DNA of 64,000 nucleotides from Salinigranum rubrum (GTDB taxonomy: Archaea > Halobacteriota > Halobacteria > Halobacteriales > Haloferacaceae), in assembly GCF_002906575.1 (NCBI RefSeq), contig NZ_CP026309.1, positions 1,488,001 through 1,552,000 on the forward strand, written 5' to 3'. This document shows positions 1 to 64,000 of the stretch, one piece after another. The translations under genes and the position numbers were made by a program. The notes below the pieces were generated by a model, which did not search any database, had not been told where the DNA came from, and saw nothing but the letters and a program-made list of their open reading frames with translations. Each line of letters starts with the position of its first letter. Positions within the stretch are counted from its first letter, which is position 1.

Positions 1-286
1 GCTCGGCGAGCGCGTCCGTGTCGAGGTCGCTTACTTCGAGCGTCTCCAGCGCCGGTTCCAGCGCCGCGTACACCTCGTTCAGGGAGGCCGCGATGGCGTC
101 GGCACTCACCGCCGTCTCCGTCGGTTCCGCGGAGTCCGTTCCCGCTGCGGTGGCGGTGGCTGTGGCCGTCTCGGTCGCCGTCTCGGAGGGTGGTGTCTGC
201 TCCGGCGTCGTCGTCGGCTCCGACGACTGGGACGAACAGCCGGCGACGACACCGACCAGGAGCGTGAGGGCGTATCGTCGATTCAC
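1..286 (-). CDS. Secreted lipoprotein, N-terminal part (runs off the left edge)
   Basis: Reading leftwards from a GTG at 286 gives a short basic start, a hydrophobic stretch and a lipobox (LVGVVAGC) with the modifiable cysteine near residue 17. A Ser/Thr/Glu/Pro-rich linker follows, then the start of a helical, Leu/Glu-rich domain. This is the usual build of a haloarchaeal membrane-anchored exported lipoprotein. GTG 286 was chosen because it places the signal directly at the N-terminus and no ATG in this frame does so. The functional domain lies outside the window, so no role can be given. Confidence 0.7.
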   Translation of the reverse strand, partial: MNRRYALTLLVGVVAGCSSQSSEPTTTPEQTPPSETATETATATATAAGTDSAEPTETAVSADAIAASLNEVYAALEPALETLEVSDLDTDALAE

Positions 287-377
287 ACTGTGCGATATCG
301 TGTCGTCGGAATAACTGTTGGGAAGTACGGGCCACGAGACCAACAACCCTTTCGGGCGTGACGGCGAACCGGCGCGT

Positions 378-872
378 ATGGCAGACGACGACGCGGCAGA
401 CGAGACCGAGGACGTGCAAGGAGCGAGCGACGCGGACGCCCCGACTCCGGGTGAGGCGCGGGAAACCGACGCCGAGGCGGCCGCGAGCGCCGACGAGGAC
501 GCCGGCGAGGGCGAGGAGAAGTCGTTCCGCGAGCGAGTCGAAGAGATCCGCGAGCGACGCGAGAAGGAGCGCGAGGAGGGTGAACGCCCCGGCCCCGAGG
601 GGATGATGGGCGGCGAGGGTGGTCCCGGCGGCCCCGGCGGTATGGGCGGCGGCAACCCGTTCGCGCAGATGATGTCCGGCATGATGGGCGGCGGTGGCGG
701 CGGCCCCGGCGGCATGGGTGGCGGCCCGCCGGGCATGGGCGGCCGCGAGCGCGGCGGCGAGGAGAGCGTCGGTAACGAGGAACTCGTCCGCGAGGTCCGC
801 CAACTCCGCGACGAGGTCCGCGACATCACGCGCCAACTCCAGCGCATCGGCGACGCGCTCGAAGACGACTGA
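378..872 (+). CDS. Acidic Gly/Met-rich low-complexity protein with C-terminal coiled coil
   Basis: A 164-residue protein I do not recognise. It has three parts: an acidic Asp/Glu/Ala-rich head (1-60) ending in a charged Glu/Arg helix (to about 80), a central Gly-Met-Pro tract (about 80-135) built from short GGPGG and GGMGGG units, and a C-terminal heptad-like helix rich in Glu, Val, Arg and Leu (about 140-164), likely a coiled coil. ATG 378 is preferred to an in-frame GTG at 318 because the upstream stretch is not haloarchaeal in composition. No signal peptide or membrane segment is visible, so it is probably cytoplasmic. It is divergent from the lipoprotein on its left and convergent with the glycosyltransferase on its right. 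Confidence 0.75.
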   Translation: MADDDAADETEDVQGASDADAPTPGEARETDAEAAASADEDAGEGEEKSFRERVEEIRERREKEREEGERPGPEGMMGGEGGPGGPGGMGGGNPFAQMMSGMMGGGGGGPGGMGGGPPGMGGRERGGEESVGNEELVREVRQLRDEVRDITRQLQRIGDALEDD

Positions 873-932
873 GCCGCGAACCGCGCGTCAGGAGTCTCCG
901 TCAGCCAGGGCGAACCGATAGCGGCCCGCCGC

Positions 933-2066
933 TCAGACGCGGCGTGGTGTGGCCTGCCGAACGCGGTCGTAGACGGCGGTGAGGTCGTCGACGGCCCGCT
1001 CGACGCTGATCGGTTCGCGGCGGGCGAGGCAGTTCTCTCTGAGCGAGTCGTACTCGTCGAGCGCCCGCCGGATGCCGTCGCGGAACCCGTCGATGTCGCC
1101 CGGTTCGTAGTGATAGCCGGTGACGCCGTCGTCGATGGTGTCCCGGAGCGCCCCCTCGCGGACGCCGACGACGGGTGTCCCGCAGGCGATGGCCTCCAGC
1201 GCGACCAGTCCCTGCGTCTCGACGGGGCTGGGGAACGCGAACGCGTCGAGCGCGCTGTAGAACGCCGGCAGTTCCTCGCGCGGGAGGAAGCCGAAGAAGC
1301 GGGCGTCGACGCCACGTTCTTTCACCAGGCGTTCGACCGACTCCCGCGCGGGGCCGTCGCCGCCGAAGACGACGGTGACGTCGTCGAGTCCGTCGGCGGC
1401 GCGGACGATGTCGGTGAGTCGCTTCTCGAAGCCGTGCCGACCGGTGTAGCCGACGAGCGTCTCGCCGTCCAACCCGTGGCGCTCGCGGAACGCCGTCGCG
1501 TCGACGGGGGCGAACCGGTCGATGTCGACGCCGTTCTGCACGACGCGGAGGTCGGCCTCGACGCCGAGCGCCGCGAGTCGGTCGCGGGTCTCCGCGCTCG
1601 GGACGACGACGGCGTCGGCGTGCGAGAGGAACCACCGCTCGTAGCGGGTGCTCATCGACTCGATGCCGCGTTCCACCCGCGCGTTCGACGTCAGGTAGTC
1701 GGCGTACTCCGCCGTCGGGGTGTGGTAGGAGGCGACGAACGGGAGTTCCCGACGCGAGGCGAGTCTGAGCCCCGCGAGGCCGAGGCTGAAGGGCGTGTGT
1801 GAGTGGACGACGTCGACGTCGCCGCGGCGGACCCGGCGGGGAACGCGCGGAGCGGCGACGCGGAAGCCGTCGTAGAAGGGAAAGGCCACCGACCGGACCG
1901 GGTACTCGCCGGACTCTGGCTCGTGGCCGGTCGCCTCGGGGTACACCACGTCCATCCGGCCGCCGCGGCGCTCCCAGCGCTCGCGCCACGTCTTGATGGT
2001 GTAGGTGACGCCGTTGACCGTCGGCAGGTAGGTGTCGGTGAAGGCGACGACCGACGCTCCGTCCAT
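933..2066 (-). CDS. Glycosyltransferase family 4 (GT-B fold)
   Basis: A 377-residue GT4-type glycosyltransferase. The N-terminal Rossmann half carries the acceptor-side YLPTVNGV (13-20) and HSHTPFS (88-94). The C-terminal donor half carries GRHGFEKR (209-216, the phosphate-contacting basic loop) and the E-x7-E motif at E283/E291 followed by ACGTPVVG. It has no signal peptide, so it is a cytosolic enzyme moving a nucleotide-activated sugar to a lipid or protein glycan. The best-known relatives are alpha-mannosyl or glucosyl transferases, but the substrate cannot be read from sequence. The next gene, also a GT4 enzyme, lies upstream on the same strand with an 80-base gap, so the pair may act in one surface-glycan or glycolipid pathway. 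Confidence 0.9.
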   Translation of the reverse strand: MDGASVVAFTDTYLPTVNGVTYTIKTWRERWERRGGRMDVVYPEATGHEPESGEYPVRSVAFPFYDGFRVAAPRVPRRVRRGDVDVVHSHTPFSLGLAGLRLASRRELPFVASYHTPTAEYADYLTSNARVERGIESMSTRYERWFLSHADAVVVPSAETRDRLAALGVEADLRVVQNGVDIDRFAPVDATAFRERHGLDGETLVGYTGRHGFEKRLTDIVRAADGLDDVTVVFGGDGPARESVERLVKERGVDARFFGFLPREELPAFYSALDAFAFPSPVETQGLVALEAIACGTPVVGVREGALRDTIDDGVTGYHYEPGDIDGFRDGIRRALDEYDSLRENCLARREPISVERAVDDLTAVYDRVRQATPRRV

Positions 2067-2146
2067 GTCGACGGTCCTTCACAGCACGGGGTTAATCGCT
2101 TCCGACTCGACGACGCTGCTCCGGCCTCGGCGACGCCTCGCGCCGG

Positions 2147-3205
2147 TCAGCCGGCGTCCCCGTCCAGTACGTCCTCGTACGCCTCGACGAGTCGCTCGCC
2201 GACGCGGTCTAACGAGTGCTCGCTCGCCGTCTCTCGGGCGTTCTCACCCAACCGCTCCCGCAACTCGGGGTCGGCGTTCAGTCGACGGAGCGCCGCGCGG
2301 AACTCCTCGTGCGTCTCGCACTTCAGGCAGTCCTCCCCGTGGGTGTAGAACTCCTCGAAGACGGGGATGTCCCGAAGCACACAGGCCTTCCCGCAGGCCA
2401 TCGCCTCCAGCACGGCGATGCCCTGGTTCTCGTTCTTCGTCGGGAACAAGTAGACGTCGCCGGCGGCGAACGCGCCGCGTTTGTCGTCGACCCACCCGGT
2501 GAAGGTGACGCGCTCGCTGTTCTCGACCCAGTATCTCACCGTCGAGGACGCGTGCGGCCCCGTGTCGTACGGGCCGAACCACGCGAAGTCGTACTCTGTC
2601 TCTTCGGCGAGTTCGCAGAACGTCGACAGGCCCTTCCGCTCGAAGACGTTGCCGACGGCGAAGACGACCATGCCCTCCAGATCGAACCGCTCGCGGTACT
2701 CGTCGCGGAGGCTCTCGAACCCGGTCAGCGAATCGAGGTCGACGCCGTTCGTCATCGGACGGATGGGTGCCTCGACGGGGTACGACTCCAGGATCCGTCG
2801 CGTGTACTCGCTCGGGCAGAGGACGAGGTCAGCCTGCGAGTAGAACCACCGGAGGTACCGCCCCAGCGGACGGGCGACGTACGTCGACCCGCGGAACGAC
2901 TCGGCGAAGTCCTCTCGCGTGACGTGTGCGTGAAGCACCAGCGGAACCCTCTTCCGCCGGGCGTGCCGGGCGACGGCGAGCGTCCCCGGCCCGATGAGGT
3001 TGCAGTGGGCGACGTCGTACTCCCTGAACGCGCCGCGTCCCCGGAGCGCGTACTCGGCGGCGGCGACGGGCGAGTCGCCCTTCCACGGGGTCGTGAGGAC
3101 CTCGACGTCGGTCGTCCGGAGCGCGGCCCGCTGCTGGTCGGCGGCCGTCCCGATGCCGCTCCGGTCGAGGTGTGACGCGAGTTCGAGGTAGTTGAGGACC
3201 CGCAC
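2147..3205 (-). CDS. Glycosyltransferase family 4
   Basis: A 352-residue GT-B enzyme. HAHVTREDF (92-100) lies in the acceptor domain. The donor domain shows FERKGL (188-193), which replaces the usual GR-x-x-x-KG loop, and the E259-x7-E267 motif followed by ACGKACVL. The start region (MRVLNYLELASHLDRSGIG) matches the first beta strand and glycine-rich loop of the family. It is transcribed toward the neighbouring GT4 gene, probably in one unit. A divergent promoter region of about 100 bases separates it from rnp4. The sugar donor and acceptor are unknown. Confidence 0.9.
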   Translation of the reverse strand: MRVLNYLELASHLDRSGIGTAADQQRAALRTTDVEVLTTPWKGDSPVAAAEYALRGRGAFREYDVAHCNLIGPGTLAVARHARRKRVPLVLHAHVTREDFAESFRGSTYVARPLGRYLRWFYSQADLVLCPSEYTRRILESYPVEAPIRPMTNGVDLDSLTGFESLRDEYRERFDLEGMVVFAVGNVFERKGLSTFCELAEETEYDFAWFGPYDTGPHASSTVRYWVENSERVTFTGWVDDKRGAFAAGDVYLFPTKNENQGIAVLEAMACGKACVLRDIPVFEEFYTHGEDCLKCETHEEFRAALRRLNADPELRERLGENARETASEHSLDRVGERLVEAYEDVLDGDAG

Positions 3206-3309
3206 GGTGAGGCGCTCGCCGGTCAGCGGTTTGACGCTGTCGCTTCGTCTCTCCTCCCTTCTCTCTCCGCTCCGGAACGCATTTATCGGCCGGCGGACCC
3301 ATCGAGAGC

Positions 3310-3585
3310 ATGGGCATCCCGGAAGAGCGCATCGAACGGCTCGAAGCGCTCGCGCGCGAGGCCGTCCGCGCCGGCGAGGACGACCGCGCCCGGGAGTACG
3401 TCCGCCTCGCCCGCCGCCTCGCCGAACGCCACCGGCTCCGACTTCCGCGTCGGTTCCGTCGGTTCACCTGCGACCGCTGCGACGCGTACCTTCGCCCGGG
3501 CGTCAACGCGCGCGTCCGACTCCAGTCCGGGAAGGTCGTCGTCGCCTGTGACTGCGGCGAACTCGCCCGCTATCCGTACGAGTAA
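3310..3585 (+). CDS. rnp4: Ribonuclease P protein component 4 (Rpp21/Rpr2 family)
   Basis: A 91-residue subunit of archaeal RNase P, the ribonucleoprotein that removes tRNA 5' leaders. Two N-terminal amphipathic helices (about 5-43, Arg-rich) are followed by a small zinc ribbon with Cys54-x2-Cys57 and Cys80-x-Cys82. The last pair is one residue closer than the usual CxxC. Length and order match archaeal Rpp21, where the helices contact Rpp29 and the ribbon contacts RNA. It is followed by a YhbY-type RNA-binding gene, a common archaeal neighbour. Confidence 0.92.
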   Translation: MGIPEERIERLEALAREAVRAGEDDRAREYVRLARRLAERHRLRLPRRFRRFTCDRCDAYLRPGVNARVRLQSGKVVVACDCGELARYPYE

Positions 3586-3692
3586 CGCGCTCGACGACGC
3601 CCTGTCGCGGGCGAGATGGGTATGAATATTCAGGCTGAACGCCGTCATTAAAGCCAAAATACAAATAAAACGCGCGCAAACCCGCCGATGGC

Positions 3693-3940
3693 ATGTGCGC
3701 ACAGGAGCTGCGAAAACGGGCACACGACCTGGACGTGACCGTCTGGGTCGGGAAGGCCGGAATCGAGTCGGTCGTCGACGAACTCGCGGGGCAGTTGGAC
3801 GACCGTGACCTGGTGAAGGTGAAGTTCCTCCGGGCGGCACGCGGGGGACGACCACGGAGGAACTCGCAGAGGAACTCGCCGACCGGGTGGACGCTGACCT
3901 CTTCGAGACGCGTGGACACACTGCGGTGATGCTCCGATGA
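3693..3940 (+). pseudogene. YhbY/CRM-domain RNA-binding protein, frameshifted
   Basis: The first about 50 residues (MCAQELRKRAHDLDVTVWVG to KVKFLRAARGG) are a clear YhbY-type CRM domain, a small fold that binds RNA and associates with pre-ribosomes in bacteria and archaea. After the G5 run at 3843-3847 the open frame becomes Arg-rich nonsense and stops at 3929. Adding one G there restores an acidic C-terminus (TTTEELAEELADRVDADL and on to HTAVMLR) ending in TGA at 3938-3940. That TGA overlaps the ATG of the MscS gene. The repaired product would be 82 residues, the family's normal size. Either a consensus error or a true one-base deletion explains this; the clean repair and conserved gene overlap favour the error. 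Confidence 0.85.
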
Positions 3941-4842
3941 GCGCCGGCCTCGCGCTTCAGGCCGGCAGTGGCGGCTTCATCGGGCGTTTTCTCGCACAGA
4001 ACGGCGTGCCCTACGCCGAGTCCATCGGCGGCGTCATCTCGTTCATCGTCGCGTTCATCATCGTCTACATCGTCGGGCGGGCGATTCTCTTCCCCATCCT
4101 CGACCGCGTCTTCGAGGCGCGAGGACTCGAAACGCACGCCATCAGGCCGCTGAAGAAGGTCGCCGGCGTGCTCGTGGTGTTCGTCGCCATCGCCGTCGCG
4201 TTCGGCTTCGCCGGCTACGGCAACTTCCTCACGTCGCTGGCGACCATCGCGGCGGCGGCGACGCTCGCTATCGGCTTCGCGATGCAGGACGTCATCCAGA
4301 ACTTCGTCGCGGGCGTGTTCATCTTCACCGACCGCCCGTTCAAAATCGGTGACTGGATCGAGTGGGACGGCAACTCCGGCATCGTCGAGGACATCTCCTT
4401 TCGCGTCACCCGCGTCCGGACGTTCGACAACGAACTGCTGACAGTGCCGAACTCCCAGTTGACGGACGGTGTCGTCAAGAACCCGGTGGCGAAGGACAAA
4501 CTCCGCCTGCAGATCCCGTTCGGCATCGGCTACGACGACGACATCCCGAGGGCGACCGAGATCATCATCGACGAAGCCGACAAACACGAGGGCATCATGG
4601 ACGACCCGGCCCCGACGGTCCGCCTGACCGACCTCGGCGACTCCTCGGTCGTCCTCAAGTCGCGCGTGTGGATCTCCGAGCCCAGCCGCGCCGACTTCGT
4701 CAAGACGCGCGGTGAGTACGTCACGAGCGTGAAGGACCGCTTCGACGCCGAGGACATCAACATCCCCTACCCGAACCGCACCCTCCACGGCGCGCTGCAG
4801 GTCGAAGGTATCGAGTCGGTCGCCACGTCGGCGGACGACTGA
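3937..4842 (+). CDS. Small-conductance mechanosensitive channel, MscS family
   Basis: A 301-residue membrane channel that opens under membrane tension to release solutes on osmotic downshock. Helices lie at about 29-53 and 74-92. The pore-lining third helix (about 97-130) is rich in Ala and Gly and runs into the family signature QDVIQNFVAGVFIF and DRPFKIGDWI (117-141). The beta domain and C-terminal cytosolic portion follow to about 280. Its ATG overlaps the stop of the YhbY gene, so the two are co-transcribed. Sub-family and ion preference are not readable. Confidence 0.93.
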   Translation: MSAGLALQAGSGGFIGRFLAQNGVPYAESIGGVISFIVAFIIVYIVGRAILFPILDRVFEARGLETHAIRPLKKVAGVLVVFVAIAVAFGFAGYGNFLTSLATIAAAATLAIGFAMQDVIQNFVAGVFIFTDRPFKIGDWIEWDGNSGIVEDISFRVTRVRTFDNELLTVPNSQLTDGVVKNPVAKDKLRLQIPFGIGYDDDIPRATEIIIDEADKHEGIMDDPAPTVRLTDLGDSSVVLKSRVWISEPSRADFVKTRGEYVTSVKDRFDAEDINIPYPNRTLHGALQVEGIESVATSADD

Positions 4843-4949
4843 CCCCCGACCCTCGCGCCCCGCCCTCTCCGGTCCCGCAGTCACGCCGTCCCCCGTTTCG
4901 CTTTCTCGCGCCTCGTACTGAACTCGTCACCGACGCACAGCCGGCAGTC

Positions 4950-5753
4950 TCAGAGTTCGATCCGTTCGACCAGTTGTGAGTCGTCGGACTTCGTGTTGAC
5001 CGCGACGATGCGGATTTCGTCTTCGAGCATCGAGTCCCTCAGCTTCGCTTTCAGCAGGTTGTCGACCTGGTAGACGCCGGCGGCGTTGACCATCTCGATT
5101 TCGACCTGGACGGGGACGCCGTCGCCACGCCGGAGGAGGACGTTCGTGATGGCCTGCGAGGAGAGCGTGTTGATGCCGCGGCCGCCCTTCTCGTAGGGGA
5201 TGCGCGAGCGGCCGCGCTCCATGTCTAGGGCGTCGGCCACGCGGATGACGCCCGCCTCCTTCGTCAGCGGCGTCTCCTCGGTGTGGTGACAGAGGATGGC
5301 GTGAAGCACCTCGGCTTTCACTCGAACCGCGGAGGGGGTGTCGTAGAAGTTCGGGAGGATGCGGTCGAGGATGTCCGACGCCAGCGGGATGGAGTAGTAC
5401 GCGTGTTCGTCGCGGTGGACGACGTGGCCGATGTCGTGCAGCGTCGCCGCGAACGCGACGATGACGGGCTCGTCGACCTCGTCGAGACCCTGGTCCTTCG
5501 CGCCGTTGAACTCACAGCCCCCGGCCTTCAGCAGTTCGTACAGTCGCAGCGCGCGGTTGCGGACGATGGAGATGTGCTTCGGGCCGTGGTCGTTGTACCC
5601 CTTGCGCGTGACGGCGTTGACGTTCTGCGCCTCCAGCAGCGTCGTCACCTCGGGGTCGTCCAGTAGATGGGGGAGGACCTCGTTGAGCTTCTCGTCGGGG
5701 AACGCGTGGTCGGCATCGGGGTCGTACGCGGGACCACCGGTTGTTTCGCTCAT
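4950..5753 (-). CDS. HD-domain metal-dependent phosphohydrolase
   Basis: A 267-residue cytosolic protein with a complete HD signature: HGPKH (56-60), His106-Asp107 in LHDIGH, His156/His157 in CHHTEE and Asp174 in RVADALD. These residues form a divalent-metal site for hydrolysing phosphate esters, nucleotides or cyclic nucleotides in the superfamily. The C-terminal 80 residues form a beta-rich extension with no recognised name. ATG 5753 starts the acidic, haloarchaeal-looking product; the longer frame upstream of it is Ser/Arg-rich and looks like shadow sequence of the peroxiredoxin gene. The substrate is not predictable. Confidence 0.88.
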   Translation of the reverse strand: MSETTGGPAYDPDADHAFPDEKLNEVLPHLLDDPEVTTLLEAQNVNAVTRKGYNDHGPKHISIVRNRALRLYELLKAGGCEFNGAKDQGLDEVDEPVIVAFAATLHDIGHVVHRDEHAYYSIPLASDILDRILPNFYDTPSAVRVKAEVLHAILCHHTEETPLTKEAGVIRVADALDMERGRSRIPYEKGGRGINTLSSQAITNVLLRRGDGVPVQVEIEMVNAAGVYQVDNLLKAKLRDSMLEDEIRIVAVNTKSDDSQLVERIEL

Positions 5754-5829
5754 CGTCTCATCGACGCGAGGCGTCGAAAAAAATCCGACGGATACGTGCA
5801 GCCGGGGAGCGCTATCGGTGCCGTCGGGG

Positions 5830-6309
5830 TCACTCCGCGGCGGCGACGACGGCGTCCTCGACGGCGTCGTAGTCGGGTTCGACGGCCGGGTCGTCGGACA
5901 CCCAGGCGTAGGTGACCGTCCCGTCCCCGTCGACGACGAACACCGAGCGCTTGGCGAGTTCGTAGACGCCGCTCGCCTCGAAGTCCATCGAGATGTCGTA
6001 CAGGTCGACGAGTTCGCGGTTGGTGTCGCTGATGAGCGGATACTCGATGCCGTGCTGCTCACGGAGTTCGTTGAGCGTGAACGGGGTGTCGATGCTGATT
6101 CCGTAGATGCTCGCACCGCTGGCCTCGAACGCTCCGAGGCGCTCTTGGAACGTCGAGAGTTCCGTCATGCACGTGGTGGTGAACGCCGCGGGGAAGAACG
6201 CGAGGACGAGCGGTGCCTCGTCGAGGTGGTCCGAGAGGGCGAACGATTCGACCTCGCCGGTGGCCATCGGTGCGGTGAACTCGGGAGCGGTGTCGCCGAC
6301 GTTGATCAC
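5830..6309 (-). CDS. Peroxiredoxin, AhpC/TSA (BCP-like) family, one-Cys type
   Basis: This enzyme reduces peroxides with a peroxidatic cysteine, here Cys47 in PAAFTTTC, with conserved Pro40 and Thr44. No second cysteine exists in the 159 residues, so the resolving thiol must come from another protein or small thiol. A thioredoxin-fold pattern is seen from VGDTAPEF (4-11) to the SVFVVDGDG strand. The start is placed at GTG 6309, which matches the usual family start two or three residues before VGDTAP. The frame is open further upstream, but that extension is not family-like. It lies downstream of, and on the opposite strand to, the sensor-kinase gene. Confidence 0.9.
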   Translation of the reverse strand: MINVGDTAPEFTAPMATGEVESFALSDHLDEAPLVLAFFPAAFTTTCMTELSTFQERLGAFEASGASIYGISIDTPFTLNELREQHGIEYPLISDTNRELVDLYDISMDFEASGVYELAKRSVFVVDGDGTVTYAWVSDDPAVEPDYDAVEDAVVAAAE

Positions 6310-6530
6310 ACTGGGCTCGTAGGAGGTGGGCCGTTTGACGCTTGTGCTCGCGGCAGAGACGGGCGACACGGCTCGCCCTGCCGCGCTCTCGCTTTCGAGA
6401 ATCCCGTCGCAATCATTTAATAAGGCTGTTGCATATCCGGGTACAGCACGTCGTGACACGGTATCGAAGACAGTCCAGCCGGATCCACCGGCGGCCGCAG
6501 TCTCCAGATCGGGTCACGTGAGCCGACACT

Positions 6531-7739
6531 ATGCAACGGAGGAAATCCACGGAGGGTGGGCAGGATCGCGTGCCGCTGGTACTCGTCGGTCTCGGCACCG
6601 CGTTCGTGCTCCTCATCGTCGTCGAGTGGATCGCGCTGGACCTGTTGCGGCCGTCGCAGAGCCTGACGGCACACTACGTGTTCACTTTCACGCTCAACGG
6701 TGTCCCCGCGCTCGGAATCGCCTACGGCGGCTACTGGCTCGACCGCAGTCCCGTCGAGACCGACCAACACCGGCGCATCGCCAGGTGGTGTTTCGGTGGA
6801 CTGGCGGTGTTCCTCGCGATCAATCTCGTGATGATCGCGCTCTGGCCGGCCGAGACGTTCGTAAACAACCTCGGCTGGGCTCGCGGGACGGCGATCTACG
6901 GGGCGGGCGGCGGTCTCGTCATCGGCGTGATCGAAGGGCGCGCCGTCCACCGCGCACGCGTCGCCGAACGCGAGGCGGCCCGGGCCGAACACGTAGAGAA
7001 CCAGCGTCGGTGGCTCGGGTACATGAACAGTCTGCTTCGCCACGAGGTGCTGAACACGGTGAACATCATCGAGGGGAACGCAGAGCTACTCATGGACGAG
7101 TACGGGGACGACCCCTCGTCCGAACGCCTCGAAACCATCCGCCGACACAGTCGGAACATGTCCGGGATCATCAACGACGTCCGGGTTCTGATCGAAGCCA
7201 CCGAGGAGGCCGACGAGTTCGAGGCCGTGAACCTCACGGAGGTTCTGACCGACCGATTGATCGACCTGCGGACGACGTACGAGGAGGTCGAGGTCGAGAC
7301 GACGATCCCCGGGACCGTGTTCGTGATGGCCGATGCTCTCCTCCCGCGGGTGTTCTCGAACCTCCTGAACAACGCCGTCGAACACAACGACAGCGCCACG
7401 CCCCGCGTGAGCGTCTCCGTCGAGGTGACCGACGAGACCGCCGTCGTCTCCATCGCCGACAACGGTTCGGGCGTCTCCGCGGCCAAGCAGGAGACGCTGT
7501 TCGAGCAGGACACCCGCACGAGCAACCACGGCCTCGGGCTCTACCTCGTCCGGACGCTGTCCGAGCGGTACGGCGGGAGGGTCGACCTCCGCGAGACGGG
7601 ACCGACGGGGAGCGAGTTCGTCGTCGAACTCCCCCGCGTCCGGGACACCCCGGCGGGGCACTCGGGCGAGCGGGCCATGGCACAGCCCCTCGTCGTGGGC
7701 ACCGTCGGGACGGGCCGACTCGTGTCCGGCGGCCCCTGA
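6531..7739 (+). CDS. Membrane sensor histidine kinase
   Basis: A 402-residue kinase with four N-terminal membrane segments (about 14-33, 50-70, 84-104, 117-135), a linker helix and a complete kinase core. The phosphoacceptor is His171 in LLRHEVLNTVNII, the N box is at FSNLLNNAVEHN (275-286), G1 is DNGSG (310-314) and G2 is HGLGLYL (333-339). There is no PAS or extracellular sensor domain, so the membrane bundle itself may sense. The last about 45 residues after VVELPRV are Pro/Gly-rich and unlike the family. No response regulator is adjacent, which is common for haloarchaeal orphan kinases. Confidence 0.9.
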   Translation: MQRRKSTEGGQDRVPLVLVGLGTAFVLLIVVEWIALDLLRPSQSLTAHYVFTFTLNGVPALGIAYGGYWLDRSPVETDQHRRIARWCFGGLAVFLAINLVMIALWPAETFVNNLGWARGTAIYGAGGGLVIGVIEGRAVHRARVAEREAARAEHVENQRRWLGYMNSLLRHEVLNTVNIIEGNAELLMDEYGDDPSSERLETIRRHSRNMSGIINDVRVLIEATEEADEFEAVNLTEVLTDRLIDLRTTYEEVEVETTIPGTVFVMADALLPRVFSNLLNNAVEHNDSATPRVSVSVEVTDETAVVSIADNGSGVSAAKQETLFEQDTRTSNHGLGLYLVRTLSERYGGRVDLRETGPTGSEFVVELPRVRDTPAGHSGERAMAQPLVVGTVGTGRLVSGGP

Positions 7740-7887
7740 CCGATTCGACCGGCGCGGACGATACCGGCGGCCGTTGGCGTCTCCAGCGGCACCCCGTCGT
7801 CAGTTTCGCGTCGAGTCGACCCGGTTCCTCGGGGTGATATCCGGTCCAAAAAGCCTATAATTGCTACTTGGTTAAGCTGAGATAGCG

Positions 7888-8187
7888 ATGTTCGATATCA
7901 TACTGTTCCCGGGGCTGCCGGGCGGGCCGGAGCTGCTCATCGTGCTGTTCGTGCTCGTCCTGCTGTTCGGGGCCAACAAGATCCCCAAACTCGCCCGCTC
8001 GACCGGGCAGGCGATGGGTGAGTTCCAGCGGGGCCGGCAGGAGATCGAAGAGGAACTGAAACAGATGGAGAAACAGCCTGACGAGGACGACGAGGAGTTC
8101 GAGGCGCGCAAGCGCGAGAAGGAGCGCGAACTCGAGGAGACCGAGTCTGAGTCCGAGTCCGAATCCACGTCCACGTCCAGCAGCTGA
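7888..8187 (+). CDS. tatA: Sec-independent protein translocase component TatA/TatE
   Basis: A 99-residue subunit that forms the folded-protein channel of the twin-arginine pathway, the main export route in haloarchaea. A single membrane helix (about 13-27) ends in the FGANKIPKLAR hinge (27-37). An amphipathic helix and a very acidic Glu/Asp/Ser tail (from about 55) follow, the last 20 residues being Glu-Ser and Thr-Ser repeats. A TATA-like CCTATAATT at 7854-7862 sits about 26 bases before the start, fitting a short-leader or leaderless transcript. No TatC is nearby. Confidence 0.93.
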   Translation: MFDIILFPGLPGGPELLIVLFVLVLLFGANKIPKLARSTGQAMGEFQRGRQEIEEELKQMEKQPDEDDEEFEARKREKERELEETESESESESTSTSSS

Positions 8188-8265
8188 ACAGCACGTCCCT
8201 TTTCAGCTCCTGCCGTTCGAACCGACAGAGTCACCTTTTAGTCGGCGGCTTCGATACACCGGTCA

Positions 8266-8338
8266 GGGCGTGTGGCCTAGTGGACAGGGCGAGAGGTTCC
8301 TAACCTCTCGATCGCGGGTTCGAATCCCGTCACGCCCG
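8266..8338 (+). tRNA. tRNA-Arg, anticodon CCT
   Basis: A 73-base gene with a complete cloverleaf. The acceptor stem is 8266-8272 with 8331-8337 (GGGCGTG/CACGCCC) and the discriminator is G8338. The D arm starts at 8275, the anticodon stem AGAGG/CCTCT holds the loop TTCCTAA, and a 5-base variable loop is present. The T loop TTCGAAT (8319-8325) has a stem closed by one G-T pair. Anticodon CCT at 8299-8301 reads AGG. CCA is not encoded. Diverged copies of its 3' end follow directly. Confidence 0.95.
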
Positions 8339-8379
8339 TTCTGCGACGAACGTACGTGAGGAGCGAACGGGCGACCGGC

Positions 8380-8712
8380 GATTCGAACCCTGTCAGTCGC
8401 AGCGGCCGACCGAAGCGAGGCCGACCGTCTGGCTCCGGTTCGAATCCCGTCACGCCCGCTCGGTCACTTCGTTCCCTCGCGAGCGTGACGTACTCCCACT
8501 CGCTTCGCTCGCGGGAGTCCCGTCACGCCCGTAGTGGGTGGGAAACAGCCACCCCCGAAGGACGACTGGAGGTCGAACCACGCCAGCCGCAGCGACCGAG
8601 CGACCGAGACCAAGCGTACACCGTGTGGGATTCGAGCCGCTAGCAGCGACCCGAAGCGCCGCGAAGCGGGCAACCCGAAGCCTCCTGCTCCAGTTCGACC
8701 CCGTTACGCCCG
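8380..8712 (+). repeat. Stacked partial copies of the tRNA-Arg 3' end
   Basis: Downstream of the tRNA there are further copies of its T-loop/acceptor sequence. 8437-8458 is identical to tRNA 8317-8338 over 22 bases. 8518-8532 is identical to 8325-8339 over 15 bases. 8692-8712 and about 8380-8399 are diverged copies. The spacer sequence between them also resembles itself loosely, with GC-rich segments containing CCGACCGAAGCG-type and CAGCGACC-type words. Integrases of archaeal proviruses and plasmids recombine at tRNA 3' ends and leave exactly such copies (att sites). No integrase gene is in the window, so this is read as a scar of past integrations. Confidence 0.7.
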
Positions 8713-9145
8713 CTTTTCGGACGACCACCAGTGAATTGCGAGCACGGCACAGTGATTCGAATCGGAGCGGGGACGGCCGCGGAGGGAGCGACGTTCCGGC
8801 GGTTCGGACCCACTTCTCCACACCGCGCGACCCGTCAGTGCGGAGTGTTGAGACAGCCGGCTTTCCAGCCTCGGGACCCGATGGCACCGATCCGTACTGA
8901 AGTCGGGACGACGTTTCGCGCGTGTATATAAAGGGTACTTGAACGGCGTATATAAGGGAACACCTCTTTATGATATCATATGTGATATCCAAATTTCGGT
9001 CGTTCGCTCGAATATATTATCAGAATTAATATATTTTAGTGATCAAGTCGACTACTTCGATCGATTCTATTATCAAGTGAATATGTTATATCGGTCCGGG
9101 CACCCGCAGAAGCCTTTTTGATGGGGACTCACCTGATGAGGGACA
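8713..9145. promoter_or_regulatory. AT-rich leader of the pilus operon with TATA-like boxes and a dyad
   Basis: There is no credible gene here. From about 8920 to 9115 the GC content drops sharply compared with everything around it. Two TATATAA boxes stand at about 8927-8933 and 8949-8955. A perfect 7-base inverted repeat with a 4-base spacer, GATATCATATGTGATATC, lies at 8972-8989. AATATATT occurs at 9011-9018 and again at 9028-9035. A further TATA-like ATGTTATATC lies near 9082-9091, about 25-30 bases before a T5 tract and the start region of pilB. A GAGG ribosome-site-like word precedes ATG 9146. This suggests a regulated promoter with more than one start site. Confidence 0.55.
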
Positions 9146-11875
9146 ATGGCTATCGACGACGCTGACCCTGCCGGCGCGACTCAGTCGGAGTCAGCGCCGT
9201 CGCAGTCGGCCGGAGCGACTGTCGGCGAGTACACCTGGGAGCAGTACCTCCGCGAGTACGGCGACTCCGGGGACGCCGACGCCGCTGCGACGATGCGACG
9301 TTCCGGCGACATCGACTGGGACGCTATCACGGCTGAGGATCGGGCGGTCGCCGACCTGGGCGTCCACCCCACCGAAATCGAGGACCAACTGGCCGCGGCA
9401 GCGGCGGCGGCCGCCCGTGTCGACGACGGGATCGAACCGACCACCGACCTCTCGGACCCACCGGTCGCGAAGGACTGGTACGCCGCGGAACATTTCGAGT
9501 CCGACCACCCGGAGACGACCCTCGACGACGCGCTCGGCTTCGACGCCGAGGAGGTCGAGGGCGTCCTCTCACACGCGGGGGGCCTGGCCGAGGAACTCTC
9601 GGACGTGGTCGACCAGCGAACCGTCTCGGTCCAGGAGGACTTCGACGAGGACGCGTTCTTCCGGACCGACGAGGGACACTCGACCGTCGTGACGCGGTAC
9701 GACCTCGAGAAGACCGTTCCGCTCGCGAAGAAGGGGCACTTCCGCGAGATCGAGCGCTACTGGGTGAACGAACCGTACTCGTTCGTCATCATCTTCCACT
9801 CGACCAAGGAGAACGAGAAGAAGTACTACGTGGTCCAGCCGTACATGAACCGGATCGAAGACGACCTCGTGGACTACCTCACGGGGAAGCTTCGGACGGC
9901 GATCAAGTACTCCGACGACGACGTTATCGCGGCCGGCACCGAGGACAGAGGACGCATCATCGAGGCCGAGACGCTCAACCTCCTCGACCGCTACGGGCTC
10001 TTCTCGGCGCCGGACGCCGGGATCGGTGCGTCCGACGATGGGGCGGCTGGCTTCCTCCGGAGCGGCCCGCTCGGCGCGCTCGCGGACCTCTTCGGCCTCG
10101 GCGGCGACGACGAACCCGAGCCGTCGGCGGCGACCGCGCTCGGCGTCGGCCAACTCGACGGCATCGCGGCCCGACCCGAATCGGCCGTGCTCGAGGAGGA
10201 CGCGAAGCAACTCAACGAGTACCAGGTCGAGAAGCTACTGTACTACCTCCGCCGTGACTTCATCGGCTACGAGCGCATCGACGGCATCAAACACGACATC
10301 AACGTCGAGGACATCTCGTGTGACGGGTACAACTCGCCCGTCTTCGTCTACCACTCCGACTACGAGCAGATCATCTCCAACGTCTACCACGGGAAGGCGG
10401 AACTCGACGACTTCGTCGTGAAGCTCGCCCAGCGCTCGGGGAAGGGCATCTCCAAGCGGAGCCCGCAGGTCGACGCGACGCTCCCCGACGGCTCGCGCGC
10501 CCAGTTGACGCTCGGCCAGGAGGTGTCGGACCACGGGACGAACTACACCATCCGGCAGTTCAAGGACGTCCCGTTCACCCCCATCGACCTCATCTGCTGG
10601 AACACGTTCTCGCTCGACGAGATGGCCTTTCTCTGGCTCTGTATCGAGAACCACAAGTCGCTCATCTTCGCCGGCGGGACCGCGTCGGGGAAAACCACTT
10701 CGCTGAACGCGGTGTCGCTGTTTATCCCCTCGAACTCGAAGATCGTCTCCATCGAGGACACCCGCGAGGTGGAACTGCCCCAGCGCAACTGGATCGCCTC
10801 GGTCACTCGGCCGTCGTTCGCCGAGGACGACGGCGGCGACGTCGACGAGTTCGCCCTGCTGGAAGCGGCGCTCCGACAGCGGCCCGACTACATCGTCATG
10901 GGCGAGATTCGTGGCGAGGAGGGGCGCACGCTCTTCCAGGTCATGTCGACGGGCCACACGACGTACACGACGTTCCACGCCGACTCGGTGGGGGAGGTCC
11001 TCAAGCGCTTTACGACCGAGCCGATCAACGTCTCGAAGACGATGTTCACCGCCCTGGACCTCGTCTCCATCCAGACCTCCACCAGAGTCGGCGGCAACAA
11101 GGTCCGCCGGAACAAGTCCCTCACGGAGATCAACCACTACGACGCGGAGAACGACGAGATCAACGTCCAGGACGTCTACCAGTGGCAGGCGGAGACGGAC
11201 GAGTTCCTCAAGATGGGCAACTCCAACACCTTAGAGGAGATCATGTTCGACCGCGGGTGGACCGCGGAGAAGCTCGACCGGGAGCTGTTCAAACGCCAAC
11301 TCGTCCTCGCGTACCTCATCGACCGCGAACTGAACTCGTACGCGCAGGTCGCGGCGACGTTCCAGGCGTTCATCAACGACCAGGAGACCATCCTCTCGCT
11401 CATCGCCGACGACCGCCTCGAACAGTCGCTCGAGGACCTCCGCGAGATGGAGTCGGTCCACATCAACATCGAACCCGAGAAGGAGGCGATGGTGCCGCGC
11501 CCCTCGCCGGACACGGAGACCGCCGCGCTCGCCGAAGGTATCCTCGGTCGTGCGGAGGAGTCGCTGCTCCCCGAGTACCGGGGGAACGAGGCGGCGGACG
11601 TCGTGGCGGCGCTCGCGAGCATCGAGCCGGCGACCGACGTGACCGTCGGTCGCGACGAGACGGGACCGACGGCCGTCGGTGCGGACGGCGGCGACGCGTT
11701 CACCGAGGCGCTGGAGGACGCCACGGGGGGACGGGCGATAGCGACGGCGGGACTGGCAACGGGGGCGGCGTCGGAAGCGACGCCGGGGGCGAGCGCCCGG
11801 ACGCGGCCGAGGAGACCGGCGGTTTCGGCTTCGGCTTCGACGAGTCGGACGAGTCCGACGGAGCGTGACAGATGA
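9146..11875 (+). CDS. pilB: Type IV pilus assembly ATPase (PilB/GspE/TadA family), 3' end frameshifted
   Basis: Cytoplasmic ATPase that powers pilin extrusion through the membrane platform encoded next. The large acidic N-terminal region (1-about 330) is typical of haloarchaeal PilB. The secretion ATPase core has Walker A GGTASGKTTS near 510-519, an Asp-box SIEDTREVELP and Walker B YIVMGEIRGEE near 582-592, followed by STGHTTYTTFHAD. After the G6 run at 11725-11730 the listed frame turns Arg/Ser-rich. Adding one G gives instead an acidic tail ending TGGFGFGFDESDESDGA with a stop at 11866-11868, just before pilC. The real protein is therefore probably about 907 residues with that tail. First gene of the pilus operon. 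Confidence 0.93.
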   Translation: MAIDDADPAGATQSESAPSQSAGATVGEYTWEQYLREYGDSGDADAAATMRRSGDIDWDAITAEDRAVADLGVHPTEIEDQLAAAAAAAARVDDGIEPTTDLSDPPVAKDWYAAEHFESDHPETTLDDALGFDAEEVEGVLSHAGGLAEELSDVVDQRTVSVQEDFDEDAFFRTDEGHSTVVTRYDLEKTVPLAKKGHFREIERYWVNEPYSFVIIFHSTKENEKKYYVVQPYMNRIEDDLVDYLTGKLRTAIKYSDDDVIAAGTEDRGRIIEAETLNLLDRYGLFSAPDAGIGASDDGAAGFLRSGPLGALADLFGLGGDDEPEPSAATALGVGQLDGIAARPESAVLEEDAKQLNEYQVEKLLYYLRRDFIGYERIDGIKHDINVEDISCDGYNSPVFVYHSDYEQIISNVYHGKAELDDFVVKLAQRSGKGISKRSPQVDATLPDGSRAQLTLGQEVSDHGTNYTIRQFKDVPFTPIDLICWNTFSLDEMAFLWLCIENHKSLIFAGGTASGKTTSLNAVSLFIPSNSKIVSIEDTREVELPQRNWIASVTRPSFAEDDGGDVDEFALLEAALRQRPDYIVMGEIRGEEGRTLFQVMSTGHTTYTTFHADSVGEVLKRFTTEPINVSKTMFTALDLVSIQTSTRVGGNKVRRNKSLTEINHYDAENDEINVQDVYQWQAETDEFLKMGNSNTLEEIMFDRGWTAEKLDRELFKRQLVLAYLIDRELNSYAQVAATFQAFINDQETILSLIADDRLEQSLEDLREMESVHINIEPEKEAMVPRPSPDTETAALAEGILGRAEESLLPEYRGNEAADVVAALASIEPATDVTVGRDETGPTAVGADGGDAFTEALEDATGGRAIATAGLATGAASEATPGASARTRPRRPAVSASASTSRTSPTERDR

Positions 11876-13899
11876 GTCTCGAATCACAGAACGGCCTCGA
11901 CGGCAGCACCGACGCGCTGGGTGACGCGTTCTACCCGGTGTACCAGTTCCTGTTCGACGAGAACAGCGACTTCGTGGGTGACGTCGAAGAGCGCCTCGAA
12001 CAGGCGCGGATGGGCGAGAACGTCGAGTTGTACATCTCCCGCGCGCTCGCAATCGGCGTGCTGCTCGGCGGGACTCTGTGGATCCTCGGGACGCTCATCG
12101 GCTTCGGCCTGGTCCAGTTCGGCGTCCTGACCGAGGAGGTCGTCAGCCTCGGTATCCCGGTTCCCGACGAGGAGACCGCCGCGACGCTCTCGGCCATCGC
12201 CGTCCCCGTCGCCGTCGGGATCATGGGCGTCGTCTTCGGGAGCATCGGCTTCGGCATCGGCTTCGGCACGCTCGTCGCCATCCCCTACTCCCGCGCGTCG
12301 GCCCGGAAACGCGAGATAAACATGCTGCTCGCGGACTCGGTGTCGTTCATGTACGCCCTCTCCGTCGGGGGGCTGAACCAGCTCGAAATCCTCGAGGCGA
12401 TGGCCAGGGCCGAGGACACCTACGGCGAGGTCGCTCGGGAGTTCCAGAGCATCGTCCAGGAGACGGAGTACTTCGGGACCGACTATCGAAACGCGATCCG
12501 CCAGCAGGCGATCGTCACCCCCAGCGACGACCTCTCGCAGTTCCTCACCGACATGCTCTCCATCGTCAACTCCGGCGGTGACATGCAACGGTTCCTCGCG
12601 GACAAGAAGGAGAAACACCTCCGCACGTCGAAGCAGGAACAGGAGATGACGCTCGAGACGCTGGAGCTGTTCGGCGAGATGTACATGACGCTCTCGCTGT
12701 TCCCCCTCCTCCTCATCATCATCCTCGTCATCATGTCGATGCTGGGCGAGGCCCAGGACATGCTGCTGTTCGGGACCATCTACCTCCTGACGCCGCTCAT
12801 CGGCTTCGGCTTCCTCGTCCTCGTCTCCACGGTGAAACAGGACGAACCCGGCGACGGCTACCTCCAGCTCTCGGACGACCCGGACCCCGTCACCCAGAGC
12901 GGCCGGGACGGGGCGCTGAAGCTCGGGCTCATCAACGGCTTCGTCGGGGAGTTCGCGCTGTTCTCGCACGTCAAGAACCGCGAACTGCTCCACAACGTGC
13001 GCGGCATCCTCGCGGCCCCGCACATCTTCTTCCGCGACAACCCGATGTACACGCTCGCGCTGACGGTCCCGCTGGCGCTCGTGTCGCTCGTCGTCCCGGT
13101 CGCGCTGGGAGTCGCTCCGACCAGTTGGGACGCGCTGGTCGCCCGCCCCGTCTGGGGGACGTTCGTCTGGGTCTACCTGCCGATGTACATCGTCGTCCTC
13201 CCGCTCGCCGTGTTCTACGAGTGGAACGTCCGGCGGCGCAACTCCATCACCGGAAAGCTCTCGGAGAACCTCCGGAAGCTCTCCTCCGCGAACGACACGG
13301 GCCAGACGCTGCTCGAATCGGTCCGGACGGTGTCGTCGACCTCCTCGGGGAAGCTCGCCGACGAGTTCGACGTCATCTACGCGAAGGTCAACTACGGGAC
13401 GAGCCTCCGTGAGGCGCTCATCGAGTTCAACAACAAGTACCACATCCCCCGACTCGCGCGGACCATCAAACTCATCTCGAAGGCGCAGGAGGCGTCCTCG
13501 CAGATCACGGACGTGCTCTCGACGGCCGCGCAGGCGTCGGAGAACCAGGACGACATCGAGCGCGAGCGCCGCTCGCGGACCATGATGCAGGTCGCCATCA
13601 TCCTCATGACCTACTTCACACTCTTGGCCGTCATGGCCATCCTGAAGACGCAGTTCCTCGACGTGATGGCCGGGCTCACGGAGCAGGCCAGCAGCGGCGG
13701 GGGCGGCGGCGGGAGCCAGTTCAGCGGCGGTATCGACCCGAACCAGCTCTCGCTTCTGTTCTTCCACGGCGTCACCATCCAGGCGATGATCTCGGGGCTC
13801 ATCAGCGGCTACATCCGGACGGCGGACGTCCGGTCGGGGCTCAAGTTCACCCTCGTCCTGATGACGGTCGCGCTCGCCACGTGGACGGTGGTGGGCTGA
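11872..13899 (+). CDS. pilC: Type IV pilus membrane platform protein (PilC/TadC, T2SSF domains)
   Basis: A 675-residue multi-spanning protein that anchors the ATPase and guides pilins across the membrane. Two repeats of the T2SS-F type are visible: helical cytosolic segments (about 140-265 and 445-565) each followed by hydrophobic helices (about 270-325 and 565-600). Additional membrane segments lie at about 58-82, 100-140 and 395-455, and a final pair near 625-675. A Gly/Ser loop sits near 610. The start lies four bases after the repaired pilB stop, and the stop overlaps the next ATG (TGATG), so translation is probably coupled. Confidence 0.93.
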   Translation: MSLESQNGLDGSTDALGDAFYPVYQFLFDENSDFVGDVEERLEQARMGENVELYISRALAIGVLLGGTLWILGTLIGFGLVQFGVLTEEVVSLGIPVPDEETAATLSAIAVPVAVGIMGVVFGSIGFGIGFGTLVAIPYSRASARKREINMLLADSVSFMYALSVGGLNQLEILEAMARAEDTYGEVAREFQSIVQETEYFGTDYRNAIRQQAIVTPSDDLSQFLTDMLSIVNSGGDMQRFLADKKEKHLRTSKQEQEMTLETLELFGEMYMTLSLFPLLLIIILVIMSMLGEAQDMLLFGTIYLLTPLIGFGFLVLVSTVKQDEPGDGYLQLSDDPDPVTQSGRDGALKLGLINGFVGEFALFSHVKNRELLHNVRGILAAPHIFFRDNPMYTLALTVPLALVSLVVPVALGVAPTSWDALVARPVWGTFVWVYLPMYIVVLPLAVFYEWNVRRRNSITGKLSENLRKLSSANDTGQTLLESVRTVSSTSSGKLADEFDVIYAKVNYGTSLREALIEFNNKYHIPRLARTIKLISKAQEASSQITDVLSTAAQASENQDDIERERRSRTMMQVAIILMTYFTLLAVMAILKTQFLDVMAGLTEQASSGGGGGGSQFSGGIDPNQLSLLFFHGVTIQAMISGLISGYIRTADVRSGLKFTLVLMTVALATWTVVG

Positions 13900-14423
13900 T
13901 GGCACCCCTGCGGCCGCCGTCAGCGGGACAGAGAGCGACGCCGGCTGTGAGTCGCCGTGACCGTGACCGGGGACAGACGACCATCGACTTCGCCGTCGGG
14001 GCGACGCTGTTCCTCCTCACGATGGCGTTCGTCTTCGTGTTCGTCCCCGTGATGTTCGAGCCCTTCGCGACCAGTCAGTCCGACCCGCTCGTCGCCGACC
14101 GCGTCGCCAACCGCCTGGCGACCGACGTCCTCGGCACCCCCGCGAACCCGTACGTCCTCAACGCGACGTGTACGACGGCGTTCTTCGCGAACAGCGCGCC
14201 GCCGTCGGGCTGTTCGTACGCGTACGACACGGCCAGCGACCACCCGAACCTGGCGCTCGGCGTCGACGCCGAGACGAGGATCAACGTGACCGTCGTCGAC
14301 TCCGCCGGGTCCGTCGCGTTCGGCGCGGGCGCGGACCGGACGAACGCCCGCGACGTCATCACGGCACAGCGGCGGGTGCTGTACGACGGCCAGTCGTACG
14401 ACCTGTTCGTCAGGGTGTGGTGA
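13899..14423 (+). CDS. Pilin-like protein 1 of the pilus operon
   Basis: 174 residues. A basic N-terminus is followed by DRGQTTIDFAVG and a hydrophobic segment (about 35-55), then a Thr/Asp-rich exterior domain with two cysteines (TCTTAFF and SGCSYAY) that could form a disulphide. This tripartite N-terminus (charged, short polar motif, hydrophobic) resembles archaeal prepilin signals and is shared by the next five proteins, which suggests all are minor pilins or pilus-assembly factors. The start ATG 13899 overlaps the pilC stop. Confidence 0.8.
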   Translation: MAPLRPPSAGQRATPAVSRRDRDRGQTTIDFAVGATLFLLTMAFVFVFVPVMFEPFATSQSDPLVADRVANRLATDVLGTPANPYVLNATCTTAFFANSAPPSGCSYAYDTASDHPNLALGVDAETRINVTVVDSAGSVAFGAGADRTNARDVITAQRRVLYDGQSYDLFVRVW

Positions 14424-14426
14424 ACG

Positions 14427-15059
14427 ATGTGGGAACCGAGGCAACGCACGCGACGACCACGACTCCGGACGAGCAGCCGCGGCCAGGCCCACACGCTGGA
14501 GGCGTTCGCCGCGGCGACGATCCTGCTCGCGAGCATCGTCTTCGCCCTGCAGGTGACGGCCGTGACGCCGCTCACCGCGTCGACGTCGAGCCAGCACATC
14601 GAGAACCAGCAGGAGGCCGTCGCCACCGGCGTCCTCGCCTCCGCCGCGGAGAACGGCACGCTCAAGCCGACCGTCCTCTACGTGAACAACTCGTCCGGGA
14701 ACTTCCACGGCAACACGTTCGAGGGGCAGTACGTCTCCGGCGGACCGCCGACCCCATTGGGCGAGACGCTCAACGAGACGTTCCTCGACCGGGGCATCGC
14801 GTTCAACCTCTACGTCCACCACCGGACGAGCGACCGGACGGTCCGCCGGAAGACGGTCGTTCGGATGGGCGGGCCGAGCGACAACGCCATCTCCGCGCGG
14901 TGGCGGGTGACGCTGTACGACGACGACGTGCTGTACGCCGCGGACAACACCCCGACGACCCACACGCTCGCGAACTCGACGACGTTCTACGCGTCGGACA
15001 TCTCGCCGGGGACGCTGTACAACGTCCTCGAAGTGGAGGTGGTCGTGTGGCGGATGTGA
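14427..15059 (+). CDS. Pilin-like protein 2 of the pilus operon
   Basis: 210 residues with the same plan: Arg-rich start, SSRGQAHTLEAF, hydrophobic helix (about 27-47), then an extracellular domain with many Asn-x-Ser/Thr sites (NNSS, NETF, NSTT) suitable for N-glycosylation. No catalytic motif is seen. It starts three bases after the previous stop, and the next gene begins inside its 3' end. Confidence 0.8.
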   Translation: MWEPRQRTRRPRLRTSSRGQAHTLEAFAAATILLASIVFALQVTAVTPLTASTSSQHIENQQEAVATGVLASAAENGTLKPTVLYVNNSSGNFHGNTFEGQYVSGGPPTPLGETLNETFLDRGIAFNLYVHHRTSDRTVRRKTVVRMGGPSDNAISARWRVTLYDDDVLYAADNTPTTHTLANSTTFYASDISPGTLYNVLEVEVVVWRM

Positions 15060-16144
15060 GGCGGCCGCCGACGCGCCCCCGGCGACAGCGCGCGAGCAGC
15101 GACGGCAGCGACGGCACCGGCGGTCGCAGCCGAAGACGCGGACGCGGACGCAACTCCGACTTCGACGACGACCGCGGCCAGTTGTTCCTCGTCGGGGCGC
15201 TCTCGCTCGCCGTTCTGTTCGTCGGTTTCGCGCTGCTTTTGAACACCGCCATCTACACCGAGAACCTCGCGACCCGGAACACCGACCCGGGGACCGACCC
15301 CTCCATCAGCTACCGGGCGGCTGCCGAGGACGCCGCGCGGGAGCTCATGATCCGGGAGAATCGCAACGGGACGGACCCCACGTGGGACGAGAACACGCAG
15401 TGGTACGAATCGAGCGTCGAGGCGTGGAGCGACAGCGCCGGTCTCCACGCCGCGCGACGCGCCCGGGTCGCGTCGGTCGCCGTCGACTCGACGAACGGGA
15501 CGCGGTTCCAGCAGACCAACGCCTCGCGCAACCTCACGAACCGGAACTACGCCGCGGACTGGACCCTCGGCAACAACCCCTCTGCCGTCCGAGACGCCAG
15601 TCTCACGATCAACGCGGACTCGCTTCCCGAAACGAACCGCTCGAACGTCCTCGGACTCACGCTCGGGTTCGACGACCCCTACGCCGTGGCGTTCGACGAC
15701 ACCGACGGCGGCAACACCTGGCACGTGTACGTCTACGACGACAGCGACACCGGCGGCGACGACGTGACCGTCCTCGTCGACGACGGCACAACCGAACAGG
15801 AGTGTACCCACGTCGGACCAGCCGCACACGTCGACCTCTCCAACGGGAGCATCAACGGGAGCGCGTGCTCGGCGTTCGCCCTGCTCGACCTCCCCGACGA
15901 CGCCGTCGACGACGAGGACATCCGACTGCGCTTCGAGAACGGCGACCAGGCGACCGGGACATACGACATCAAGGTCGCCGAGGGGGCGGACATCAGCGGC
16001 AACGTCTACGACAACGAGGCCGACGACGACGGCGCGGCGTTCGCCACGGCGATCATCTACGATGCCGACGTCACCATCACCTACGAGAGCACCGACGTCT
16101 CCTATCGGACGACGGTCCGCATCGCCCCGGAGGAGATACGATGA
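15047..16144 (+). CDS. Pilin-like protein 3 of the pilus operon
   Basis: 365 residues from GTG 15047, which overlaps the preceding gene by 13 bases; a later GTG at 15056 is the alternative. After an Arg/Gly/Ser-rich head comes DDRGQLFLVGALSLAVLF and a membrane helix (about 43-65), with NTAIYTENLATRN right after it, a motif typical of haloarchaeal pilus-operon proteins. The exterior domain is rich in Asp, Asn and Thr with several N-glycosylation sites, and has two cysteines (TEQECTH, GSACSAF). The long frame upstream of the GTG is a shadow of the earlier genes. Confidence 0.78.
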   Translation: MADVRRPPTRPRRQRASSDGSDGTGGRSRRRGRGRNSDFDDDRGQLFLVGALSLAVLFVGFALLLNTAIYTENLATRNTDPGTDPSISYRAAAEDAARELMIRENRNGTDPTWDENTQWYESSVEAWSDSAGLHAARRARVASVAVDSTNGTRFQQTNASRNLTNRNYAADWTLGNNPSAVRDASLTINADSLPETNRSNVLGLTLGFDDPYAVAFDDTDGGNTWHVYVYDDSDTGGDDVTVLVDDGTTEQECTHVGPAAHVDLSNGSINGSACSAFALLDLPDDAVDDEDIRLRFENGDQATGTYDIKVAEGADISGNVYDNEADDDGAAFATAIIYDADVTITYESTDVSYRTTVRIAPEEIR

Positions 16145-16686
16145 GTCCGCCGCGTCCCCGTGGTTGCACTCGCGGTCCTCGCGGCCGGCCTGGTCGCGGT
16201 CGCGGGGGGCAGAGGCGACGCGCGCTTCCGTTCGCTCGGGACGACCGTGCGGTCTCGACGACGCTCGCGTACGTCCTCTCGCTCGGCATCGCGAGCCTCC
16301 TCATCTCCGGGTTGATGTTCGCCGGCAGCGGCTTCGTCGAGAGCGAGCGCGAGCAGGTCATCCGCTCCGAGTTGGTGGTGGTGGGCCAGACGCTCGTCGC
16401 GGACGTCGAGGGGGCCGACCGCCTGGCGTCGACCATCGACGGGACCGTCAGCGTGCGGTCGTCGCTGCCCCGCCGCGTCGGGAGTTCGGCGTACACCATC
16501 ACGCTGACCGACCAGGGCGGCGGCGTCACCGAGGTCACCATGACCGCGGCGTCGGTGGACATCTCGGTCGCCCTCCGACTGGTGACGAACACCCCCGTCG
16601 CGGAGGGGACCGTCGAGGGGGGCGAACTCGTCATCGTCTACGACGCTGCCGACTCCCCGCCCGCACTGGAGGTGCAGCGAGCGTGA
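16141..16686 (+). CDS. Pilin-like protein 4 with an archaeal prepilin motif
   Basis: 181 residues. The motif RAVSTTLAYVLS at about 36-47 followed by a 20-residue hydrophobic helix matches the archaeal type III signal (basic residue, Ala/Gly, Val, Ser) cut by PibD-type prepilin peptidase. The leader is unusually long and Arg/Pro/Gly-rich, so the true start could be further in, but no other ATG or GTG lies close before the motif. The mature part is a small beta-rich domain. ATG 16141 overlaps the previous stop (ATGA). Confidence 0.8.
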   Translation: MSPPRPRGCTRGPRGRPGRGRGGQRRRALPFARDDRAVSTTLAYVLSLGIASLLISGLMFAGSGFVESEREQVIRSELVVVGQTLVADVEGADRLASTIDGTVSVRSSLPRRVGSSAYTITLTDQGGGVTEVTMTAASVDISVALRLVTNTPVAEGTVEGGELVIVYDAADSPPALEVQRA

Positions 16687-17435
16687 TGGACAGCCGCGGC
16701 GTCAGCGACACCCTCGGCTTCGTGTTCGTCTTCGCGCTGGTGCTGTCGACGGTCGGGCTCACCTTCACGTTCGGCTACAGCGGCCTCAAGGACACGCGCG
16801 ACTTCGAGCGGCTCAACAACGCCGAACGCGCGTTCGACGTGATGGGCGACAACTTCGACGACATCGTCCGCCGCGGCGCGCCGAGCCGCGCGACGGAGGT
16901 GAAGGTCGCGGATGCGCAGTTGGGACTCGAGGACGCGACGACGGTGAACGTCACCGTCACGAACACCTCGGGCGTGAAACAGAACGTCCAGTACGACATC
17001 CAGCCGGTTGTCTACGAGGCCGGCGGCGGCCGCATCGTCTACTCGAACGGTGCGGTCTTCCGCGAGGACCCCGGCGGAGCCGTCGTGATCCGCCACGCGG
17101 AGTTCGTCCTCCGACAGGAGCGGGTGCTGCTCCCCGTGGTGAACACCCGCGGGGGAGGCGGGACGGAGTCCATCGGCGGGACGACGACCGTTCTGGTCCG
17201 TGCGACGAGCCCCGACGGCCAGCGGCAGAGTTTCGGGTTCGATATCGCCCGCACCGAGCCCCAGTCGGAGGTCATGGTGAACGTCACGAGTCCGCGTCCG
17301 GCGGTCTGGGAGCGCGAACTCAGCCGGTACGACGACGCCGACTGCGACATCGACGGAAACACCGTCTCCTGTACCGTCTCGAACCCCGAGCGCGTGTACG
17401 TCCAGGAGACGCTGATCGGCATCACGTTCGAGTGA
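16686..17435 (+). CDS. Pilin-like protein 5 with an archaeal prepilin motif
   Basis: 249 residues starting MDSRGVSDTLGFVFVFALVL, a short leader, an RGVSDT processing motif and a hydrophobic helix to about residue 28. The exterior region has beta-strand character, several N-glycosylation sites (NVTVTNTSG) and a C-terminal pair of cysteines (ADCDIDGNTVSCTV) spaced for a disulphide. The start overlaps the previous stop by one base (TGATG); an in-frame GTG sits one codon before it. Confidence 0.82.
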   Translation: MDSRGVSDTLGFVFVFALVLSTVGLTFTFGYSGLKDTRDFERLNNAERAFDVMGDNFDDIVRRGAPSRATEVKVADAQLGLEDATTVNVTVTNTSGVKQNVQYDIQPVVYEAGGGRIVYSNGAVFREDPGGAVVIRHAEFVLRQERVLLPVVNTRGGGGTESIGGTTTVLVRATSPDGQRQSFGFDIARTEPQSEVMVNVTSPRPAVWERELSRYDDADCDIDGNTVSCTVSNPERVYVQETLIGITFE

Positions 17436-17438
17436 ACT

Positions 17439-19130
17439 ATGACAGACGACACCCACCGCGAGCGACGACCGAACCGACAGCCCGAATCGGACGACCGCAG
17501 CCGACGTCGCGCGCGGCGACGAGGACGAACGCCCGCGAGCGACGCGTCCGGTCCGCCGCGCCCGCCGTGGCTGTATCGACTGGTGCGCGACCGGAGCGGC
17601 CAGTCGACGACCATCGGCGTCGCACTCATGCTCGCCATCGCCGCCATCGGGGTCACGGCCGTCGTCGCCCTCGGCGGGACGGCGCTGACCGACTCACAGA
17701 CGTCCGTCGACATCCAGCGGACCGAACACGCGATGACGCTGCTCGACTCCCGCGGGGCGATGGCCGCGCTCGGCGAGTCCGAGAGCCAGGAGGTCACGCT
17801 CAGCGGGAGCGGCGACGGGTCCTATCGGGTCGCCTCCGATTCGGGCTGGATCCGCGTCGTCCACAAGAACTTCACCGACCCGACCCCCTCCGAGGAGGTC
17901 ATCTTCAACCGGTCCCTCGGGGAGGTCCGGTACACCCGGGACGACGCCGTCGTCGCCTACCAGGGCGGCGGCGTCTGGCGCACGCAGGACAACGGGACCG
18001 TGATGATCTCACCCCCCGAGTTCCACTACCGCGACCAGACGCTGACGATGCCGCTCGTCCGTGTCGACGGCTCGGGGAGCGCGTCCGGGCGGGTCACCGC
18101 CGAGGTGACGCCGCTCGCCACCGGAACGGACGTCCAGAGAATCTTCCCGAACGAGACTGCGAGCACGGCCGACGGGCCCGGTGCGCCCTACGACGACGCC
18201 GGCGACACCAGCTACGACAACCCCGTGACGAACGGCACCGTCGTCGTCACCGTCCACAGCGAGCACTACCGCGGGTGGGCGACGTACTTCACGGAACGCA
18301 CCGACGGCTTCCTCTCGGTCGACCACGCGAACCGGACGGCTTCCATCGAACTCCGAACGCTCGCGGGCGCGCCGGGGGCGTTCGACATGCCACTGGTGGG
18401 CGAGTCGTTGGAGACGCCGAGCGTCGCCAGACAGCACAACGTCTCGCAGTTCGAGCTGCAGCTCGCGCCGGATTCCTCGAACGCGAACGCGTTCAATCAG
18501 CTCCACTGGTCGATGTACTACCAGGGAACCGACGGCCAACAGTTCGAGATTCATTTCGCCGGGCAGGGACGGTGTGACTCGGCGACGGCCGACGGGTTCA
18601 CCAAGGGGAGCACCGAGCTCAGCGTCTCCGTCTACTACCGGCACAACAGCTCCGCGCCCTCCGAAGAGTGGGAGCGCGTCCTCTCGGACCCCCACGTTCA
18701 GACCCGCCCGGTCCACGTCGACTGCAGCACCGGCGCGCCGCGACTCGACGCCGACCTCACCTCCTCGTTCGACATGGAGTACACCGACATCGACATCCAG
18801 GGGAGCGACAACAAGTGGCACTTCGGCAACGAGATCAAAGACCAGGACGTGCCCGACGAACTGACCTTCGACCAACACGCCGACGACCCCGGCGACGACT
18901 ACGACGAGGGGAGCGACAGCGAGGAACTCGGCTTCCTCGTCAACCACTACTTCTCCCGGCTCGGGCCGGACTTCCAGCTCACCGTCGACGCCGGCCCCGG
19001 TGGGAGCCAGAACCGCGTCAGCGAGGAGGCCTCCACCGGCGTCCTCATGTACGACACCATCGACGGCGAGGAGTTCATCCAGTTCCTCCACATCACCGAG
19101 AACGAGGTGCGGGTCGAACTGAACGGCTGA
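17439..19130 (+). CDS. Large pilin-like protein 6, end of the pilus operon
   Basis: 563 residues. A long Arg-rich cytosolic head is followed by DRSGQSTTIGVALMLAIAAIG and one membrane helix (about 57-80). A large extracellular domain follows, rich in Asp, Thr and Ser, with many N-glycosylation sites and two cysteines (QGRCDSA, HVDCSTG). It could be a tip or minor pilin, or an adhesin-like component; no enzyme motif is seen. It starts three bases after the previous gene and is followed by a hairpin, so it is the last gene of the unit. Confidence 0.8.
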   Translation: MTDDTHRERRPNRQPESDDRSRRRARRRGRTPASDASGPPRPPWLYRLVRDRSGQSTTIGVALMLAIAAIGVTAVVALGGTALTDSQTSVDIQRTEHAMTLLDSRGAMAALGESESQEVTLSGSGDGSYRVASDSGWIRVVHKNFTDPTPSEEVIFNRSLGEVRYTRDDAVVAYQGGGVWRTQDNGTVMISPPEFHYRDQTLTMPLVRVDGSGSASGRVTAEVTPLATGTDVQRIFPNETASTADGPGAPYDDAGDTSYDNPVTNGTVVVTVHSEHYRGWATYFTERTDGFLSVDHANRTASIELRTLAGAPGAFDMPLVGESLETPSVARQHNVSQFELQLAPDSSNANAFNQLHWSMYYQGTDGQQFEIHFAGQGRCDSATADGFTKGSTELSVSVYYRHNSSAPSEEWERVLSDPHVQTRPVHVDCSTGAPRLDADLTSSFDMEYTDIDIQGSDNKWHFGNEIKDQDVPDELTFDQHADDPGDDYDEGSDSEELGFLVNHYFSRLGPDFQLTVDAGPGGSQNRVSEEASTGVLMYDTIDGEEFIQFLHITENEVRVELNG

Positions 19131-19160
19131 GCCGCCGCTGTGGTCTTCTCTGCCGCGCCC

Positions 19161-19186
19161 CGCGAAAAGAACCCGGAGATTTCGCG
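19161..19186. terminator. Hairpin between convergent genes
   Basis: A perfect 7-base inverted repeat CGCGAAA (19161-19167) and TTTCGCG (19180-19186) with a 12-base loop lies between the end of the pilus operon and the end of the next, oppositely oriented gene. The position fits a bidirectional end-of-transcript signal, although archaeal termination usually depends on T tracts and none is strong here. Confidence 0.4.
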
Positions 19187-19188
19187 TC

Positions 19189-19383
19189 TTACTCGTCGTC
19201 TTCGTCGTCCTCGTCGCGCATCTCGTCGAGCCGTCCCACGAGGTCGTCCGTCGAGACGTCGGACTCGACGCTGACCTGGCCGTCGTGGTCGTGCTCGTGG
19301 ACGCTGACGCCGTCGTCCTCGCCGTCGCTCGTGTCCTGTTGCTGACGCTCCTGCTCGGATTCGTCGTAGCTGCCGAAGCCCAT
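19189..19383 (-). CDS. Small acidic conserved haloarchaeal protein (DUF5786-like)
   Basis: 64 residues starting MGFGSYDESEQER, a strongly conserved haloarchaeal N-terminus that I associate with the DUF5786 family. The rest is almost entirely Asp, Glu, Ser and His, ending in a short helix (DDLVGRLDEMRDE). The start is placed at ATG 19383 because the upstream extension is basic and unlike the family. Cytoplasmic; function unknown. Confidence 0.8.
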   Translation of the reverse strand: MGFGSYDESEQERQQQDTSDGEDDGVSVHEHDHDGQVSVESDVSTDDLVGRLDEMRDEDDEDDE

Positions 19384-19470
19384 ACGTTTCTGTCGTCGAC
19401 GCGGCGGTAAAAAACCACACACCTCGCAAGCGCCGTGTGAGTGAATAGCTCGTGGGGGCTCGTGTTCCGT

Positions 19471-20283
19471 CTACCCGAACGCGCCCAGACTCGACTGCAG
19501 GTCGCGCTCGACCGCTCCCTCGCGGAGTTCGTACCCGACGAGGTCGCGGAGGTCGACCGCGTAGGTGCTGCCGGCGTGGTCGAGCACCAGGATTCGCCCT
19601 TTCGTTCCCCGCACGGTCCCGGTCGCGATGGTCTCTCCCACGGGCCGTTCGGTGAGGTCGAGGCCGTAGTCGAACGCGAACCGGTCGAGGACGTCGAACC
19701 CGTCCAGCACCGCCTCCCAGGCGGCCTCGTCGACGCGCTCGCCGAGGCCGTCCATCTTCGTGTCGACGCGGACGAAGTCCGAGAGCTCCGTCGCGATCTC
19801 CGCTTCGAGTTCTCGGGCGATGCGACCGTTCGAGACGGTGTAGAGGTGTGCGGCCCGGTCGGCACCCTGCTCTCTCAGTCGGGTTTCGAGCCGCCACAGC
19901 TTCGTCACGCCCACCTTGAACGAGTCGGGGGAGAAGGCGGCGAGGTAGACCGCGTGGTCGTCGTAACAGTCCATCTCGTCTTTGAGACACGTCCCGGTAC
20001 AGCGCGCACAGACCCACGTCGAGCGGTGGCTGGCGCAGTACGGCGCCTCGGGTTCGCCGCAGGCGACGTGGGCGCGCGAGTCCCGCCCGTAGACGGTTCC
20101 GGCGCAGTGGCGGTCGCCGAGCGTCCACGAGAGCGTCGTCCCGGGGTCGAGCGAGACGGCGTCGACCTCGTTCTCGGACCCGTCCCCACCCGGTTCCGCT
20201 GCGGCATCCGAGCGGGAGTCGGAGCCGGAGCCACGGCTCACGAGGAGCGTTCCCGAGACGGTGTCGTAGCCGACGACCTGCAC
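19471..20283 (-). CDS. DUF2797 family protein with cysteine cluster
   Basis: 270 residues. A beta-rich first part is followed by a metal-ligand-rich region: HCAGTVYGR, HVACGEPEAPYCASH and CARCTGTCLKDEMDC (about 59-106), then a helical domain starting YLAAFSPDSFKVGVTKLWRLETR that resembles a GIY-YIG-like fold seen in this family. The cysteine spacing suggests zinc binding. Role unknown; it is widespread in haloarchaea and actinobacteria. It is preceded by a divergent-free gap and transcribed away from the epimerase gene's end. Confidence 0.8.
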   Translation of the reverse strand: MQVVGYDTVSGTLLVSRGSGSDSRSDAAAEPGGDGSENEVDAVSLDPGTTLSWTLGDRHCAGTVYGRDSRAHVACGEPEAPYCASHRSTWVCARCTGTCLKDEMDCYDDHAVYLAAFSPDSFKVGVTKLWRLETRLREQGADRAAHLYTVSNGRIARELEAEIATELSDFVRVDTKMDGLGERVDEAAWEAVLDGFDVLDRFAFDYGLDLTERPVGETIATGTVRGTKGRILVLDHAGSTYAVDLRDLVGYELREGAVERDLQSSLGAFG

Positions 20284-20338
20284 AGTGAGTGAAAGGAGCG
20301 AGACGGTGAAAGGTGTCTCGCTCGCGGCTATTCGTTCC

Positions 20339-21286
20339 TCACGCCTGCTCGTGCTCGGCCTTCAGCTCTTCGTACAGCTGTTCGGCCGCGTTGCGGACGG
20401 CCTGGTCCGAGGGCGTCGAGGGGTCCCACCCGAGCGCCGACACCTTCTCGATAGAGAGGCGCATCCGGGGGACGTCGCCGGTCCAGCCGCGCTCGCCGCC
20501 GGTGTACTCGTAGGTGGGGTCGAGGTCCATCACGTCGGCGACGATGTCGGCGATGCGGTTCACCGAGGTGGTCGTGCGGGTGCCCAGGTTGTACGTGTTG
20601 ACCGGTTTCGAGGCGTGTTCGACGACGTGGCAGATGGCGTCGACGCAGTCGTCGACGTGGAGGTACGACTTCTCCTGGCGGCCGTCGCCGAGGATTTCGA
20701 GGGTTTCCGGACTCCGGAGCAGTTTCTCGATGAAGTCGGGGATGACGTTTCCTCGTTGCTTCGGGCCGACGATGTTCGCGAAGCGGAAGACGTACGCGGT
20801 CATCCCGTACGAGTGGCCGTACGTCGAGACGAGGCCCTCGTCGGCGAGTTTCGATGCGCCGTAGATAGAGATGGGTTCGAGCGGCGCGTAGTCCTCCGGC
20901 GTCGGCATCGGCGCCTCCCCGTACACCGTCGACGACGAGGTGAAGGCGACGTGGTCGACGCCGACGTCGTCCATCCGTTCGAGGACGTTGTACGTCATCT
21001 CGGTGTTCTCCTCGAACAGCCGTCTCGGGTCGCTGTAGTTCGTGTCGGTGTAGGCCGCGAGGTGGAAGACGACGTCGACGTCCGCGGTGATCGCCTCGGA
21101 AACGTCGGCGGGGTCGGTCATATCGGCCTGGACGAACTCGACGCCGTCGGGGACGCGCTCTCGGGTACCCTTCGAGAGGTCGTCCGCGACGACGACGTCG
21201 TTGTCCGCGGCGAGTTTCTTCGCCAGGTGTGAGCCCACGAGTCCCGCCCCGCCCGTGACGACGACGCGTTTGTCGGAGAGGTCCAT
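20339..21286 (-). CDS. NAD-dependent sugar-nucleotide epimerase/dehydratase (extended SDR)
   Basis: 315 residues. The Rossmann NAD site TGGAGLVGSH (11-20) and the catalytic Ser119 region (TSSSTVYG) with Tyr142-x3-Lys146 (YGASK) identify an extended short-chain dehydrogenase of the UDP-glucose 4-epimerase type. It probably makes a nucleotide sugar for glycans such as S-layer or pilus N-glycans. The exact substrate cannot be told. ATG 21286 was chosen over a longer frame because it starts at the first Rossmann strand. It is divergent from the DICT-domain gene across 65 bases. Confidence 0.9.
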   Translation of the reverse strand: MDLSDKRVVVTGGAGLVGSHLAKKLAADNDVVVADDLSKGTRERVPDGVEFVQADMTDPADVSEAITADVDVVFHLAAYTDTNYSDPRRLFEENTEMTYNVLERMDDVGVDHVAFTSSSTVYGEAPMPTPEDYAPLEPISIYGASKLADEGLVSTYGHSYGMTAYVFRFANIVGPKQRGNVIPDFIEKLLRSPETLEILGDGRQEKSYLHVDDCVDAICHVVEHASKPVNTYNLGTRTTTSVNRIADIVADVMDLDPTYEYTGGERGWTGDVPRMRLSIEKVSALGWDPSTPSDQAVRNAAEQLYEELKAEHEQA

Positions 21287-21351
21287 ATGAGCCACACGTC
21301 CGAGCGAACGGATAAGTGCGTTCTGATAGCGGGGGGAGGGACGGAACTGTA

Positions 21352-22131
21352 ATGTGGGTGAACGACACAATACAGACAGTACCCGTGTCGTCGTCATCGC
21401 CGCCGTCGTTCGAGGAACTGCTCGAAAGCGTCGACGAGCGCCGCCGAACGGTGACGATATACGCGCCCGCGGTTCCCGACGCCCTCGAACGTCTGTTCGA
21501 CACGCGGCACGTCTGCCTCGAACACGAGTTCCTCCCGCGGGGCGGCGGCGAACCGTTCCTCACTGTCGTCGACGGTGACCAGTACGTCGGCAGCCTCGAC
21601 CTCCCAGCCGTGTACGACTTCGGCCACCCGAAGATACACGAAATCGGCTCGCCGGAGTTCGTCGAGGCGGCCTACCGGAAGCTCACGTCGCTACTGCCCG
21701 ACACCGTCTTCTCGTCGCTCGACCGCCGGCAACTGCTCGCGACCTCCCGAGAGATCGAAGACCGCGCGTGGCGGATCGGCGACGGGCGGCTCGACGTCGG
21801 CTTCCAGGCGCTCTCGAAACTCCGGGCGCAGACCGACGTCTACGAGGCGCTCGTCGACCGCGGACTCGACGTCCACCTGTACGGTGCACCCGACTGGCGG
21901 CCGCACTTCTTCGACGGCGTGACCGTCCACACCGACGGCGACGAACTGGGCGAGGTCTGGTTCATGGCGTACGACGGCGACGCCGACCCGGGACAGGCGT
22001 GCGGGCTGGTCGCGGTCGAGCGGTCGCCCGGGTCGTTCGAGGGCTTCTGGACCTACGACCCCGAGACGGTCGCGCGCATCTTCGCCTCCGCGGCCCGCTT
22101 CCCGGTCAGCCCCGAAAGGGAACTCCCATAA
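21352..22131 (+). CDS. DICT-domain sensory/regulatory protein
   Basis: 259 residues. The segment from FEELLESVDERRRTVTIYAP through ERLFDTRHVCLEHEFLP (about 17-60) and on to YVGSLDLPAVYDF matches the DICT domain, which is found alone in many haloarchaeal proteins and beside light-sensing or output domains in bacteria. The C-terminal half repeats a similar alpha/beta pattern. No DNA-binding or enzymatic motif is seen. It probably senses a signal for an unlinked partner. Confidence 0.8.
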   Translation: MWVNDTIQTVPVSSSSPPSFEELLESVDERRRTVTIYAPAVPDALERLFDTRHVCLEHEFLPRGGGEPFLTVVDGDQYVGSLDLPAVYDFGHPKIHEIGSPEFVEAAYRKLTSLLPDTVFSSLDRRQLLATSREIEDRAWRIGDGRLDVGFQALSKLRAQTDVYEALVDRGLDVHLYGAPDWRPHFFDGVTVHTDGDELGEVWFMAYDGDADPGQACGLVAVERSPGSFEGFWTYDPETVARIFASAARFPVSPERELP

Positions 22132-22154
22132 CCTCGGGCGGTCGACTCGGCGGT

Positions 22155-22727
22155 ATGCACGAGAACGCCCCGCTTTCCGGCCACGTCACCGTCCTCCGAC
22201 TCGGACACCGGCCGGGCCGGGACGACCGGATGACGACCCACGTCGCGCTCACGGCCCGCGCGCTCGGCGCGGAGCGTGCGCTGCTCGTCGGCGACACGAC
22301 GGGGGCGCGCGACACGGTCCGGGACATCACCGACCGGTTCGGCGGCCCCTTCGTGGTCGAGGCCGTCGACGAGTGGCGGCCCCTCGTCCGCGAGTGGGAG
22401 GGGAACGTGGTCCACCTGACGATGTACGGCGAACGGGTGCAGGACGTCGAGCGCGAGATTCGCGCGTCCGTCGTCGACAGCGAGGACCCGCTCCTCGTCG
22501 TCGTCGGCTCCCAGAAGGTCCCGTTCGAGGTGTACGACGCCGCCGACTGGAACGTGGCCGTGACGAACCAGCCCCACTCGGAGGTGGCCGGCCTGGCGGT
22601 GTTCCTCGACCGCCTGTTCGAGGGCCGAGAACTGAGCCGGGAGTGGGACGACGCCGACAAGCGGGTGGTTCCGATGGAGACGGGGAAGAGAGTCGTCGAC
22701 GCGGCGTCCGAGACGGTCGAGGAGTGA
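22155..22727 (+). CDS. trm56: tRNA (cytidine-56 2'-O)-methyltransferase aTrm56
   Basis: 190-residue archaeal SPOUT methyltransferase that methylates the ribose of C56 in the tRNA T loop using S-adenosylmethionine. The knotted C-terminal SAM site is visible as LLVVVGSQKVPFEVY followed by VAVTNQPHSEVAGLAVFLDR (about 114-155). The N-terminal VTVLRLGHRPGRDDRMTTHV is the family signature. It starts 23 bases after the DICT-domain gene. Length matches the family. Confidence 0.92.
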   Translation: MHENAPLSGHVTVLRLGHRPGRDDRMTTHVALTARALGAERALLVGDTTGARDTVRDITDRFGGPFVVEAVDEWRPLVREWEGNVVHLTMYGERVQDVEREIRASVVDSEDPLLVVVGSQKVPFEVYDAADWNVAVTNQPHSEVAGLAVFLDRLFEGRELSREWDDADKRVVPMETGKRVVDAASETVEE

Positions 22728-22843
22728 GGCGCTCGGGACAGAGTAAAGCGCATGCCGGTATACGATTCGCGGGAGTAATCGTCTCTCACGAGTGCCGGGT
22801 ATTGTCTACCGACCGCGGATACGACCGGCCATCGAGAACGTCG

Positions 22844-23365
22844 ATGGACGACTCACGGACTGACCCGTCGAGCGCGCGCCTCGTCGACCACTTCGACGGC
22901 GGTGACCACGAGGCGGCAGCGGCGTGTCTCGAACGGACCGAGACCGAAGCCGCGTCGAGCCGGAAACGGACGCTTCAGGCGCTCGGAGCCTCGCGGACGA
23001 CCGTCCGACCGCGTTCGCCTGTGTCGTCTCGGCACTCACGCCGTGTCTCACCGACGGGGAGCGGTCGGTCCGCCTGACGACCGCGAAACTGCTCGTCGCC
23101 GTCGCCGAGGCGGACCCGTTTCGCGCTCGGTGTCGACGCGCGTCGGGACGAACGGGCCGGCGAACCCGGAACCGTCGACGGGGTTCGGGTCACCACCGGC
23201 GACGCCGTCGCGGCGATAACCGCACCGAGCGAGGACCGCGAGTGCCGCCCCTGCGGGCTGGCACTCCCCGAGAGCGGGCCGCCGATGTGCCCGCGCTGCG
23301 GCGCGCCGTACCGACTGGATTTTGGTTGGCCTAAAAACCGAAACAGGTTTGTGTTTTTAGGCTAG
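22844..23365 (+). pseudogene. HEAT-like repeat protein with C-terminal zinc ribbon, two frameshifts
   Basis: Three reading frames must be joined to follow the protein. Frame one starts at ATG 22844 (MDDSRTDPSSARLVDHFDGG) and runs to about 22984. Frame two continues with RSLADDRPTAFACVVSALTP, a helical HEAT-like stretch, to about 23124. Frame three gives an acidic segment and a zinc ribbon (ECRPCGLALPE then MCPRCGAPY), ending at TAG 23363-23365. The first join needs one added base (CTCGG to CTCCGG). The second needs two bases, for example restoring a CG in CGCGCTC. The tail overlaps the iron operators of the next gene. Broken gene or consensus error; haloarchaea carry intact proteins of this build. 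Confidence 0.7.
23320..23335. promoter_or_regulatory. Upstream DtxR/Idr-like operator, diverged copy
   Basis: TTTTGGTTGGCCTAAA agrees at 13 of 16 positions with the perfect palindrome 36 bases downstream and keeps the GCCTAAA half intact. It lies about 40-56 bases before the start of the binding-protein gene, around or just upstream of where BRE/TATA elements are expected. Confidence 0.5.
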
Positions 23366-23371
23366 CCTAAA
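23356..23371. promoter_or_regulatory. Perfect palindromic DtxR/Idr-like iron operator
   Basis: TTTAGGCTAGCCTAAA is a perfect 16-base palindrome ending four bases before ATG 23376. It closely resembles the core of bacterial DtxR boxes (TTAGG-TTAGCCTAA) and the sites of haloarchaeal Idr/SirR metal-dependent repressors. Placed at the probable transcript start of an iron-type ABC binding protein, it should allow iron-loaded repressor to block transcription. Confidence 0.75.
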
Positions 23372-23375
23372 TCGC

Positions 23376-24632
23376 ATGAGTGACGACCCGACACAGCACA
23401 CGGGGCCGACGCGGCGCGAGTACGTGAAGTACGGCGGGGCGGTCGTCGGCGGAGGGTTGCTCGCGGGATGCTCCGGCGACGGCGAGTCGGAAGCGACGCG
23501 GACGACAACCGGAACGGCGACCGAGACCACGACGGCACCGACGACGGACACGCCCGAGGACGACTCCTACACGGTGTCGATGTCGCCCGTCGGCGAGGTG
23601 ACGTTCGAGCGGGTGCCCACGAGCGTCCTGACCTACTACCCCATCTCCGCCGGGACGGCCGTCGCGCTCGGTCACGGCGATTCGATCACCGCCATCGGGT
23701 ACGACAAACAGCTGTTCGGCGACACCGTCGACTACTACTACGACAGCCTCGATTCGGTCTCCTTCGACTGGGAGAAACTGGGTCGCGTCACGCCGAGCGA
23801 CAACCCGAACACGCTCGACGAGGAGGCGTTCTACGAACTCGACAGCGACGTTCACTTCCTCGACCCGGCGCTGCTCCGGAGCGGCGCGTTCGGCTGGAGC
23901 GAGCGGGACGTCGAGCGAATCGCGTCGAACGTCGGGCCGTGGTTCGGTAACTACTACAGCCGCACGAACGCACAGCCACCGGAGCCGTACCGCGACGACT
24001 ACGCCTACTACGACCTCTGGGAGTACATCGGAAAGATCGCCGCCGTCTTCCGAGAGCGAGAGCGCTACCGGGCGTTCGAGTCGATGCACGACGACCTCCT
24101 CGCGCGCATCGCAGCCGACCTGCCACCCGAGTCCGAGCGGCCGACGGTCGCCATCGTCGCCTACAGCAACGGAACGTTCTGGCCGTACGACTTCACCCAC
24201 GACGGCTACCTCTGGGCCCACGTCCGCCCGATGGGTGTGAGAAACGCGTTCGAGACCGTCGAGGGCGGGCCGAGCGCCGACGGCTCCTACGACTTCGAGG
24301 GGCTGGTCGAAGCCCAGCCGGACGTGATGCTCCGGTACTGGGGCACCGCGCTCGGCCGGACGTTCGTCGACGGCCGCGAGTCCGTCCTCGACCACTCGCT
24401 CGCCAGCGAGGTTCCGGCCCTCCGCGACGAGCGGTACTACCCGTCGGGCCACGGCATGCAGGGGCCGATCATGAACCTGTTCAATCTGGAGATGACCGCC
24501 AAGCAACTGTACCCCGACCGGTTCGGCGAGTGGCCGGGCTACGGCGACGGAAACGCGTATCCGGACGTCCCCGCTGACGAGCGACTGTTCGACCGCGAGC
24601 GAGTCACGAACATCGTCGCGGGGGAGTTCTGA
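23376..24632 (+). CDS. Iron/siderophore-type ABC transporter substrate-binding lipoprotein
   Basis: 418 residues. The twin-arginine signal TRREYVKYGG (12-21) leads to a lipobox with Cys32 (LLAGC), so it is exported folded and anchored by lipid. A Thr-rich linker precedes a FecB/BtuF-type bilobed domain: VTFERVPTSVLTYYPISAGT and ITAIGYD in the first lobe, a long linking helix (WEYIGKIAAVFRERERYRAF, about 212-231), and a second lobe with PDVMLRYW. The two operator palindromes just upstream support iron-repressed expression. Permease and ATPase genes are not adjacent, so they must be elsewhere. Confidence 0.88.
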   Translation: MSDDPTQHTGPTRREYVKYGGAVVGGGLLAGCSGDGESEATRTTTGTATETTTAPTTDTPEDDSYTVSMSPVGEVTFERVPTSVLTYYPISAGTAVALGHGDSITAIGYDKQLFGDTVDYYYDSLDSVSFDWEKLGRVTPSDNPNTLDEEAFYELDSDVHFLDPALLRSGAFGWSERDVERIASNVGPWFGNYYSRTNAQPPEPYRDDYAYYDLWEYIGKIAAVFRERERYRAFESMHDDLLARIAADLPPESERPTVAIVAYSNGTFWPYDFTHDGYLWAHVRPMGVRNAFETVEGGPSADGSYDFEGLVEAQPDVMLRYWGTALGRTFVDGRESVLDHSLASEVPALRDERYYPSGHGMQGPIMNLFNLEMTAKQLYPDRFGEWPGYGDGNAYPDVPADERLFDRERVTNIVAGEF

Positions 24633-24677
24633 GCGCGAACGACTAGACCGATATTCGACACGACTGCCACTGCAAGT

Positions 24678-24699
24678 GCGGCGTTTTTTGCTTCGCCGC
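24678..24699 (+). terminator. Hairpin with T6 loop downstream of the binding-protein gene
   Basis: GCGGCG (24678-24683) and CGCCGC (24694-24699) can pair around a loop TTTTTTGCTT. The T6 tract about 50 bases after the stop codon could serve as an archaeal termination signal. The rest of the 221-base gap before the antiporter shows nothing clear. Confidence 0.35.
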
Positions 24700-24853
24700 T
24701 TCGACGGGAGAACGTGCCCGGACTGACACGTCGCGTCCGCCCCGGCGGATCTGCACTCGATTTCGACGGTCTCGTTTCGTCTCGCTCACGGCCCCCGGTG
24801 CGCGACCGGCCGTCGGCCGTCGGACAGCGACCGCGTGCCCGGGTCCGCTGACG

Positions 24854-26650
24854 ATGGCCGCCGAAGCGGGTTCCGGCATCGTCGACAGCCTCATCGTCCT
24901 CCTGACGGTGTTCATCATCGCCGGGGGCGTCGGGACGCTCGTCGCAAAGATCGGAGACGTCCCGTACACCATCGCGCTGCTGCTCGCGGGCCTCGCGGTC
25001 TCCGTGATCGTCAGTGTTTACGCCAGCGTCGGTGCGGTCGGCCAGTTCCGCGACATCGTCGTCGAGAACCTCGCGCTGTCGCACGACCTCATCCTCCTCG
25101 TCATCCTCCCGCCGTTGCTGTTCGAGGGGGCGGCGACGACCGACCTCGAACGGCTCAGGGCCAACGCCGTCCCGATACTGACGCTCGCCGTCCCCGGGCT
25201 GCTCGTCTCCGTCGTCCTGCTCGGCGGCGTCGGCCTCGTCGTCTTCCCCGCGCTCGCGTCCGGCGCCGTCGCCGCACAGTTCTCCCTGCTCATCTCGCTG
25301 CTGTTCGCGGCGATGATCCTCCCGACCGACCCGGTGTCGGTGCTCGCGCTGTTCGAGGAGATGGGCGCGCCCGAACGGCTCTCCGTGCTGGTCGAGGGCG
25401 AGAGCCTCATCAACGACGGGGTCGGCGTCGTCGTCTTCAGCACGCTCTACGTGCTGGTGGTCGACGGTGCGAACCCCGACGTCCTGTTCGACCCGACGGA
25501 ACTGTCGCTCGTTCTCGGCGAACTGGTCGTCGTCTCGCTCGGCGGCGCGGTCGTCGGCCTGATCGCCGGGTACGCGGTCTACAGCGTGATGGTCACGCTC
25601 GACGAGCAGATGACCGAAATCGTTCTGACGCTCGTCTTGGCGTACGGGAGCTTCCTCCTCGCGGAACACTACCTGCACGTCAGCGGCGTCATCGCCACGG
25701 TGGTCGCCGGGCTCTTCATCGGCAACCGCGGTGCGGAGTACGCGATGAGTCCTCGGACCAAGATATCGGTGTTCAACACGTGGGAGACCGCGGCGTTCCT
25801 CGTCAACACGTTCATCTTCATCGCTATCGGCGTCCGGACGCCCATCCTCCGACTGATCTCGAACTGGCATCTCATCGTCGGCGCCATCGTCCTCGTACTC
25901 GCCGCACGGGCGGCCATCGTCTATCCGTCGGCCTTCCTGCTCAACCGCGCTCGGTCGGTCGACCTCCCCCGGAACTACCAGCACGTCATGGTCTGGGGCG
26001 GCCTCCACGCCTCGATTCCCATCGCGCTCGTGCTCGGACTGCCCCGGTCGGGCGGCCTGCTCACGCCCGAACTGACCCAGACCCTCGAATCGATGGTGTT
26101 CGGGGTCGCCGCGTTCTCGCTCGTCGTCCAGGGGCTGACGATGGGCCGGCTCCTCGACCGGCTCGGCGTCGTCACCCGCTCGGAGGCCGAGGAACTGTAC
26201 GAACTGCTCGTCGGCCGGCGGCGCGCGGTTCAGGAGGCGCTCGACGCCGCCGAGGCGCTGTATCGAGACGGCGAGATACCCCGGGGCGTGTACGAGGACT
26301 TCGAGGCCGAGTACGGGAACGAACAGGAGGACCTCTCGGGGGCCATCGCGCGGCTGTTCGAGCGCCACCCGGAACTGCGCACCGAACAGCTCCTGATGGG
26401 CGAACGGCGGGTGCTCCAGCAGGAGAAGAGCGCGCTCATCGACGCCGTTCGCTCGGGGCTCATCGCGAGCGACGTCGGCGACCGACTCACCGAGGAAGTC
26501 GACCTGAAGCTCGACAGCGTCCGGAGCGGGGAGAGCACGGTCAAGGAAGTCGAAGAGGGCTACACCGAGTTCTGGCGCGAACGCGCCCGCGAGTTCGGAC
26601 TCGACGTCGGTGACGCCGACGACGGCGACCGGACCGACACGGCGGAGTGA
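24854..26650 (+). CDS. Na+(K+)/H+ antiporter, CPA1 (NhaP) family
   Basis: 598 residues with about 12 membrane helices (residues 5-430), then an acidic cytosolic tail (about 440-598) rich in Glu, Arg and Leu helices. The ion-binding motif TDPVSVLALFEEMG (about 158-171) and SLINDGVGVVVF (about 183-194) hold the conserved aspartates that exchange Na+ for H+. It maintains pH and low cytosolic sodium in salt-in cells. The start gives a short N-terminus directly before the first helix. It stands alone on the plus strand. Confidence 0.92.
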   Translation: MAAEAGSGIVDSLIVLLTVFIIAGGVGTLVAKIGDVPYTIALLLAGLAVSVIVSVYASVGAVGQFRDIVVENLALSHDLILLVILPPLLFEGAATTDLERLRANAVPILTLAVPGLLVSVVLLGGVGLVVFPALASGAVAAQFSLLISLLFAAMILPTDPVSVLALFEEMGAPERLSVLVEGESLINDGVGVVVFSTLYVLVVDGANPDVLFDPTELSLVLGELVVVSLGGAVVGLIAGYAVYSVMVTLDEQMTEIVLTLVLAYGSFLLAEHYLHVSGVIATVVAGLFIGNRGAEYAMSPRTKISVFNTWETAAFLVNTFIFIAIGVRTPILRLISNWHLIVGAIVLVLAARAAIVYPSAFLLNRARSVDLPRNYQHVMVWGGLHASIPIALVLGLPRSGGLLTPELTQTLESMVFGVAAFSLVVQGLTMGRLLDRLGVVTRSEAEELYELLVGRRRAVQEALDAAEALYRDGEIPRGVYEDFEAEYGNEQEDLSGAIARLFERHPELRTEQLLMGERRVLQQEKSALIDAVRSGLIASDVGDRLTEEVDLKLDSVRSGESTVKEVEEGYTEFWRERAREFGLDVGDADDGDRTDTAE

Positions 26651-26815
26651 GGCCGACCACGCCTCGCGGCGCCGTCCGCGAGCCACACGGTTGGGGAGGG
26701 TGAGGCTGCTCATCACTCTGTCTTCTAGTCTGTATTCCCGTCTCTGTGCCCGGGCAGAGCGTTACAGGGTGCCAGGCTACACCACACTTTTTGTTAGCTG
26801 TGTTTACTCTCTCCC

Positions 26816-27337
26816 ATGTTAGACAGTTCAGACGAGGCTCTGCTCCTCCAGCGGTACGGACAGATCGAACAGCGGTTGCAGAGCTACGACCGGACGATAC
26901 ACAACTCGTTCTATCTGAGTCTCGTCTATGTCGGTGCGGTGGTGGCCACAATCACACCACTGCCCGACTCTCCGGTCGTAACCTTAGTCGTCTTGGCGTT
27001 CTCCATATTCGTATCCCTCGGATTACTGTTCTGGAACGTGCAGGTGATGGAGGACCGCACCGAGTCGAACCGGCGCAAGGCGACGGTGGAGCGGATTCTG
27101 ATGAACGAACACGAGTTCGGAGACGCTGACCACGCGTGGGCTGACGTTCTGGGCGACCAACATCGCGTACAGGGGATACCGGTCTCTCCGAACGAGTCGC
27201 CCAGTACGACCAGTAACCCCGGTAGTTCGTCCGATAAGGACCGTTTGGTCCTGTTGTACTACCTCGGCCTTGCCGTGGTTTTTCGGGTAGTGTCGATTTC
27301 ATATCTCGCTAGCCAGGTACTCTCCGCTCTCGTCTGA
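26816..27337 (+). CDS. Small membrane protein of unknown function, lower GC
   Basis: 173 residues. An N-terminal soluble helix (about 5-32) leads to two membrane helices (about 33-50 and 55-78), a polar loop of 70 residues and a third hydrophobic segment (about 145-170). Codon use is less GC-rich than in the neighbours, with many A/T third positions, and Ser, Asn and Val are more frequent. The build is like the small SLATT-type or effector-like two-helix membrane proteins of defence islands, but no motif proves that. It may be horizontally acquired. A TTTTTGTTAG stretch lies 20-30 bases upstream. Confidence 0.75.
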   Translation: MLDSSDEALLLQRYGQIEQRLQSYDRTIHNSFYLSLVYVGAVVATITPLPDSPVVTLVVLAFSIFVSLGLLFWNVQVMEDRTESNRRKATVERILMNEHEFGDADHAWADVLGDQHRVQGIPVSPNESPSTTSNPGSSSDKDRLVLLYYLGLAVVFRVVSISYLASQVLSALV

Positions 27338-27405
27338 ATTACTCCGCCCGACCGCTCACCGCGCATCCGGAACTTTGAAACGACTGAACGGCGGATGTGA
27401 GTCCA

Positions 27406-27930
27406 ATGGCTTTTGAGGAGCTGCTGAACGACCCGGTCATCCAGAAGTACCTCCACGAACTGGTGGGACCGACGGGGATGCCGGTCGCCGCTGCACCGCC
27501 GGACGGGGAGGTGACGGACGAGGAACTGTCGGAGGAACTGGGGCTCGAACTCAACGACGTACGTCGTGCGCTGTTCATCCTCTACGAGAACGACCTCGCC
27601 TCGTACCGTCGGGTCCGCGACGAGGACTCGGGGTGGCTCACCTACCTCTGGACGTTCAAGTACGAGAACATCCCCGAGAACCTCGAAGAGGAGATGTACC
27701 GCCTCCTCGACGCGCTCGAAGACAGAGAGGAGTACGAGCGGACCCACGAGTTCTACCTCTGTGAGGTCTGCTCGCTCCGCTTCGAGTTCGGCGAGGCGAT
27801 GGACTTCGGGTTCGAGTGCCCCGAGTGTGGCTCTCCCCTGGAGTCGATGGAGAACGCTCGCCTGGTCGAGGCGATGAACCGTCGCATCGAGGAGTTGCGG
27901 GACGAACTCAACGTGGACGTCACCGGCTGA
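27406..27930 (+). CDS. tfe: Transcription initiation factor TFE (TFIIE alpha subunit)
   Basis: 174-residue archaeal general factor that helps RNA polymerase open promoters and stabilises the open complex. An N-terminal winged helix (about 5-88, with VTDEELSEELGLELNDVRRAL as recognition region) is followed by a linker helix and a zinc ribbon with Cys119-x2-Cys122 and Cys138-x2-Cys141. ATG 27406 is preferred to GTG 27397. The stop overlaps the start of the DUF2110 gene (TGATG), a widely conserved archaeal pairing. Confidence 0.95.
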   Translation: MAFEELLNDPVIQKYLHELVGPTGMPVAAAPPDGEVTDEELSEELGLELNDVRRALFILYENDLASYRRVRDEDSGWLTYLWTFKYENIPENLEEEMYRLLDALEDREEYERTHEFYLCEVCSLRFEFGEAMDFGFECPECGSPLESMENARLVEAMNRRIEELRDELNVDVTG

Positions 27931-28601
27931 TGGTCGTCCTCGCAACGAAGTGTTACGTCGCCGGCGACGCCCGGTCGCGTGCACTCGACGGAATGGACGC
28001 CATGCTCCGCGACGACCTCGGCGACCTCGACGTCGAGTGGACCGTCGGCGTCCGCGACGACGACTTCGTCTCGGTGACCGTCGAGGGCGACGACGAGACG
28101 GTCGCCCGCAACCTCCTCCGCGAGCGGTGGGGCGAGGTGCCCTCGGACGGCCGCCTCGTCGACGGTGAGACCTACACCGGAACCCTCGAATCGTGGGACG
28201 AGGACGGCTTCGTCCTCGACGCCGGGGCCCGTGTGCGAATCCCGACGGCGGAACTCGGCCTCGGGCGGGGGTCGGCGTCGCAGGTCCGCGACCGCTTCGG
28301 CCTCGTCCAGCACCTCCCCCTGGAGTTCGTCTACGGCGAGCCATCCAGGCTGTCGGACGCCGAGCGCGACCGCCTCTTCGAGTGGTCGCGCGGGCAGGGT
28401 CGTGTCAACGTCAACTCCACCACGAGGGGCGAGGCGCGCGCGACGGTCAATCGCGCGGGACACGCACAAGACATCGTGACGGTCGAACGGCTCGGCCTCC
28501 TCGAACAGAGCATCGTCTGTGCGGAGGGGACCGACCCGCCCGGACTCCTCGCCAGCATCGGCCGGCACCTTCCCGCGGAATTGAAGTGTGTCATCCCCTA
28601 A
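27930..28601 (+). CDS. DUF2110 family protein
   Basis: 223 residues, cytosolic. It begins MVVLATKCYVAGDARSRAL and has an internal KOW/S1-like beta section (ETYTGTLESWDEDGFVLDAG, about 76-95). The C-terminus is VNVNSTTRGEARATVNRAGH and the conserved end AELKCVIP. The family follows TFE in many archaea, suggesting a role linked to transcription or RNA, but its function is not established. Its start overlaps the TFE stop. Confidence 0.88.
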   Translation: MVVLATKCYVAGDARSRALDGMDAMLRDDLGDLDVEWTVGVRDDDFVSVTVEGDDETVARNLLRERWGEVPSDGRLVDGETYTGTLESWDEDGFVLDAGARVRIPTAELGLGRGSASQVRDRFGLVQHLPLEFVYGEPSRLSDAERDRLFEWSRGQGRVNVNSTTRGEARATVNRAGHAQDIVTVERLGLLEQSIVCAEGTDPPGLLASIGRHLPAELKCVIP

Positions 28602-28616
28602 AAGCGGGAAGACCCG

Positions 28617-29393
28617 ATGAACCGCCGCCACCTCCTCGCACTCGTCGGCCTCGCCTGTCTCTCTCTCACCGCCGGGTGTTTCGGTCCCGGCGCCATCTCC
28701 GGTGACCAACTCGACCAGGAACCCGCGGAGCCGTACGCGTGGGACACCGAGCGCGACGTCCACATCGCCGTCCAGACCGACTCGTCGTTCCGCGCGGTCT
28801 ACAACGTCTCGGGGGAGAGCATCGAACTGTTCAGACGCGACGGCTTCGGCGGCCGCAACCCCCTGAACGTCCGCGCCGTCCGCTACCGGTACCCGAACGG
28901 AACGGTCCTCACCGGCTCCGAACTGGAGGCCCGTGGCGGCGGCGTCGACCGGACGCGGGAGGTGGTGACGGTCGCCTTCCCCAACGGAACCGAGACGGGA
29001 CAACTCGCCTTCACCGCCGGGGCGACCCCGAAACGGTTCAGCCTCCCGGTGTTCGTCGAGGGCTCTTACGAGGTGGTGCTCCCGCCGAACCGCCGGGTCG
29101 ACCTCCCGGTCTTCGGGACCGTCTCGCCGCGCGGGTCCTCCCGGGAAGTCATCGACGGGCAGACGCACATCCGGTGGGAGGAGGTCACCTCCCGGGGCAT
29201 CACCGTCCAGTACTACCTCCAGCGTGACATCCCCATCTTCGGCGCTATCGCCGCCGTCTCGATGGTCATCGGCTTCGGCGGCGCCTACTACTACAAGCGA
29301 CAGATCGACCGACTCCGCGAGATGCGCGAGGAGATGGGGCTCGACGTCGAGGTCGAAGAGAAGGACGACGGGCCGCCGCCGGGGATGCGCTGA
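28617..29393 (+). CDS. Membrane-anchored lipoprotein (DUF5803-like)
   Basis: 258 residues. A short signal ends in a lipobox with Cys22 (SLTAGCFG). A beta-rich extracellular domain follows, then a C-terminal membrane helix (about 207-226, PIFGAIAAVSMVIGFGGAYY) and a charged cytosolic coiled tail (KRQIDRLREMREEM to the DDGPPPGMR end). It would be anchored at both ends. It lies 15 bases after the DUF2110 gene, a usual haloarchaeal order. I associate it with DUF5803; function unknown. Confidence 0.8.
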   Translation: MNRRHLLALVGLACLSLTAGCFGPGAISGDQLDQEPAEPYAWDTERDVHIAVQTDSSFRAVYNVSGESIELFRRDGFGGRNPLNVRAVRYRYPNGTVLTGSELEARGGGVDRTREVVTVAFPNGTETGQLAFTAGATPKRFSLPVFVEGSYEVVLPPNRRVDLPVFGTVSPRGSSREVIDGQTHIRWEEVTSRGITVQYYLQRDIPIFGAIAAVSMVIGFGGAYYYKRQIDRLREMREEMGLDVEVEEKDDGPPPGMR

Positions 29394-29789
29394 CTCGGCG
29401 AGACGGTCGACGTGTGACGACCGGCCGTCGCTCGCCGACAGGACGGTCCGGAGAGAACGGGAGAGACGCGAGTGCGAGGGGGAGAAACGTCCCCGCAGGT
29501 TCCGACGACGCAGGGGAAGGGGGAGAGCGATCGTCGACCGCGACTCGTCCCACTCTGCCGGTGGGCCACCGCATCGTGTAAAACTTTGTGATTGTCCGCG
29601 TGACACCCACGACGTGCGGTCCGGTCGCGGAACCGACCGGTTCGTCGGGGTGGTCGCGTTTCGCACACGGCAGTACGAACCCGCTGTCACCGGAACACTC
29701 ACAAACTGTTTTGCCACCGTGTTTGAAATAGCGTATCATGAGGAACACGGGCACACCATTCCCGAAACGTTCGGTCCCTCCCGCCAGTC
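29394..29789. other. Gene-free stretch between lipoprotein and TrmB-like regulator
   Basis: I see no credible gene in these 396 bases; short frames here are Arg/Ser-rich. The last about 90 bases hold AT-richer words (CAAACTGTTTTG near 29702-29713 and TTTGAAATAG near 29721-29730) that could be the promoter of the regulator starting at 29790. Confidence 0.4.
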
Positions 29790-30137
29790 ATGACGGGCGA
29801 AGCCGATAACAGGGCGCGCGAAGAGGCCATCGAGCAGCTCACCGAACTGGGGCTCGGGCTGTACGCTGCTCGCACGTTTGTCGGGCTCACCGTCCTCTCG
29901 AGGGGCACCGCCGTCGAGGTGAGCCGAACGACCGACGTTCCGCGGACCCGGGTGTACGACGCCGTCGAGGAACTGTCCGAGGCGGGACTCGTCGCCATCG
30001 AGGAGTCGACGCCGAAGCGGTTCACGCCGGTCGGTGGCGACGAGGCGGCCGACCTGCTCCTCGAACGGTACGAGAGCCGAGTGGAGACGTTGCGCGCGGC
30101 CCTCTCGACGGTCGAGGGGGAACACGACCGGTCCTGA
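29790..30137 (+). CDS. TrmB-family HTH transcriptional regulator (short form)
   Basis: 115 residues. The winged helix of TrmB proteins spans about 10-75: EEAIEQLTELGLGLYAARTF, the AVEVSRTTDVPRTRVYDAVE recognition region, and LSEAGLVAIEESTPKRFTPV wing. A short helix follows (to about 110). The sugar-binding C-terminal domain of full-length TrmB is absent, as in many haloarchaeal short forms, so the effector is unknown. It is upstream of the CinA-like gene with 82 bases between, possibly co-transcribed. Confidence 0.87.
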   Translation: MTGEADNRAREEAIEQLTELGLGLYAARTFVGLTVLSRGTAVEVSRTTDVPRTRVYDAVEELSEAGLVAIEESTPKRFTPVGGDEAADLLLERYESRVETLRAALSTVEGEHDRS

Positions 30138-30219
30138 CCCACGGGTCGCGGATTCGCCGGACGCTTCGGCACCGCTTCCGTCGCCTCGTCCTTTTTACCG
30201 TCGGGTTCCTACGCCGGGT

Positions 30220-30927
30220 ATGCGCGTAGCAGTCGTGACCGTCGGGGACGAACTCCTCGCCGGTGACACGGTGAACACGAACGCGACGTGGCTCTGTGAG
30301 CGCCTGACCGAGCGGGGCGTCGGGGTCGAACGCGTCACCACGGTCCCCGACCGCGTGGCCGACATCGCCCGCGTCGTCAACGAGTACCGCGCGGAGTACG
30401 ACGCCGTCGTGGTCACCGGCGGCCTCGGCCCCACCCACGACGACGTGACGATGGAGGGGGTCGCCGCCGCTGTCGGGCGGTCCGTCGAGCCACACGACGA
30501 GGCGCTGGAGTGGCTCACGACCCACGGAGGCTACCAGGCGGGCGACCTCGTCGAGGGGACGACGCACCTCCCGAGCGGGGCGCAGATGCTTCCGAACACC
30601 GAAGGCGTCGCCCCGGGTGCGGTCGTCGAGTCGGTGTACGTCCTCCCGGGAGTTCCGACCGAGATGAAGGCGATGTTCGAGTCCATCGCGGAGGAGTTCT
30701 CCGGCGAGTTGACCTACACGGCCGTCGTCGAGACGCCCGACCCCGAGTCGTCGCTCATCCCGGTGATGAGCGAGGTGCAGTCGGAGTTCACGGTCACGGT
30801 CGGGTCGTACCCCGGCGACTCCGTCCGCCTGAAGCTCTCCGGTCGGGAGGAACGGGAGGTCGACGCCGCGGCCGCGTGGCTCCGCGAGCGGGTCACCCCG
30901 ATGGATTCGGATTCGGAGGAGGAGTGA
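30220..30927 (+). CDS. CinA/MoaB-type molybdopterin-binding domain protein
   Basis: 235 residues. The N-terminal MoCF-biosynthesis fold is clear: VAVVTVGDELLAGDTVNTNA (3-22) and VVVTGGLGPTHDDVTMEG (about 63-80), the signature of CinA N-terminal domains. The C-terminal part ends in an acidic tail. The nicotinamide-mononucleotide deamidase domain of full bacterial CinA is missing, so this is the archaeal stand-alone form, proposed to act in ADP-ribose/NAD repair or pterin binding; the reaction is unproven here. ATG 30220 begins at the first strand. Confidence 0.87.
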   Translation: MRVAVVTVGDELLAGDTVNTNATWLCERLTERGVGVERVTTVPDRVADIARVVNEYRAEYDAVVVTGGLGPTHDDVTMEGVAAAVGRSVEPHDEALEWLTTHGGYQAGDLVEGTTHLPSGAQMLPNTEGVAPGAVVESVYVLPGVPTEMKAMFESIAEEFSGELTYTAVVETPDPESSLIPVMSEVQSEFTVTVGSYPGDSVRLKLSGREEREVDAAAAWLRERVTPMDSDSEEE

Positions 30928-31050
30928 TTACCGGCCGAGATACAGCATCCACGCGACGGTCACGAGCAGGCTCGCGACGAGCACGACCGTCCCCGTCGCC
31001 CCGATGGGTAACGCCATCTCCGCGGTCTCCTGAAGCACGAGCGGATCCAT
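30928..31050 (-). CDS. 40-residue single-helix membrane protein
   Basis: Reading from ATG 31050 gives MDPLVLQETAEMALPIGATG followed by a hydrophobic helix TVVLVASLLVTVAWMLYLGR to the end. One membrane segment with a short acidic exterior head. Its TAA stop directly abuts the stop of the CinA-like gene, so the two converge with no spacer. It resembles small conserved haloarchaeal membrane peptides but I cannot name a family. Confidence 0.6.
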   Translation of the reverse strand: MDPLVLQETAEMALPIGATGTVVLVASLLVTVAWMLYLGR

Positions 31051-31160
31051 ACTCGAACGGACCTGCCCACCCCGCATAACCGTGGCGGTTCCGGTGAGTG
31101 AAACCACCGTCCCGCGCTTCGACACCGCGGCCTTTTGTCCGTCCTCCCTCTACAGTCGGT

Positions 31161-32228
31161 ATGCGCATCGGCGTCGTCGTCAACCCCATCGCGGGGTTGG
31201 GCGGACGGGTAGGGCTGAAGGGAACCGACGGGAAGGTCGAGGAGGCGCGCGCACGCGGCGCGGAACCGCGCGCCCCCGACCGTGCGCGACGGGCGCTCGA
31301 CGAACTCGCCGCGCGCGCACCGGACGCGACGCTCCTCGCGTGGGGTGGGTCGATGGGTGCCGACGCGGTCCGAGCGGCGGGGTTCGAACCGACCGTCCTC
31401 GGCGCGCCCGAGGGTGAGGAGACGACGGCGACGGACACGCGGCGCGCCGTCGAGGCCTTCCTCGACCACGACGTCGACCTCGTGTTGTTCGTCGGCGGCG
31501 ACGGCACCGCCGCGGACGTGGCCGAGGCGCTTTCGGACCTGGACTCGAACGCGACACCGATGCTGGGCGTTCCCGCGGGCGTCAAGGTGTACTCGTCGGT
31601 GTTCGCCGTCTCCCCCGAAGACGCCGCGGTCATCGCGGCCACGTTCACCCGTGTCGAGGAACGCGAGGTGATGGACATCGACGAGGACGAGTACAGGGAG
31701 GGGGAGGTGCATCCCGAACTCCGCGCCGTCGCGTGGGTCCCCGTCGCGGAGGACCTCCAGTCGTCGAAACAGACCGGCGGCGGTTCGGTGGAGGCGCTCG
31801 CCGAGGGCGTCGCACACGGCGTCCGGGGGGGCGTCACCTACGTTCTCGGCCCGGGAAGCACCGTCGGCGCGGTCAAGCGCGCGCTCGGCTTCGAGGGGTC
31901 CCCGCTCGGCGTGGACGTGTGGCGCGACGGCGAGGTGCTCGTCCGCGACGGGAGCGAGGCGGATATCCTCGCGGCGCTGGGCGAGGAGAACGTGGTCGTC
32001 GTCTCGCCCATCGGCGGGCAGGGGTTCGTCTTCGGCCGCGGCAATCCACAACTCTCCCCGGCCGTCGTCCGCCGCTGTGACCTCCAGATCGTCGCCTCGC
32101 GGGCGAAACTCGACGACATCGGCGTCCTCCGCGTCGACACCGACGACCCCGACCTCGATGCCGCCCTCAGGGGCTGGACGCGGGTCCGCGTCGGCCGCGT
32201 CGAACAGCGGATGATGGAAATCGTCTGA
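31161..32228 (+). CDS. ATP-NAD kinase-like protein
   Basis: 355 residues. The kinase motif VGGDGT (111-116) and MRIGVVVNPIAGLGG (1-15) mark the NAD/diacylglycerol kinase fold. LLGVPAGVKVYSS-type sequence (about 133-146) contributes the nucleotide pocket, and IGGQGFVFGRGNPQLSP (about 287-303) is a family signature of the ATP-NAD/AcoX-like group. The exact phosphoryl acceptor is uncertain, since this group is distinct from true NAD kinases. Cytosolic; likely its own transcription unit. Confidence 0.87.
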   Translation: MRIGVVVNPIAGLGGRVGLKGTDGKVEEARARGAEPRAPDRARRALDELAARAPDATLLAWGGSMGADAVRAAGFEPTVLGAPEGEETTATDTRRAVEAFLDHDVDLVLFVGGDGTAADVAEALSDLDSNATPMLGVPAGVKVYSSVFAVSPEDAAVIAATFTRVEEREVMDIDEDEYREGEVHPELRAVAWVPVAEDLQSSKQTGGGSVEALAEGVAHGVRGGVTYVLGPGSTVGAVKRALGFEGSPLGVDVWRDGEVLVRDGSEADILAALGEENVVVVSPIGGQGFVFGRGNPQLSPAVVRRCDLQIVASRAKLDDIGVLRVDTDDPDLDAALRGWTRVRVGRVEQRMMEIV

Positions 32229-32385
32229 TTCGTGGCGGGTTTCTCCCCCTTCTCCTCCCCCGCCTCTAGTTGCCTCCCCGTTCCGACCATGTGATATCCT
32301 CTCGTTCGGATTCCTCCTCGAAGCTAGTGTTGTATTATTGCTATACAGTGAAGATTAAGGTTGTTGAAGGGGAATGGGTGGACAT

Positions 32386-33417
32386 ATGGAGACGCGGAAG
32401 GTCCAGCGACTCGGTCCGTCGACGCTTGCGATGACGCTCCCGGCGGAGTGGGCGAAGGAACACGGTGTCGAGAAGGGTGACGAGGTGTCGTTGCGGATGG
32501 GCGGCAAGGGGACGCTGACGGTCCTGCCCGAATCTGCGAACACGGAGGACTCGAAGGCGGTTATTCGCGCGGACAAACTGAACGCGAACGCGCTCGAACG
32601 CGCTATCGTCGCCCAGTACGTGCTCGGACGGCGCATCATTCACATCGAGAAGTCCGAGGGGGCGCTCGACTCCGAGCACATCAACGCGGTGTACAAGGCC
32701 GAGACCCAGTTGATGGGCCTCGGCGTCATCGAGGAGACGCCCGAACGGATCGCCATCCGGTGTTCGGTCGACCCCGAGGACTTCACCCTCGACAACCTGC
32801 TCGAACGGCTGGAGAACACGGGGAGCACGATGCGCGGCGAGGCCATCAAGGCGCTCGCACACGGCAACCCGGACCTCGCCCAGCGCGCCCTGAACCGCGA
32901 GCGGCAGGCGAACAAGATCTTCGTCCTCCTCCTCCGACTCATCTTCACGGCGTATCAGAACCCGAGCCTCGCCCGTGCGGTCGGCTTGGAGGAGGGGTTC
33001 CCGCTCATCGGTTACCGCTCCGTCGCGAAGAACCTCGAACTCACCGCGGACAACGCCGAGGACATCGCGAACATCTGCTTGAACGCGGAGGACCACACCC
33101 TTGACGTCGACTCGGCGACGATGCGTCGCATCCGCGAGTTCACCGACCAGGTCGACGACATCACCGCGACGGCCGTCCGCGCCGTCGTCGACCGCGACTA
33201 CGACCTCACCATCGAGGTCCGCGACATGTTCCGCGACCTCAAAGACCGCGAGCGCGAGATCCTCGACGACCTCCCCGAGATGGAGAACCAGAAGCTCCTG
33301 CAGATCCGTGAGGTGCTCGTCAGCCTCCAGCAGACCGCGCAGTACGCGATGCGAAACGCCGAAATCGCGGCGAACCTCGCGCTCAACGAGGAGTCCGAGC
33401 ACGTCACGCTCATCTGA
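32386..33417 (+). CDS. AbrB-PhoU domain protein (phosphate/ion uptake regulator type)
   Basis: 343 residues. An N-terminal SpoVT/AbrB swapped-hairpin domain (METRKVQRLGPSTLAMTLPA, then KGDEVSLRMGGKGTLTVLP, to about 50) is fused to two PhoU helical bundles (about 110-215 and 225-330). Archaea use this fusion as a regulator of phosphate or potassium transport, combining DNA binding with metal-cluster PhoU repeats. ATG 32386 is preferred to ATG 32374 because family members start METRKVQ. An AT-rich stretch with TATTATTGCTATACAG (32333-32348) lies about 40 bases upstream as probable promoter. Confidence 0.88.
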   Translation: METRKVQRLGPSTLAMTLPAEWAKEHGVEKGDEVSLRMGGKGTLTVLPESANTEDSKAVIRADKLNANALERAIVAQYVLGRRIIHIEKSEGALDSEHINAVYKAETQLMGLGVIEETPERIAIRCSVDPEDFTLDNLLERLENTGSTMRGEAIKALAHGNPDLAQRALNRERQANKIFVLLLRLIFTAYQNPSLARAVGLEEGFPLIGYRSVAKNLELTADNAEDIANICLNAEDHTLDVDSATMRRIREFTDQVDDITATAVRAVVDRDYDLTIEVRDMFRDLKDREREILDDLPEMENQKLLQIREVLVSLQQTAQYAMRNAEIAANLALNEESEHVTLI

Positions 33418-33456
33418 GTATCGCGCCGCTACGGTCTCACTCGGGCCGCTGCTACT

Positions 33457-34038
33457 CTACGACCCTGCCGTCGTCACGACGAGGAGCACCACCGTGGCGA
33501 CGATTCCCGCGAGGAGATAGCTCCCGACTGCGAGGAGTGCCGGACGGAGCAGGTCACGCGCTCGCGCCCCGCGCAGGTCGACCGGGGTACGGAACGCCGA
33601 GAGTCGGACGAAGAGGACCGACGCCGGGAGGAGGAACAAGAGCCCTGCGAGCACCAGTCCGGCGGCGACGGAGACGACGTCCGTGGGGACCGTTCCGGGG
33701 GCGACGCCCGCGCCGCGTCGCCCGTGGGTCCACGCGACGACACGGCGCGTCGGGGCCGTCCAGAGCCACGCCCCGAGGACGCAGCAGGTCAGGTGGTAGA
33801 CGACGACGCGCCGAAGCGGGGTCTCGGCGGAGAAGGACGGCAGCGTCCACGGCGGCGCGAACCCGATTCCGGTCGACCACAGCACCGGCAGCGTGAGGAG
33901 ACCGCTCGTGAGGCCGACGAGCAACCAGACGCGAGCGTCGCGCACACTCAGGAGCAGCAGGTCGGGCCCTTCGAGGACGAGCAGGAACGAGACGAGCACC
34001 GCACTCGCGTGGAGCACCCGCACGGTCCAGCGTCTCAT
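33457..34038 (-). CDS. Integral membrane protein of unknown function
   Basis: 193 residues from ATG 34038 with about five hydrophobic segments (7-26, 34-52, 77-97, 118-142, 168-190). The second loop contains VWLLVGLTSGLLTLPVLWST. No catalytic or transport signature is recognised. The long Arg/Pro-rich extension in front of the chosen ATG is not haloarchaeal in composition. It lies downstream of the LEA-like gene on the same strand with a 70-base gap. Confidence 0.7.
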   Translation of the reverse strand: MRRWTVRVLHASAVLVSFLLVLEGPDLLLLSVRDARVWLLVGLTSGLLTLPVLWSTGIGFAPPWTLPSFSAETPLRRVVVYHLTCCVLGAWLWTAPTRRVVAWTHGRRGAGVAPGTVPTDVVSVAAGLVLAGLLFLLPASVLFVRLSAFRTPVDLRGARARDLLRPALLAVGSYLLAGIVATVVLLVVTTAGS

Positions 34039-34108
34039 CGTGGTCGTTCTCTCGAAGCGGCGACGGAAAGCGTGACCGGTGGGTGTCGGGAGAACCGACG
34101 CGCGCGAG

Positions 34109-35380
34109 TCAGCGAATCCGTGCGTGGTACGACCCGAGGAGGCCGCCGTCGTCCGTGGATGTGGGTGTGGGCGTAGGCGTGGGTGTGTGTGTCGCCGTGG
34201 AGGACGGGGTCGCCGTCGCGGGTTCCGCGGTCGGGGTGACGCTCCCGTCGCTCTCGCCGCCTCCGAGCAGGCCACCGTCGTCGCTCGGTGTCGCCGTCGT
34301 GGTCGGCGTGGATGTCGGCGCTGGTGCTGGTGTCGACGTCGGTGCCACGCCCGTGCTCGCCGTCTCCCTCTCGGTCCGTTCGCCCTCGCCGTCGCCGGCC
34401 GATTCCGCTCCCCCGGAGGCTCCGGCGTCGGGTTTGGTCCCGAAGATGTCGGTCTCGACGGTCTTCGTGTAGTCGAGCGCGGTCAGCGGTACCTCGACCG
34501 TCGTGGCGCGGAGGTCGAGGCGGGCCGAGAAGTCGATTTCTAACTCCGAGACCTGGTTCCGCTCGATGTGCGTCACCCACCATCCGTCGAGGTTCTCGTT
34601 TCGAATCCGCGTGGTCGTCTCGATGGTGCGCGTCTCGCCCGGCGGGACGACGACGCCGCTCTCGGTCGCACCCTCCCCCAGCGTGACGCCGTTCATCGAG
34701 AGGTCGTAGCCGAGTTCGGTGGTGCCGACGGGGTACGACTTGGGGTTGTAGACGACGAACGCGACGCGGAGTTCGGTGGTCTCGTTCGTCACCTCACCCC
34801 ACGTCGCGTTCGTCTCGTTGATGTAGAGGACGGGATCGGAGACGAGCGGTGCGCTGGCGTTCACCGGTTGCGGGCGAGAGGAGTTGAACTGCGACAGGAG
34901 GTCGGTGTCGATAGAACGGGTGACCTGCGGCGCGCCGAACGTCGCGCCGGCCGTCGAGGAGTGGACGTCGGCGTCGACCGTCAGCGTGGTCTGTTCGCCG
35001 TTGCGGACGTGGCTCACCCACCACGCGGGGATGCGCTCGTTGGCCATCCGCGTGGTGAAGGGCAGGGTCGACGTGCCTCGCGGGACCGAGACGCCCGTTT
35101 TGGTGCCCTCCGCCATCCGAACCCCGTTCATCTCGACGGCGTAGTCGACGGTGAGGCCGCTGAGGGAGGCGCCGAAGGGGTTCGGGTTCGAGACGGTCAG
35201 ATTCGATTCGATGGCGGTCGTCGTCTCGTTGACGCCGCCGAACCGGTTCTCGACGCCCGTCACCGACGGGGTTCCGAGGACGCCCGCGGCGAACGCCGCG
35301 CCGGTCGCGACGAGGACGACGAGGACGAGGACGGCCGCGATACGGACGCGGGAGCCGAACAGTGTCGAGCGAACGTCCAT
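34109..35380 (-). CDS. Secreted/anchored LEA14 (WHy) repeat protein with Thr/Pro/Ser stalk
   Basis: 423 residues. An N-terminal membrane helix (about 13-36, AAVLVLVVLVATGAAFAAGV) is followed by two LEA14-like WHy domains (about 45-150 and 180-305). Each has the pattern of NPNPFGASLSGLTVDYAVEM or NPKSYPVGTTELGYDLSMNG and a repeated WW motif (IPAWWVSHVRNGEQ and LDGWWVTHIERNQ). The last 100 residues are a low-complexity Thr/Pro/Ser/Ala stalk containing two DDGGLLG motifs, the second five residues before the C-terminal ARIR. Such beta domains bind hydrophobic surfaces or protect at low water activity; the function here is unknown. It faces outward from the cell. Confidence 0.82.
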   Translation of the reverse strand: MDVRSTLFGSRVRIAAVLVLVVLVATGAAFAAGVLGTPSVTGVENRFGGVNETTTAIESNLTVSNPNPFGASLSGLTVDYAVEMNGVRMAEGTKTGVSVPRGTSTLPFTTRMANERIPAWWVSHVRNGEQTTLTVDADVHSSTAGATFGAPQVTRSIDTDLLSQFNSSRPQPVNASAPLVSDPVLYINETNATWGEVTNETTELRVAFVVYNPKSYPVGTTELGYDLSMNGVTLGEGATESGVVVPPGETRTIETTTRIRNENLDGWWVTHIERNQVSELEIDFSARLDLRATTVEVPLTALDYTKTVETDIFGTKPDAGASGGAESAGDGEGERTERETASTGVAPTSTPAPAPTSTPTTTATPSDDGGLLGGGESDGSVTPTAEPATATPSSTATHTPTPTPTPTSTDDGGLLGSYHARIR

Positions 35381-35481
35381 ACTCCCGAATTCGTTTCAGA
35401 GTGCAAAAAACTCTCGAATACAGACGGGTCGGCGTCCGCGGTGTCGAATGAACTAAGTAGACACTCGCGCTTCCCCGTGGT

Positions 35482-35661
35482 ATGGAAGCGTCTGTCGGTT
35501 CGGACAAGGGGATCGGGTTCGCGGTGATGCTGTCGCTCCTGACGCTCGTCGGCGGCGCGGTGATGCTCGCCGGGCCGGGCCAACTGGCGAAAGCGTGGGG
35601 CTTCGCGCTGGCGATGGTCGCCGCGATGCTCGCCGTCGTCTTCACGCAGCTGTACTGGTAA
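35482..35661 (+). CDS. 59-residue two-helix membrane protein
   Basis: ATG 35482 to TAA 35659-35661 encodes MEASVGSDKGIGFAVMLSLL and two hydrophobic helices (about 11-30 and 37-57) joined by GPGQLAKAW. It has standard haloarchaeal codon use and its own start context, and resembles small conserved haloarchaeal membrane proteins (DUF7525-like in my memory). Function unknown. Confidence 0.72.
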   Translation: MEASVGSDKGIGFAVMLSLLTLVGGAVMLAGPGQLAKAWGFALAMVAAMLAVVFTQLYW

Positions 35662-35728
35662 CCATCCGATTCTCTCGACTGGTAGCGGACAGGTAACCGT
35701 TAAGAACGTCCCAGCCTAACCTTCAACG

Positions 35729-35953
35729 ATGACCGAATACACCGAGGAAGAGAAGCGGATCGTCGCTTACCTGCGAGAGAGCGTCTCGTGCGGGGAGCGA
35801 TACTTCCGCGCGAAGAACATCGCCGAGGCGATCGGCCTCTCGGCGAAGCAGGTTGGGGCCCGCCTGCCCGCGCTCGCCGAGAAGTCCGACGAGGTCGAGA
35901 TCGAAAAGTGGGGCCGCGCACGGTCGACGACCTGGCGCGTCACCCCCTCCTGA
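35729..35953 (+). CDS. Small winged-helix-like conserved haloarchaeal protein
   Basis: 74 residues. RIVAYLRESVSCGERYFRAK and NIAEAIGLSAKQVGARLPAL form a helix-turn-helix-like pattern followed by a basic/aromatic C-terminus (WGRARSTTWRV) that would be the wing. This composition is strongly conserved among haloarchaea. It could bind DNA, but no target is known. It sits 67 bases after the 59-residue membrane protein, on the same strand, with an AT-rich stretch containing GTTAAGAACG just upstream. Confidence 0.78.
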   Translation: MTEYTEEEKRIVAYLRESVSCGERYFRAKNIAEAIGLSAKQVGARLPALAEKSDEVEIEKWGRARSTTWRVTPS

Positions 35954-36149
35954 CGGAACGGTTCTCTCTCCCCCGTCGACCCGGTCTCTGGGCTGCGGAT
36001 ACGTGCGTGTGCTCTCCTCTTCTGCCCGATACGCTGTCGTCGAGCGCCGGCGTTCGCGTCGGTAGTCGTCCCACATCGGAGACAGTCGGTTCGGCGGTGA
36101 TCCGCCCGCCGAACCGCGCTTTTTTATCGACGCCCACGGATACTCATGT

Positions 36150-36584
36150 ATGACAGTCCGTGTCCAGCGGACCTTCGAGTTCGACGCTCCGGGCGAGCGC
36201 GTCTGGGAGTTCATCTCCGACCCTGGGAAACGCGCCGAGGCGATCAGCGTCGTCGAACGGTTCGACGTCCACGACGACGGCAAGCGAGCGACCTGGCACA
36301 TCTCCCTGCCCATCCCCGTGATCAATCAGACGGCCGAGGTGGAGACACGAGACGTCGTCGTCGAGCCGCCGCGGTACGTCAAGTTCGTCGGCAAGTCGTC
36401 GGTGATGCGCGTCACGGGCGAACACACCATCGAGAACGTCGGCGACGACCAGTGTCGCCTCCGCAACGAGTTCGTCGTCGACGGGCGACTCCCGGGGGTC
36501 GAACGGTTCTTCAAGAAGAACCTCGACCGCGAACTCCGCAACCTCGAACAGGCGCTCCGTCGCGACCTCGAACTCACGGCGTGA
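36150..36584 (+). CDS. SRPBCC (START/polyketide-cyclase-like) protein
   Basis: 144 residues. VRVQRTFEFDAPGERVWEFI (3-22) with the following helix, the long antiparallel sheet (EAISVVERFDVHDDGKRATW, about 29-48) and the C-terminal helix (GVERFFKKNLDRELRNLEQA) give the hydrophobic-pocket SRPBCC fold that binds lipids or other small ligands. Overlap with the following nitrilase gene (one base between stop and ATG) suggests co-transcription. Ligand unknown. Confidence 0.85.
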   Translation: MTVRVQRTFEFDAPGERVWEFISDPGKRAEAISVVERFDVHDDGKRATWHISLPIPVINQTAEVETRDVVVEPPRYVKFVGKSSVMRVTGEHTIENVGDDQCRLRNEFVVDGRLPGVERFFKKNLDRELRNLEQALRRDLELTA

Positions 36585-36585
36585 G

Positions 36586-37395
36586 ATGCAGCTCACACTC
36601 GTCCAACTCGAACAGCGCGCCGGGGACGTCGACGGGAACCGAGCGCGCGCGGCCGACGCCATCGAGCGGGCGGCCGCACGGGGTGCCGACCTCGTCGCCC
36701 TCCCGGAACTGTGGAACGTCGGGTACTTCGCCTTCGACTCGTACGCCCGCGAGGCGGAGGGCATCGAGGGGCCGACCCTCACGGAGTTGAGCGCCCTCGC
36801 CGACCGTCACGACGTCGCTTTGCTCGCGGGGAGTATCGTCGAGGACCTCGCCGCGTCGGCCGACAGCGGGGTCGACGTGCCCGCCGAGGAGGGCCTCGCG
36901 AACACCACCGTCTTCTTCGACCGCGAGGGGAGGAGACGGGGCGTCTACCGCAAACACCACCTCTTCGGCTACGGCTCCGCGGAGACGCGGCTGCTCACGC
37001 CCGGCGAACGCCTCCCCACGGTGGAGTTCGAGGGCTTCACCCTCGGTTTCACCACGTGTTACGACCTACGCTTCCCCGAACTCTACCGCGACCTCACGGA
37101 GATGGGCGCGACGCTCGTCCTCGTCCCGAGCGCGTGGCCCTACCCGCGGGTGGAACACTGGCAGACCCTCGCGCGCGCCCGGGCCATCGAGAACCTCACG
37201 TACCTGGCGACGATCAACGGCTCCGCGACGTTCGACGAGGGGACGCTCCTGGGGCGGTCGACCGTCTACGACCCGTGGGGGACGCCGCTCGCGAGCGCCG
37301 GCGACGACCCCGCGCTCGTCTCCGCGGAGGTGACGCCCGAGCGCGTCAACGAAGTCAGAGACGACTTCCCAGCCTGGGAAGACCGGCGGCGGTGA
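36586..37395 (+). CDS. Carbon-nitrogen hydrolase (nitrilase superfamily)
   Basis: 269 residues with the full Glu-Lys-Cys triad: Glu41 (LPELWN), Lys123 (YRKHHLFG) and Cys158 (TTCYDLRFPEL). These enzymes hydrolyse amides or nitriles. The sequence is closest in feel to omega-amidase/Nit2-like members, which would deaminate alpha-ketoglutaramate, but substrate cannot be fixed. Starts immediately after the SRPBCC gene, so the two form a small operon. Confidence 0.9.
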   Translation: MQLTLVQLEQRAGDVDGNRARAADAIERAAARGADLVALPELWNVGYFAFDSYAREAEGIEGPTLTELSALADRHDVALLAGSIVEDLAASADSGVDVPAEEGLANTTVFFDREGRRRGVYRKHHLFGYGSAETRLLTPGERLPTVEFEGFTLGFTTCYDLRFPELYRDLTEMGATLVLVPSAWPYPRVEHWQTLARARAIENLTYLATINGSATFDEGTLLGRSTVYDPWGTPLASAGDDPALVSAEVTPERVNEVRDDFPAWEDRRR

Positions 37396-37994
37396 GTCAC
37401 TCGCTCACACGATATTATGCCCACAGCGTCCGCCGCTGTCGGTGGGTTTAACTCGTTGCTCTTCTTAGCGATGATTGCCAACGGACGACGCTTTTCTCGT
37501 CGAAGTTGGCACTCAACAAATCCGCCGCGCCACCGCCACAGTATCGGGGTCTGCTGTGGCACTCGAACCCGGACCGCTCGGCCACCCCCTGAGCCCGGCA
37601 GGGAACGGCCTCGCCTCCGGTTCATCACTCCACCGCGCCTCCCGTTTCCGTTTTGACTCGTTCCACAGGTCGCGAGCAGGGTCTCTGGACGGTGTAACGC
37701 GACCCGAACCGTCTCCCCCTCGGCGACCGTCCGAGCCGCCGCCGAATCGGCCGCCGTGGACACGGCGACTGCGGCGTACGCGCGGTGAGAAACCTCGGAC
37801 CACCCCAACCGGTCGCTCGTCTGCGGAACGCCCGAGCGCGTCCCGCACGGCTGGCGAGACGGCTTCGCCGTCTCGCTCTGTTCCTCGCGTGCCGACCGCA
37901 CCTTCACCTCCTGCACGAGCCTCGCTCGACTCGCAGTCTCTCCGCGCACTGACGCCGAAAAACGCGCGAGTCGGAACCGGCCGAACCAGCCCGG
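37396..37994. other. 599-base gene-free region with hairpins and tRNA-like words
   Basis: No credible protein gene. A stem-loop at 37477-37510 has arms GCCAAC/GTTGGC and CGACG/CGTCG around CTTTTCT. A second, GCCACAG (37535-37541) and CTGTGGC (37554-37560), has a 12-base loop. On the minus strand, 37587-37558 reads GGGGTGGCCGAGCGGT then GGGTTCGAGT, like a tRNA-Leu/Ser D arm joined directly to a T loop with no anticodon arm. It may be tRNA-derived debris or a structured RNA. Downstream to 37994 the sequence is GC-rich and shows nothing further. Confidence 0.4.
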
Positions 37995-39521
37995 TCAGTC
38001 CTCTTTCGTCTTGATGTCCGCCGACAGCCCCTGTGCCATCTGGATGTCCTTCGAGTTGTTGAGCGTCCACGCCGTGCGCTCGGTGACGGCCTCGATGACT
38101 TCTCTCGCACTGGGATAGCCGTTGCCGGACTTCTTCACGCCGCCGAACGGCAACTGGACCTCCGCGCCGATACAGGGGAGGTTCCCGTACGCCAGTCCGA
38201 CCTCGGCGTGGTCGCGGTAGTAGTTGATCTGGCGGTAGTCCTCGGAGATGACGGCGCCGGCGAGGCCGTAGTCGGTGTCGTTGTGGATTTCGACGGCCTC
38301 CTCGATGTCGCCCGAGTACTTCAGGAGGGCGACGTGCGGGCCGAACACCTCCTCGTGGGTGCAGCGGAGGTCCTCGTACGCGTCGGCCTCGTAGACGAAC
38401 GGGCCGACCCAGTGTCCCGCCTCGTGGCCGTCGGGAATCTCGTCCTCGTCCAGTTCCGTCCGGTCGACGAGGACGTTCACGTCCTCTCGCTTCGCGAGGT
38501 CGTTGTACTTGGTGACCTTCTCGACGTGGGCCGCCTCGATGAGCGGCCCCATGAACGTGTTCTCGTCCAGCGGGTCGCCGACGGCGACGTCGGCGGCGAT
38601 GTCGACGAAGCGCTCCTTGAACTCGTCGTACACCTCCTCGTGGACGATCAGGCGTTCCGAGGAGACACAGCGCTGGCCCGTCGTCTTGAACGAACTCATC
38701 ACCGCGGAGTGGACGGCCACGTCGAGGTCGGCCTGCTCGGTGACGACGATGCCGTTCTTGCCGCCCATCTCACACGCCGCGAGTTTGCCGGGTTCGCCGC
38801 CGACCTTCGAGGCCACCTCGTGGCCCACCTCCGCCGAACCGGTGAAGAGCACCGTGTCGACCCGGGAGTCGTCGACGATTGCCGCGCCGGCGTCGCCGAA
38901 GCCCTGCACCATGTTGAACACGCCGTCCGGCATCCCCGTGTCGTCGAACATCTCGGCGATGATCTGCGCACACCACGGCGTCTGCTCGGCGGGCTTCCAC
39001 ACCACCGTGTTCCCCTCGACGAGCGCGACGGCCATGTGCCAGAAGGGGATGGCGACCGGGAAGTTCCAGGGGGTGATACAGCCGACGACGCCGCGGGGCT
39101 TGCGGCGCATGTAGGCGTCCTTCGACGGGATTTCGCTCGGGACCACGTCACCCTTGGGGTGACGGGCGTCGGCGGCGGCCCACTCGACCATGTGGTACGC
39201 CTCGACGACGTCCGCCCGGCCCTCCGATATCTCCTTGCCGCACTCCTTCGTGACGATTTCGGCGAGTTCGTCGGTGCGCTCGCGGAGTTCGTGGTATATC
39301 TCCCAGAGGTACTCGGCGCGGTCGATGTGGGAGAGTCCGCGCCACTCCTCGAACGTCTCCTCGGCGGTTGCGAGCGCCGCGTCGACGTCGGCCTCGGTTC
39401 CCTGTCTGAACGTCGCGAGCGTCTCGCCCGTCGCGGGGTTCTCGCTCTCGAACGTCTCCGTCCCCGAGCCCTGGGTCCACTCGCCGTCGATGTAGTGCGC
39501 GTAGACGTCGTCTCCTGACAT
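37995..39521 (-). CDS. NAD(P)-dependent aldehyde dehydrogenase, candidate P5C dehydrogenase
   Basis: 508 residues with full aldehyde dehydrogenase chemistry: Asn153 in TPWNFP, Glu251 in CEMGGKN, and the nucleophile Cys285 in TTGQRCVSSERL. It oxidises an aldehyde to the acid with NAD(P). The nearby proline dehydrogenase gene (3.4 kb away, same strand) makes glutamate-semialdehyde dehydrogenase a reasonable guess, but the motifs do not separate that from other aldehydes. It is divergent from the HTH_10 regulator with 119 bases between, suggesting local control. Confidence 0.9.
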   Translation of the reverse strand: MSGDDVYAHYIDGEWTQGSGTETFESENPATGETLATFRQGTEADVDAALATAEETFEEWRGLSHIDRAEYLWEIYHELRERTDELAEIVTKECGKEISEGRADVVEAYHMVEWAAADARHPKGDVVPSEIPSKDAYMRRKPRGVVGCITPWNFPVAIPFWHMAVALVEGNTVVWKPAEQTPWCAQIIAEMFDDTGMPDGVFNMVQGFGDAGAAIVDDSRVDTVLFTGSAEVGHEVASKVGGEPGKLAACEMGGKNGIVVTEQADLDVAVHSAVMSSFKTTGQRCVSSERLIVHEEVYDEFKERFVDIAADVAVGDPLDENTFMGPLIEAAHVEKVTKYNDLAKREDVNVLVDRTELDEDEIPDGHEAGHWVGPFVYEADAYEDLRCTHEEVFGPHVALLKYSGDIEEAVEIHNDTDYGLAGAVISEDYRQINYYRDHAEVGLAYGNLPCIGAEVQLPFGGVKKSGNGYPSAREVIEAVTERTAWTLNNSKDIQMAQGLSADIKTKED

Positions 39522-39640
39522 GGTTCGAGAGACACGTATCCAACACTAATAGCTGTAGCCGTCCATGGAAGGGTCCGGTCCCCACGCCCCGGCAACGAAT
39601 CTATGGTAAACCTCATCACACGCGAGCGACAACGGCCGGT

Positions 39641-40357
39641 ATGAGCAGCGAGACGGTCTCAGGGGGGACGCGGCTGACGCTGGACCTCTGGCATCCGAAC
39701 TGCTGGGCACTGGAGGCGACGTCGGAGTGTCCCGGCGGCATCCTCGCCCACGCCATCTACGACGCACCGACGGCCGCCGGCGAGACGGTCAACGGGCTGT
39801 TCACCGCCTACGGTGACTCGGAGACCGAAGTCGAGACGCTCCTGGACCACATCCGCGACTCACGGCTCACCGGCGGCGTCCAGGAACTCAAAGCGCGCTT
39901 CGGCCAGCCCGGTCGGGACATCTCGCCCGGGAACGCGGCCCGGGAGTTCTTCTTGGAGTACGATCCGAGCGACATGATCTGTCCGAAGCTCGTCCGCCAG
40001 GGGTTCGTTCACAGCGCCCCGTGTCGTATCGAGGACGGTCGCGAGTTCTGGCAGGTGGTCTACGCGGGCGAACGCGAGCGCATCGAGCCCGGGCTCGACG
40101 TCATCCGCGAGGAGGAAGACGCCGACATCGACGTCGCCCGCATCGCCTCGTCGGGGTCGGCCAGTTCCGAGCGCGCCCGCCGCCTCGACACGCTCACGCC
40201 GAGCCAGCGCGAGGTGTTCGACCTCGCCCGGGAGCAGGGCTACTACGAGTGGCCCCGGGGGGTCTCCACCCGCGAACTGGCCGACGAACTCGGCGTCTCG
40301 AAGACGACGCTGTTGGAGCACCTGCGAAAGGCGGAAGCGAAGCTGCTGGATCCGTAG
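39641..40357 (+). CDS. Bat-type (HTH_10) transcriptional regulator
   Basis: 238 residues. The C-terminal HTH_10 domain is plain: LTPSQREVFDLAREQGYYEW followed by STRELADELGVSKTTLLEHL and KAEAKLL (about 182-236). The N-terminal domain (LTLDLWHPNCWALEATSECP and later) is the sensory half found in haloarchaeal regulators of carbon and amino-acid use, with cysteines at 21, 30 and 113 that might bind metal or sense redox. Divergent from the aldehyde dehydrogenase, it probably regulates that gene and perhaps proline dehydrogenase. Confidence 0.87.
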   Translation: MSSETVSGGTRLTLDLWHPNCWALEATSECPGGILAHAIYDAPTAAGETVNGLFTAYGDSETEVETLLDHIRDSRLTGGVQELKARFGQPGRDISPGNAAREFFLEYDPSDMICPKLVRQGFVHSAPCRIEDGREFWQVVYAGERERIEPGLDVIREEEDADIDVARIASSGSASSERARRLDTLTPSQREVFDLAREQGYYEWPRGVSTRELADELGVSKTTLLEHLRKAEAKLLDP

Positions 40358-40611
40358 CCGAGCACCGCCGTTCGACGGGCGTGCCGTCGGCGACGGCGCG
40401 TGTCGAGCGATTGCCACGGTCAGCAGGGGTCGCTGCCGCGTCACCCGACGACCGTCACGGTCGCGCGCCGTCCGACGACCGTCCCGAAACCGCACTCAGG
40501 AACGGATTTTCGGCGGCGCTGGCGAACCCGTCGCGCGGAGCGCTCCTCCGACGAATCTCGGTCTCCACGATACATTGCTTGTCTTGCCGCAAAAATTCGT
40601 TACCGAATTAG

Positions 40612-42792
<2,181 letters not shown>

Positions 42793-42880
42793 TCTGAGCC
42801 ACGGGCCGTCCCCCGACTGCGGACAGCGTCTCGGTGGCGCGCGGTCAGGGTTCCCCGTCGGCCGCGCATCCGTACCGTGA

Positions 42881-42899
42881 CGCCGCTTCGAACGCGGCG
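42881..42899. terminator. Hairpin between convergent katG and proline dehydrogenase
   Basis: CGCCGC (42881-42886) and GCGGCG (42894-42899) flank the loop TTCGAAC. Its place between two convergent stop codons suggests a shared transcript end, but there is no strong T tract. Confidence 0.35.
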
Positions 42900-42919
42900 G
42901 GCGTGGGGTGTCAGGCGAG

Positions 42920-43756
42920 TCAGTTCCCGACCACCGCTCGAAGCGCGAACAGGGCGTTCTCCTTTCGCTCTCTGATCCGCCGATAGAAGTACGAGAACCA
43001 CTTCGACCCGTAGGGGATGTACTGCCAGACCTCGTACTCGTCGGCGAGTTCGAACTGCGCGCTCTCGCGGACGCCCATCAGCATCTGCACCTCGAAGTCG
43101 GTGCCGTACTCGGTGTGGAGGTCACGCGCGTAGTCGATCATGGCGGGGTCGTGACTCCCGACGGCGACGCCGCCCTCGAACTCGCGGAACATGAGTTCGA
43201 GGTACTCCTTGTAGACGCGGTCGACCTCGCTCTTCTTCTTGTACGCGATTTCCCTTGGCTCGTCGTACGCGCCCTTGACGAGTCGGACCTTGCCGGGGAG
43301 CGGTGCCAACCGTTTCAGGTCCTCGCCCGTCCGCTTGAGGTTCGCCTGCGTACACACACCGACCATCCCGTCGGTCTCGCGGGCGAGGCGCTCGTAGGCG
43401 TCGAGCGTCACGTCCGTCGTCGTGTGGTCTTCCATGTCGACCCAGACGAACACCCCTCGGTTCGACGCGCGGTCGACGATGCGCGCGAGGTTCTCCTCGA
43501 ACACCTCGCCACCCACGTCGAGGCCGATCTGCGAGGGTTTCACGGAGACACACGCGTCGACGCCCGACTCGTCGATGGCGTCGACGAGGGCGACGTAGGC
43601 GTCGGCGTCCTCGTCGGCCGGCGGTCGGTCGTGGTAGTGTTCGCCGAGGAGGTTGAGGATGCCCTTGACGCCGCGTTCGTTCAGTTCCCGGACGTGTTCG
43701 AGCGCCGTCTCCGGGTCTTCCCCCGCGACGAAGTTGCTCGCAATGGGCGGTATCAT
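42920..43756 (-). CDS. Proline dehydrogenase (FAD-dependent, single-domain)
   Basis: 278 residues folding as a TIM barrel of the PutA/PRODH family. The motifs VSVKPSQIGLDVG (about 70-82), FVWVDMEDHTTTDVTLDAYE, RLVKGAYDEPREIAYKKK (about 156-173) and the C-terminal YIPYGSKWFSYFYRRIRER signature supply FAD- and substrate-binding residues. It oxidises proline to pyrroline-5-carboxylate and passes electrons to the membrane quinone pool. The aldehyde dehydrogenase near 38 kb on the same strand may complete conversion to glutamate. Confidence 0.93.
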   Translation of the reverse strand: MIPPIASNFVAGEDPETALEHVRELNERGVKGILNLLGEHYHDRPPADEDADAYVALVDAIDESGVDACVSVKPSQIGLDVGGEVFEENLARIVDRASNRGVFVWVDMEDHTTTDVTLDAYERLARETDGMVGVCTQANLKRTGEDLKRLAPLPGKVRLVKGAYDEPREIAYKKKSEVDRVYKEYLELMFREFEGGVAVGSHDPAMIDYARDLHTEYGTDFEVQMLMGVRESAQFELADEYEVWQYIPYGSKWFSYFYRRIRERKENALFALRAVVGN

Positions 43757-43944
43757 ACCACGTCTTACCGGGCGTTCCCTCTAAAGGGTGGACCCTACCA
43801 TACAATCCAGCCGCCCCCCGCGTGAATCAAACAACGACCGGCGAGAACGTGACGCTGCCCGGGAGCGAGACACTGTCTCGCGGCCCCTACCATGGGCGGT
43901 TTCATCTATAAGCCTGGTCTCTCGATACCACGTGATAGTTCGCC

Positions 43945-45318
43945 ATGAAACCGACTCGCATGCAGAACTGGACACGTAGGGACCTCGTCAAACTCTCCGG
44001 CCTCGGCCTCGTCGGACTGGCCGGCTGTCTGGAAGACTCGGGCGATTCGGGCGGCTCGGGCGACTCGGGTGGCTCCGGCGGTTCGGGTGACTCGGGGGGC
44101 TCCGGGGACTCCGGCGGTTCGGACGACTCGGGCGGCTCCGACGGTGAGGACACCTCGACGGAGTCCGACTCCGGCGGTGACTCGGGCGGGATGGACACCT
44201 ACACCATCGGGATGGTCGACGCGCTCACCGGCTCGCTCGCCCCGTACGGCCAGCGGAATCAGCGGGGGAAGGACCTCGCGCTCGCGGCCATCAACGAGGC
44301 CGGCATCGGCGACGGCGGTCAACTGGAGGTCGTCGTCGAGGACAGCGAGTCCGCGAATCAGGCGGGTATCAGCGCGGCGCAGAAACTCGTCAACCAGGAC
44401 GGCGTTCCGCTGCTCATCGGGGCGGTCAGTTCGGGCGTCTCCATCGCCATCCACGACTCGGTGACGAACCCGAACGGCGTGGTGCAGATATCGCAGAACT
44501 CCACCTCGCCGCGACTCACGGAGAAGCCGGAACTGAACCGGATGTCGCCCGCGGGGACGGAGAAGTGGACCGCGCTCGCGAACCTCGTGAGCGAGGACGG
44601 CCACGACACCGTCGCGGCGACGTGGCTCAACAACGACTACGGGGCGGGGTTCAACGACGTCTTCCCGGAGGAGTTCGACGGCGAGGTCGTCTACAACGAA
44701 CCGCACGACCAGGGGCAGTCCTCGTACTCGGGGACGCTCACGAGCATGGCCTCCACGGACGCCTCCGCGTGGCTGTTCATCACCTACGCCAACGAGTTCA
44801 TCGTGATGGCCAACGAGGCGTTCGACCAGGGGTACAACGAGCAGGTGCAGTACTACGGCGCCGAGTCGACCATCGCCGACGAAATCCTCGGCAACACCCA
44901 GGAGGGCGCGTTCAACGGCATGAAGGGCGTGACCGAGAGCGCCCCCGAAGAACAGGACAACTACCAGACCTTCGTCTCGCAGTTCGAGAGCGAGTACGAC
45001 GCCTCACCCACGGTGTGGTCGGCGTACGCCTACGACGCCGTCGTCGTCTCCGCGCTCGCCGCCGCCGCGGCCGACGAGTTCACCGAGGAGGCGCTGATGG
45101 AGGTCGTCCGCGACGTCACCCGACCCGAGGGGACGGAGGTCACCACGCCGCAGGACGCGCTCGACATGCTCAACGAGGGCGCGTCGGCCTCGGAGATCAA
45201 CTACCAGGGCGTCTCCGGTCCGGTCGACCTCGACGAGAACGGCGACCCGCCGGGCTTCTACCGCGTGTACGGCGTCGAAGACCACGCGTACACCACCATC
45301 GAGTACATCTCCAGCTAA
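43945..45318 (+). CDS. livJ: Branched-chain amino-acid ABC transporter, substrate-binding lipoprotein (LivJ-like)
   Basis: 457 residues. A twin-arginine signal (TRRDLVKLSGLG, 10-21) and lipobox Cys28 (LAGC) give Tat export and lipid anchoring. Residues about 29-78 are a Ser/Gly/Asp repeat linker made of GDSGGSG units. The periplasmic-binding-protein fold of the Leu/Ile/Val family follows: TIGMVDALTGSLAPYGQRN, SANQAGISAAQKLVNQDG, DTVAATWLNNDYGAGF. It captures amino acids for the permease and ATPase genes that follow. First gene of the liv operon. Confidence 0.92.
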   Translation: MKPTRMQNWTRRDLVKLSGLGLVGLAGCLEDSGDSGGSGDSGGSGGSGDSGGSGDSGGSDDSGGSDGEDTSTESDSGGDSGGMDTYTIGMVDALTGSLAPYGQRNQRGKDLALAAINEAGIGDGGQLEVVVEDSESANQAGISAAQKLVNQDGVPLLIGAVSSGVSIAIHDSVTNPNGVVQISQNSTSPRLTEKPELNRMSPAGTEKWTALANLVSEDGHDTVAATWLNNDYGAGFNDVFPEEFDGEVVYNEPHDQGQSSYSGTLTSMASTDASAWLFITYANEFIVMANEAFDQGYNEQVQYYGAESTIADEILGNTQEGAFNGMKGVTESAPEEQDNYQTFVSQFESEYDASPTVWSAYAYDAVVVSALAAAAADEFTEEALMEVVRDVTRPEGTEVTTPQDALDMLNEGASASEINYQGVSGPVDLDENGDPPGFYRVYGVEDHAYTTIEYISS

Positions 45319-45396
45319 GATGCTCGCCGTGTCTCGCTGCACGACCGGCCCGTCGTCCCCGCCACCGCGAGGGGGCAACGAGAGAGGCGTCTCCCC

Positions 45397-46347
45397 ATGA
45401 CGACGGGCGTCGCGCTCCCCCTGCTGCAGGTGAGCGCCCTGCAGTTCGTGGTCAACGGCCTCGTCTTCAGCAGCATCATCGTGCTCGCGGCCATCGGTCT
45501 CTCGCTGGTGTACAGCATCGCCGACTTCGCCAACTTCGCCCACGGCGACCTGATGACCGTCGGCGCGTTCGGCGCGCTCGCCTCCGCGGGCGTCCTGCAG
45601 TCGACGGTTCCCGGCTCGGTTTTCAGCCTCCCGCTGTGGGTGTTCGTCGCCCTCGTCGTCGGGATGGCCGCCGCGGCTCTCGTGGCCGTGTTGACGAACC
45701 GAATCGTCTACAAGCCGCTCGACGCCGGTTCGGTCGAACTGCTCATCACGAGCATCGGCGTCGCGCTCGCGTACCGCGCGCTGGTGTTCATCGGGTTCGG
45801 CCCCGACGCCCAGCGGTACGGCGTCGAGCGATCCGGGCCGATTCCCGCCGTCCAGGACGCACTCGGCGTCGCCGTCACGCCGCGAAAGCTCGCTATCATC
45901 GTTCTCGCGGTGGCGTTCGTCGTCGGTCTGCACTTCCTCTTACAGTACACGACCCTCGGGCGGAAGATGCGCGCGACGGCCGACAACCCGAACCTCGCAC
46001 GGGTGAGCGGGATTCGCACCTCCGAGGTGATCCTCGCGATGTGGATCATCGGCGGGGCGCTCGCGGCTGCGGGCGGGGTGTTCCTCGGGCTGGAGACGCT
46101 CGTCCGCCCCCGGATGGGCTTCGACATTCTCCTGGTCGTGTTCGCCGCGGTCATCCTCGGCGGCATCGGCTCGGTCTACGGGGCGATGCTCGGCTCGTTC
46201 GTCATCGGGATGGTCCACGAACTCACTCCGATTCTGCGGCTCGTCGGCGTCCCCATCGGCACCGAGTACGCCCCCGCCGTCGCGTTTCTCATCATGGTCG
46301 TCATCCTGCTCGTGCGGCCCCGCGGCATCATGGGTGAGACGGTATGA
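45397..46347 (+). CDS. livH: Branched-chain amino-acid ABC transporter permease LivH
   Basis: 316 residues with about eight membrane helices. The family signature is seen in LSLVYSIADFANFAHGDLMT (about 34-53) and ARVSGIRTSEVILAMWIIGG (about 205-224), the latter being the coupling-helix region that contacts the ATPases. It pairs with LivM to form the channel. Its stop overlaps the start of livM (ATGA). Confidence 0.95.
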   Translation: MTTGVALPLLQVSALQFVVNGLVFSSIIVLAAIGLSLVYSIADFANFAHGDLMTVGAFGALASAGVLQSTVPGSVFSLPLWVFVALVVGMAAAALVAVLTNRIVYKPLDAGSVELLITSIGVALAYRALVFIGFGPDAQRYGVERSGPIPAVQDALGVAVTPRKLAIIVLAVAFVVGLHFLLQYTTLGRKMRATADNPNLARVSGIRTSEVILAMWIIGGALAAAGGVFLGLETLVRPRMGFDILLVVFAAVILGGIGSVYGAMLGSFVIGMVHELTPILRLVGVPIGTEYAPAVAFLIMVVILLVRPRGIMGETV

Positions 46348-47425
46348 GCGCGGTCGAGCGACTCCTCGGCGAGAGCCGCTCGGAACGGTCGGTCGTCGGT
46401 GGCGTCGCCGTCGCCGCTGGCCTGCTCCTCGTGGGCGTTCTGCTGGGCGTCGTCAAACTCCCGTTCCTCCTCTCGCTCCTGGCGCTGGGGGGATGTACGT
46501 CCTGCTCACGCTCGGGCTGAACGTCCACTGGGGCTACGCGGGGCTGTTGAACTTCTCCGTCGCGGCCTTCTGGGGCATCGGCGCGTACTCGGCGGCGCTT
46601 CTCACCGCTCCCTCGTCGCCGCTCGGTCTCGAACTTCACCCCATCGCGGGGTTCGTCGCGGCCATCGTCCTCTCGGCAGTCGTCGCCGTCCTCATCGGGA
46701 TTCCGACGCTCAGGCTCAGAGAGGACTACCTCGCCATCGCGTCGCTCGGCCTGGCGGAGGTCATCCGTCTGTTCATCCTCAACCAGCGCGACCTCACCGC
46801 AGGAAGTCAGGGCCTCACCGGCATACCCCGACTGTTGGAACCGCTTCCGCTCACGCAGAACGCGACCAACGTCGCCATCGTCGCCGTCCTCATCGGCGTC
46901 GTCTACCTCTTCCTCCGGCGCGTCCACCGCTCGCCGTGGGGGCGGGTGATGCGGACCATCCGCTCGGACGAGGACCTCGCCGAGGCCCTGGGGAAGAACA
47001 CCTTCGCGTTCAAGATGCAGGCGTTCGTCATCGGCTCGGTCATCATGGCCATCGCGGGGGCCTTCTACGTCCACATGAACCTCTTCATCGGCCCCGGCGA
47101 CCTCGTTCCGCTGACGACGTTCTACATCTGGGTCGCCGTCATCCTCGGCGGCACCGGCTCAAACCGGGGAGCCGTCCTCGGCGCGCTGACCGTCATCGCC
47201 ATCCGCGAGGGCACCCGCTTTCTCAACGACTTCGCGATTTTCGGCGGCATCGACGTCGCGCCCCTGCGACTGCTGTTCGTGGGCCTGCTCATCATCCTCG
47301 TCATCCGGTTCCGCGAGGACGGCCTCCTCCCCCCGAAGGACGAACTCATCTGGCCGAGCGCCCGCTCGTCGGCGCGTGGCTCTCCGGCGACCGACGGCGG
47401 CTCCGAGGGAGGTGACGGACGGTGA
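46344..47425 (+). pseudogene. livM: Branched-chain amino-acid ABC transporter permease LivM, frameshifted
   Basis: ATG 46344 opens with MSAVERLLGESRSER and a membrane helix, but after the G6 run at 46487-46492 the frame ends within 30 bases. In the other frame the protein continues from MYVLLTLGLNVHWGYAGLLN to a complete LivM, including DYLAIASLGLAEVIRLFILN and GKNTFAFKMQAFVIGSVIMA, and ends at 47425. One added G rejoins both parts to a full permease of about 360 residues. The longest uninterrupted piece would start at ATG 46493. The other four liv genes are intact, so a sequence error is more likely than a dead gene. Confidence 0.88.
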
Positions 47426-48246
47426 GCATGACGCGCGGCGACAGCGACTCGCTCACCTACGAGGGTGCGGACCTCGACAAGGACGACGCGGTGCTCCGCG
47501 TCGAGGGGCTGAAGAAGGCGTTCGGCGGCCTCGTCGCCACCGACGACGTCTCCCTCGAAATCGAGCGCGGGACCATCACCGGGATGATCGGTCCGAACGG
47601 CGCCGGCAAGTCGACGCTGTTCAATCTCATCTCGGGCTTCTACGACGAGGACGAGGGGAGCGTGCTCGTCAACGACGTCGACGTGACCGACTCGGAGCCG
47701 CACGACCGCGCTCGACAAGGGTTGATTCGGACGTTCCAGACGCCCCGCCGGCTGGAGGGAATGACCGTCCGCGAGGCGATGCTCGTCGGGCCACAGCCGC
47801 AGACGGGCGAGTCCATCGTTTCCCTCTTCGTCTCGCCGAGCGAGGTCGAACGGGAGGAGCGACGGAACCTCGAACGCGCCGAGGAACTGCTGGAGCGGTT
47901 CGAGATCGACCACCTCATCGACCAGCCGTCGACGGACCTCTCGGGCGGACAGCTGAAACTCGTCGAACTCGCCCGAGCGATCACGACGGACCCGGACATC
48001 CTCCTCCTGGACGAACCCGTCGCGGGCGTCAACCCGACGCTGGCGAACGACATCAAGCGGTTCATCCGGGAGTTGAACGAGGAGGGGCAGACCTTCCTCA
48101 TCATCGAGCACGACATGCCGTTCATCATGGACCTCGCCGACCCGGTCATCGTCCTCGACCAGGGGCGCGTCCTGATGGAGGGCTCTCCCAGACAGGTCAG
48201 AAACGACCCGCGCGTCATCGACGCGTACCTCGGGGGTGCGGAGTGA
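47422..48246 (+). CDS. livG: Branched-chain amino-acid ABC transporter ATPase LivG
   Basis: 274 residues with a complete ABC ATPase: Walker A GPNGAGKST (about 57-65), Q-loop RTFQTPRRLEGMTVREAM, LSGGQ-type signature DLSGGQLKLVELARA (about 172-186), Walker B DILLLDEPVAGVNP and the His switch IEHDMPFIMDLADP. The GTG at 47422 overlaps the livM stop; an ATG two codons later (47428) is the alternative start. It drives transport together with LivF. Confidence 0.95.
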   Translation: MSMTRGDSDSLTYEGADLDKDDAVLRVEGLKKAFGGLVATDDVSLEIERGTITGMIGPNGAGKSTLFNLISGFYDEDEGSVLVNDVDVTDSEPHDRARQGLIRTFQTPRRLEGMTVREAMLVGPQPQTGESIVSLFVSPSEVEREERRNLERAEELLERFEIDHLIDQPSTDLSGGQLKLVELARAITTDPDILLLDEPVAGVNPTLANDIKRFIRELNEEGQTFLIIEHDMPFIMDLADPVIVLDQGRVLMEGSPRQVRNDPRVIDAYLGGAE

Positions 48247-48953
48247 TGGCTCGCGCACTCAGCGTCGAGGGCGTCGACTCCGGCTACGGCGAGGCGCAGG
48301 TGCTCGACGACCTCTCGTTGCACCTCGACGAGGGGGAAATCGTCTGCATCATCGGGCCGAACGGGGCCGGCAAGTCCACCGTGCTGAAGACCGTCTTCGG
48401 CCTCCTCGACCCGTGGGCCGGGCAGGTCCACCTCGGCGAGCGCGACATCACCGGGATGGCCCCCGAGGACCTCGTCCGCGAGGGGGTGGGGTACGTGCCG
48501 CAGGTGGACAACGTCTTCGGCTCGCTCTCCATCGAGGAGAACCTCCGGATGGGCGGCGTCGCCAAGGGCTCCGGCCTGGAGGAGACCATCCGGGAACTGT
48601 ACGACCGGTTCCCCATCCTCGAGGAGAAGCGGTCGGCGAAGGCGCGGACGCTCTCCGGCGGTCAGCGGCAGGTGCTGGCGTTCGCCCGGGCGCTCGTGAT
48701 GGACCCCGACGTGCTGCTCATCGACGAACCCTCGGCGGGACTCGCGCCGAACATCGTCGACGAGGTGTTCGAGGACGTGAAGACGGTGAACGAACTCGGT
48801 ACGGCGATCCTGATGGTCGAACAGAACGCCCGCGAGGGACTCGGTATCTCCGATAGAGGATACGTCCTCGACCAGGGGACCGTCGCGTACGAGGACGCGG
48901 CCGACGAACTGCTCGACAACCCCGAGGTTTCCCGACTCTACCTCGGGGGCTGA
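48246..48953 (+). CDS. livF: Branched-chain amino-acid ABC transporter ATPase LivF
   Basis: 235 residues with Walker A GPNGAGKST (about 37-45), Q-loop YVPQVDNVFGSLSIEENLRM, signature TLSGGQRQVLAFARAL, Walker B DVLLIDEPSAGLAP and the switch MVEQNAREGL. ATG 48246 overlaps the livG stop (TGATG). It completes the liv operon, which therefore has the binding protein, two permeases and two ATPases in the standard order. Confidence 0.95.
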   Translation: MARALSVEGVDSGYGEAQVLDDLSLHLDEGEIVCIIGPNGAGKSTVLKTVFGLLDPWAGQVHLGERDITGMAPEDLVREGVGYVPQVDNVFGSLSIEENLRMGGVAKGSGLEETIRELYDRFPILEEKRSAKARTLSGGQRQVLAFARALVMDPDVLLIDEPSAGLAPNIVDEVFEDVKTVNELGTAILMVEQNAREGLGISDRGYVLDQGTVAYEDAADELLDNPEVSRLYLGG

Positions 48954-48995
48954 GTCGCTCGGAGGGCGGTGAGCGCCGCCCATTCTGCCGTCTGG

Positions 48996-49487
48996 CTACC
49001 GCAATCGCGAGAGCGCTAGCTCCCGGGCCGTGTCGGCGGGTTCGGTCGCGTGGAGTTCGATCCGAGACACCCACTTGACGCTCTCCCAGCAGTCGCTGTC
49101 GCCCGCCGGCACCAACCGCGCCGGCCCGCCGTGCTCGACCGGGAGCGGTTCGCCGTCGAGTTCGAGCGCGAGCAGCGCGCCGCCGAAGTCGTCCAGCGAG
49201 TAGCCGCAGGCGTACTCGCCGTCCATCGCGTGGACCAGCGCGAACGCCGCCTCCTCGTCGGGGCCGGCGCACCTGAGCAGGTCGACCACGCGCACGCCTC
49301 GCCAGGACAGGTCGGTCGCGGTCCAGCCCTCGACGCAGGAGAAGTCGCCCGTCGCGCTCGCCAGTTCCATCGCCCGGAGGTCGTCGTGGGACAGCGAGAG
49401 ACGCCGGTCGACGCAGCCGTCGACCGTCAGCCGCCACCCGTCCGTCTCGACCGCCTCGGGGACTTCGTGTGTCTCCAGCCCGCTCAT
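48996..49487 (-). CDS. Sulfite-oxidase-like molybdopterin protein (small, single domain)
   Basis: 163 residues holding only the Mo-pterin domain of the sulfite oxidase/YedY type. Cys51 in DFSCVEGWT is the expected molybdenum ligand, followed by WRGVRVVDLLRCAG and the YACGYSLDD region. The dimerisation and haem domains are absent. No Tat signal is visible, so it may act in the cytoplasm. ATG 49487 is preferred because the extension ahead of it is not conserved-looking. Convergent with livF. Substrate unknown. Confidence 0.85.
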   Translation of the reverse strand: MSGLETHEVPEAVETDGWRLTVDGCVDRRLSLSHDDLRAMELASATGDFSCVEGWTATDLSWRGVRVVDLLRCAGPDEEAAFALVHAMDGEYACGYSLDDFGGALLALELDGEPLPVEHGGPARLVPAGDSDCWESVKWVSRIELHATEPADTARELALSRLR

Positions 49488-49644
49488 GTCCGACAGTACC
49501 GGTCGCGAGGACAAATAGCCCGCCCCGAACGGACGTCGGGGACGTCAGAGCCGGTGGCGACGTGCCGCGTGGGTCGAGCCACCGAGTGCCGTCGCGGGCG
49601 ACGACGGTCGCCAGACCCTTATCCGGGGCTGTCGTGGTGTGTGT

Positions 49645-49995
49645 ATGACAGATACCGTCCCTCCGGGACTCCGCCGCGCCCGTCACGTCGCGACGCTGCT
49701 CGACGACGCCGTTACGATTCCTGTCGTGAACGTGAAGGTCGGCCTCGACGCACTCGTCGGCTTGCTCCCCCTCTCCGGTGACCTCGCGGCCGCCGTCCTC
49801 TCGCTGTACATCGTCTTCGAGGCGGTCCGCAGCGGCGTCCCCCGCTCGGTCGTCGCCCGAATGCTCTTGAACATCGCTGTCGACGCCGCCGTCGGGTCGG
49901 TGCCCGTCGTCGGCGACCTCTTCGACGTCGTCTGGAAGGCCAACCGGAGAAACGTGACGCTGTTCGAGCGTGCCGTCGGCGTCGACGACGCCTGA
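49645..49995 (+). CDS. DUF4112 family membrane protein
   Basis: 116 residues. The DUF4112 pattern is seen in LDDAVTIPVVNVKVGLDALV (about 19-38), followed by LLPLSGDLAAAVLSLYIVFE and the second half LNIAVDAAVGSVPVVGDLFD, an internal duplication of two hydrophobic hairpins ending in the VWKANRRNV motif. Likely membrane-associated; function unknown. Starts at ATG 49645, three residues inside a possible GTG. Confidence 0.87.
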   Translation: MTDTVPPGLRRARHVATLLDDAVTIPVVNVKVGLDALVGLLPLSGDLAAAVLSLYIVFEAVRSGVPRSVVARMLLNIAVDAAVGSVPVVGDLFDVVWKANRRNVTLFERAVGVDDA

Positions 49996-50106
49996 ACCGG
50001 CCGTCGTCTCCGACCGCTGGGGCCGGGGCCGACGCCGGGGCCGGAACCGTCGCTACCCGACCTCGGCGGCGGAAAAGTCACGCGGTGTCGCGCGGAATGG
50101 CGCTCG

Positions 50107-50274
50107 TTACGACTCCATCTCGATGCGCCTGCCAGTGACCGTCGCTTCCGTCTCGACCGGCAGTCGGACTTCGACGACGCCGTTCGTGTACGACGCCGTA
50201 ATCCCGTCGTCGTCGACCGTCTTGGGGACGCGAGACCGGCGGTGGTACGTCTTCCGAGGGCGAACGGCGGACGC
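50107..50274 (-). pseudogene. C-terminal remnant of an Hsp20/alpha-crystallin chaperone
   Basis: On the minus strand, in frame and directly after the stop of the next gene, one reads AVRPRKTYHRRSRVPKTVDD followed by GITASYTNGVVEVRLPVETE and ATVTGRRIEMES, then TAA (50109-50107). This is the last third of an alpha-crystallin domain, including the strand with DDDGITASYTNGVVEVRLP. No start codon or N-terminal part exists. It is a decayed or truncated gene end left beside the membrane protein gene, or a fragment after a local rearrangement. Confidence 0.75.
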
Positions 50275-51135
50275 TCACGGGTCGCGGTCGGCATCGGGCG
50301 TGGGAGCGTCGTCCCACGCGCCGAGCGCCGGAGAGTCCTCGTCGATGTCGGCCACGAACCGCATCGTCGCGACGTTCAACGCGAGGCCGAGCACGCTCCC
50401 GCCGAGGAGGCCGACCGGCAGGCCGAGGAAGGGAACGCCCACGACGAGAACAGTCATCAGCGGGGAGACGACCAGAACGAAGAGGGCGACGCCGGCCGCG
50501 TACGCGAGATACGGCCCGCCGGCGACGGCGAGCGCGTACGACCCGCGGGCGGCGTCGAGCACGCCCGTCTCGCGGAGGACGACGAGGTACGGCGTGGCGT
50601 AGAACAGGTAGCTGACGAGGACGAACGCCGGCACGCCGAGGACGACGACCGGCAAGAGCGCCATCGACCGTCCGCCCGCCGCGCCGAGTCCGAACACCCC
50701 GAGCGCGACGGGGAGCAAGACGAGGACGGGGAGGACGGTCAACACGAGGAACGGGACGAAATGCTCGCGCACGCTGTCGACGAACCGGTACTCTCCGCTC
50801 TGGAGGTGGTCCGCGACGGCTCCGAAGTAGCCCGCGGCGAGCCCCGCCTGTACGACGAGGAAGAGAGGGACGGTGGCGACGGCGACGGGAAGGGCGTCGA
50901 GCGGCACGCCGGCATCGACGTTCACCCCCGACTGCGGGACGCTCACGAACTGCCAGAGCGTGACCACCGAGACGGGAAGCCCCAGTCTGAACCCGACGTG
51001 GAAGCCGTCGAACGCGACGACCGACCGTATCTTCTCCACGTCGGCGAGTCCGAGCACGAGCGGAACGAGTGCGAGTGGGAGGGCGTCGAGCGCGCGCTGC
51101 CAGCCGTCGGCCAACCGCGTCGTGAACGCCGGCAT
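50275..51135 (-). CDS. Multi-spanning membrane protein (DUF-type, haloarchaeal)
   Basis: 286 residues from ATG 51135 with about six hydrophobic stretches (16-36, 82-104, 128-162, 170-192, 210-232, 236-256). An acidic C-terminus (DIDEDSPALGAWDDAPTPDA) is cytosolic. The Leu/Val-rich pattern with short polar turns resembles haloarchaeal DUF membrane proteins of unknown function. A longer frame begins at 51255 but its extra residues are not conserved-looking. The Hsp20 remnant follows in the same frame. Confidence 0.72.
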   Translation of the reverse strand: MPAFTTRLADGWQRALDALPLALVPLVLGLADVEKIRSVVAFDGFHVGFRLGLPVSVVTLWQFVSVPQSGVNVDAGVPLDALPVAVATVPLFLVVQAGLAAGYFGAVADHLQSGEYRFVDSVREHFVPFLVLTVLPVLVLLPVALGVFGLGAAGGRSMALLPVVVLGVPAFVLVSYLFYATPYLVVLRETGVLDAARGSYALAVAGGPYLAYAAGVALFVLVVSPLMTVLVVGVPFLGLPVGLLGGSVLGLALNVATMRFVADIDEDSPALGAWDDAPTPDADRDP

Positions 51136-51327
51136 CAGTCGCGGGTCGACGCCGCGTGTGCGGTCTGGACCGGGCGGGGAGGGGATGAACGACAGGGCGG
51201 ACGCGACGAACGATGGGTGGAGGGCATCGAGTTCGAGGAGTTGGGCGAGGCACAAACGCGTTCTGGTCAGCGGTTCTCGGGGTGACTATACCAACAGTTA
51301 ACACGTCACATCCCCAGTTGTCACGGG

Positions 51328-52110
51328 ATGTCCGAGACAACACAGCGTTTAGAGCCACTGGACCCACACCCGCTCGCGGGACGGACCTGTCTCGTCACGG
51401 GATCGTCGCGCGGCATCGGTCGCGAAATCGCCCTCGAATTCGCCCGATGCGGGGCGGACATCGTCGTGAACTACCACCAGTCGGACGCCGCGGCCGAGGC
51501 CGTCAAGGAAGTCATCGAGGCGGACGGCGAGACGGCGATCACGGTCGGGGCGGACGTCTCCGACCCGACGCAGGTCGAACGGATGGCGCGCGACGTCCAC
51601 GACCGACTCGGCCCGATCGACGTCCTCGTCAACAACGCGGGCATCACCGCCGACCGGAAGTTCGAGGACATGACGTACGACGAGTGGAACCGGGTTATCG
51701 ACACGAATCTGGGAGGCACGTTCAACTGCACGAAGGTGTTCTTCGAGGACATCAAGTCCGCCGATGCGGGCCGACTCATCAACATTTCGAGTGTGGTCGG
51801 CCAGCAGGGCAACTACGGTCAGGCGAACTACGCCACCTCGAAGGGCGGCCTCATCGCGTTCACTCGGACCATCGCGCTCGAACTCGCGCGTCACGACTCG
51901 ACGGCCAACTGCGTCGCGCCGGGCTTTACCGAGACGGACATGCTCGAACAGGTGCCCGAGCGGGTCCGAGAGAAGATCCGTGCCCGGATTCCGCTGGACC
52001 GCTTTGCCGACCCGAAGGACGTCGTCGGGATGGTCCGCTACCTCGCGAGCGACGAGGCGAGCTACATGACCGGGCAGGTGCTCGGCATCAACGGCGGGAT
52101 GGAGTGGTGA
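51328..52110 (+). CDS. Short-chain reductase, PhaB/FabG type (acetoacetyl-CoA or 3-oxoacyl reductase)
   Basis: 260 residues. Cofactor loop TGSSRGIG (24-31), NNAG (102-105), and the catalytic set Asn127, Ser155, Tyr168 and Lys172 (NYATSKGG) identify a classical SDR. Archaea lack acyl-carrier-protein fatty-acid synthesis, so a 3-oxoacyl-CoA reductase role such as PhaB in polyhydroxyalkanoate or beta-oxidation-type metabolism is likely; the acyl-CoA dehydrogenase 1.2 kb away would fit. A GTTAACACGTCAC stretch (51297-51309) upstream may hold the promoter. Confidence 0.88.
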   Translation: MSETTQRLEPLDPHPLAGRTCLVTGSSRGIGREIALEFARCGADIVVNYHQSDAAAEAVKEVIEADGETAITVGADVSDPTQVERMARDVHDRLGPIDVLVNNAGITADRKFEDMTYDEWNRVIDTNLGGTFNCTKVFFEDIKSADAGRLINISSVVGQQGNYGQANYATSKGGLIAFTRTIALELARHDSTANCVAPGFTETDMLEQVPERVREKIRARIPLDRFADPKDVVGMVRYLASDEASYMTGQVLGINGGMEW

Positions 52111-52125
52111 GCGTCGACGGGGGAG

Positions 52126-52923
52126 TCAGGTCGCACACTTTTCGATCTCGCCCTTCAGCCGGGCGGCGTCGAAGTCGTGGTCGGGGCGGATGTTGACGAA
52201 GTCGAGGAACTCCAGGGCGGCGACGAGGTCGTCGATGGAGTAGGCAGTGAGCGCGGCCTCGACGGTCGCTCGCGCGCCGATGAGCGGTTCCAGCGCGGCG
52301 AGCGCGCAGGCGAGGTCGTACGACTTCGCGTCCGCGGCGGCGTCCTCTCGCACCCGGGTCGCGTCGATGAAGTACAGTTCGTCGTCGAGGATGAGCACGT
52401 TCTCCGCGCGGAGGTCGCCGTGAGCGAGGTTGTTCTCGTGCATCGTGTGCAGCGCCGCGAACAGGTCCGGTGCGAGCGCCGCCTCGGCCTCGCGGTCGAG
52501 TTGGTCGAGCGGGCGGAACTCGGGGAGATATTCGAGGACGACGACGCCGAGGTCGTCGACTTCGAGGGCCTCGATGGGTTCGGGGGCGTTTAACCCGAGT
52601 TCCCGGATGCGTCGCGTCGCTTCGAGTTCGTGTTTCGCCATCTCGTAGGGCGTCCCGAAGTGCTCGAAGAAGCCCTCGGTTCCCGAGGAGAACGCGCCGA
52701 GGTTCCGGCCGGTGGTGATGAGGGCGTGGACGAGCGAGTTCTGCCGCGAGATGACCTTGACGAACAGCTCCTCGTCCAGCACCATCGGCGTCGAGAGCCA
52801 GTTGTCCGCGTCGAGAAACCGGATGTGCGCCTGCTGGCGGTCGTAGCGGTCCTGGAGGGTTCGGACGACTCGTTCGAGCTGAGCCCAGCCGAGTCGACCA
52901 CGGACGAGGCGGCGCAGTTCCAC
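52126..52923 (-). CDS. RIO-like serine/threonine kinase
   Basis: 265 residues starting at GTG 52923 (VELRRLVRGRLGW). Kinase features: Lys56 in FVKV, catalytic loop HGDLRAEN with Asp170 and Asn175, and a metal-binding Asp187 in YFIDATRV, in the RIO/ABC1-like arrangement with no activation loop. The strip SLVHALITTGRNLGAFSSGT and the end EFLDFVNIRPDHDFDAARLK are typical of the haloarchaeal family. The target is unknown; RIO proteins act in ribosome maturation. GTG was chosen because the upstream frame is Pro/Ser-rich. Convergent with the PhaB-type gene. Confidence 0.82.
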   Translation of the reverse strand: MELRRLVRGRLGWAQLERVVRTLQDRYDRQQAHIRFLDADNWLSTPMVLDEELFVKVISRQNSLVHALITTGRNLGAFSSGTEGFFEHFGTPYEMAKHELEATRRIRELGLNAPEPIEALEVDDLGVVVLEYLPEFRPLDQLDREAEAALAPDLFAALHTMHENNLAHGDLRAENVLILDDELYFIDATRVREDAAADAKSYDLACALAALEPLIGARATVEAALTAYSIDDLVAALEFLDFVNIRPDHDFDAARLKGEIEKCAT

Positions 52924-53368
52924 GCTCTCTCCGTTCGGGGTGGAGGGTGATAAGTTCGCGGGCGCGCGTGGTGAATAGAGCCCGTTCGTGAGTGGGCTGT
53001 GTGCCACGCACGTCGTCGCGGTTCAGCTAACCGGCCCGGCCGGCCGGCGAAGCGTCTCGCTCCGCTCATCCCTCGCGCGTCACCCTCACGGACGTTCCGG
53101 CGCACGCTTTCGCGGTTCCGTCCGCCAGCGAACAGTGCGCGAGGGTCAGGCTCGCGGCTTCGTCCGCGAGCCACTGGCTGGGGAAGTTCGAGGCTGCGGT
53201 TCACCGCGCTCGTGTGTCGCTCATCGTGCCCGGTCCGAGTGGAAATCCACCCGAACACCGATTCAACGCTGATTCGAGCGAAATCCGCTCCCGAAACGAA
53301 CCCGCTCGGGGGCACTGAGCGAGCGCACCGGCGCTGATTTTATGCTCGCGCTCTGGCAAGGTTTGCCC
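52924..53368. other. Gene-free 445 bases between RIO-like kinase and acyl-CoA dehydrogenase
   Basis: No credible gene. GC-rich palindromic words such as CCGGCCCGGCCGGCCGG lie near 53033-53049. The last about 100 bases are less GC-rich and end in GCTGATTTTATGCTCGC before ATG 53369, probably promoter and leader of the dehydrogenase. No RNA gene was recognised. Confidence 0.4.
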
Positions 53369-54508
53369 ATGGATTTCGAGGTAGGCGCGGAACACCGGAT
53401 GGTCCGCGACCAGGTCCGGGAGTTCTGCGAGGCGGAGATCGCCCCCATCGCCCAGGAGGTCGAGGAGGAACACCGCTTCCCGCGGGAGGTCTTCGAGGAA
53501 CTGGGAGACCTGGACGTGATGGGCATCCCGGTCTCCGAGGAGTACGGCGGCCTCGGCGGCGATCAGCTGATGTACGCCCTGGTCACCGAAGAACTGGGAC
53601 GGGTCTCGGGGGGCATCGGACTCTCGTACGCGGCGCACGTCTCGCTCGGTTCGAAGCCCATCGACCTGTTCGGGACGGACGAACAGAAGGAGCGGTGGCT
53701 CCGGCCGCTCGCCGAGGGAACGGAGATGGGCGCGTGGGCGCTCACCGAACCCGAAAGCGGGTCGGACGCGAGCGACATGGACACCACCGCCGAGCGAGAC
53801 GGCGACGAGTGGGTGCTGAACGGGACGAAGCAGTTCATCACGAACGCGAACGTCGCCAACTCGGTTCTGGTGAAGGCAGTCACGGACCCGGAGAAGGGGT
53901 ACGACGGCATCTCGACGTTCATCGTTTCCCCCGACGACGACGGCTTCGAGGTGACGACCGTCTGGGAGAAGATGGGGCTGAACTGCTCGCCCACGTGTGA
54001 GATCAAGTTCGACGACTGTCGCCTCCCCGCCGACCGACTCCTCGGCGCCGAAGGGGAGGGGTGGACACAGACGATGAAGACGCTCGACGGCGGACGTATC
54101 TCCATCGCCGCGCTCTCCGTGGGTCTCGCGCAGGGGGCGTACGACGCGGCGCGCGCGTACGCACTGGAGCGCGAGCAGTTCGGCCAGCCAATCTCGAAGT
54201 TCGACGCCGTCCGCGACATGCTCGTCGAGATGTACCGCAAGACGGAGCGAGCGCGCCTCCTGACCCACAAGGCCGCGGTCCGCTACGACGCGGGCGAGCG
54301 CGTCACCACCGAGTCGTCGCTGGCGAAACTCGACGCCAGCGAGGCCGCCCGTGAGGTCGCAGAGGACGCCGTTCAGGTTCTCGGCGGCTACGGCTACACG
54401 ACCGACTTCGCCCCACAGCGCTTCTATCGCGACGCGAAACTGATGGAGATCGGCGAGGGGACCTCCGAGATCCAGCACCTCGTCCTCGGTCGACAACTGG
54501 GACTTTGA
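53369..54508 (+). CDS. Acyl-CoA dehydrogenase
   Basis: 379 residues, the usual size. FAD-binding motifs WALTEPESGSDASDMDTTA (about 128-146) and the conserved SIAALSVGLAQGAYDAARAY helix (about 244-263) are present; the C-terminal domain contains AVQVLGGYGYTTDFAPQRFY and RDAKLMEIGEGTSEIQHLVL. It introduces a double bond into acyl-CoA in fatty- or branched-acid breakdown. ATG 53369 is preferred over 53342, since family members begin near DFEVGAEHRMVRD. Electron acceptor ETF is elsewhere. Confidence 0.95.
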   Translation: MDFEVGAEHRMVRDQVREFCEAEIAPIAQEVEEEHRFPREVFEELGDLDVMGIPVSEEYGGLGGDQLMYALVTEELGRVSGGIGLSYAAHVSLGSKPIDLFGTDEQKERWLRPLAEGTEMGAWALTEPESGSDASDMDTTAERDGDEWVLNGTKQFITNANVANSVLVKAVTDPEKGYDGISTFIVSPDDDGFEVTTVWEKMGLNCSPTCEIKFDDCRLPADRLLGAEGEGWTQTMKTLDGGRISIAALSVGLAQGAYDAARAYALEREQFGQPISKFDAVRDMLVEMYRKTERARLLTHKAAVRYDAGERVTTESSLAKLDASEAAREVAEDAVQVLGGYGYTTDFAPQRFYRDAKLMEIGEGTSEIQHLVLGRQLGL

Positions 54509-54700
54509 GCGCCGACCGTCGTCGTGAGTGACGACCGTTTCTGACACTTCGAGAACCCGTGAGCGGGGACGACAACGGCTAAAAGTATCAGAACAGATAC
54601 TCGGGAGTCACACTTTAACTACACGACACCGAATCGGACGGACAGTTAGGTGACCGCGACTGTTGAGACAAGGTAGCCGTAGCGGGAGTGTAAGCAGACG

Positions 54701-56809
54701 ATGCTGACGGAGATAGTCTACGCTGGGGCGCTCTTCGCTGCCGGCGTCGTGTCCGCCGTGACGGCCATCGTCGTTCTCGGGCGCGTCCGTTCGTACACCC
54801 AGCGGGTCCCGCTCATGTTCGCGGCGACCGCCCTCTCGGCCGCCGTGTGGGCCACCGCCTACGGCTTCTCGCTCCTCTCGACGACCCCCGCCGGCCGTGC
54901 CCTCTGGCTTCAGGTCCTCTGGTTTGGTGCGGCCTCCCTCGCGACGTTCTGGTTCGCCTTCGCCCTCTCGTACACGCGGTACGAGGGGCTGCTCACCTCG
55001 TGGACGGCCACGCTGTTGGCCGTCGAGCCCCTGGTCGTCATCGGCATCGTGGTGACTGCCGGTCGACACGACTTCCTCCTTGCCGGCTCCGAGGCCACCG
55101 CCTTCGGGGTCCTCCCGACGGTCTCGACGGCCGCCGGGCCGCTCCTTCTCTTCCACGGGGTGTACACGGGCGTGCTCGTCCTCGCCGGACTCGGCTGTCT
55201 GGTGGTGCAGTACCGGCGGTCGCGTCGGCTCTACCGGCGACAGGTGTCGGTCGTCCTCGCCGCCTCGGTGGTGCCGGTCGTCGCGTCGCTCCTGTCGGCG
55301 GACGCCCCTGGTTCGGCGGCGGGTCTCGACGTCACGCCCGTCGCGTTCGGCCTCTCCTCGGTTGCGATCCTCGTCGGCTTCTACCGTTACCAACTGTTCG
55401 ACCTGTCCCCCATCGCTCGCGACGTCGTGGTCGGCGAACTCCGCGACGGCGCGGTCGTCGTCGACGACCGTGGCCGGGTCGTCGAGACGAACCCCCGCGC
55501 CAGACAGATATTCGACACCGAGGAGGACAGCCTCCTCGGTCGGCGCCTCGCCGACGTTCCCGACTACGGCCCGACGCTCCAGCGCATCGTCGACGACCCG
55601 ATGGCCCGCGAGGAGTTCGTCGTCGACGCGTCCGACGGCGACCGGTTCTTCGAGGCGACCGCGAGTCGGTTCGACGGCCAGGGAGCGCACGAACGCGGCC
55701 ACCTCATCATGCTCCGCGACGTGACCGAACGGCGACGCACCGAGGAGGAGTTCCGCGCACTCATCGAGAACTCGCGCGACCTCATCACGGTCGTCGCCCC
55801 GGACGGGACGCGCGTGTACTGCGCTCCCTCGTTCGAGCGGACGCTCGGGCACGACCCCGAGGAGATGATCGGTCGGGAGGCCTTCGAACTGCTTCATCCC
55901 GACGACCGAGACGAGATCCGACGCCTGTTCGAACGACTCCTCGCGGACGAACAGGGCACCCAGGAGCGCGCGGAGTACCGCGTTCGTCACGCCGACGGGT
56001 CGTGGCGGACGTTCGAGGCCGTCGGCGTGAACCTCGTCGACGACCCGACCGTCCAGGGCGTCGTGGTGAACGCCCGCGACGTGACCGCTCGTCGCCGCTA
56101 CGAACAGCGCCTGCGAGTACTCAACCGCGTTCTCCGACACGACCTCCGGAACGAGGTCAACGTCATTCAGGGCCACGCGGACCTCCTCCTCGAACGCAAC
56201 GTCACCGCCGAGGCGAAAGAGCACGCCCGCGTCATCCGAAAGAAGGCCGAGACGCTCGTCGAACTCGGCGAGCAGACGCGCAAGATCGACTACACGCTCC
56301 ACAGCACCGACGGGGTGGAGAAACCGCTCGAAATCACCGAGTCCATCCGCGACCGTCTCGACAGCATCCAAGAGGAGTTCCCGGGGGCCATCGTCGTCGC
56401 CGACCTCCCCGACGAGCAGTGGGTGCTCGCCGACGACCTCATCGACTCGGCCATGATGAACCTCATCGACAACGCCATCGAGCACAACGACCGCGTCGCC
56501 CCACAGATCTCCGTCACGATCGACCCCGTCACGGACGACGGCGTCGACTACGTCGAGGTCGCCGTCGCGGACAACGGCCCGGGCATCCCCGAGTCGGAAC
56601 GGCGGGTCTTCACCGAGGGGACCGAGACGCCGCTGAGCCACGGGAGCGGACTCGGCCTCTGGCTCGTCGAGTGGATCGTCACACGGTCGAACGGCCACCT
56701 CTACTTCGAGGAGAACGAACCGCGTGGCACGGTCGTCCGGATCCGACTCCGCGAGACCACTCCGATGTCCACCGAAGGTCCCGAGTCACAGGCGGCGTCG
56801 ACGGACTGA
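54701..56809 (+). CDS. Membrane histidine kinase with 7TM N-terminus and PAS domains
   Basis: 702 residues. Seven hydrophobic helices (1-about 225, histidine-kinase N-terminal 7TM type) are followed by PAS domains at about 240-345 and 345-470. The core has phosphoacceptor His480 in LRHDLRNEVNVIQGHADLLL, N box MMNLIDNAIEHND, G1 DNGPGIP (about 624-630) and G2 SGLGLWLVEW. It senses an extracellular or membrane signal and phosphorylates an unlinked response regulator. A stop-adjacent hairpin follows. Confidence 0.92.
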   Translation: MLTEIVYAGALFAAGVVSAVTAIVVLGRVRSYTQRVPLMFAATALSAAVWATAYGFSLLSTTPAGRALWLQVLWFGAASLATFWFAFALSYTRYEGLLTSWTATLLAVEPLVVIGIVVTAGRHDFLLAGSEATAFGVLPTVSTAAGPLLLFHGVYTGVLVLAGLGCLVVQYRRSRRLYRRQVSVVLAASVVPVVASLLSADAPGSAAGLDVTPVAFGLSSVAILVGFYRYQLFDLSPIARDVVVGELRDGAVVVDDRGRVVETNPRARQIFDTEEDSLLGRRLADVPDYGPTLQRIVDDPMAREEFVVDASDGDRFFEATASRFDGQGAHERGHLIMLRDVTERRRTEEEFRALIENSRDLITVVAPDGTRVYCAPSFERTLGHDPEEMIGREAFELLHPDDRDEIRRLFERLLADEQGTQERAEYRVRHADGSWRTFEAVGVNLVDDPTVQGVVVNARDVTARRRYEQRLRVLNRVLRHDLRNEVNVIQGHADLLLERNVTAEAKEHARVIRKKAETLVELGEQTRKIDYTLHSTDGVEKPLEITESIRDRLDSIQEEFPGAIVVADLPDEQWVLADDLIDSAMMNLIDNAIEHNDRVAPQISVTIDPVTDDGVDYVEVAVADNGPGIPESERRVFTEGTETPLSHGSGLGLWLVEWIVTRSNGHLYFEENEPRGTVVRIRLRETTPMSTEGPESQAASTD

Positions 56810-56823
56810 GGGCCGTGGCCCTC
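56808..56823. terminator. Stop-codon-overlapping hairpin between convergent genes
   Basis: GAGGGCC (56808-56814) and GGCCCTC (56817-56823) form a perfect 7-base inverted repeat with a 2-base gap. It overlaps the kinase stop codon and precedes the stop of the converging small gene. In-situ folding of such a tight palindrome is likely as a cruciform or RNA hairpin with a small loop. Confidence 0.35.
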
Positions 56824-56826
56824 TCC

Positions 56827-57198
56827 TCACTCCCGCGTGAGGACCATGGCTCCGCGTTCTCCTGTCGGCCGGCCGCCGACGCTCGCCTCCAGTTGACGCC
56901 GATGAACCGCCCGCAACAGCGTCGCTTCCCTGTCGTCGAGCGAGAGCGCCGTCGCGAACTCCGGCCAGACCGTGTCCGCGACCGACAGGTAGTACGCCTC
57001 TTCGCGCCGTTCGACCACCGGGTCGTTCGGGAACCCCCTGCGCCACTCGTAGACGATGTCGTCGACGCCCGGCAGCCGTCGCACCAGTTCCTGCTGCCGC
57101 CGGACGAGGTCACGGAGCGTCGTCGTCGAGGCGTCGTACTCCTCGGCGACGGCGTCGAACACCCGGTCGTCGAACGGGGCGAGCGGGTCGCGCGTCAT
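56827..57198 (-). CDS. Small conserved cytosolic helical protein of unknown function
   Basis: 123 residues from ATG 57198: MTRDPLAPFDDRVFDAVAEE and a run of helices with a central REEAYYLSVADTVWPEFATA (about 66-85) and a C-terminal REATLLRAVHRRQLEASVGG. Acidic and Arg-rich with no membrane part. I cannot name the family. An alternative ATG nine codons further out (57225) would add MSARIPLPD. Convergent with the kinase, divergent from the PfkB kinase. Confidence 0.7.
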   Translation of the reverse strand: MTRDPLAPFDDRVFDAVAEEYDASTTTLRDLVRRQQELVRRLPGVDDIVYEWRRGFPNDPVVERREEAYYLSVADTVWPEFATALSLDDREATLLRAVHRRQLEASVGGRPTGERGAMVLTRE

Positions 57199-57301
57199 AT
57201 CTGGCAAGGGGATGCGAGCCGACATAACGACCACGGACCGCGCCGCTCCCGTCGAGCGACGACCGACGGGTTTCAACTGCCTACCACCTGAACCCCGTTG
57301 C

Positions 57302-58270
57302 ATGACACGATCCGTCCTCGTCGCCGGCGAGACGCTCATCGACTTCATCCCCGAACAGACCGGCCCGCTCGCGGCCGTCGAGTCGTTCTCGCGCCGCGCG
57401 GGTGGCGCACCCGCGAACGTCGCCGTCGGCCTCGCACACCTCGACGCCCAGCCCCTGTTCTGGACGCGCGTCGGCGACGACGCGTTCGGAGACTACCTCC
57501 GCGAGACGCTCGCCGACGCCGGACTCGACGACAGATACATCGAGGTCGACCCGGCCGCGAAGACCGGCCTCGCCTTCGTCAGCCTGGGCGAGGAAGCCGA
57601 GCGCGAGTTCTCCTTTCACCGTCACGAGAGCGCCGACACCCGGCTCCAGCCCGGAACCATCGACGACGAGGCGCTCTCCGGACTGGACTGGGTCCACGTC
57701 GGCGGCGTCACGCTCGCGGACGACCCCGCCCGGACGGCGACGCTCGACCTCGTCGAGCGCGCTCGAGAGCGCGGAGCGACGGTCTCGTTCGACCCCAACG
57801 CCCGCCCGGAACTGTGGGCGGACGAGGAGTTCTCGTTCGTCGAGACCATCGACGACCTCCTCCCGCAGGTGGACGTGCTGAAGGCGTCGCCGGACGACCT
57901 CGCAGCGGCCAACATCGAGTACGACGGTCCCGAAGCGACGGCCGACCGACTGCTGGAGCGCGGCCCCCACACGGTGTTCCTGACGCTCGGCGGCGAGGGG
58001 TCGTTCGCCGCGTCGACCGCCGACGCGCCGTGGGCGTCGGGGACAGAAACGGCGTTCCACGACGGCTACGCGGTCGACCCGGTCGACACGACCGGTGCGG
58101 GCGACGCCTTCACCGCGGGCGCCATCGCCGCGCTCGTCGACGGCGTTGACCTCGGCGAGGCGCTCGGGTTCGCCAACGCCGTCGCCGCGGTGACCACGAC
58201 CGCTCCGGGCGCGATGACGGCGCTCCCGACCCGCGAGGAGGTAACCGCGTTCCGCGCCGGACAGTCCTGA
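57302..58270 (+). CDS. PfkB-family carbohydrate kinase
   Basis: 322 residues of ribokinase fold. SFSRRAGGAPANVAVGLAHL (about 29-48) is the first PfkB signature with substrate-binding Gly-Gly, and VDPVDTTGAGDAFTAGAIAA (about 258-277) the second with the catalytic Asp in GAGD. The N-terminus SVLVAGETLIDFIPE is typical of fructokinase and 2-keto-3-deoxygluconate kinase. The sugar cannot be chosen; fructose is plausible. Divergent from the small helical gene. Confidence 0.92.
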   Translation: MTRSVLVAGETLIDFIPEQTGPLAAVESFSRRAGGAPANVAVGLAHLDAQPLFWTRVGDDAFGDYLRETLADAGLDDRYIEVDPAAKTGLAFVSLGEEAEREFSFHRHESADTRLQPGTIDDEALSGLDWVHVGGVTLADDPARTATLDLVERARERGATVSFDPNARPELWADEEFSFVETIDDLLPQVDVLKASPDDLAAANIEYDGPEATADRLLERGPHTVFLTLGGEGSFAASTADAPWASGTETAFHDGYAVDPVDTTGAGDAFTAGAIAALVDGVDLGEALGFANAVAAVTTTAPGAMTALPTREEVTAFRAGQS

Positions 58271-58280
58271 CCGGCCCCGT

Positions 58281-59069
58281 CTAGTCCCCGACCGCGAGTT
58301 CCTCGGCGAGGGCCCGTTCGAGGCCCTCGACGGCGCGTCGGCCGACCGCGTGCGACGGGAGTCCGAGTTCGATGTCGTCCTCGCCGGCGCGCTCGACGAC
58401 GAGCGTCGGCTGTCGCCCCCGGAGATACCACCCGCCGAGGCCGACCGCGACCAGGCCGAGCGCGAGTCCGCCGAAGACGAGGAGGTCGACGAGGAGGCCG
58501 ACGAGCGTTCCCACGAGCGAGAGTAGCGAGACCAGGCCGCCGACGCCGGGCGTGTTCCCAACGTCGGGACTCGCGGCGAACAGCGACTGCACGCCCAGCG
58601 AGCGCGCCGCGAGTCCTCCCACGAGGAGGACGGCGGCGTAGAGGCCGGCCCGGAGGGCGTACGACCGGACCTGGGTGTGTCCCCTCCCTCGCATCCCGAC
58701 ACCGACGACGTTCGGCCGGTCGACCGTCACGAACCGCTTGCCCGACGAGTCGGGGTCGAACACGAGGAGCCGGTGGCTCGTCGCGACGACCCAGCCACAC
58801 CCCACGTCGACACGTTCTCTCGCCGTCTCCCCCGCGAAGAGGTACCGGTCGGGGTCGAGCGTTCGTCGGGGAGACGGGTCGGCGGCCCACGCGCCGTCGG
58901 ACGGCGTCGGTTCGGTTCGCTCGTCCCCGTCGTTCGCGTCGTCGAGGTCCGCCTCCCAGACGAACGGTGACGGCTCGGTCGCGTCGCTGTCGACTCCCTC
59001 GGACTCGTCGTCGACGGCTCCGACGTCACCGCCCCGGTCGACCGTGTCGTCGGTGCCGTCGGGTGCCAT
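58281..59069 (-). CDS. PH-like domain membrane protein with acidic head
   Basis: 262 residues. The acidic, disordered head (1-72) precedes a beta domain (about 72-120, YLFAGETARERVDVGCGWVV) that recalls bacterial PH-like domains, followed by three hydrophobic segments (about 133-150, 172-196, 195-215) and a C-terminal helical tail (AVGRRAVEGLERALAEELAV). The PH-like assignment is by pattern only. It lies upstream of nothing obvious and downstream of the actin-homologue gene on the same strand with a 12-base gap, so it may be co-transcribed with it. Confidence 0.7.
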   Translation of the reverse strand: MAPDGTDDTVDRGGDVGAVDDESEGVDSDATEPSPFVWEADLDDANDGDERTEPTPSDGAWAADPSPRRTLDPDRYLFAGETARERVDVGCGWVVATSHRLLVFDPDSSGKRFVTVDRPNVVGVGMRGRGHTQVRSYALRAGLYAAVLLVGGLAARSLGVQSLFAASPDVGNTPGVGGLVSLLSLVGTLVGLLVDLLVFGGLALGLVAVGLGGWYLRGRQPTLVVERAGEDDIELGLPSHAVGRRAVEGLERALAEELAVGD

Positions 59070-59081
59070 CGATGTTCGAGA

Positions 59082-60206
59082 TTAGAGTCGCTCTGTGAGC
59101 CGGCCGGCGATGCGTTGTGCGCCCTGTGCGGCCGCGAGGTCCGGTCGGTCGGGAGCGGTCGCTTCGACCTCGCGGTTCAGTTCCTCGCCGAGGCGCTCCT
59201 CGAACTCCTCGACGATGCCGGGGATGCAGGCCATGCCGCCCGTCACCGCGATGGGTCGTGAGAGGGCGATCTGGTAGGGCTTGATGTGACTGTTCGCCAG
59301 TTCGGAGAGGAAGTTGTTCGCGATCTCGTCGACGACCTCGTCGACGTAGTCGTCGAGGGGGTCCATGACGGAGCGCTCGATGGTGAACTCGTGGCTGCCG
59401 CCGCCGGGCTGCTGGATGACGTCGGTGAAGGGCTCGAAGTCGACGAAATCGCCGTGTTCCTCCTTGTACTCCCGGGCCGTCGTTCGGTCGATGTTGACGC
59501 GGCCCTGCGTCTCCTCCTCGACGGCGTTCGCGATGCGGCGGTCGACCTCGTTCCCGGTCACCGAACCCGTCGAGAACGGGGCGAGTTGCTCTCCGTGGCG
59601 GTACGCACACGCTTCGAGGTTCGTCGACCCCATGTTGACGGCGATGAATATCTCGTCGACGGCCTCGAGGTCGTCACCGAGCGCCGGGATGGAGCCACAG
59701 AGCGACTCGGGGAACGACCGGACGAGCGCGTCCCCGACGCCGCTCTCCTCGATGACCGCCGAGAGGTTCGCGAGCCCCTCCTCGTTCTCGATGGTCGGAA
59801 TCGCGTAGACGACGGCGCTGTCCGCCGGGATGTCCTGTGAGCGGACGAGTTCGGAGAAGAACTGCTTCGCCAGGTCGGCGTTCTCGTCGTCCTCGGGGAG
59901 CCCCGAGCGGAGCATGTAGCGGACCCGGTCGGGGTACTCCCTCGCGGCCTGTTCGCCGTAGATGACGCGCTCGTCGCCGGTGAGGGCGTCCTCGTACGTC
60001 GCGAGACAGGTGAGCGTTCGGACGGTTCGGAGCGAGCCGTCCCCGTCGGGGACGTAGATGACCGTCCGCGTGCTGCCGAGTTTCACGCCGACAGGTACCG
60101 GTCCGTCGGCGCGTGTGCGGACGGTCGTCTCTTCGTCGGCGTCCGCAGAATCATCGGCGTCTGTCTCGCTCTCGTCGTCCGGTTGTGGCTCGTCCTCGTC
60201 TGCCAT
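59082..60206 (-). CDS. Actin/MreB-superfamily ATPase, salactin/volactin type
   Basis: 374 residues. After an acidic tail (1-33) comes the actin-fold ATPase: phosphate-1 loop GVKLGSTRT (40-48), phosphate-2 loop NMGSTNLEA (191-199), connect region TGNEVDRRIANAV (217-229) and adenosine motif VTGGMACIPG (321-330). SGLPEDDENADLAKQFF and ADSAVVYAIPTIENEEGLAN are strongly reminiscent of the haloarchaeal actin homologues salactin (Halobacterium) and volactin (Haloferax), which form dynamic filaments and influence cell shape or division. The gene lies 25 bases after the ArlD/E-like gene in the chemotaxis block. Confidence 0.8.
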   Translation of the reverse strand: MADEDEPQPDDESETDADDSADADEETTVRTRADGPVPVGVKLGSTRTVIYVPDGDGSLRTVRTLTCLATYEDALTGDERVIYGEQAAREYPDRVRYMLRSGLPEDDENADLAKQFFSELVRSQDIPADSAVVYAIPTIENEEGLANLSAVIEESGVGDALVRSFPESLCGSIPALGDDLEAVDEIFIAVNMGSTNLEACAYRHGEQLAPFSTGSVTGNEVDRRIANAVEEETQGRVNIDRTTAREYKEEHGDFVDFEPFTDVIQQPGGGSHEFTIERSVMDPLDDYVDEVVDEIANNFLSELANSHIKPYQIALSRPIAVTGGMACIPGIVEEFEERLGEELNREVEATAPDRPDLAAAQGAQRIAGRLTERL

Positions 60207-60231
60207 GATAGGCCGCTCGGCGTCTACCCAC

Positions 60232-60857
60232 TTAAGTCATCGAGGCGAGGCGGGCGACGTACAGCAGACTGAGCTGGTGGTCGTCGACGTCGAGGTCGTG
60301 ACCGCCCTGTCCGTCCTCCGTGAACCCCACGAGGTAGTCTTGGAGCGCGTCCTCGACGTCGGGCGTGATCCACTCGATGGTCCGGTAGTACCGGAGCGCG
60401 TCCATCGTCCGTTTGAACCCGCCCTTCAGCACCAGGAACTCGAGCCAGTCGAAGATGACCCGTTCGGCGGCGTACTTCTGTGGCAGCGAGCCGAGGTACG
60501 GCTTCGTCATCTCCTCTGCGACCATCGCCGACTGGTGTAAGAAGAGCTGTTCGAGTTGGTTCGAGCGGAGCGCGTCCGCGGCGACTCCCCGGTTCGGCGT
60601 CGGGTTTCCACGGGCCGTCGAACGGGCACGACCACGGTCGGTCGGCTCGTCGTATCGGTCGCGGCGGCCGTTCTGACGCTCGAACCCCGACTGGGGTTCG
60701 TCCGCGCGGCCGTTCCCGCTCCACCGTGCCTGTGCGTCCTCGCCGTGGTCTTCGGCCTCCGGTCCGTCGGTGCGACTCTCGGGTAGTCGAACTCCCGTCG
60801 GTCCGCTGCCATCCGACGCAACTCTTCGGGGTCGTAATCTTCGGGGTTGACGTTCAT
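60232..60857 (-). pseudogene. Archaellar ArlD/ArlE (FlaD/FlaE)-type protein, frameshifted
   Basis: ATG 60857 starts MNVNPEDYDPEELRRMAADR, but after the short G run at 60781-60783 (plus strand) this frame becomes Arg/Thr-rich. One added base in that run continues as a Gly/Arg/Asp-rich linker and then the ArlD/E domain: LEQLFLHQSAMVAEEMTKPY, then LPQKYAAERVIFDWLEFLVL, GFKRTMDALRYYRTIEWITP and the end VARLASMT. The C-terminal domain belongs to cytosolic archaellum proteins that link the motor to chemotaxis signalling. The repaired protein would be 208 residues. The 97-residue C-terminal piece from ATG 60525 is intact. Confidence 0.8.
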
Positions 60858-60950
60858 GTTGTATTCACGAGAGCCTGACTGTTAGTGTGAGTGAGTAGTG
60901 TGTCAGACATAAAGCTACGTCTCGCATTATCCGATGTGATATCGAACGTC

Positions 60951-61457
60951 TCAGAGCGTCTGTCGACCGGCGGCCGCCGAGCGGACGTGGAGCGCTCCCG
61001 TCGCCCCGTCGAGTTCGAGCGAGCGGCCGTGGTCGCCGCCGACGTCTTCCGCCTCGATGGGGATGCGGAGCGCTGCGAGTGTCGCCCGTGCCGCGTCGAC
61101 GTTGCGGTCGCCGACGCTCTCGTCCGTCGATTTGAACTCGAACATCGTGCTCCCGCCGGCGAGTTTCGCGACCAGTCGCCCCTGCGACGCACCCTCGTCG
61201 CTCATCGCGTCGACGAGCGCGTCGATGGCGGTGTCGACGTACTTCGCGACGTCGGTCTTCCCCTCCCCCGCGGGGAGCATCGCGTGTGCGAGGCCGACGA
61301 TACCGGCGCGTGAGTCGTACAGCGCGACCCCGACGCACGAGCCGAGCCCGCTCGTCGAGAGCGTACTCTCGCTGTCTCCGACCGCGAAGTCGGCGATGCC
61401 GACCTTGATTCGGTCGGTCGTTCGTCGGGCCGGCGGCTTCCTCGAGTAGACTTCCAT
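60951..61457 (-). CDS. cheD: Chemotaxis protein CheD (receptor glutamine deamidase)
   Basis: 168 residues. Catalytic Cys41 (GLGSCVGVAL) with His58 (GLAHAML) and Thr35 match the Cys-His-Thr triad of CheD, which deamidates glutamines in chemoreceptors and is controlled by CheC and CheY-P. An FEFKSTDESVGDRNVDAARA region (about 106-125) completes the family. Start overlaps the cheC stop (TGATG), so the two are translated together. Confidence 0.93.
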   Translation of the reverse strand: MEVYSRKPPARRTTDRIKVGIADFAVGDSESTLSTSGLGSCVGVALYDSRAGIVGLAHAMLPAGEGKTDVAKYVDTAIDALVDAMSDEGASQGRLVAKLAGGSTMFEFKSTDESVGDRNVDAARATLAALRIPIEAEDVGGDHGRSLELDGATGALHVRSAAAGRQTL

Positions 61458-62641
61458 CAGGCTGGTCGTGCAGTCAACTGGTCCAAGGCGTCGTGCAGTT
61501 CCTTCTCGTTCGGGAGAGCGTAGATGTCACAGGTGAACTCGTGGTCGTTGGTCCGGATCGTCGAGTCGATGAGGAACGCGTAGTCCTGTTGTTGGGCGAG
61601 TTCCGTCGCCAGCGGGTCGATGATCGCCGGTCCGAGGTCGTGGACGAACTGTGGCGGCGAGATCTCGATGGTCGTCTCCAGTCGATTGGCCCACCCGTCG
61701 ATGAACCCCGACGTGATGATGTTCCCGATCTCCTGGATCGCGCTCTGTCGCATCTCCGCACCGGCGTCGACTCCGGGGAGGAGTGCCGAGGCGATACGCT
61801 CCGAGGAGGGCTCGTCGAAGAGGATGGCGATGTACCCGCTGGGGACGCCTTCGAACTCCAGAACGACGCCGGTGCGCGTCGTGTCGTCGAGTTGCATCGG
61901 AACGCCCTCGATGGGGACGAAGCTCAGCCGCGAGACGTCGACGGTGGTCTCCGTCCCCGTCATCGCCGAGATGTCCGTCGACGCCTGCTCGGCGCCGTCG
62001 GCGATCATGTCGCTGAACGCCGTGAACGTCTCGATGGGAAGCGCCTCCTCGGCGTTGGTCGCGGTGTCGACGATGGTCTCGACCGAATCCGCCGTCGGGA
62101 CCATGTACAGGTAGAACGTCACCGGGTCCGAGACCGTCTCGAGCTGGTTTCGGAAGACGATGATGTGATCGCTCTCGCCGCCGTATCCCTCGTCCCCGAC
62201 GGTGAAGTCGTCGAGCGGTCCGTCGCTGTCGACGTCGAGGTACGTCGGGGTCGTGATGTCGATGGTCGTCCCGAGGTGGTTCGCCCACCCGTCGATGAAC
62301 CCACCGAGCATGATGTTCCCGATCTCTTTGAGTCCAGACGTCGCGAGTTCGTCGCCCGCGCTCGCGCCCGGAAGGATGGCCTCGACGACGTTCATCGCAC
62401 TCTCGCGGTCGAACGCGAGGATGGTCCGGCCGTCGAGTCCGCCGCTGAACCCGATGCGGATGCTGACGAAGTCCTGTTCACGGAACTCGCACTCGACGTC
62501 CGAAGCCGTCTCGAGTTCGACTTTCGTGACGTTGACGTGCGTCTCGATGCCGGTTAACTCCGACAACGACCACGCGGCCGTCTCGGCACCCGAGTGCGCC
62601 AGCTGACTGAACGTCCGGAGCGCGTGGACGTCGAGGTTCAT
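61457..62641 (-). CDS. cheC: Chemotaxis phosphatase CheC (two-domain form)
   Basis: 394 residues made of two CheC domains. Both carry a phosphatase motif: Glu106-x2-Asn109 (LKEIGNIMLGGFIDGWA) and Glu304-x2-Asn307 (IQEIGNIITSGFIDGWA), each followed about 20 residues later by the conserved proline. CheC removes phosphate from CheY-P and binds CheD. Overlaps cheY by four bases (ATGA) and cheD by one. Confidence 0.92.
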   Translation of the reverse strand: MNLDVHALRTFSQLAHSGAETAAWSLSELTGIETHVNVTKVELETASDVECEFREQDFVSIRIGFSGGLDGRTILAFDRESAMNVVEAILPGASAGDELATSGLKEIGNIMLGGFIDGWANHLGTTIDITTPTYLDVDSDGPLDDFTVGDEGYGGESDHIIVFRNQLETVSDPVTFYLYMVPTADSVETIVDTATNAEEALPIETFTAFSDMIADGAEQASTDISAMTGTETTVDVSRLSFVPIEGVPMQLDDTTRTGVVLEFEGVPSGYIAILFDEPSSERIASALLPGVDAGAEMRQSAIQEIGNIITSGFIDGWANRLETTIEISPPQFVHDLGPAIIDPLATELAQQQDYAFLIDSTIRTNDHEFTCDIYALPNEKELHDALDQLTARPA

Positions 62642-63006
62642 ACCTTCGCCTTCGCGACGTCGTCGATCGCTTGCAGGACGTTCGGCTTCTGGAACGGCTT
62701 CGTGATGTAGCCGTCCGCGCCCGCCTCGACCGCCTCGCGCATCTTCTCCTCCTGCCCGACGCTCGTACACATGATGACCGACGAGCCGGGGTCGAGCTCT
62801 TTGATCTCCGACGTCGCTTCGATACCGTTTCTGATAGGCATCACGACGTCCATCGTTACCACGTCCGGGTCGAGTTCGCGGTACATCTCGACCGCTTCGA
62901 CGCCGTTCTCCGCCTCACCGATGACCTCGTGCTCGCCGTCGAGAAGCTGTTTCAAGAGGTTCCGCATGAACGCGGAGTCGTCGACGACCAGTACTGTGCT
63001 AGCCAT
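62638..63006 (-). CDS. cheY: Chemotaxis response regulator CheY
   Basis: 122 residues, a single receiver domain. Asp9-Asp10 and Asp53 (VTMDVVMP) form the phosphorylation site, Thr81 and Lys103 (ITKPF) the signalling residues. Phosphorylated by CheA (outside the window) it acts on the archaellum switch through ArlCDE/CheF-type adaptors. ATG 63006 starts MASTVLVVDDSAF. First gene of the CheYCD group; AT-rich promoter sequence (TGATAAAGAC) lies about 20 bases upstream. Confidence 0.95.
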   Translation of the reverse strand: MASTVLVVDDSAFMRNLLKQLLDGEHEVIGEAENGVEAVEMYRELDPDVVTMDVVMPIRNGIEATSEIKELDPGSSVIMCTSVGQEEKMREAVEAGADGYITKPFQKPNVLQAIDDVAKAKV

Positions 63007-63083
63007 ACAGTCTGGATATCGGAATGCGATTGATAAAGACTCGCCGCCGGATATCAGAGATGATTTTAGATGGTGGCTGTTGC

Positions 63084-63635
63084 TCACCCGGACGCGTCGT
63101 CGTCCGGCGGGAGCACGAGGCCGTCGTCGCGGACCGCGGCGAGGAGGTCACGGATGGAGTCGTCGGGCGAGAGGTCGTGTGCGGCGAGGAGGTCCACGAG
63201 CGTTCGGACCGGGTAGCGGACCTGTACCTCCCCGGCGAGACAGAGGATGCCGAGCACCTCCGGCGACGGGGTGCCCTCGTCAACGTGTGTCGCGTACCAC
63301 GTGAGGAGGTCACGGAAGACGGCGCCGGGGTCGTCCGACGCGCTCTCTGTGACGTGGACGTCACCGTCGAACCGGCCCGCGACGACGAAGCCGTTAGCTG
63401 TCGAGAGCGATTCCAGGTGGTCGACGAGGGCCGACCGGGGGTCGGAGGCCGGCGTCGACTCCGCCTCCAGTTCGGCCTTGATGTCCTCCCGGAGGTCGGC
63501 GACGTCGTCGGCCGTGCCGTCCGTGGCGATGATGTACTGACCCTCCCGCAACTGCTTGACCTGTTCGTTCTTCGTGATGTCGAGGTCTTCCGGGTCGATC
63601 ACACCCTCCTCGTCGCGCGACCCGTGCGGTGGCAT
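63084..63635 (-). CDS. Conserved haloarchaeal protein upstream of cheY (DUF7500-like)
   Basis: 183 residues starting MPPHGSRDEEGVIDPEDLDI. A short helix-rich, acidic N-terminal portion (NEQVKQLREGQYIIATD, about 23-40) precedes a helical C-terminal domain (SPEVLGILCLAGEVQVRYPV and on) that looks like an alpha-helical adaptor. No membrane segment. Its place directly before cheY (77 bases between) suggests a role in taxis; I associate it with DUF7500 but cannot prove it. Confidence 0.8.
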   Translation of the reverse strand: MPPHGSRDEEGVIDPEDLDITKNEQVKQLREGQYIIATDGTADDVADLREDIKAELEAESTPASDPRSALVDHLESLSTANGFVVAGRFDGDVHVTESASDDPGAVFRDLLTWYATHVDEGTPSPEVLGILCLAGEVQVRYPVRTLVDLLAAHDLSPDDSIRDLLAAVRDDGLVLPPDDDASG

Positions 63636-63759
63636 AGTTCACGTTCGCCTGAGACGATAATAAGCGCATCGGGGCCCCGACTCTCTCTGAGTGGGCCTTC
63701 TGACCCCCGCTGGGAGGGCGACGAACCCGTACACGTCAGCGCCACAACCAATACATTGA

Positions 63760-63766
63760 CATATAT
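63760..63766 (+). promoter_or_regulatory. TATA-like box for the right-edge regulator
   Basis: CATATAT centred near 63763, in an AT-rich window, sits 27 bases before ATG 63790, the spacing expected for a leaderless haloarchaeal transcript. This supports ATG 63790 as the start rather than ATG 63778. Confidence 0.45.
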
Positions 63767-63789
63767 CGGTATCATGGATGAAAACACTC

Positions 63790-64000
63790 ATGGATCCCGA
63801 TCAGACTCTCGCGGCACTCGGGAACGACTACAATCCGGACATCCTTCGGTCCGCGTACCAGCCACACTCGGCGCAGGAGTTCAGCGACATGCTGGACATC
63901 CCCATCGCCACGTGCTATCGGCGCATCGAAGAACTCTCCGAGGCGGGACTGCTGACGCTCCACGACCGGGTCCTCTCCGACGAGCACCGACGGACGAACG
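63790..64000 (+). CDS. Winged-helix transcriptional regulator, N-terminal part (runs off the right edge)
   Basis: Seventy residues are visible: MDPDQTLAALGNDYNPDILR, SAYQPHSAQEFSDMLDIPIA and TCYRRIEELSEAGLLTLHDR. This is an ArsR-like winged helix-turn-helix with recognition helix around IATCYRRIEEL. It is divergent from the taxis operon across about 150 bases and may control archaellum or chemotaxis genes, as haloarchaeal EarA-type and similar regulators do; the name is not assignable from this part. Confidence 0.8.
   Translation, partial: MDPDQTLAALGNDYNPDILRSAYQPHSAQEFSDMLDIPIATCYRRIEELSEAGLLTLHDRVLSDEHRRTN

Follow-up and report, generated by a model that had tools for sequence, protein, structure and literature searches.

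Type IV pilus systems of the PilB4 type, including the HVO_1160 locus of Haloferax volcanii, were described by Makarova et al. in 2016 (PMC4858521), and PilB4 has been detected in GMM medium (PMC7305310). Their signature minor pilin, arCOG02911, is duplicated and 250–550 aa long (PMC4858521), and the available text of that article terms it a typical pilin. As far as the main text is available, it mentions neither CARDB nor lectin domains, and vWA there refers to other proteins. In bacteria, modular pilins are known from Streptococcus sanguinis. According to the accessible parts of two reports (PMC8179133, PMC9934059), its PilB carries a vWA module and its PilC a glycan-binding, ConA-like lectin module superposable on galectin-7; both proteins are proposed to be located at the pilus tip. 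The survey in PMC8179133 was restricted to proteins bearing the bacterial IPR012902 motif, and the word "archaea" is absent from its main text as available.

A PilB4-type operon with six pilin genes

The window analyzed here is a 64,000-nt stretch of contig NZ_CP026309.1 (positions 1,488,001 to 1,552,000) of Salinigranum rubrum, and all feature coordinates are positions within it. The plus strand carries, from 9146 to 19130, pilB, pilC, and then six pilin genes; adjacent genes overlap or have 3 bp between them. The first gene (9146–11875) encodes a PilB-type assembly ATPase of 909 aa, which is PilB4-like, has long N- and C-terminal extensions and matches T2SSE at residues 435–647 (E 7.6e-30). 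The second (11872–13899) encodes a PilC/TadC-type membrane platform protein of 675 aa, matching T2SSF in two stretches (E 1.9e-26). Then follow, with ↓ marking the prepilin site, a DUF7287 pilin (13899–14423; PF23958, E 2.7e-43; site RDRG↓QTTIDF, mature part 149 aa), a DUF7288 pilin (14427–15059; PF23959, E 3.2e-66; site SSRG↓QAHTLEA, mature part 191 aa), a DUF7261 pilin with a GTG start (15056–16144; site DDRG↓QLFLVG), a DUF7266 pilin (16141–16686; PF23928, E 4.3e-25; site DDRA↓VSTTLA), and the core DUF7289 pilin (16686–17435; PF23960, E 9.4e-62; site DSRG↓VSDTLG, mature part 244 aa). The sixth pilin gene (17439–19130; site RDRSG↓QSTTIG) encodes a modular protein of 563 residues, in which a DUF7289 stalk and head (PF23960, E 3.9e-21, residues 54–287) is combined with DUF7308 (PF23985, E 1.9e-57, residues 328–539).

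Since all six pilins (DUF7287, DUF7288, DUF7261, DUF7266, DUF7289, and DUF7289 with DUF7308) exceed the Pfam gathering thresholds, their occurrence as a set is not due to chance. A preliminary description of this DNA had proposed six tightly packed pilin-like genes after pilB and pilC, the last encoding a very large protein of 563 residues, and both the reading frames and Pfam agree with it. The motifs that it listed (RGQTT, RGQAH, RGQLF, RAVS, RGVS, and SGQST) are indeed found, each ahead of a hydrophobic stretch. NCBIfam provided a name for none of the six window pilins, and the Pfam profile Class_IIIsignal had zero matches in the genome. The DUF7261 match (PF23922, E 1.7e-07) covers only positions 2–120 of the 169-residue profile, and the protein has an apparent internal insert. 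Among the DUF7261 pilins of the loci compared below, 13 of 87 have mature sizes of about 100–150 aa and most others 250–350 aa, and many share a similar terminal strand; DUF7261 thus appears to be a second pilin in which an insert is optional. Past the operon lie two convergent genes on the minus strand, encoding a small acidic DUF5786 protein (19189–19377) and a DUF2797 protein (19471–20283).

We identify the locus as a haloarchaeal type IV pilus operon of the PilB4 type, which is widespread and already described. As in the PilB4-type system (PMC4858521), a halobacterial PilB extended at both termini by additional domains is accompanied by its own pilin set, and here both pilB and pilC lie beside the pilin genes. 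The window PilB barely passes the PilB3_C cut-off (28.4 bits against 27) and stays under that of PilB3_N (21.5 bits), whereas a PilB3-like ATPase of 574 aa encoded elsewhere in the genome (L097) scores 86.7 and 68.7, respectively. Its length of 909 aa and these far lower scores set the window protein apart from PilB3. The same genome contains a locus with an archaellum ATPase (L098) and one with DUF7289, DUF7263, and DUF7261 pilins (L099). Archaellum genes, encoding two archaellins and an ArlI-like ATPase, begin about 0.5 kb past the window end (C1:1552471–1561000). We infer that DUF7289 corresponds to arCOG02911. A difference then lies in the long pilin, which has a modular make-up here, whereas the available text of PMC4858521 describes a typical pilin.

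DUF7288 was found in 138 of 145 genomes of the class and, at the phylum level, in 130 of 196; within the class, DUF7305 and DUF7308 occur in 92 and 43 of the 145 genomes, respectively. The control genome of Haloferax volcanii has matches for both DUF7288 and DUF7308. Among named genomes of the collection, Salinigranum salinum is closest, with 88% identity in DUF7288. Ninety-four loci, 60 chosen by hand and 34 taken from a named scan, were compared. The five core pilin types are co-directional in 85 of the 94, pilB and pilC in 78, and the full seven-gene set in 69; these counts are lower bounds owing to 14-kb stretches, second copies, and short contigs. The pilin set therefore recurs with pilB and pilC, a point that the preliminary description had proposed to check. 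In two Halolamina loci (L132 and L134), the core DUF7289 frame has just 107 aa in its mature part, suggesting a frameshift or a sequencing error.

Prepilin processing sites

Most of the six proteins had been said to lack the classic signal, and this does not hold: sites of the form R-G/A↓Q are standard in archaeal prepilins and are present in the archaellins of this genome and in Epd pilins. The two archaellins read NRG↓QVGIGTLIVF, the PilA-like pilins read RA↓VSPVIG, and the Epd pilin sites given in Table 1 of PMC4371748, as far as available, are KGQV, KGQL, KGQI, and RAQI. The available text of that article further reports little stringency of Haloferax volcanii PibD at positions +1 and +3, and stresses G, A, or S at −1 and a charged residue at −2 in archaea, calling −2 critical. 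It also reports that M. maripaludis FlaK leaves precursors with Gln at +1 unprocessed, EppA being needed for these. A single A24 peptidase was detected in the S. rubrum genome.

Five of the six window pilins carry a charged residue at −2 and G, A, or S at −1 ahead of the hydrophobic helix. In relatives, R or K at −2, G, A, or S at −1, and Gln at +1 are found in 95/95 DUF7287, 95/95 DUF7288, and all 88 readable DUF7261 proteins, i.e., at 278 of 278 sites. Gln at +1 is moreover invariant together with Asp at +5 in DUF7287 and together with Glu at +6 in DUF7288 (95/95 each); an acidic +5 residue is considered a bacterial-type trait that in archaea is confined to a subset of pilins (PMC4371748, available text). 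The other two families have Arg at −2 throughout (94/94 readable DUF7266 and 132/132 DUF7289 proteins), and Val occupies +1 in 75/94 and 93/132, respectively. Because RG↓Q is an ordinary site kept in relatives, three of the four genes that had been singled out as RGQ/SGQ pilins require no second processing rule, and a second rule for the RGQ pilins was discarded given RG↓Q in the genome's own archaellins, the single A24 peptidase detected, and the laxity of PibD at +1. The claim stands in part for the fourth, whose SG↓Q is truly off-consensus at −2.

This exception is the DUF7308 protein, which has Ser at −2 and Arg at −3. Among 40 readable DUF7308 proteins, residue −2 is Arg in 27, Thr in 8, and Ser in 5; all 13 with an uncharged −2 read RDR[ST][GA]↓Q, with Arg at −3. 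At the level of sequence, the uncharged −2 is a real, inherited departure, and Ser at this position could lead to poor cleavage of the protein.

The modular sixth pilin

The core and the long pilin have the DUF7289 stalk in common (hhalign 99.6%). Beyond it, the long pilin carries a separate domain, which is DUF7308 in the window (residues 328–539, after DUF7289 at 54–287); VWA and CARDB occur in relatives. DUF7308 as a duplicated DUF7289 head was discarded (hhalign 1.4%). The module region spans mature residues 256–488 (18366–19064, plus strand), a predicted beta-sandwich, and is followed by the final pilin-head strand (mature residues 495–508; 19083–19124, plus strand), which is common to module-free DUF7289 pilins. 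For the latter, a C-terminal profile was built from 85 core pilins and the position of its best-scoring window was recorded. The best window was the C-terminus itself in 51 of 69 long proteins, compared to about 1.6 of 69 expected by chance; by class, these comprise 38 of 40 DUF7308 proteins and, more weakly, 13 of 29 convergent DUF7289 proteins without DUF7308. Four control families gave 8/95, 27/94, 6/87, and 7/94 (expected 5.8, 4.3, 3.0, and 6.3), of which one, DUF7288 with 27/94 against 4.3, is raised above chance, related rows not being independent. Since the terminal strand recurs C-terminally and the structural matches of the module stop ahead of the final predicted strand, at mature residues 483–500 as against 495–508, sequence patterns and the predicted model together suggest that the module is inserted in the pilin head ahead of its final strand.

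The model of the mature modular pilin has a mean pLDDT of 81.1 and a pTM of 0.60. A Foldseek search of the PDB with this model returned nothing at E ≤ 0.001, and DUF7308 matched no solved structure by sequence. VIA listed 50 matches, all on the module, the best with a Z-score of 7.0 and an rmsd of 3.9 over 142 residues; this lies below the VIA caution line of Z 8, and candidate chains had been pre-selected by Foldseek. By title, these 50 matches comprise 41 members of the galectin family, eight GH32 C-terminal domains, and one sialidase, all of which are lectin-like beta-sandwiches. A galectin-like lectin fold for DUF7308 is thus taken as a lead only, resting on a predicted model. In a viral structure library, the DUF7308 protein had a single match at E 1.1e-04, to an uncharacterized phage protein (TM 0.17); a few ConA-like names appeared lower in the list, at E 0.0048 or weaker.

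Among the other pilins, the DUF7287 model (pLDDT 92.2) has a long N-terminal helix and a late four-strand sheet, and the family consensus contains two conserved cysteines. This predicted outline resembles bacterial pilins more closely than Ig-like archaeal pilins. Foldseek gave ribosomal proteins as its best matches (E 0.027), VIA gave a sensor kinase domain (best Z 7.3) with no pilin among the matches listed, which still leaves room for a pilin fold, and the DUF7287 profile found just two coiled or helical chance-type matches among solved structures. In head-to-head hhalign comparisons of the other pilins, DUF7287 against DUF7288 alone was faintly suggestive, at 23.7%.

When a second DUF7289-type gene is present in relatives, it is mostly found on the other strand, in convergent orientation to the operon. 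Of 95 loci, the window included, 32 combine a core DUF7289 gene with a convergent DUF7308 pilin and 22 with a convergent DUF7289 pilin without DUF7308, whereas the in-line order seen in the window, core DUF7289 followed by DUF7289 bearing DUF7308, occurs in four. The second gene was unseen in 24 of the 95 and is therefore non-obligatory. At L037, L042, and L072, the DUF7308 pilin runs in the direction of the operon and the short DUF7289 pilin against it, as though the convergent pair had undergone inversion en bloc. Median mature lengths are 244 aa for core DUF7289 pilins, 560 aa (238–1241) for convergent ones without DUF7308, and 484 aa for those with DUF7308. Pfam assigned DUF7289 to all of 32 convergent DUF7289 genes, DUF7305 to 23, Bactofilin to three, VWA and an ice-binding-like adhesive domain to two each, and CARDB to one; three of the 32 are short and module-free. 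The MIDAS-like motif DESGS is present in L093 and L095. A locally built DUF7305 profile extended into the stalk and picked up DUF7308 proteins as well, so its domain boundaries were not used; its count of 23 equals Pfam's 23 of 32. The S. rubrum genome itself encodes a lone second modular pilin of 676 aa (L148:4547–6577, minus strand; site DRA↓QADVLG) adjoining a trpD-like gene, with a DUF7305 match inside, a THLHLSVNEI strand, a Pro/Thr-rich linker, and a further domain.

DUF7308 and DUF7305 occur together in 10 of 145 genomes, against 27.3 expected when phylogeny is ignored. On a stalk tree of 69 proteins, four module changes were counted, the minimum for five states, and at least three orientation changes. 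Since four is the minimum, the modules, judged from this tree, are passed on with their stalks; "exchangeable" therefore refers to whole-gene lineages in which swaps are rare, and frequent module shuffling was discarded. DUF7308 is nested within DUF7305 stalks with a support of 94 (quick tree, midpoint root), which hints at one replacement.

Proposed mechanism and comparison with known pili

We consider it fairly probable that this PilB4-type operon encodes six PibD-cut pilins, of which the sixth is a modular tip pilin, an exchangeable adhesin with a module inserted in its head. A single PibD-type peptidase would cut the six prepilins ahead of their hydrophobic helices, and PilB and PilC would drive their assembly into one filament, with five of them as core pilins. 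The modular pilin would enter first and sit at the tip; its bulky module before the last head strand, here DUF7308, would favor tip placement and a role as an exchangeable adhesin. The tip module may then bind a surface or a glycan, a glycan ligand being the weakest step. With more reserve, as a possibility on which we would not insist, we propose that alternative adhesive heads (lectin-like DUF7308, solenoid-like DUF7305, vWA, and CARDB) share one conserved stalk and operon position, and that archaea thereby arrived independently at an equivalent of bacterial modular tip pilins, the module lying within the pilin head.

All six proteins could instead be ordinary minor pilins of the shaft or base, the large one being non-adhesive, e.g., an S-layer anchor or an assembly primer. 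This would agree with PMC4858521, in which archaeal minor pilins are assigned a position close to the base, on the model of the archaellum, or else in the filament itself, and with the acidic residues near the N-termini of DUF7287 and DUF7288, which resemble those of bacterial core pilins. However, adhesive-type vWA and CARDB domains are found at the same gene position in relatives, and an inserted bulky module seems ill-suited to a filament body, by analogy with the available text of PMC8179133; we regard this explanation as unlikely. That the last gene lies outside this pilus, as a separate pilin that in this lineage happened to be reoriented to run with the operon, is less probable again: its opposite strand in most relatives, the three orientation changes on the stalk tree, and the lone long DUF7289 pilin elsewhere in the genome would fit, but the gene adjoins this operon in either orientation and in the window starts 3 bp past the previous stop. 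Least credible is the original suggestion that four of the six, lacking a classic signal, are processed by a different rule or make up a scaffold outside the filament. The SG↓Q of the last gene, the 13 of 40 DUF7308 proteins with an uncharged −2, and the FlaK/EppA precedent speak for it, whereas RG↓Q in the genome's own archaellins, the one A24 peptidase detected, the reported laxity of PibD, and the 278 of 278 conserved sites in three families make it very improbable. An assembly scaffold role for some of the six, taken by itself, is possible.

The processing puzzle is thereby removed for three of four genes, making a new peptidase rule unnecessary. If the modular tip-pilin reading is true, a pilus that occurs throughout the haloarchaea has a candidate adhesin for its tip, several families of "unknown function" acquire a role, and archaeal pilus ligands become directly testable in Haloferax volcanii, which matches DUF7288 and DUF7308. 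In the literature searched, no paper naming these DUF families was found, nor, among the titles listed, one on modular pilins of archaea, nor, as far as the texts were available, a description of the modular architecture of the sixth gene. Work on HVO_1153 was set aside, as this gene could not be linked to the operon.

In S. sanguinis, as far as the available text shows, the pilins carry IPR012902 and the module is end-joined via a short loop, whereas here the stalk is the archaeal DUF7289 and the module apparently precedes the last strand. In ComZ of Thermus and in GspK of type II secretion, the module is inserted in the pilin head (PMC8179133, available text), as suggested here from sequence patterns and a predicted model; the likeness is one of architecture. 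The ComZ module is a beta-solenoid according to the same text, and three of the 32 long DUF7289 pilins match Bactofilin and two an ice-binding-like adhesive domain. Were the modular reading correct, the same kinds of domains would have been grafted onto pilins in bacteria and archaea, yielding versatile pilus tips. S. sanguinis PilB and PilC, on the available accounts, and the haloarchaeal set have in common a small pilin module bearing a bulky one, of vWA and putatively galectin-like types.

Follow-up and report, generated by a model that had tools for sequence, protein, structure and literature searches.

In the window, the 64-kb stretch of DNA analysed here, a lipoprotein gene is preceded by two copies of a palindromic sequence, raising the questions of which kind of regulator they may serve and what holds them at a set distance from each other. 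The elements concerned are:

23320..23335, no strand assigned: op1, predicted distal operator, TTTTGGTTGGCCTAAA, identical to op2 at 13 of 16 positions
23321-23334: 14-bp core of op1, TTTGGTTGGCCTAA
23339..23343, plus strand: BRE-like CGAAA, putative BRE at positions 5-9 of the spacer between the operators
23348..23353, plus strand: TATA-like TTTGTG, putatively assigned by alignment, 28 bp before the ATG
23356..23371, no strand assigned: op2, predicted proximal operator, perfect palindrome TTTAGGCTAGCCTAAA, between the TATA and the start codon
23357-23370: 14-bp core of op2, TTAGGCTAGCCTAA
23376..24632, plus strand: Tat-signal lipoprotein, 418 aa, PF01497 ferric-siderophore/B12 binding-protein family

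The op2 16-mer is its own reverse complement and the ATG of the lipoprotein gene, at 23376, lies four bases downstream, bearing out the original prediction of a perfect palindrome in this position; the 13/16 copy described 36 bases upstream is likewise found as op1. Measured from start to start, the two are 36 bp apart, which at 10.5 bp per turn gives 3.4 helical turns, so that the earlier figure of about three and a half is correct as arithmetic. With up to three mismatches allowed, op1 and op2 are the sole matches to TTTAGGCTAGCCTAAA in the window, and no match of this type occurred in 100 dinucleotide shuffles of it.

Alignment of 16 oriented 36-bp pairs of the class gave the consensus TTAGGCNNGCCTAA - AAAT - CGAAR - N4 - TTT(TATA) - TTTAGGCNNGCCTAA, in which the C of the CGAA element (spacer position 5) is present in 14 of the 16 pairs and the G (position 6) in all of them. 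Op2 occupies the stretch from TATA to start and op1 abuts the BRE, which supports the earlier proposal that the sites overlie the core promoter and the start region. With the TATA-to-start distance at its usual archaeal value, a TATA-like element 28 bp before the ATG leads one to expect a leaderless transcript, and the lipoprotein mRNA is probably of this kind. As read from sequence, the layout is that of a leaderless promoter with a predicted operator on either side.

The 418-aa protein carries a twin-arginine motif, TRREYVK (TRREYVKYGG), and the lipobox LAGC. It scored 30.1 bits against PF01497 (Peripla_BP_2), above the curated cut-off of 27.5, and had no match above cut-off in NCBIfam; close homologs are found in Haloferax, Halarchaeum, Haloarcula and other Halobacteria. 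When 18 lipoproteins encoded behind operator pairs were aligned, RR and AGC were invariant, and the profile of these proteins matched solved Fe3+-hydroxamate, ferric-siderophore and iron-uptake binding proteins. Together with the PF01497 match, this supports the original designation of the product as an iron-type binding lipoprotein; its substrate may be a ferric siderophore rather than B12 or haem. No permease or ATPase gene lies beside the gene, and its next downstream neighbour encodes a Na+/H+ exchanger.

Upstream of the operators lies a further feature:

22846..23308, plus strand: remnant of a HEAT-repeat/zinc-ribbon gene, with an intact paralog at G000:C1:756355-757422

A tblastn search of the window with the intact 757-kb paralog returned three pieces in two frames, with about 200 residues absent, and we read the upstream gene as a HEAT/zinc-ribbon remnant that has been disrupted by frameshifts and an extensive deletion. 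The earlier placing of op1 within the 3' end of this gene is partly right: the gene is broken and its frame crosses op1 and enters op2, where it meets a TAG, but the alignable part stops at about 23308. In the intact paralog a TGA stop precedes the distal operator closely. The 757-kb locus has its HEAT/zinc-ribbon gene, operator pair and lipoprotein gene in the order seen in the window, which points to a probable duplication of the entire unit.

Over the promoter, the window thus has a palindromic element of the TTAGG-N4-CCTAA type found in haloarchaeal DtxR-family iron regulons. The original prediction had suggested scanning the genome for such sites near iron genes, and the scan returned 16 exact TTAGGN4CCTAA sites in the 4.97 Mb of this haloarchaeal genome, compared with three for a reversed-pattern control, with iron-uptake, Fe-S and DtxR-family genes downstream. 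When one mismatch was allowed, pairs 36-37 bp apart were found at seven promoters; single-site promoters are also present. The pairs and the genes beside the sites are:

56342/56379, 71435/71471, 515164/515200 and 517732/517768: predicted operator pairs, 36-37 bp
523898/523934, 757427/757463 and 1511321/1511357: predicted operator pairs, 36-37 bp, the last being the window pair
515, 517, 523 and 757 kb, and the window: PF01497 lipoproteins starting directly beside the sites
515-524 kb: FecCD permease and ABC ATPase within the lipoprotein cluster
G000:C1:56398-58881 (L028:6399-8882): DUF5059-plastocyanin lipoprotein, 827 aa, starting 5 bp after a pair 37 bp apart
71 kb: sites flanked by a NifU-like gene and, in the opposite direction, by a short ORF followed by a DtxR-family gene
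2228 kb: SBP/permease/ATPase ABC importer beside a site
4012 kb: aminotransferase class V, SufS type, beside a site
C3: multicopper-oxidase lipoprotein beside a one-mismatch site
2689058: site with no clear target
2229762: site with an unrelated-looking target, a reversibly glycosylated polypeptide-type protein

Judged by their annotation, these genes are mostly an iron-homeostasis set, apart from those at a few sites, 2689058 and 2229762 among them, whose target is unclear or looks unrelated, and the enrichment of sites before iron-uptake and Fe-S genes is that of an iron regulon. The operator at the SufS-type ORF links Fe-S assembly to the same predicted regulon, and the pair before the DUF5059-plastocyanin lipoprotein brings DUF5059, a domain of unknown function, into it. 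At the SufS-type ORF (G000:C1:4011904-4013194, L038), the operator 14-mer shares its final base with the first ATG listed. The 71-kb region (71304-72139 of G000:C1, L029) holds three operators between the NifU-like and the accessory DtxR-family genes, and the pair is immediately followed by a 41-aa ORF (MRHAETPGRYRTGF...), which precedes the regulator gene.

Beyond this genome, the motif was present in all 97 sampled genomes of Halobacteria, with 1150 sites compared with 118 for the control, and an exact pair within 24-54 bp was found in 189 of 292 genomes of the class, the reversed control giving 0 everywhere. Among the 75 pairs listed, which are the first part of the output rather than a random sample and come in part from related, non-independent genomes, 66 fell within 34-37 bp, 41 of them at exactly 36 bp. 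Long intact ORFs starting a few bases past the second site nearly always encode a lipoprotein with a Tat signal, roughly 400 aa long, whose ATG lies 4-6 bp after the second 14-mer, and all 18 lipoproteins that were taken from directly behind pairs and aligned (13 from other genomes, five from this one) belong to Peripla_BP_2, PF01497. Three pairs 27-29 bp apart (G229:C1:2278482, G131:C3:71361 and G288:C1:894081) have a TCGA-containing spacer without BRE/TATA and are perhaps a separate minor class.

The recurrence of the 14-mer before iron-uptake and Fe-S genes, both genome-wide and class-wide, supports the DtxR-type identity proposed for the operators, as do five strong DtxR-family genes among the seven over cut-off that the genome encodes as possible regulators. 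The iron-repressor reading of both predicted sites is thereby strongly supported. Candidate iron regulators named for Haloferax volcanii are Idr, SirR and TroR (PMC11349517). In the genomes sampled here, a 144-aa Idr-like protein is, like the motif, present in 97 of 97, leaving no variance for a co-occurrence test, and identification of the cognate regulator by this route was abandoned. An accessory DtxR-family paralog of about 141-156 aa occurs in 31 of the 97 genomes, its gene lying behind an operator pair in the present one. At 25 of the 30 loci read, an operator carrying no more than one mismatch was found within 1 kb of the paralog gene. Genomes with the paralog have on average 17.4 sites, compared with 9.3 in those without (Mann-Whitney p 4.5e-8, kinship ignored), which suggests a link between this paralog and the operator sites.

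Very probably, then, op1 and op2 serve as operators for a metal-dependent haloarchaeal repressor of the DtxR family that would bracket the BRE/TATA and be released under iron limitation. Candidates for this repressor are the universal Idr-like protein, encoded here at G000:C1:1021445-1021876, and the accessory paralog, encoded at G000:C1:71714-72136. With iron plentiful, the metal-loaded repressor would sit on both sites, one dimer on each, on either side of the BRE/TATA; the dimer on the proximal site would keep RNA polymerase from loading, an effect reported for Archaeoglobus MDR1, while that on the distal site, next to the BRE, would hinder TFB/TBP. Under iron limitation the dimers would leave, permitting synthesis of a leaderless mRNA for the siderophore-binding lipoprotein. 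The sites, their spacing and place in the promoter, their association with iron genes in this genome and across the class, and the protein family are seen directly; which repressor binds, which metal loads it, that it represses rather than activates, where transcription starts and that the substrate is a siderophore are elements of this scheme that we infer.

The site resembles known haloarchaeal iron regulons (Idr/SirR/TroR; ferR), in which the signal likewise precedes fhuD-type binding-protein genes; the presence of DtxR-family regulators in the genome and the class of organisms are shared as well. Haloferax fhu genes carry the ferR regulon signal according to Leyn and Rodionov 2015, as cited in PMC11349517, and under iron starvation five of 11 fhuD paralogs of Haloferax rose more than four-fold (PMC11349517); in a Haloferax proteome study the iron response of siderophore genes was not uniform. 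The window pair is accordingly a predicted member of a known iron regulon, one that the literature already predicts, and as a site it is nothing unusual. The fixed layout with an operator on each flank of the promoter may not have been described before: the literature covered does not mention it, and the primary regulon papers could. In bacteria, the 19-bp IdeR operator TTAGGTTAGSCTAACCTAA takes one dimer on repeats 1 and 3 and a second on repeats 2 and 4; repeats 1 and 3 read TTAGGN4SCTAA, which is the haloarchaeal 14-mer and the single-dimer half (PMC8464063). Unlike this operator, the haloarchaeal sites have no second, interleaved dimer site; they are two separate sites of single-dimer size, 36 bp apart. 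Among 264 flanking 5-mers at 132 distinct haloarchaeal sites, one matched an extra CCTAA repeat at four of five positions and none at all five, and an overlapping two-dimer operator of the bacterial 19-bp type was rejected on this ground. From the sequence we expect one dimer per haloarchaeal site. The metal-dependent repressor MDR1 of Archaeoglobus fulgidus blocks recruitment of RNA polymerase (PMC2995911), and the proximal site of the window sits where such a block would occur; unlike MDR1, the window, known here from its sequence, has a second site upstream of the BRE.

What the second site does, and what sets its distance, can be explained in several ways. An origin of the palindrome by chance, or a structural role with no regulator behind it, is scarcely credible in view of the shuffle and reversed-pattern controls, the class-wide conservation and the association with genes. 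The original prediction took the spacing as a sign of cooperative repression; two dimers would then bind jointly and might loop or bend the promoter DNA. The narrowly kept distance between two sites would fit, but 3.4 turns place the dimers on nearly opposite faces of the DNA, and the class has a single spacing peak at 34-37 bp: in the 75 listed pairs no clear second peak appears a helical turn away, with no peak at 46-47 and only three pairs at 26-27. Since the BRE and TATA fill the interval and account for the spacing without contact, and no clear peak lies one turn shorter or longer, it is probably the basal promoter between the sites, not dimer contact, that sets their distance. Helical-phase cooperativity was therefore dropped as the default reading; it finds no support here and we regard it as unlikely.

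The proximal site might also repress alone, the distal one being neutral or a decaying relic of a duplicated promoter unit. Orthologs from Haloferax and Haloarcula, 65-70% identical, have a perfect proximal site at the corresponding position. Most of them lack the distal site, and one has a degenerate version of it at 34 bp; with the proximal site alone in most Haloferax orthologs, the distal site appears dispensable there. The window distal site is itself imperfect, and single-site promoters exist in the genome. Against a relic, 189 of 292 genomes retain pairs, whose spacing peaks sharply, and seven promoters of the present genome do so as well; we consider this account doubtful though still a serious one. 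Comparison of the orthologous promoters indicates that the proximal site is the core element and that the distal site is gained and lost. Activation from the distal site, through TFB recruitment in some metal state, with repression from the proximal site, is decidedly improbable. The distal site does abut the BRE, where archaeal TFB-recruiting activators act, and DtxR-family iron regulators of Halobacterium are reportedly described in positive feedback loops, going by the title of one cited paper, so that the distal site could activate; yet the sequence is the same at both sites and metal-loaded DtxR proteins mostly repress.

Repression through operators on both sides of the promoter is thus the reading that we retain. 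More tentatively, the pair may represent a class-wide cassette, op1-CGAAR-TATA-op2-4-6 bp-ATG, with a preferred 36-bp pitch, in which leaderless genes for siderophore-binding proteins would be tightly shut off only when both sites are filled. The part that deserves attention is this fixed two-site layout, recurring before iron-uptake genes across the class. If the proposal is true, a pair of single-dimer sites bracketing the basal promoter replaces the interleaved two-dimer operator of bacteria. The layout as observed supplies a search rule for iron-regulated leaderless genes of Halobacteria (two 14-mers 34-37 bp apart, BRE and TATA between them, start 4-6 bp further on), connects an orphan lipoprotein gene with the predicted iron regulon and extends the predicted iron response to unexplained genes such as the one for the DUF5059-plastocyanin lipoprotein. 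The pair also offers a clean system for finding out which step an archaeal repressor prevents, that of TBP/TFB, that of RNA polymerase, or both.
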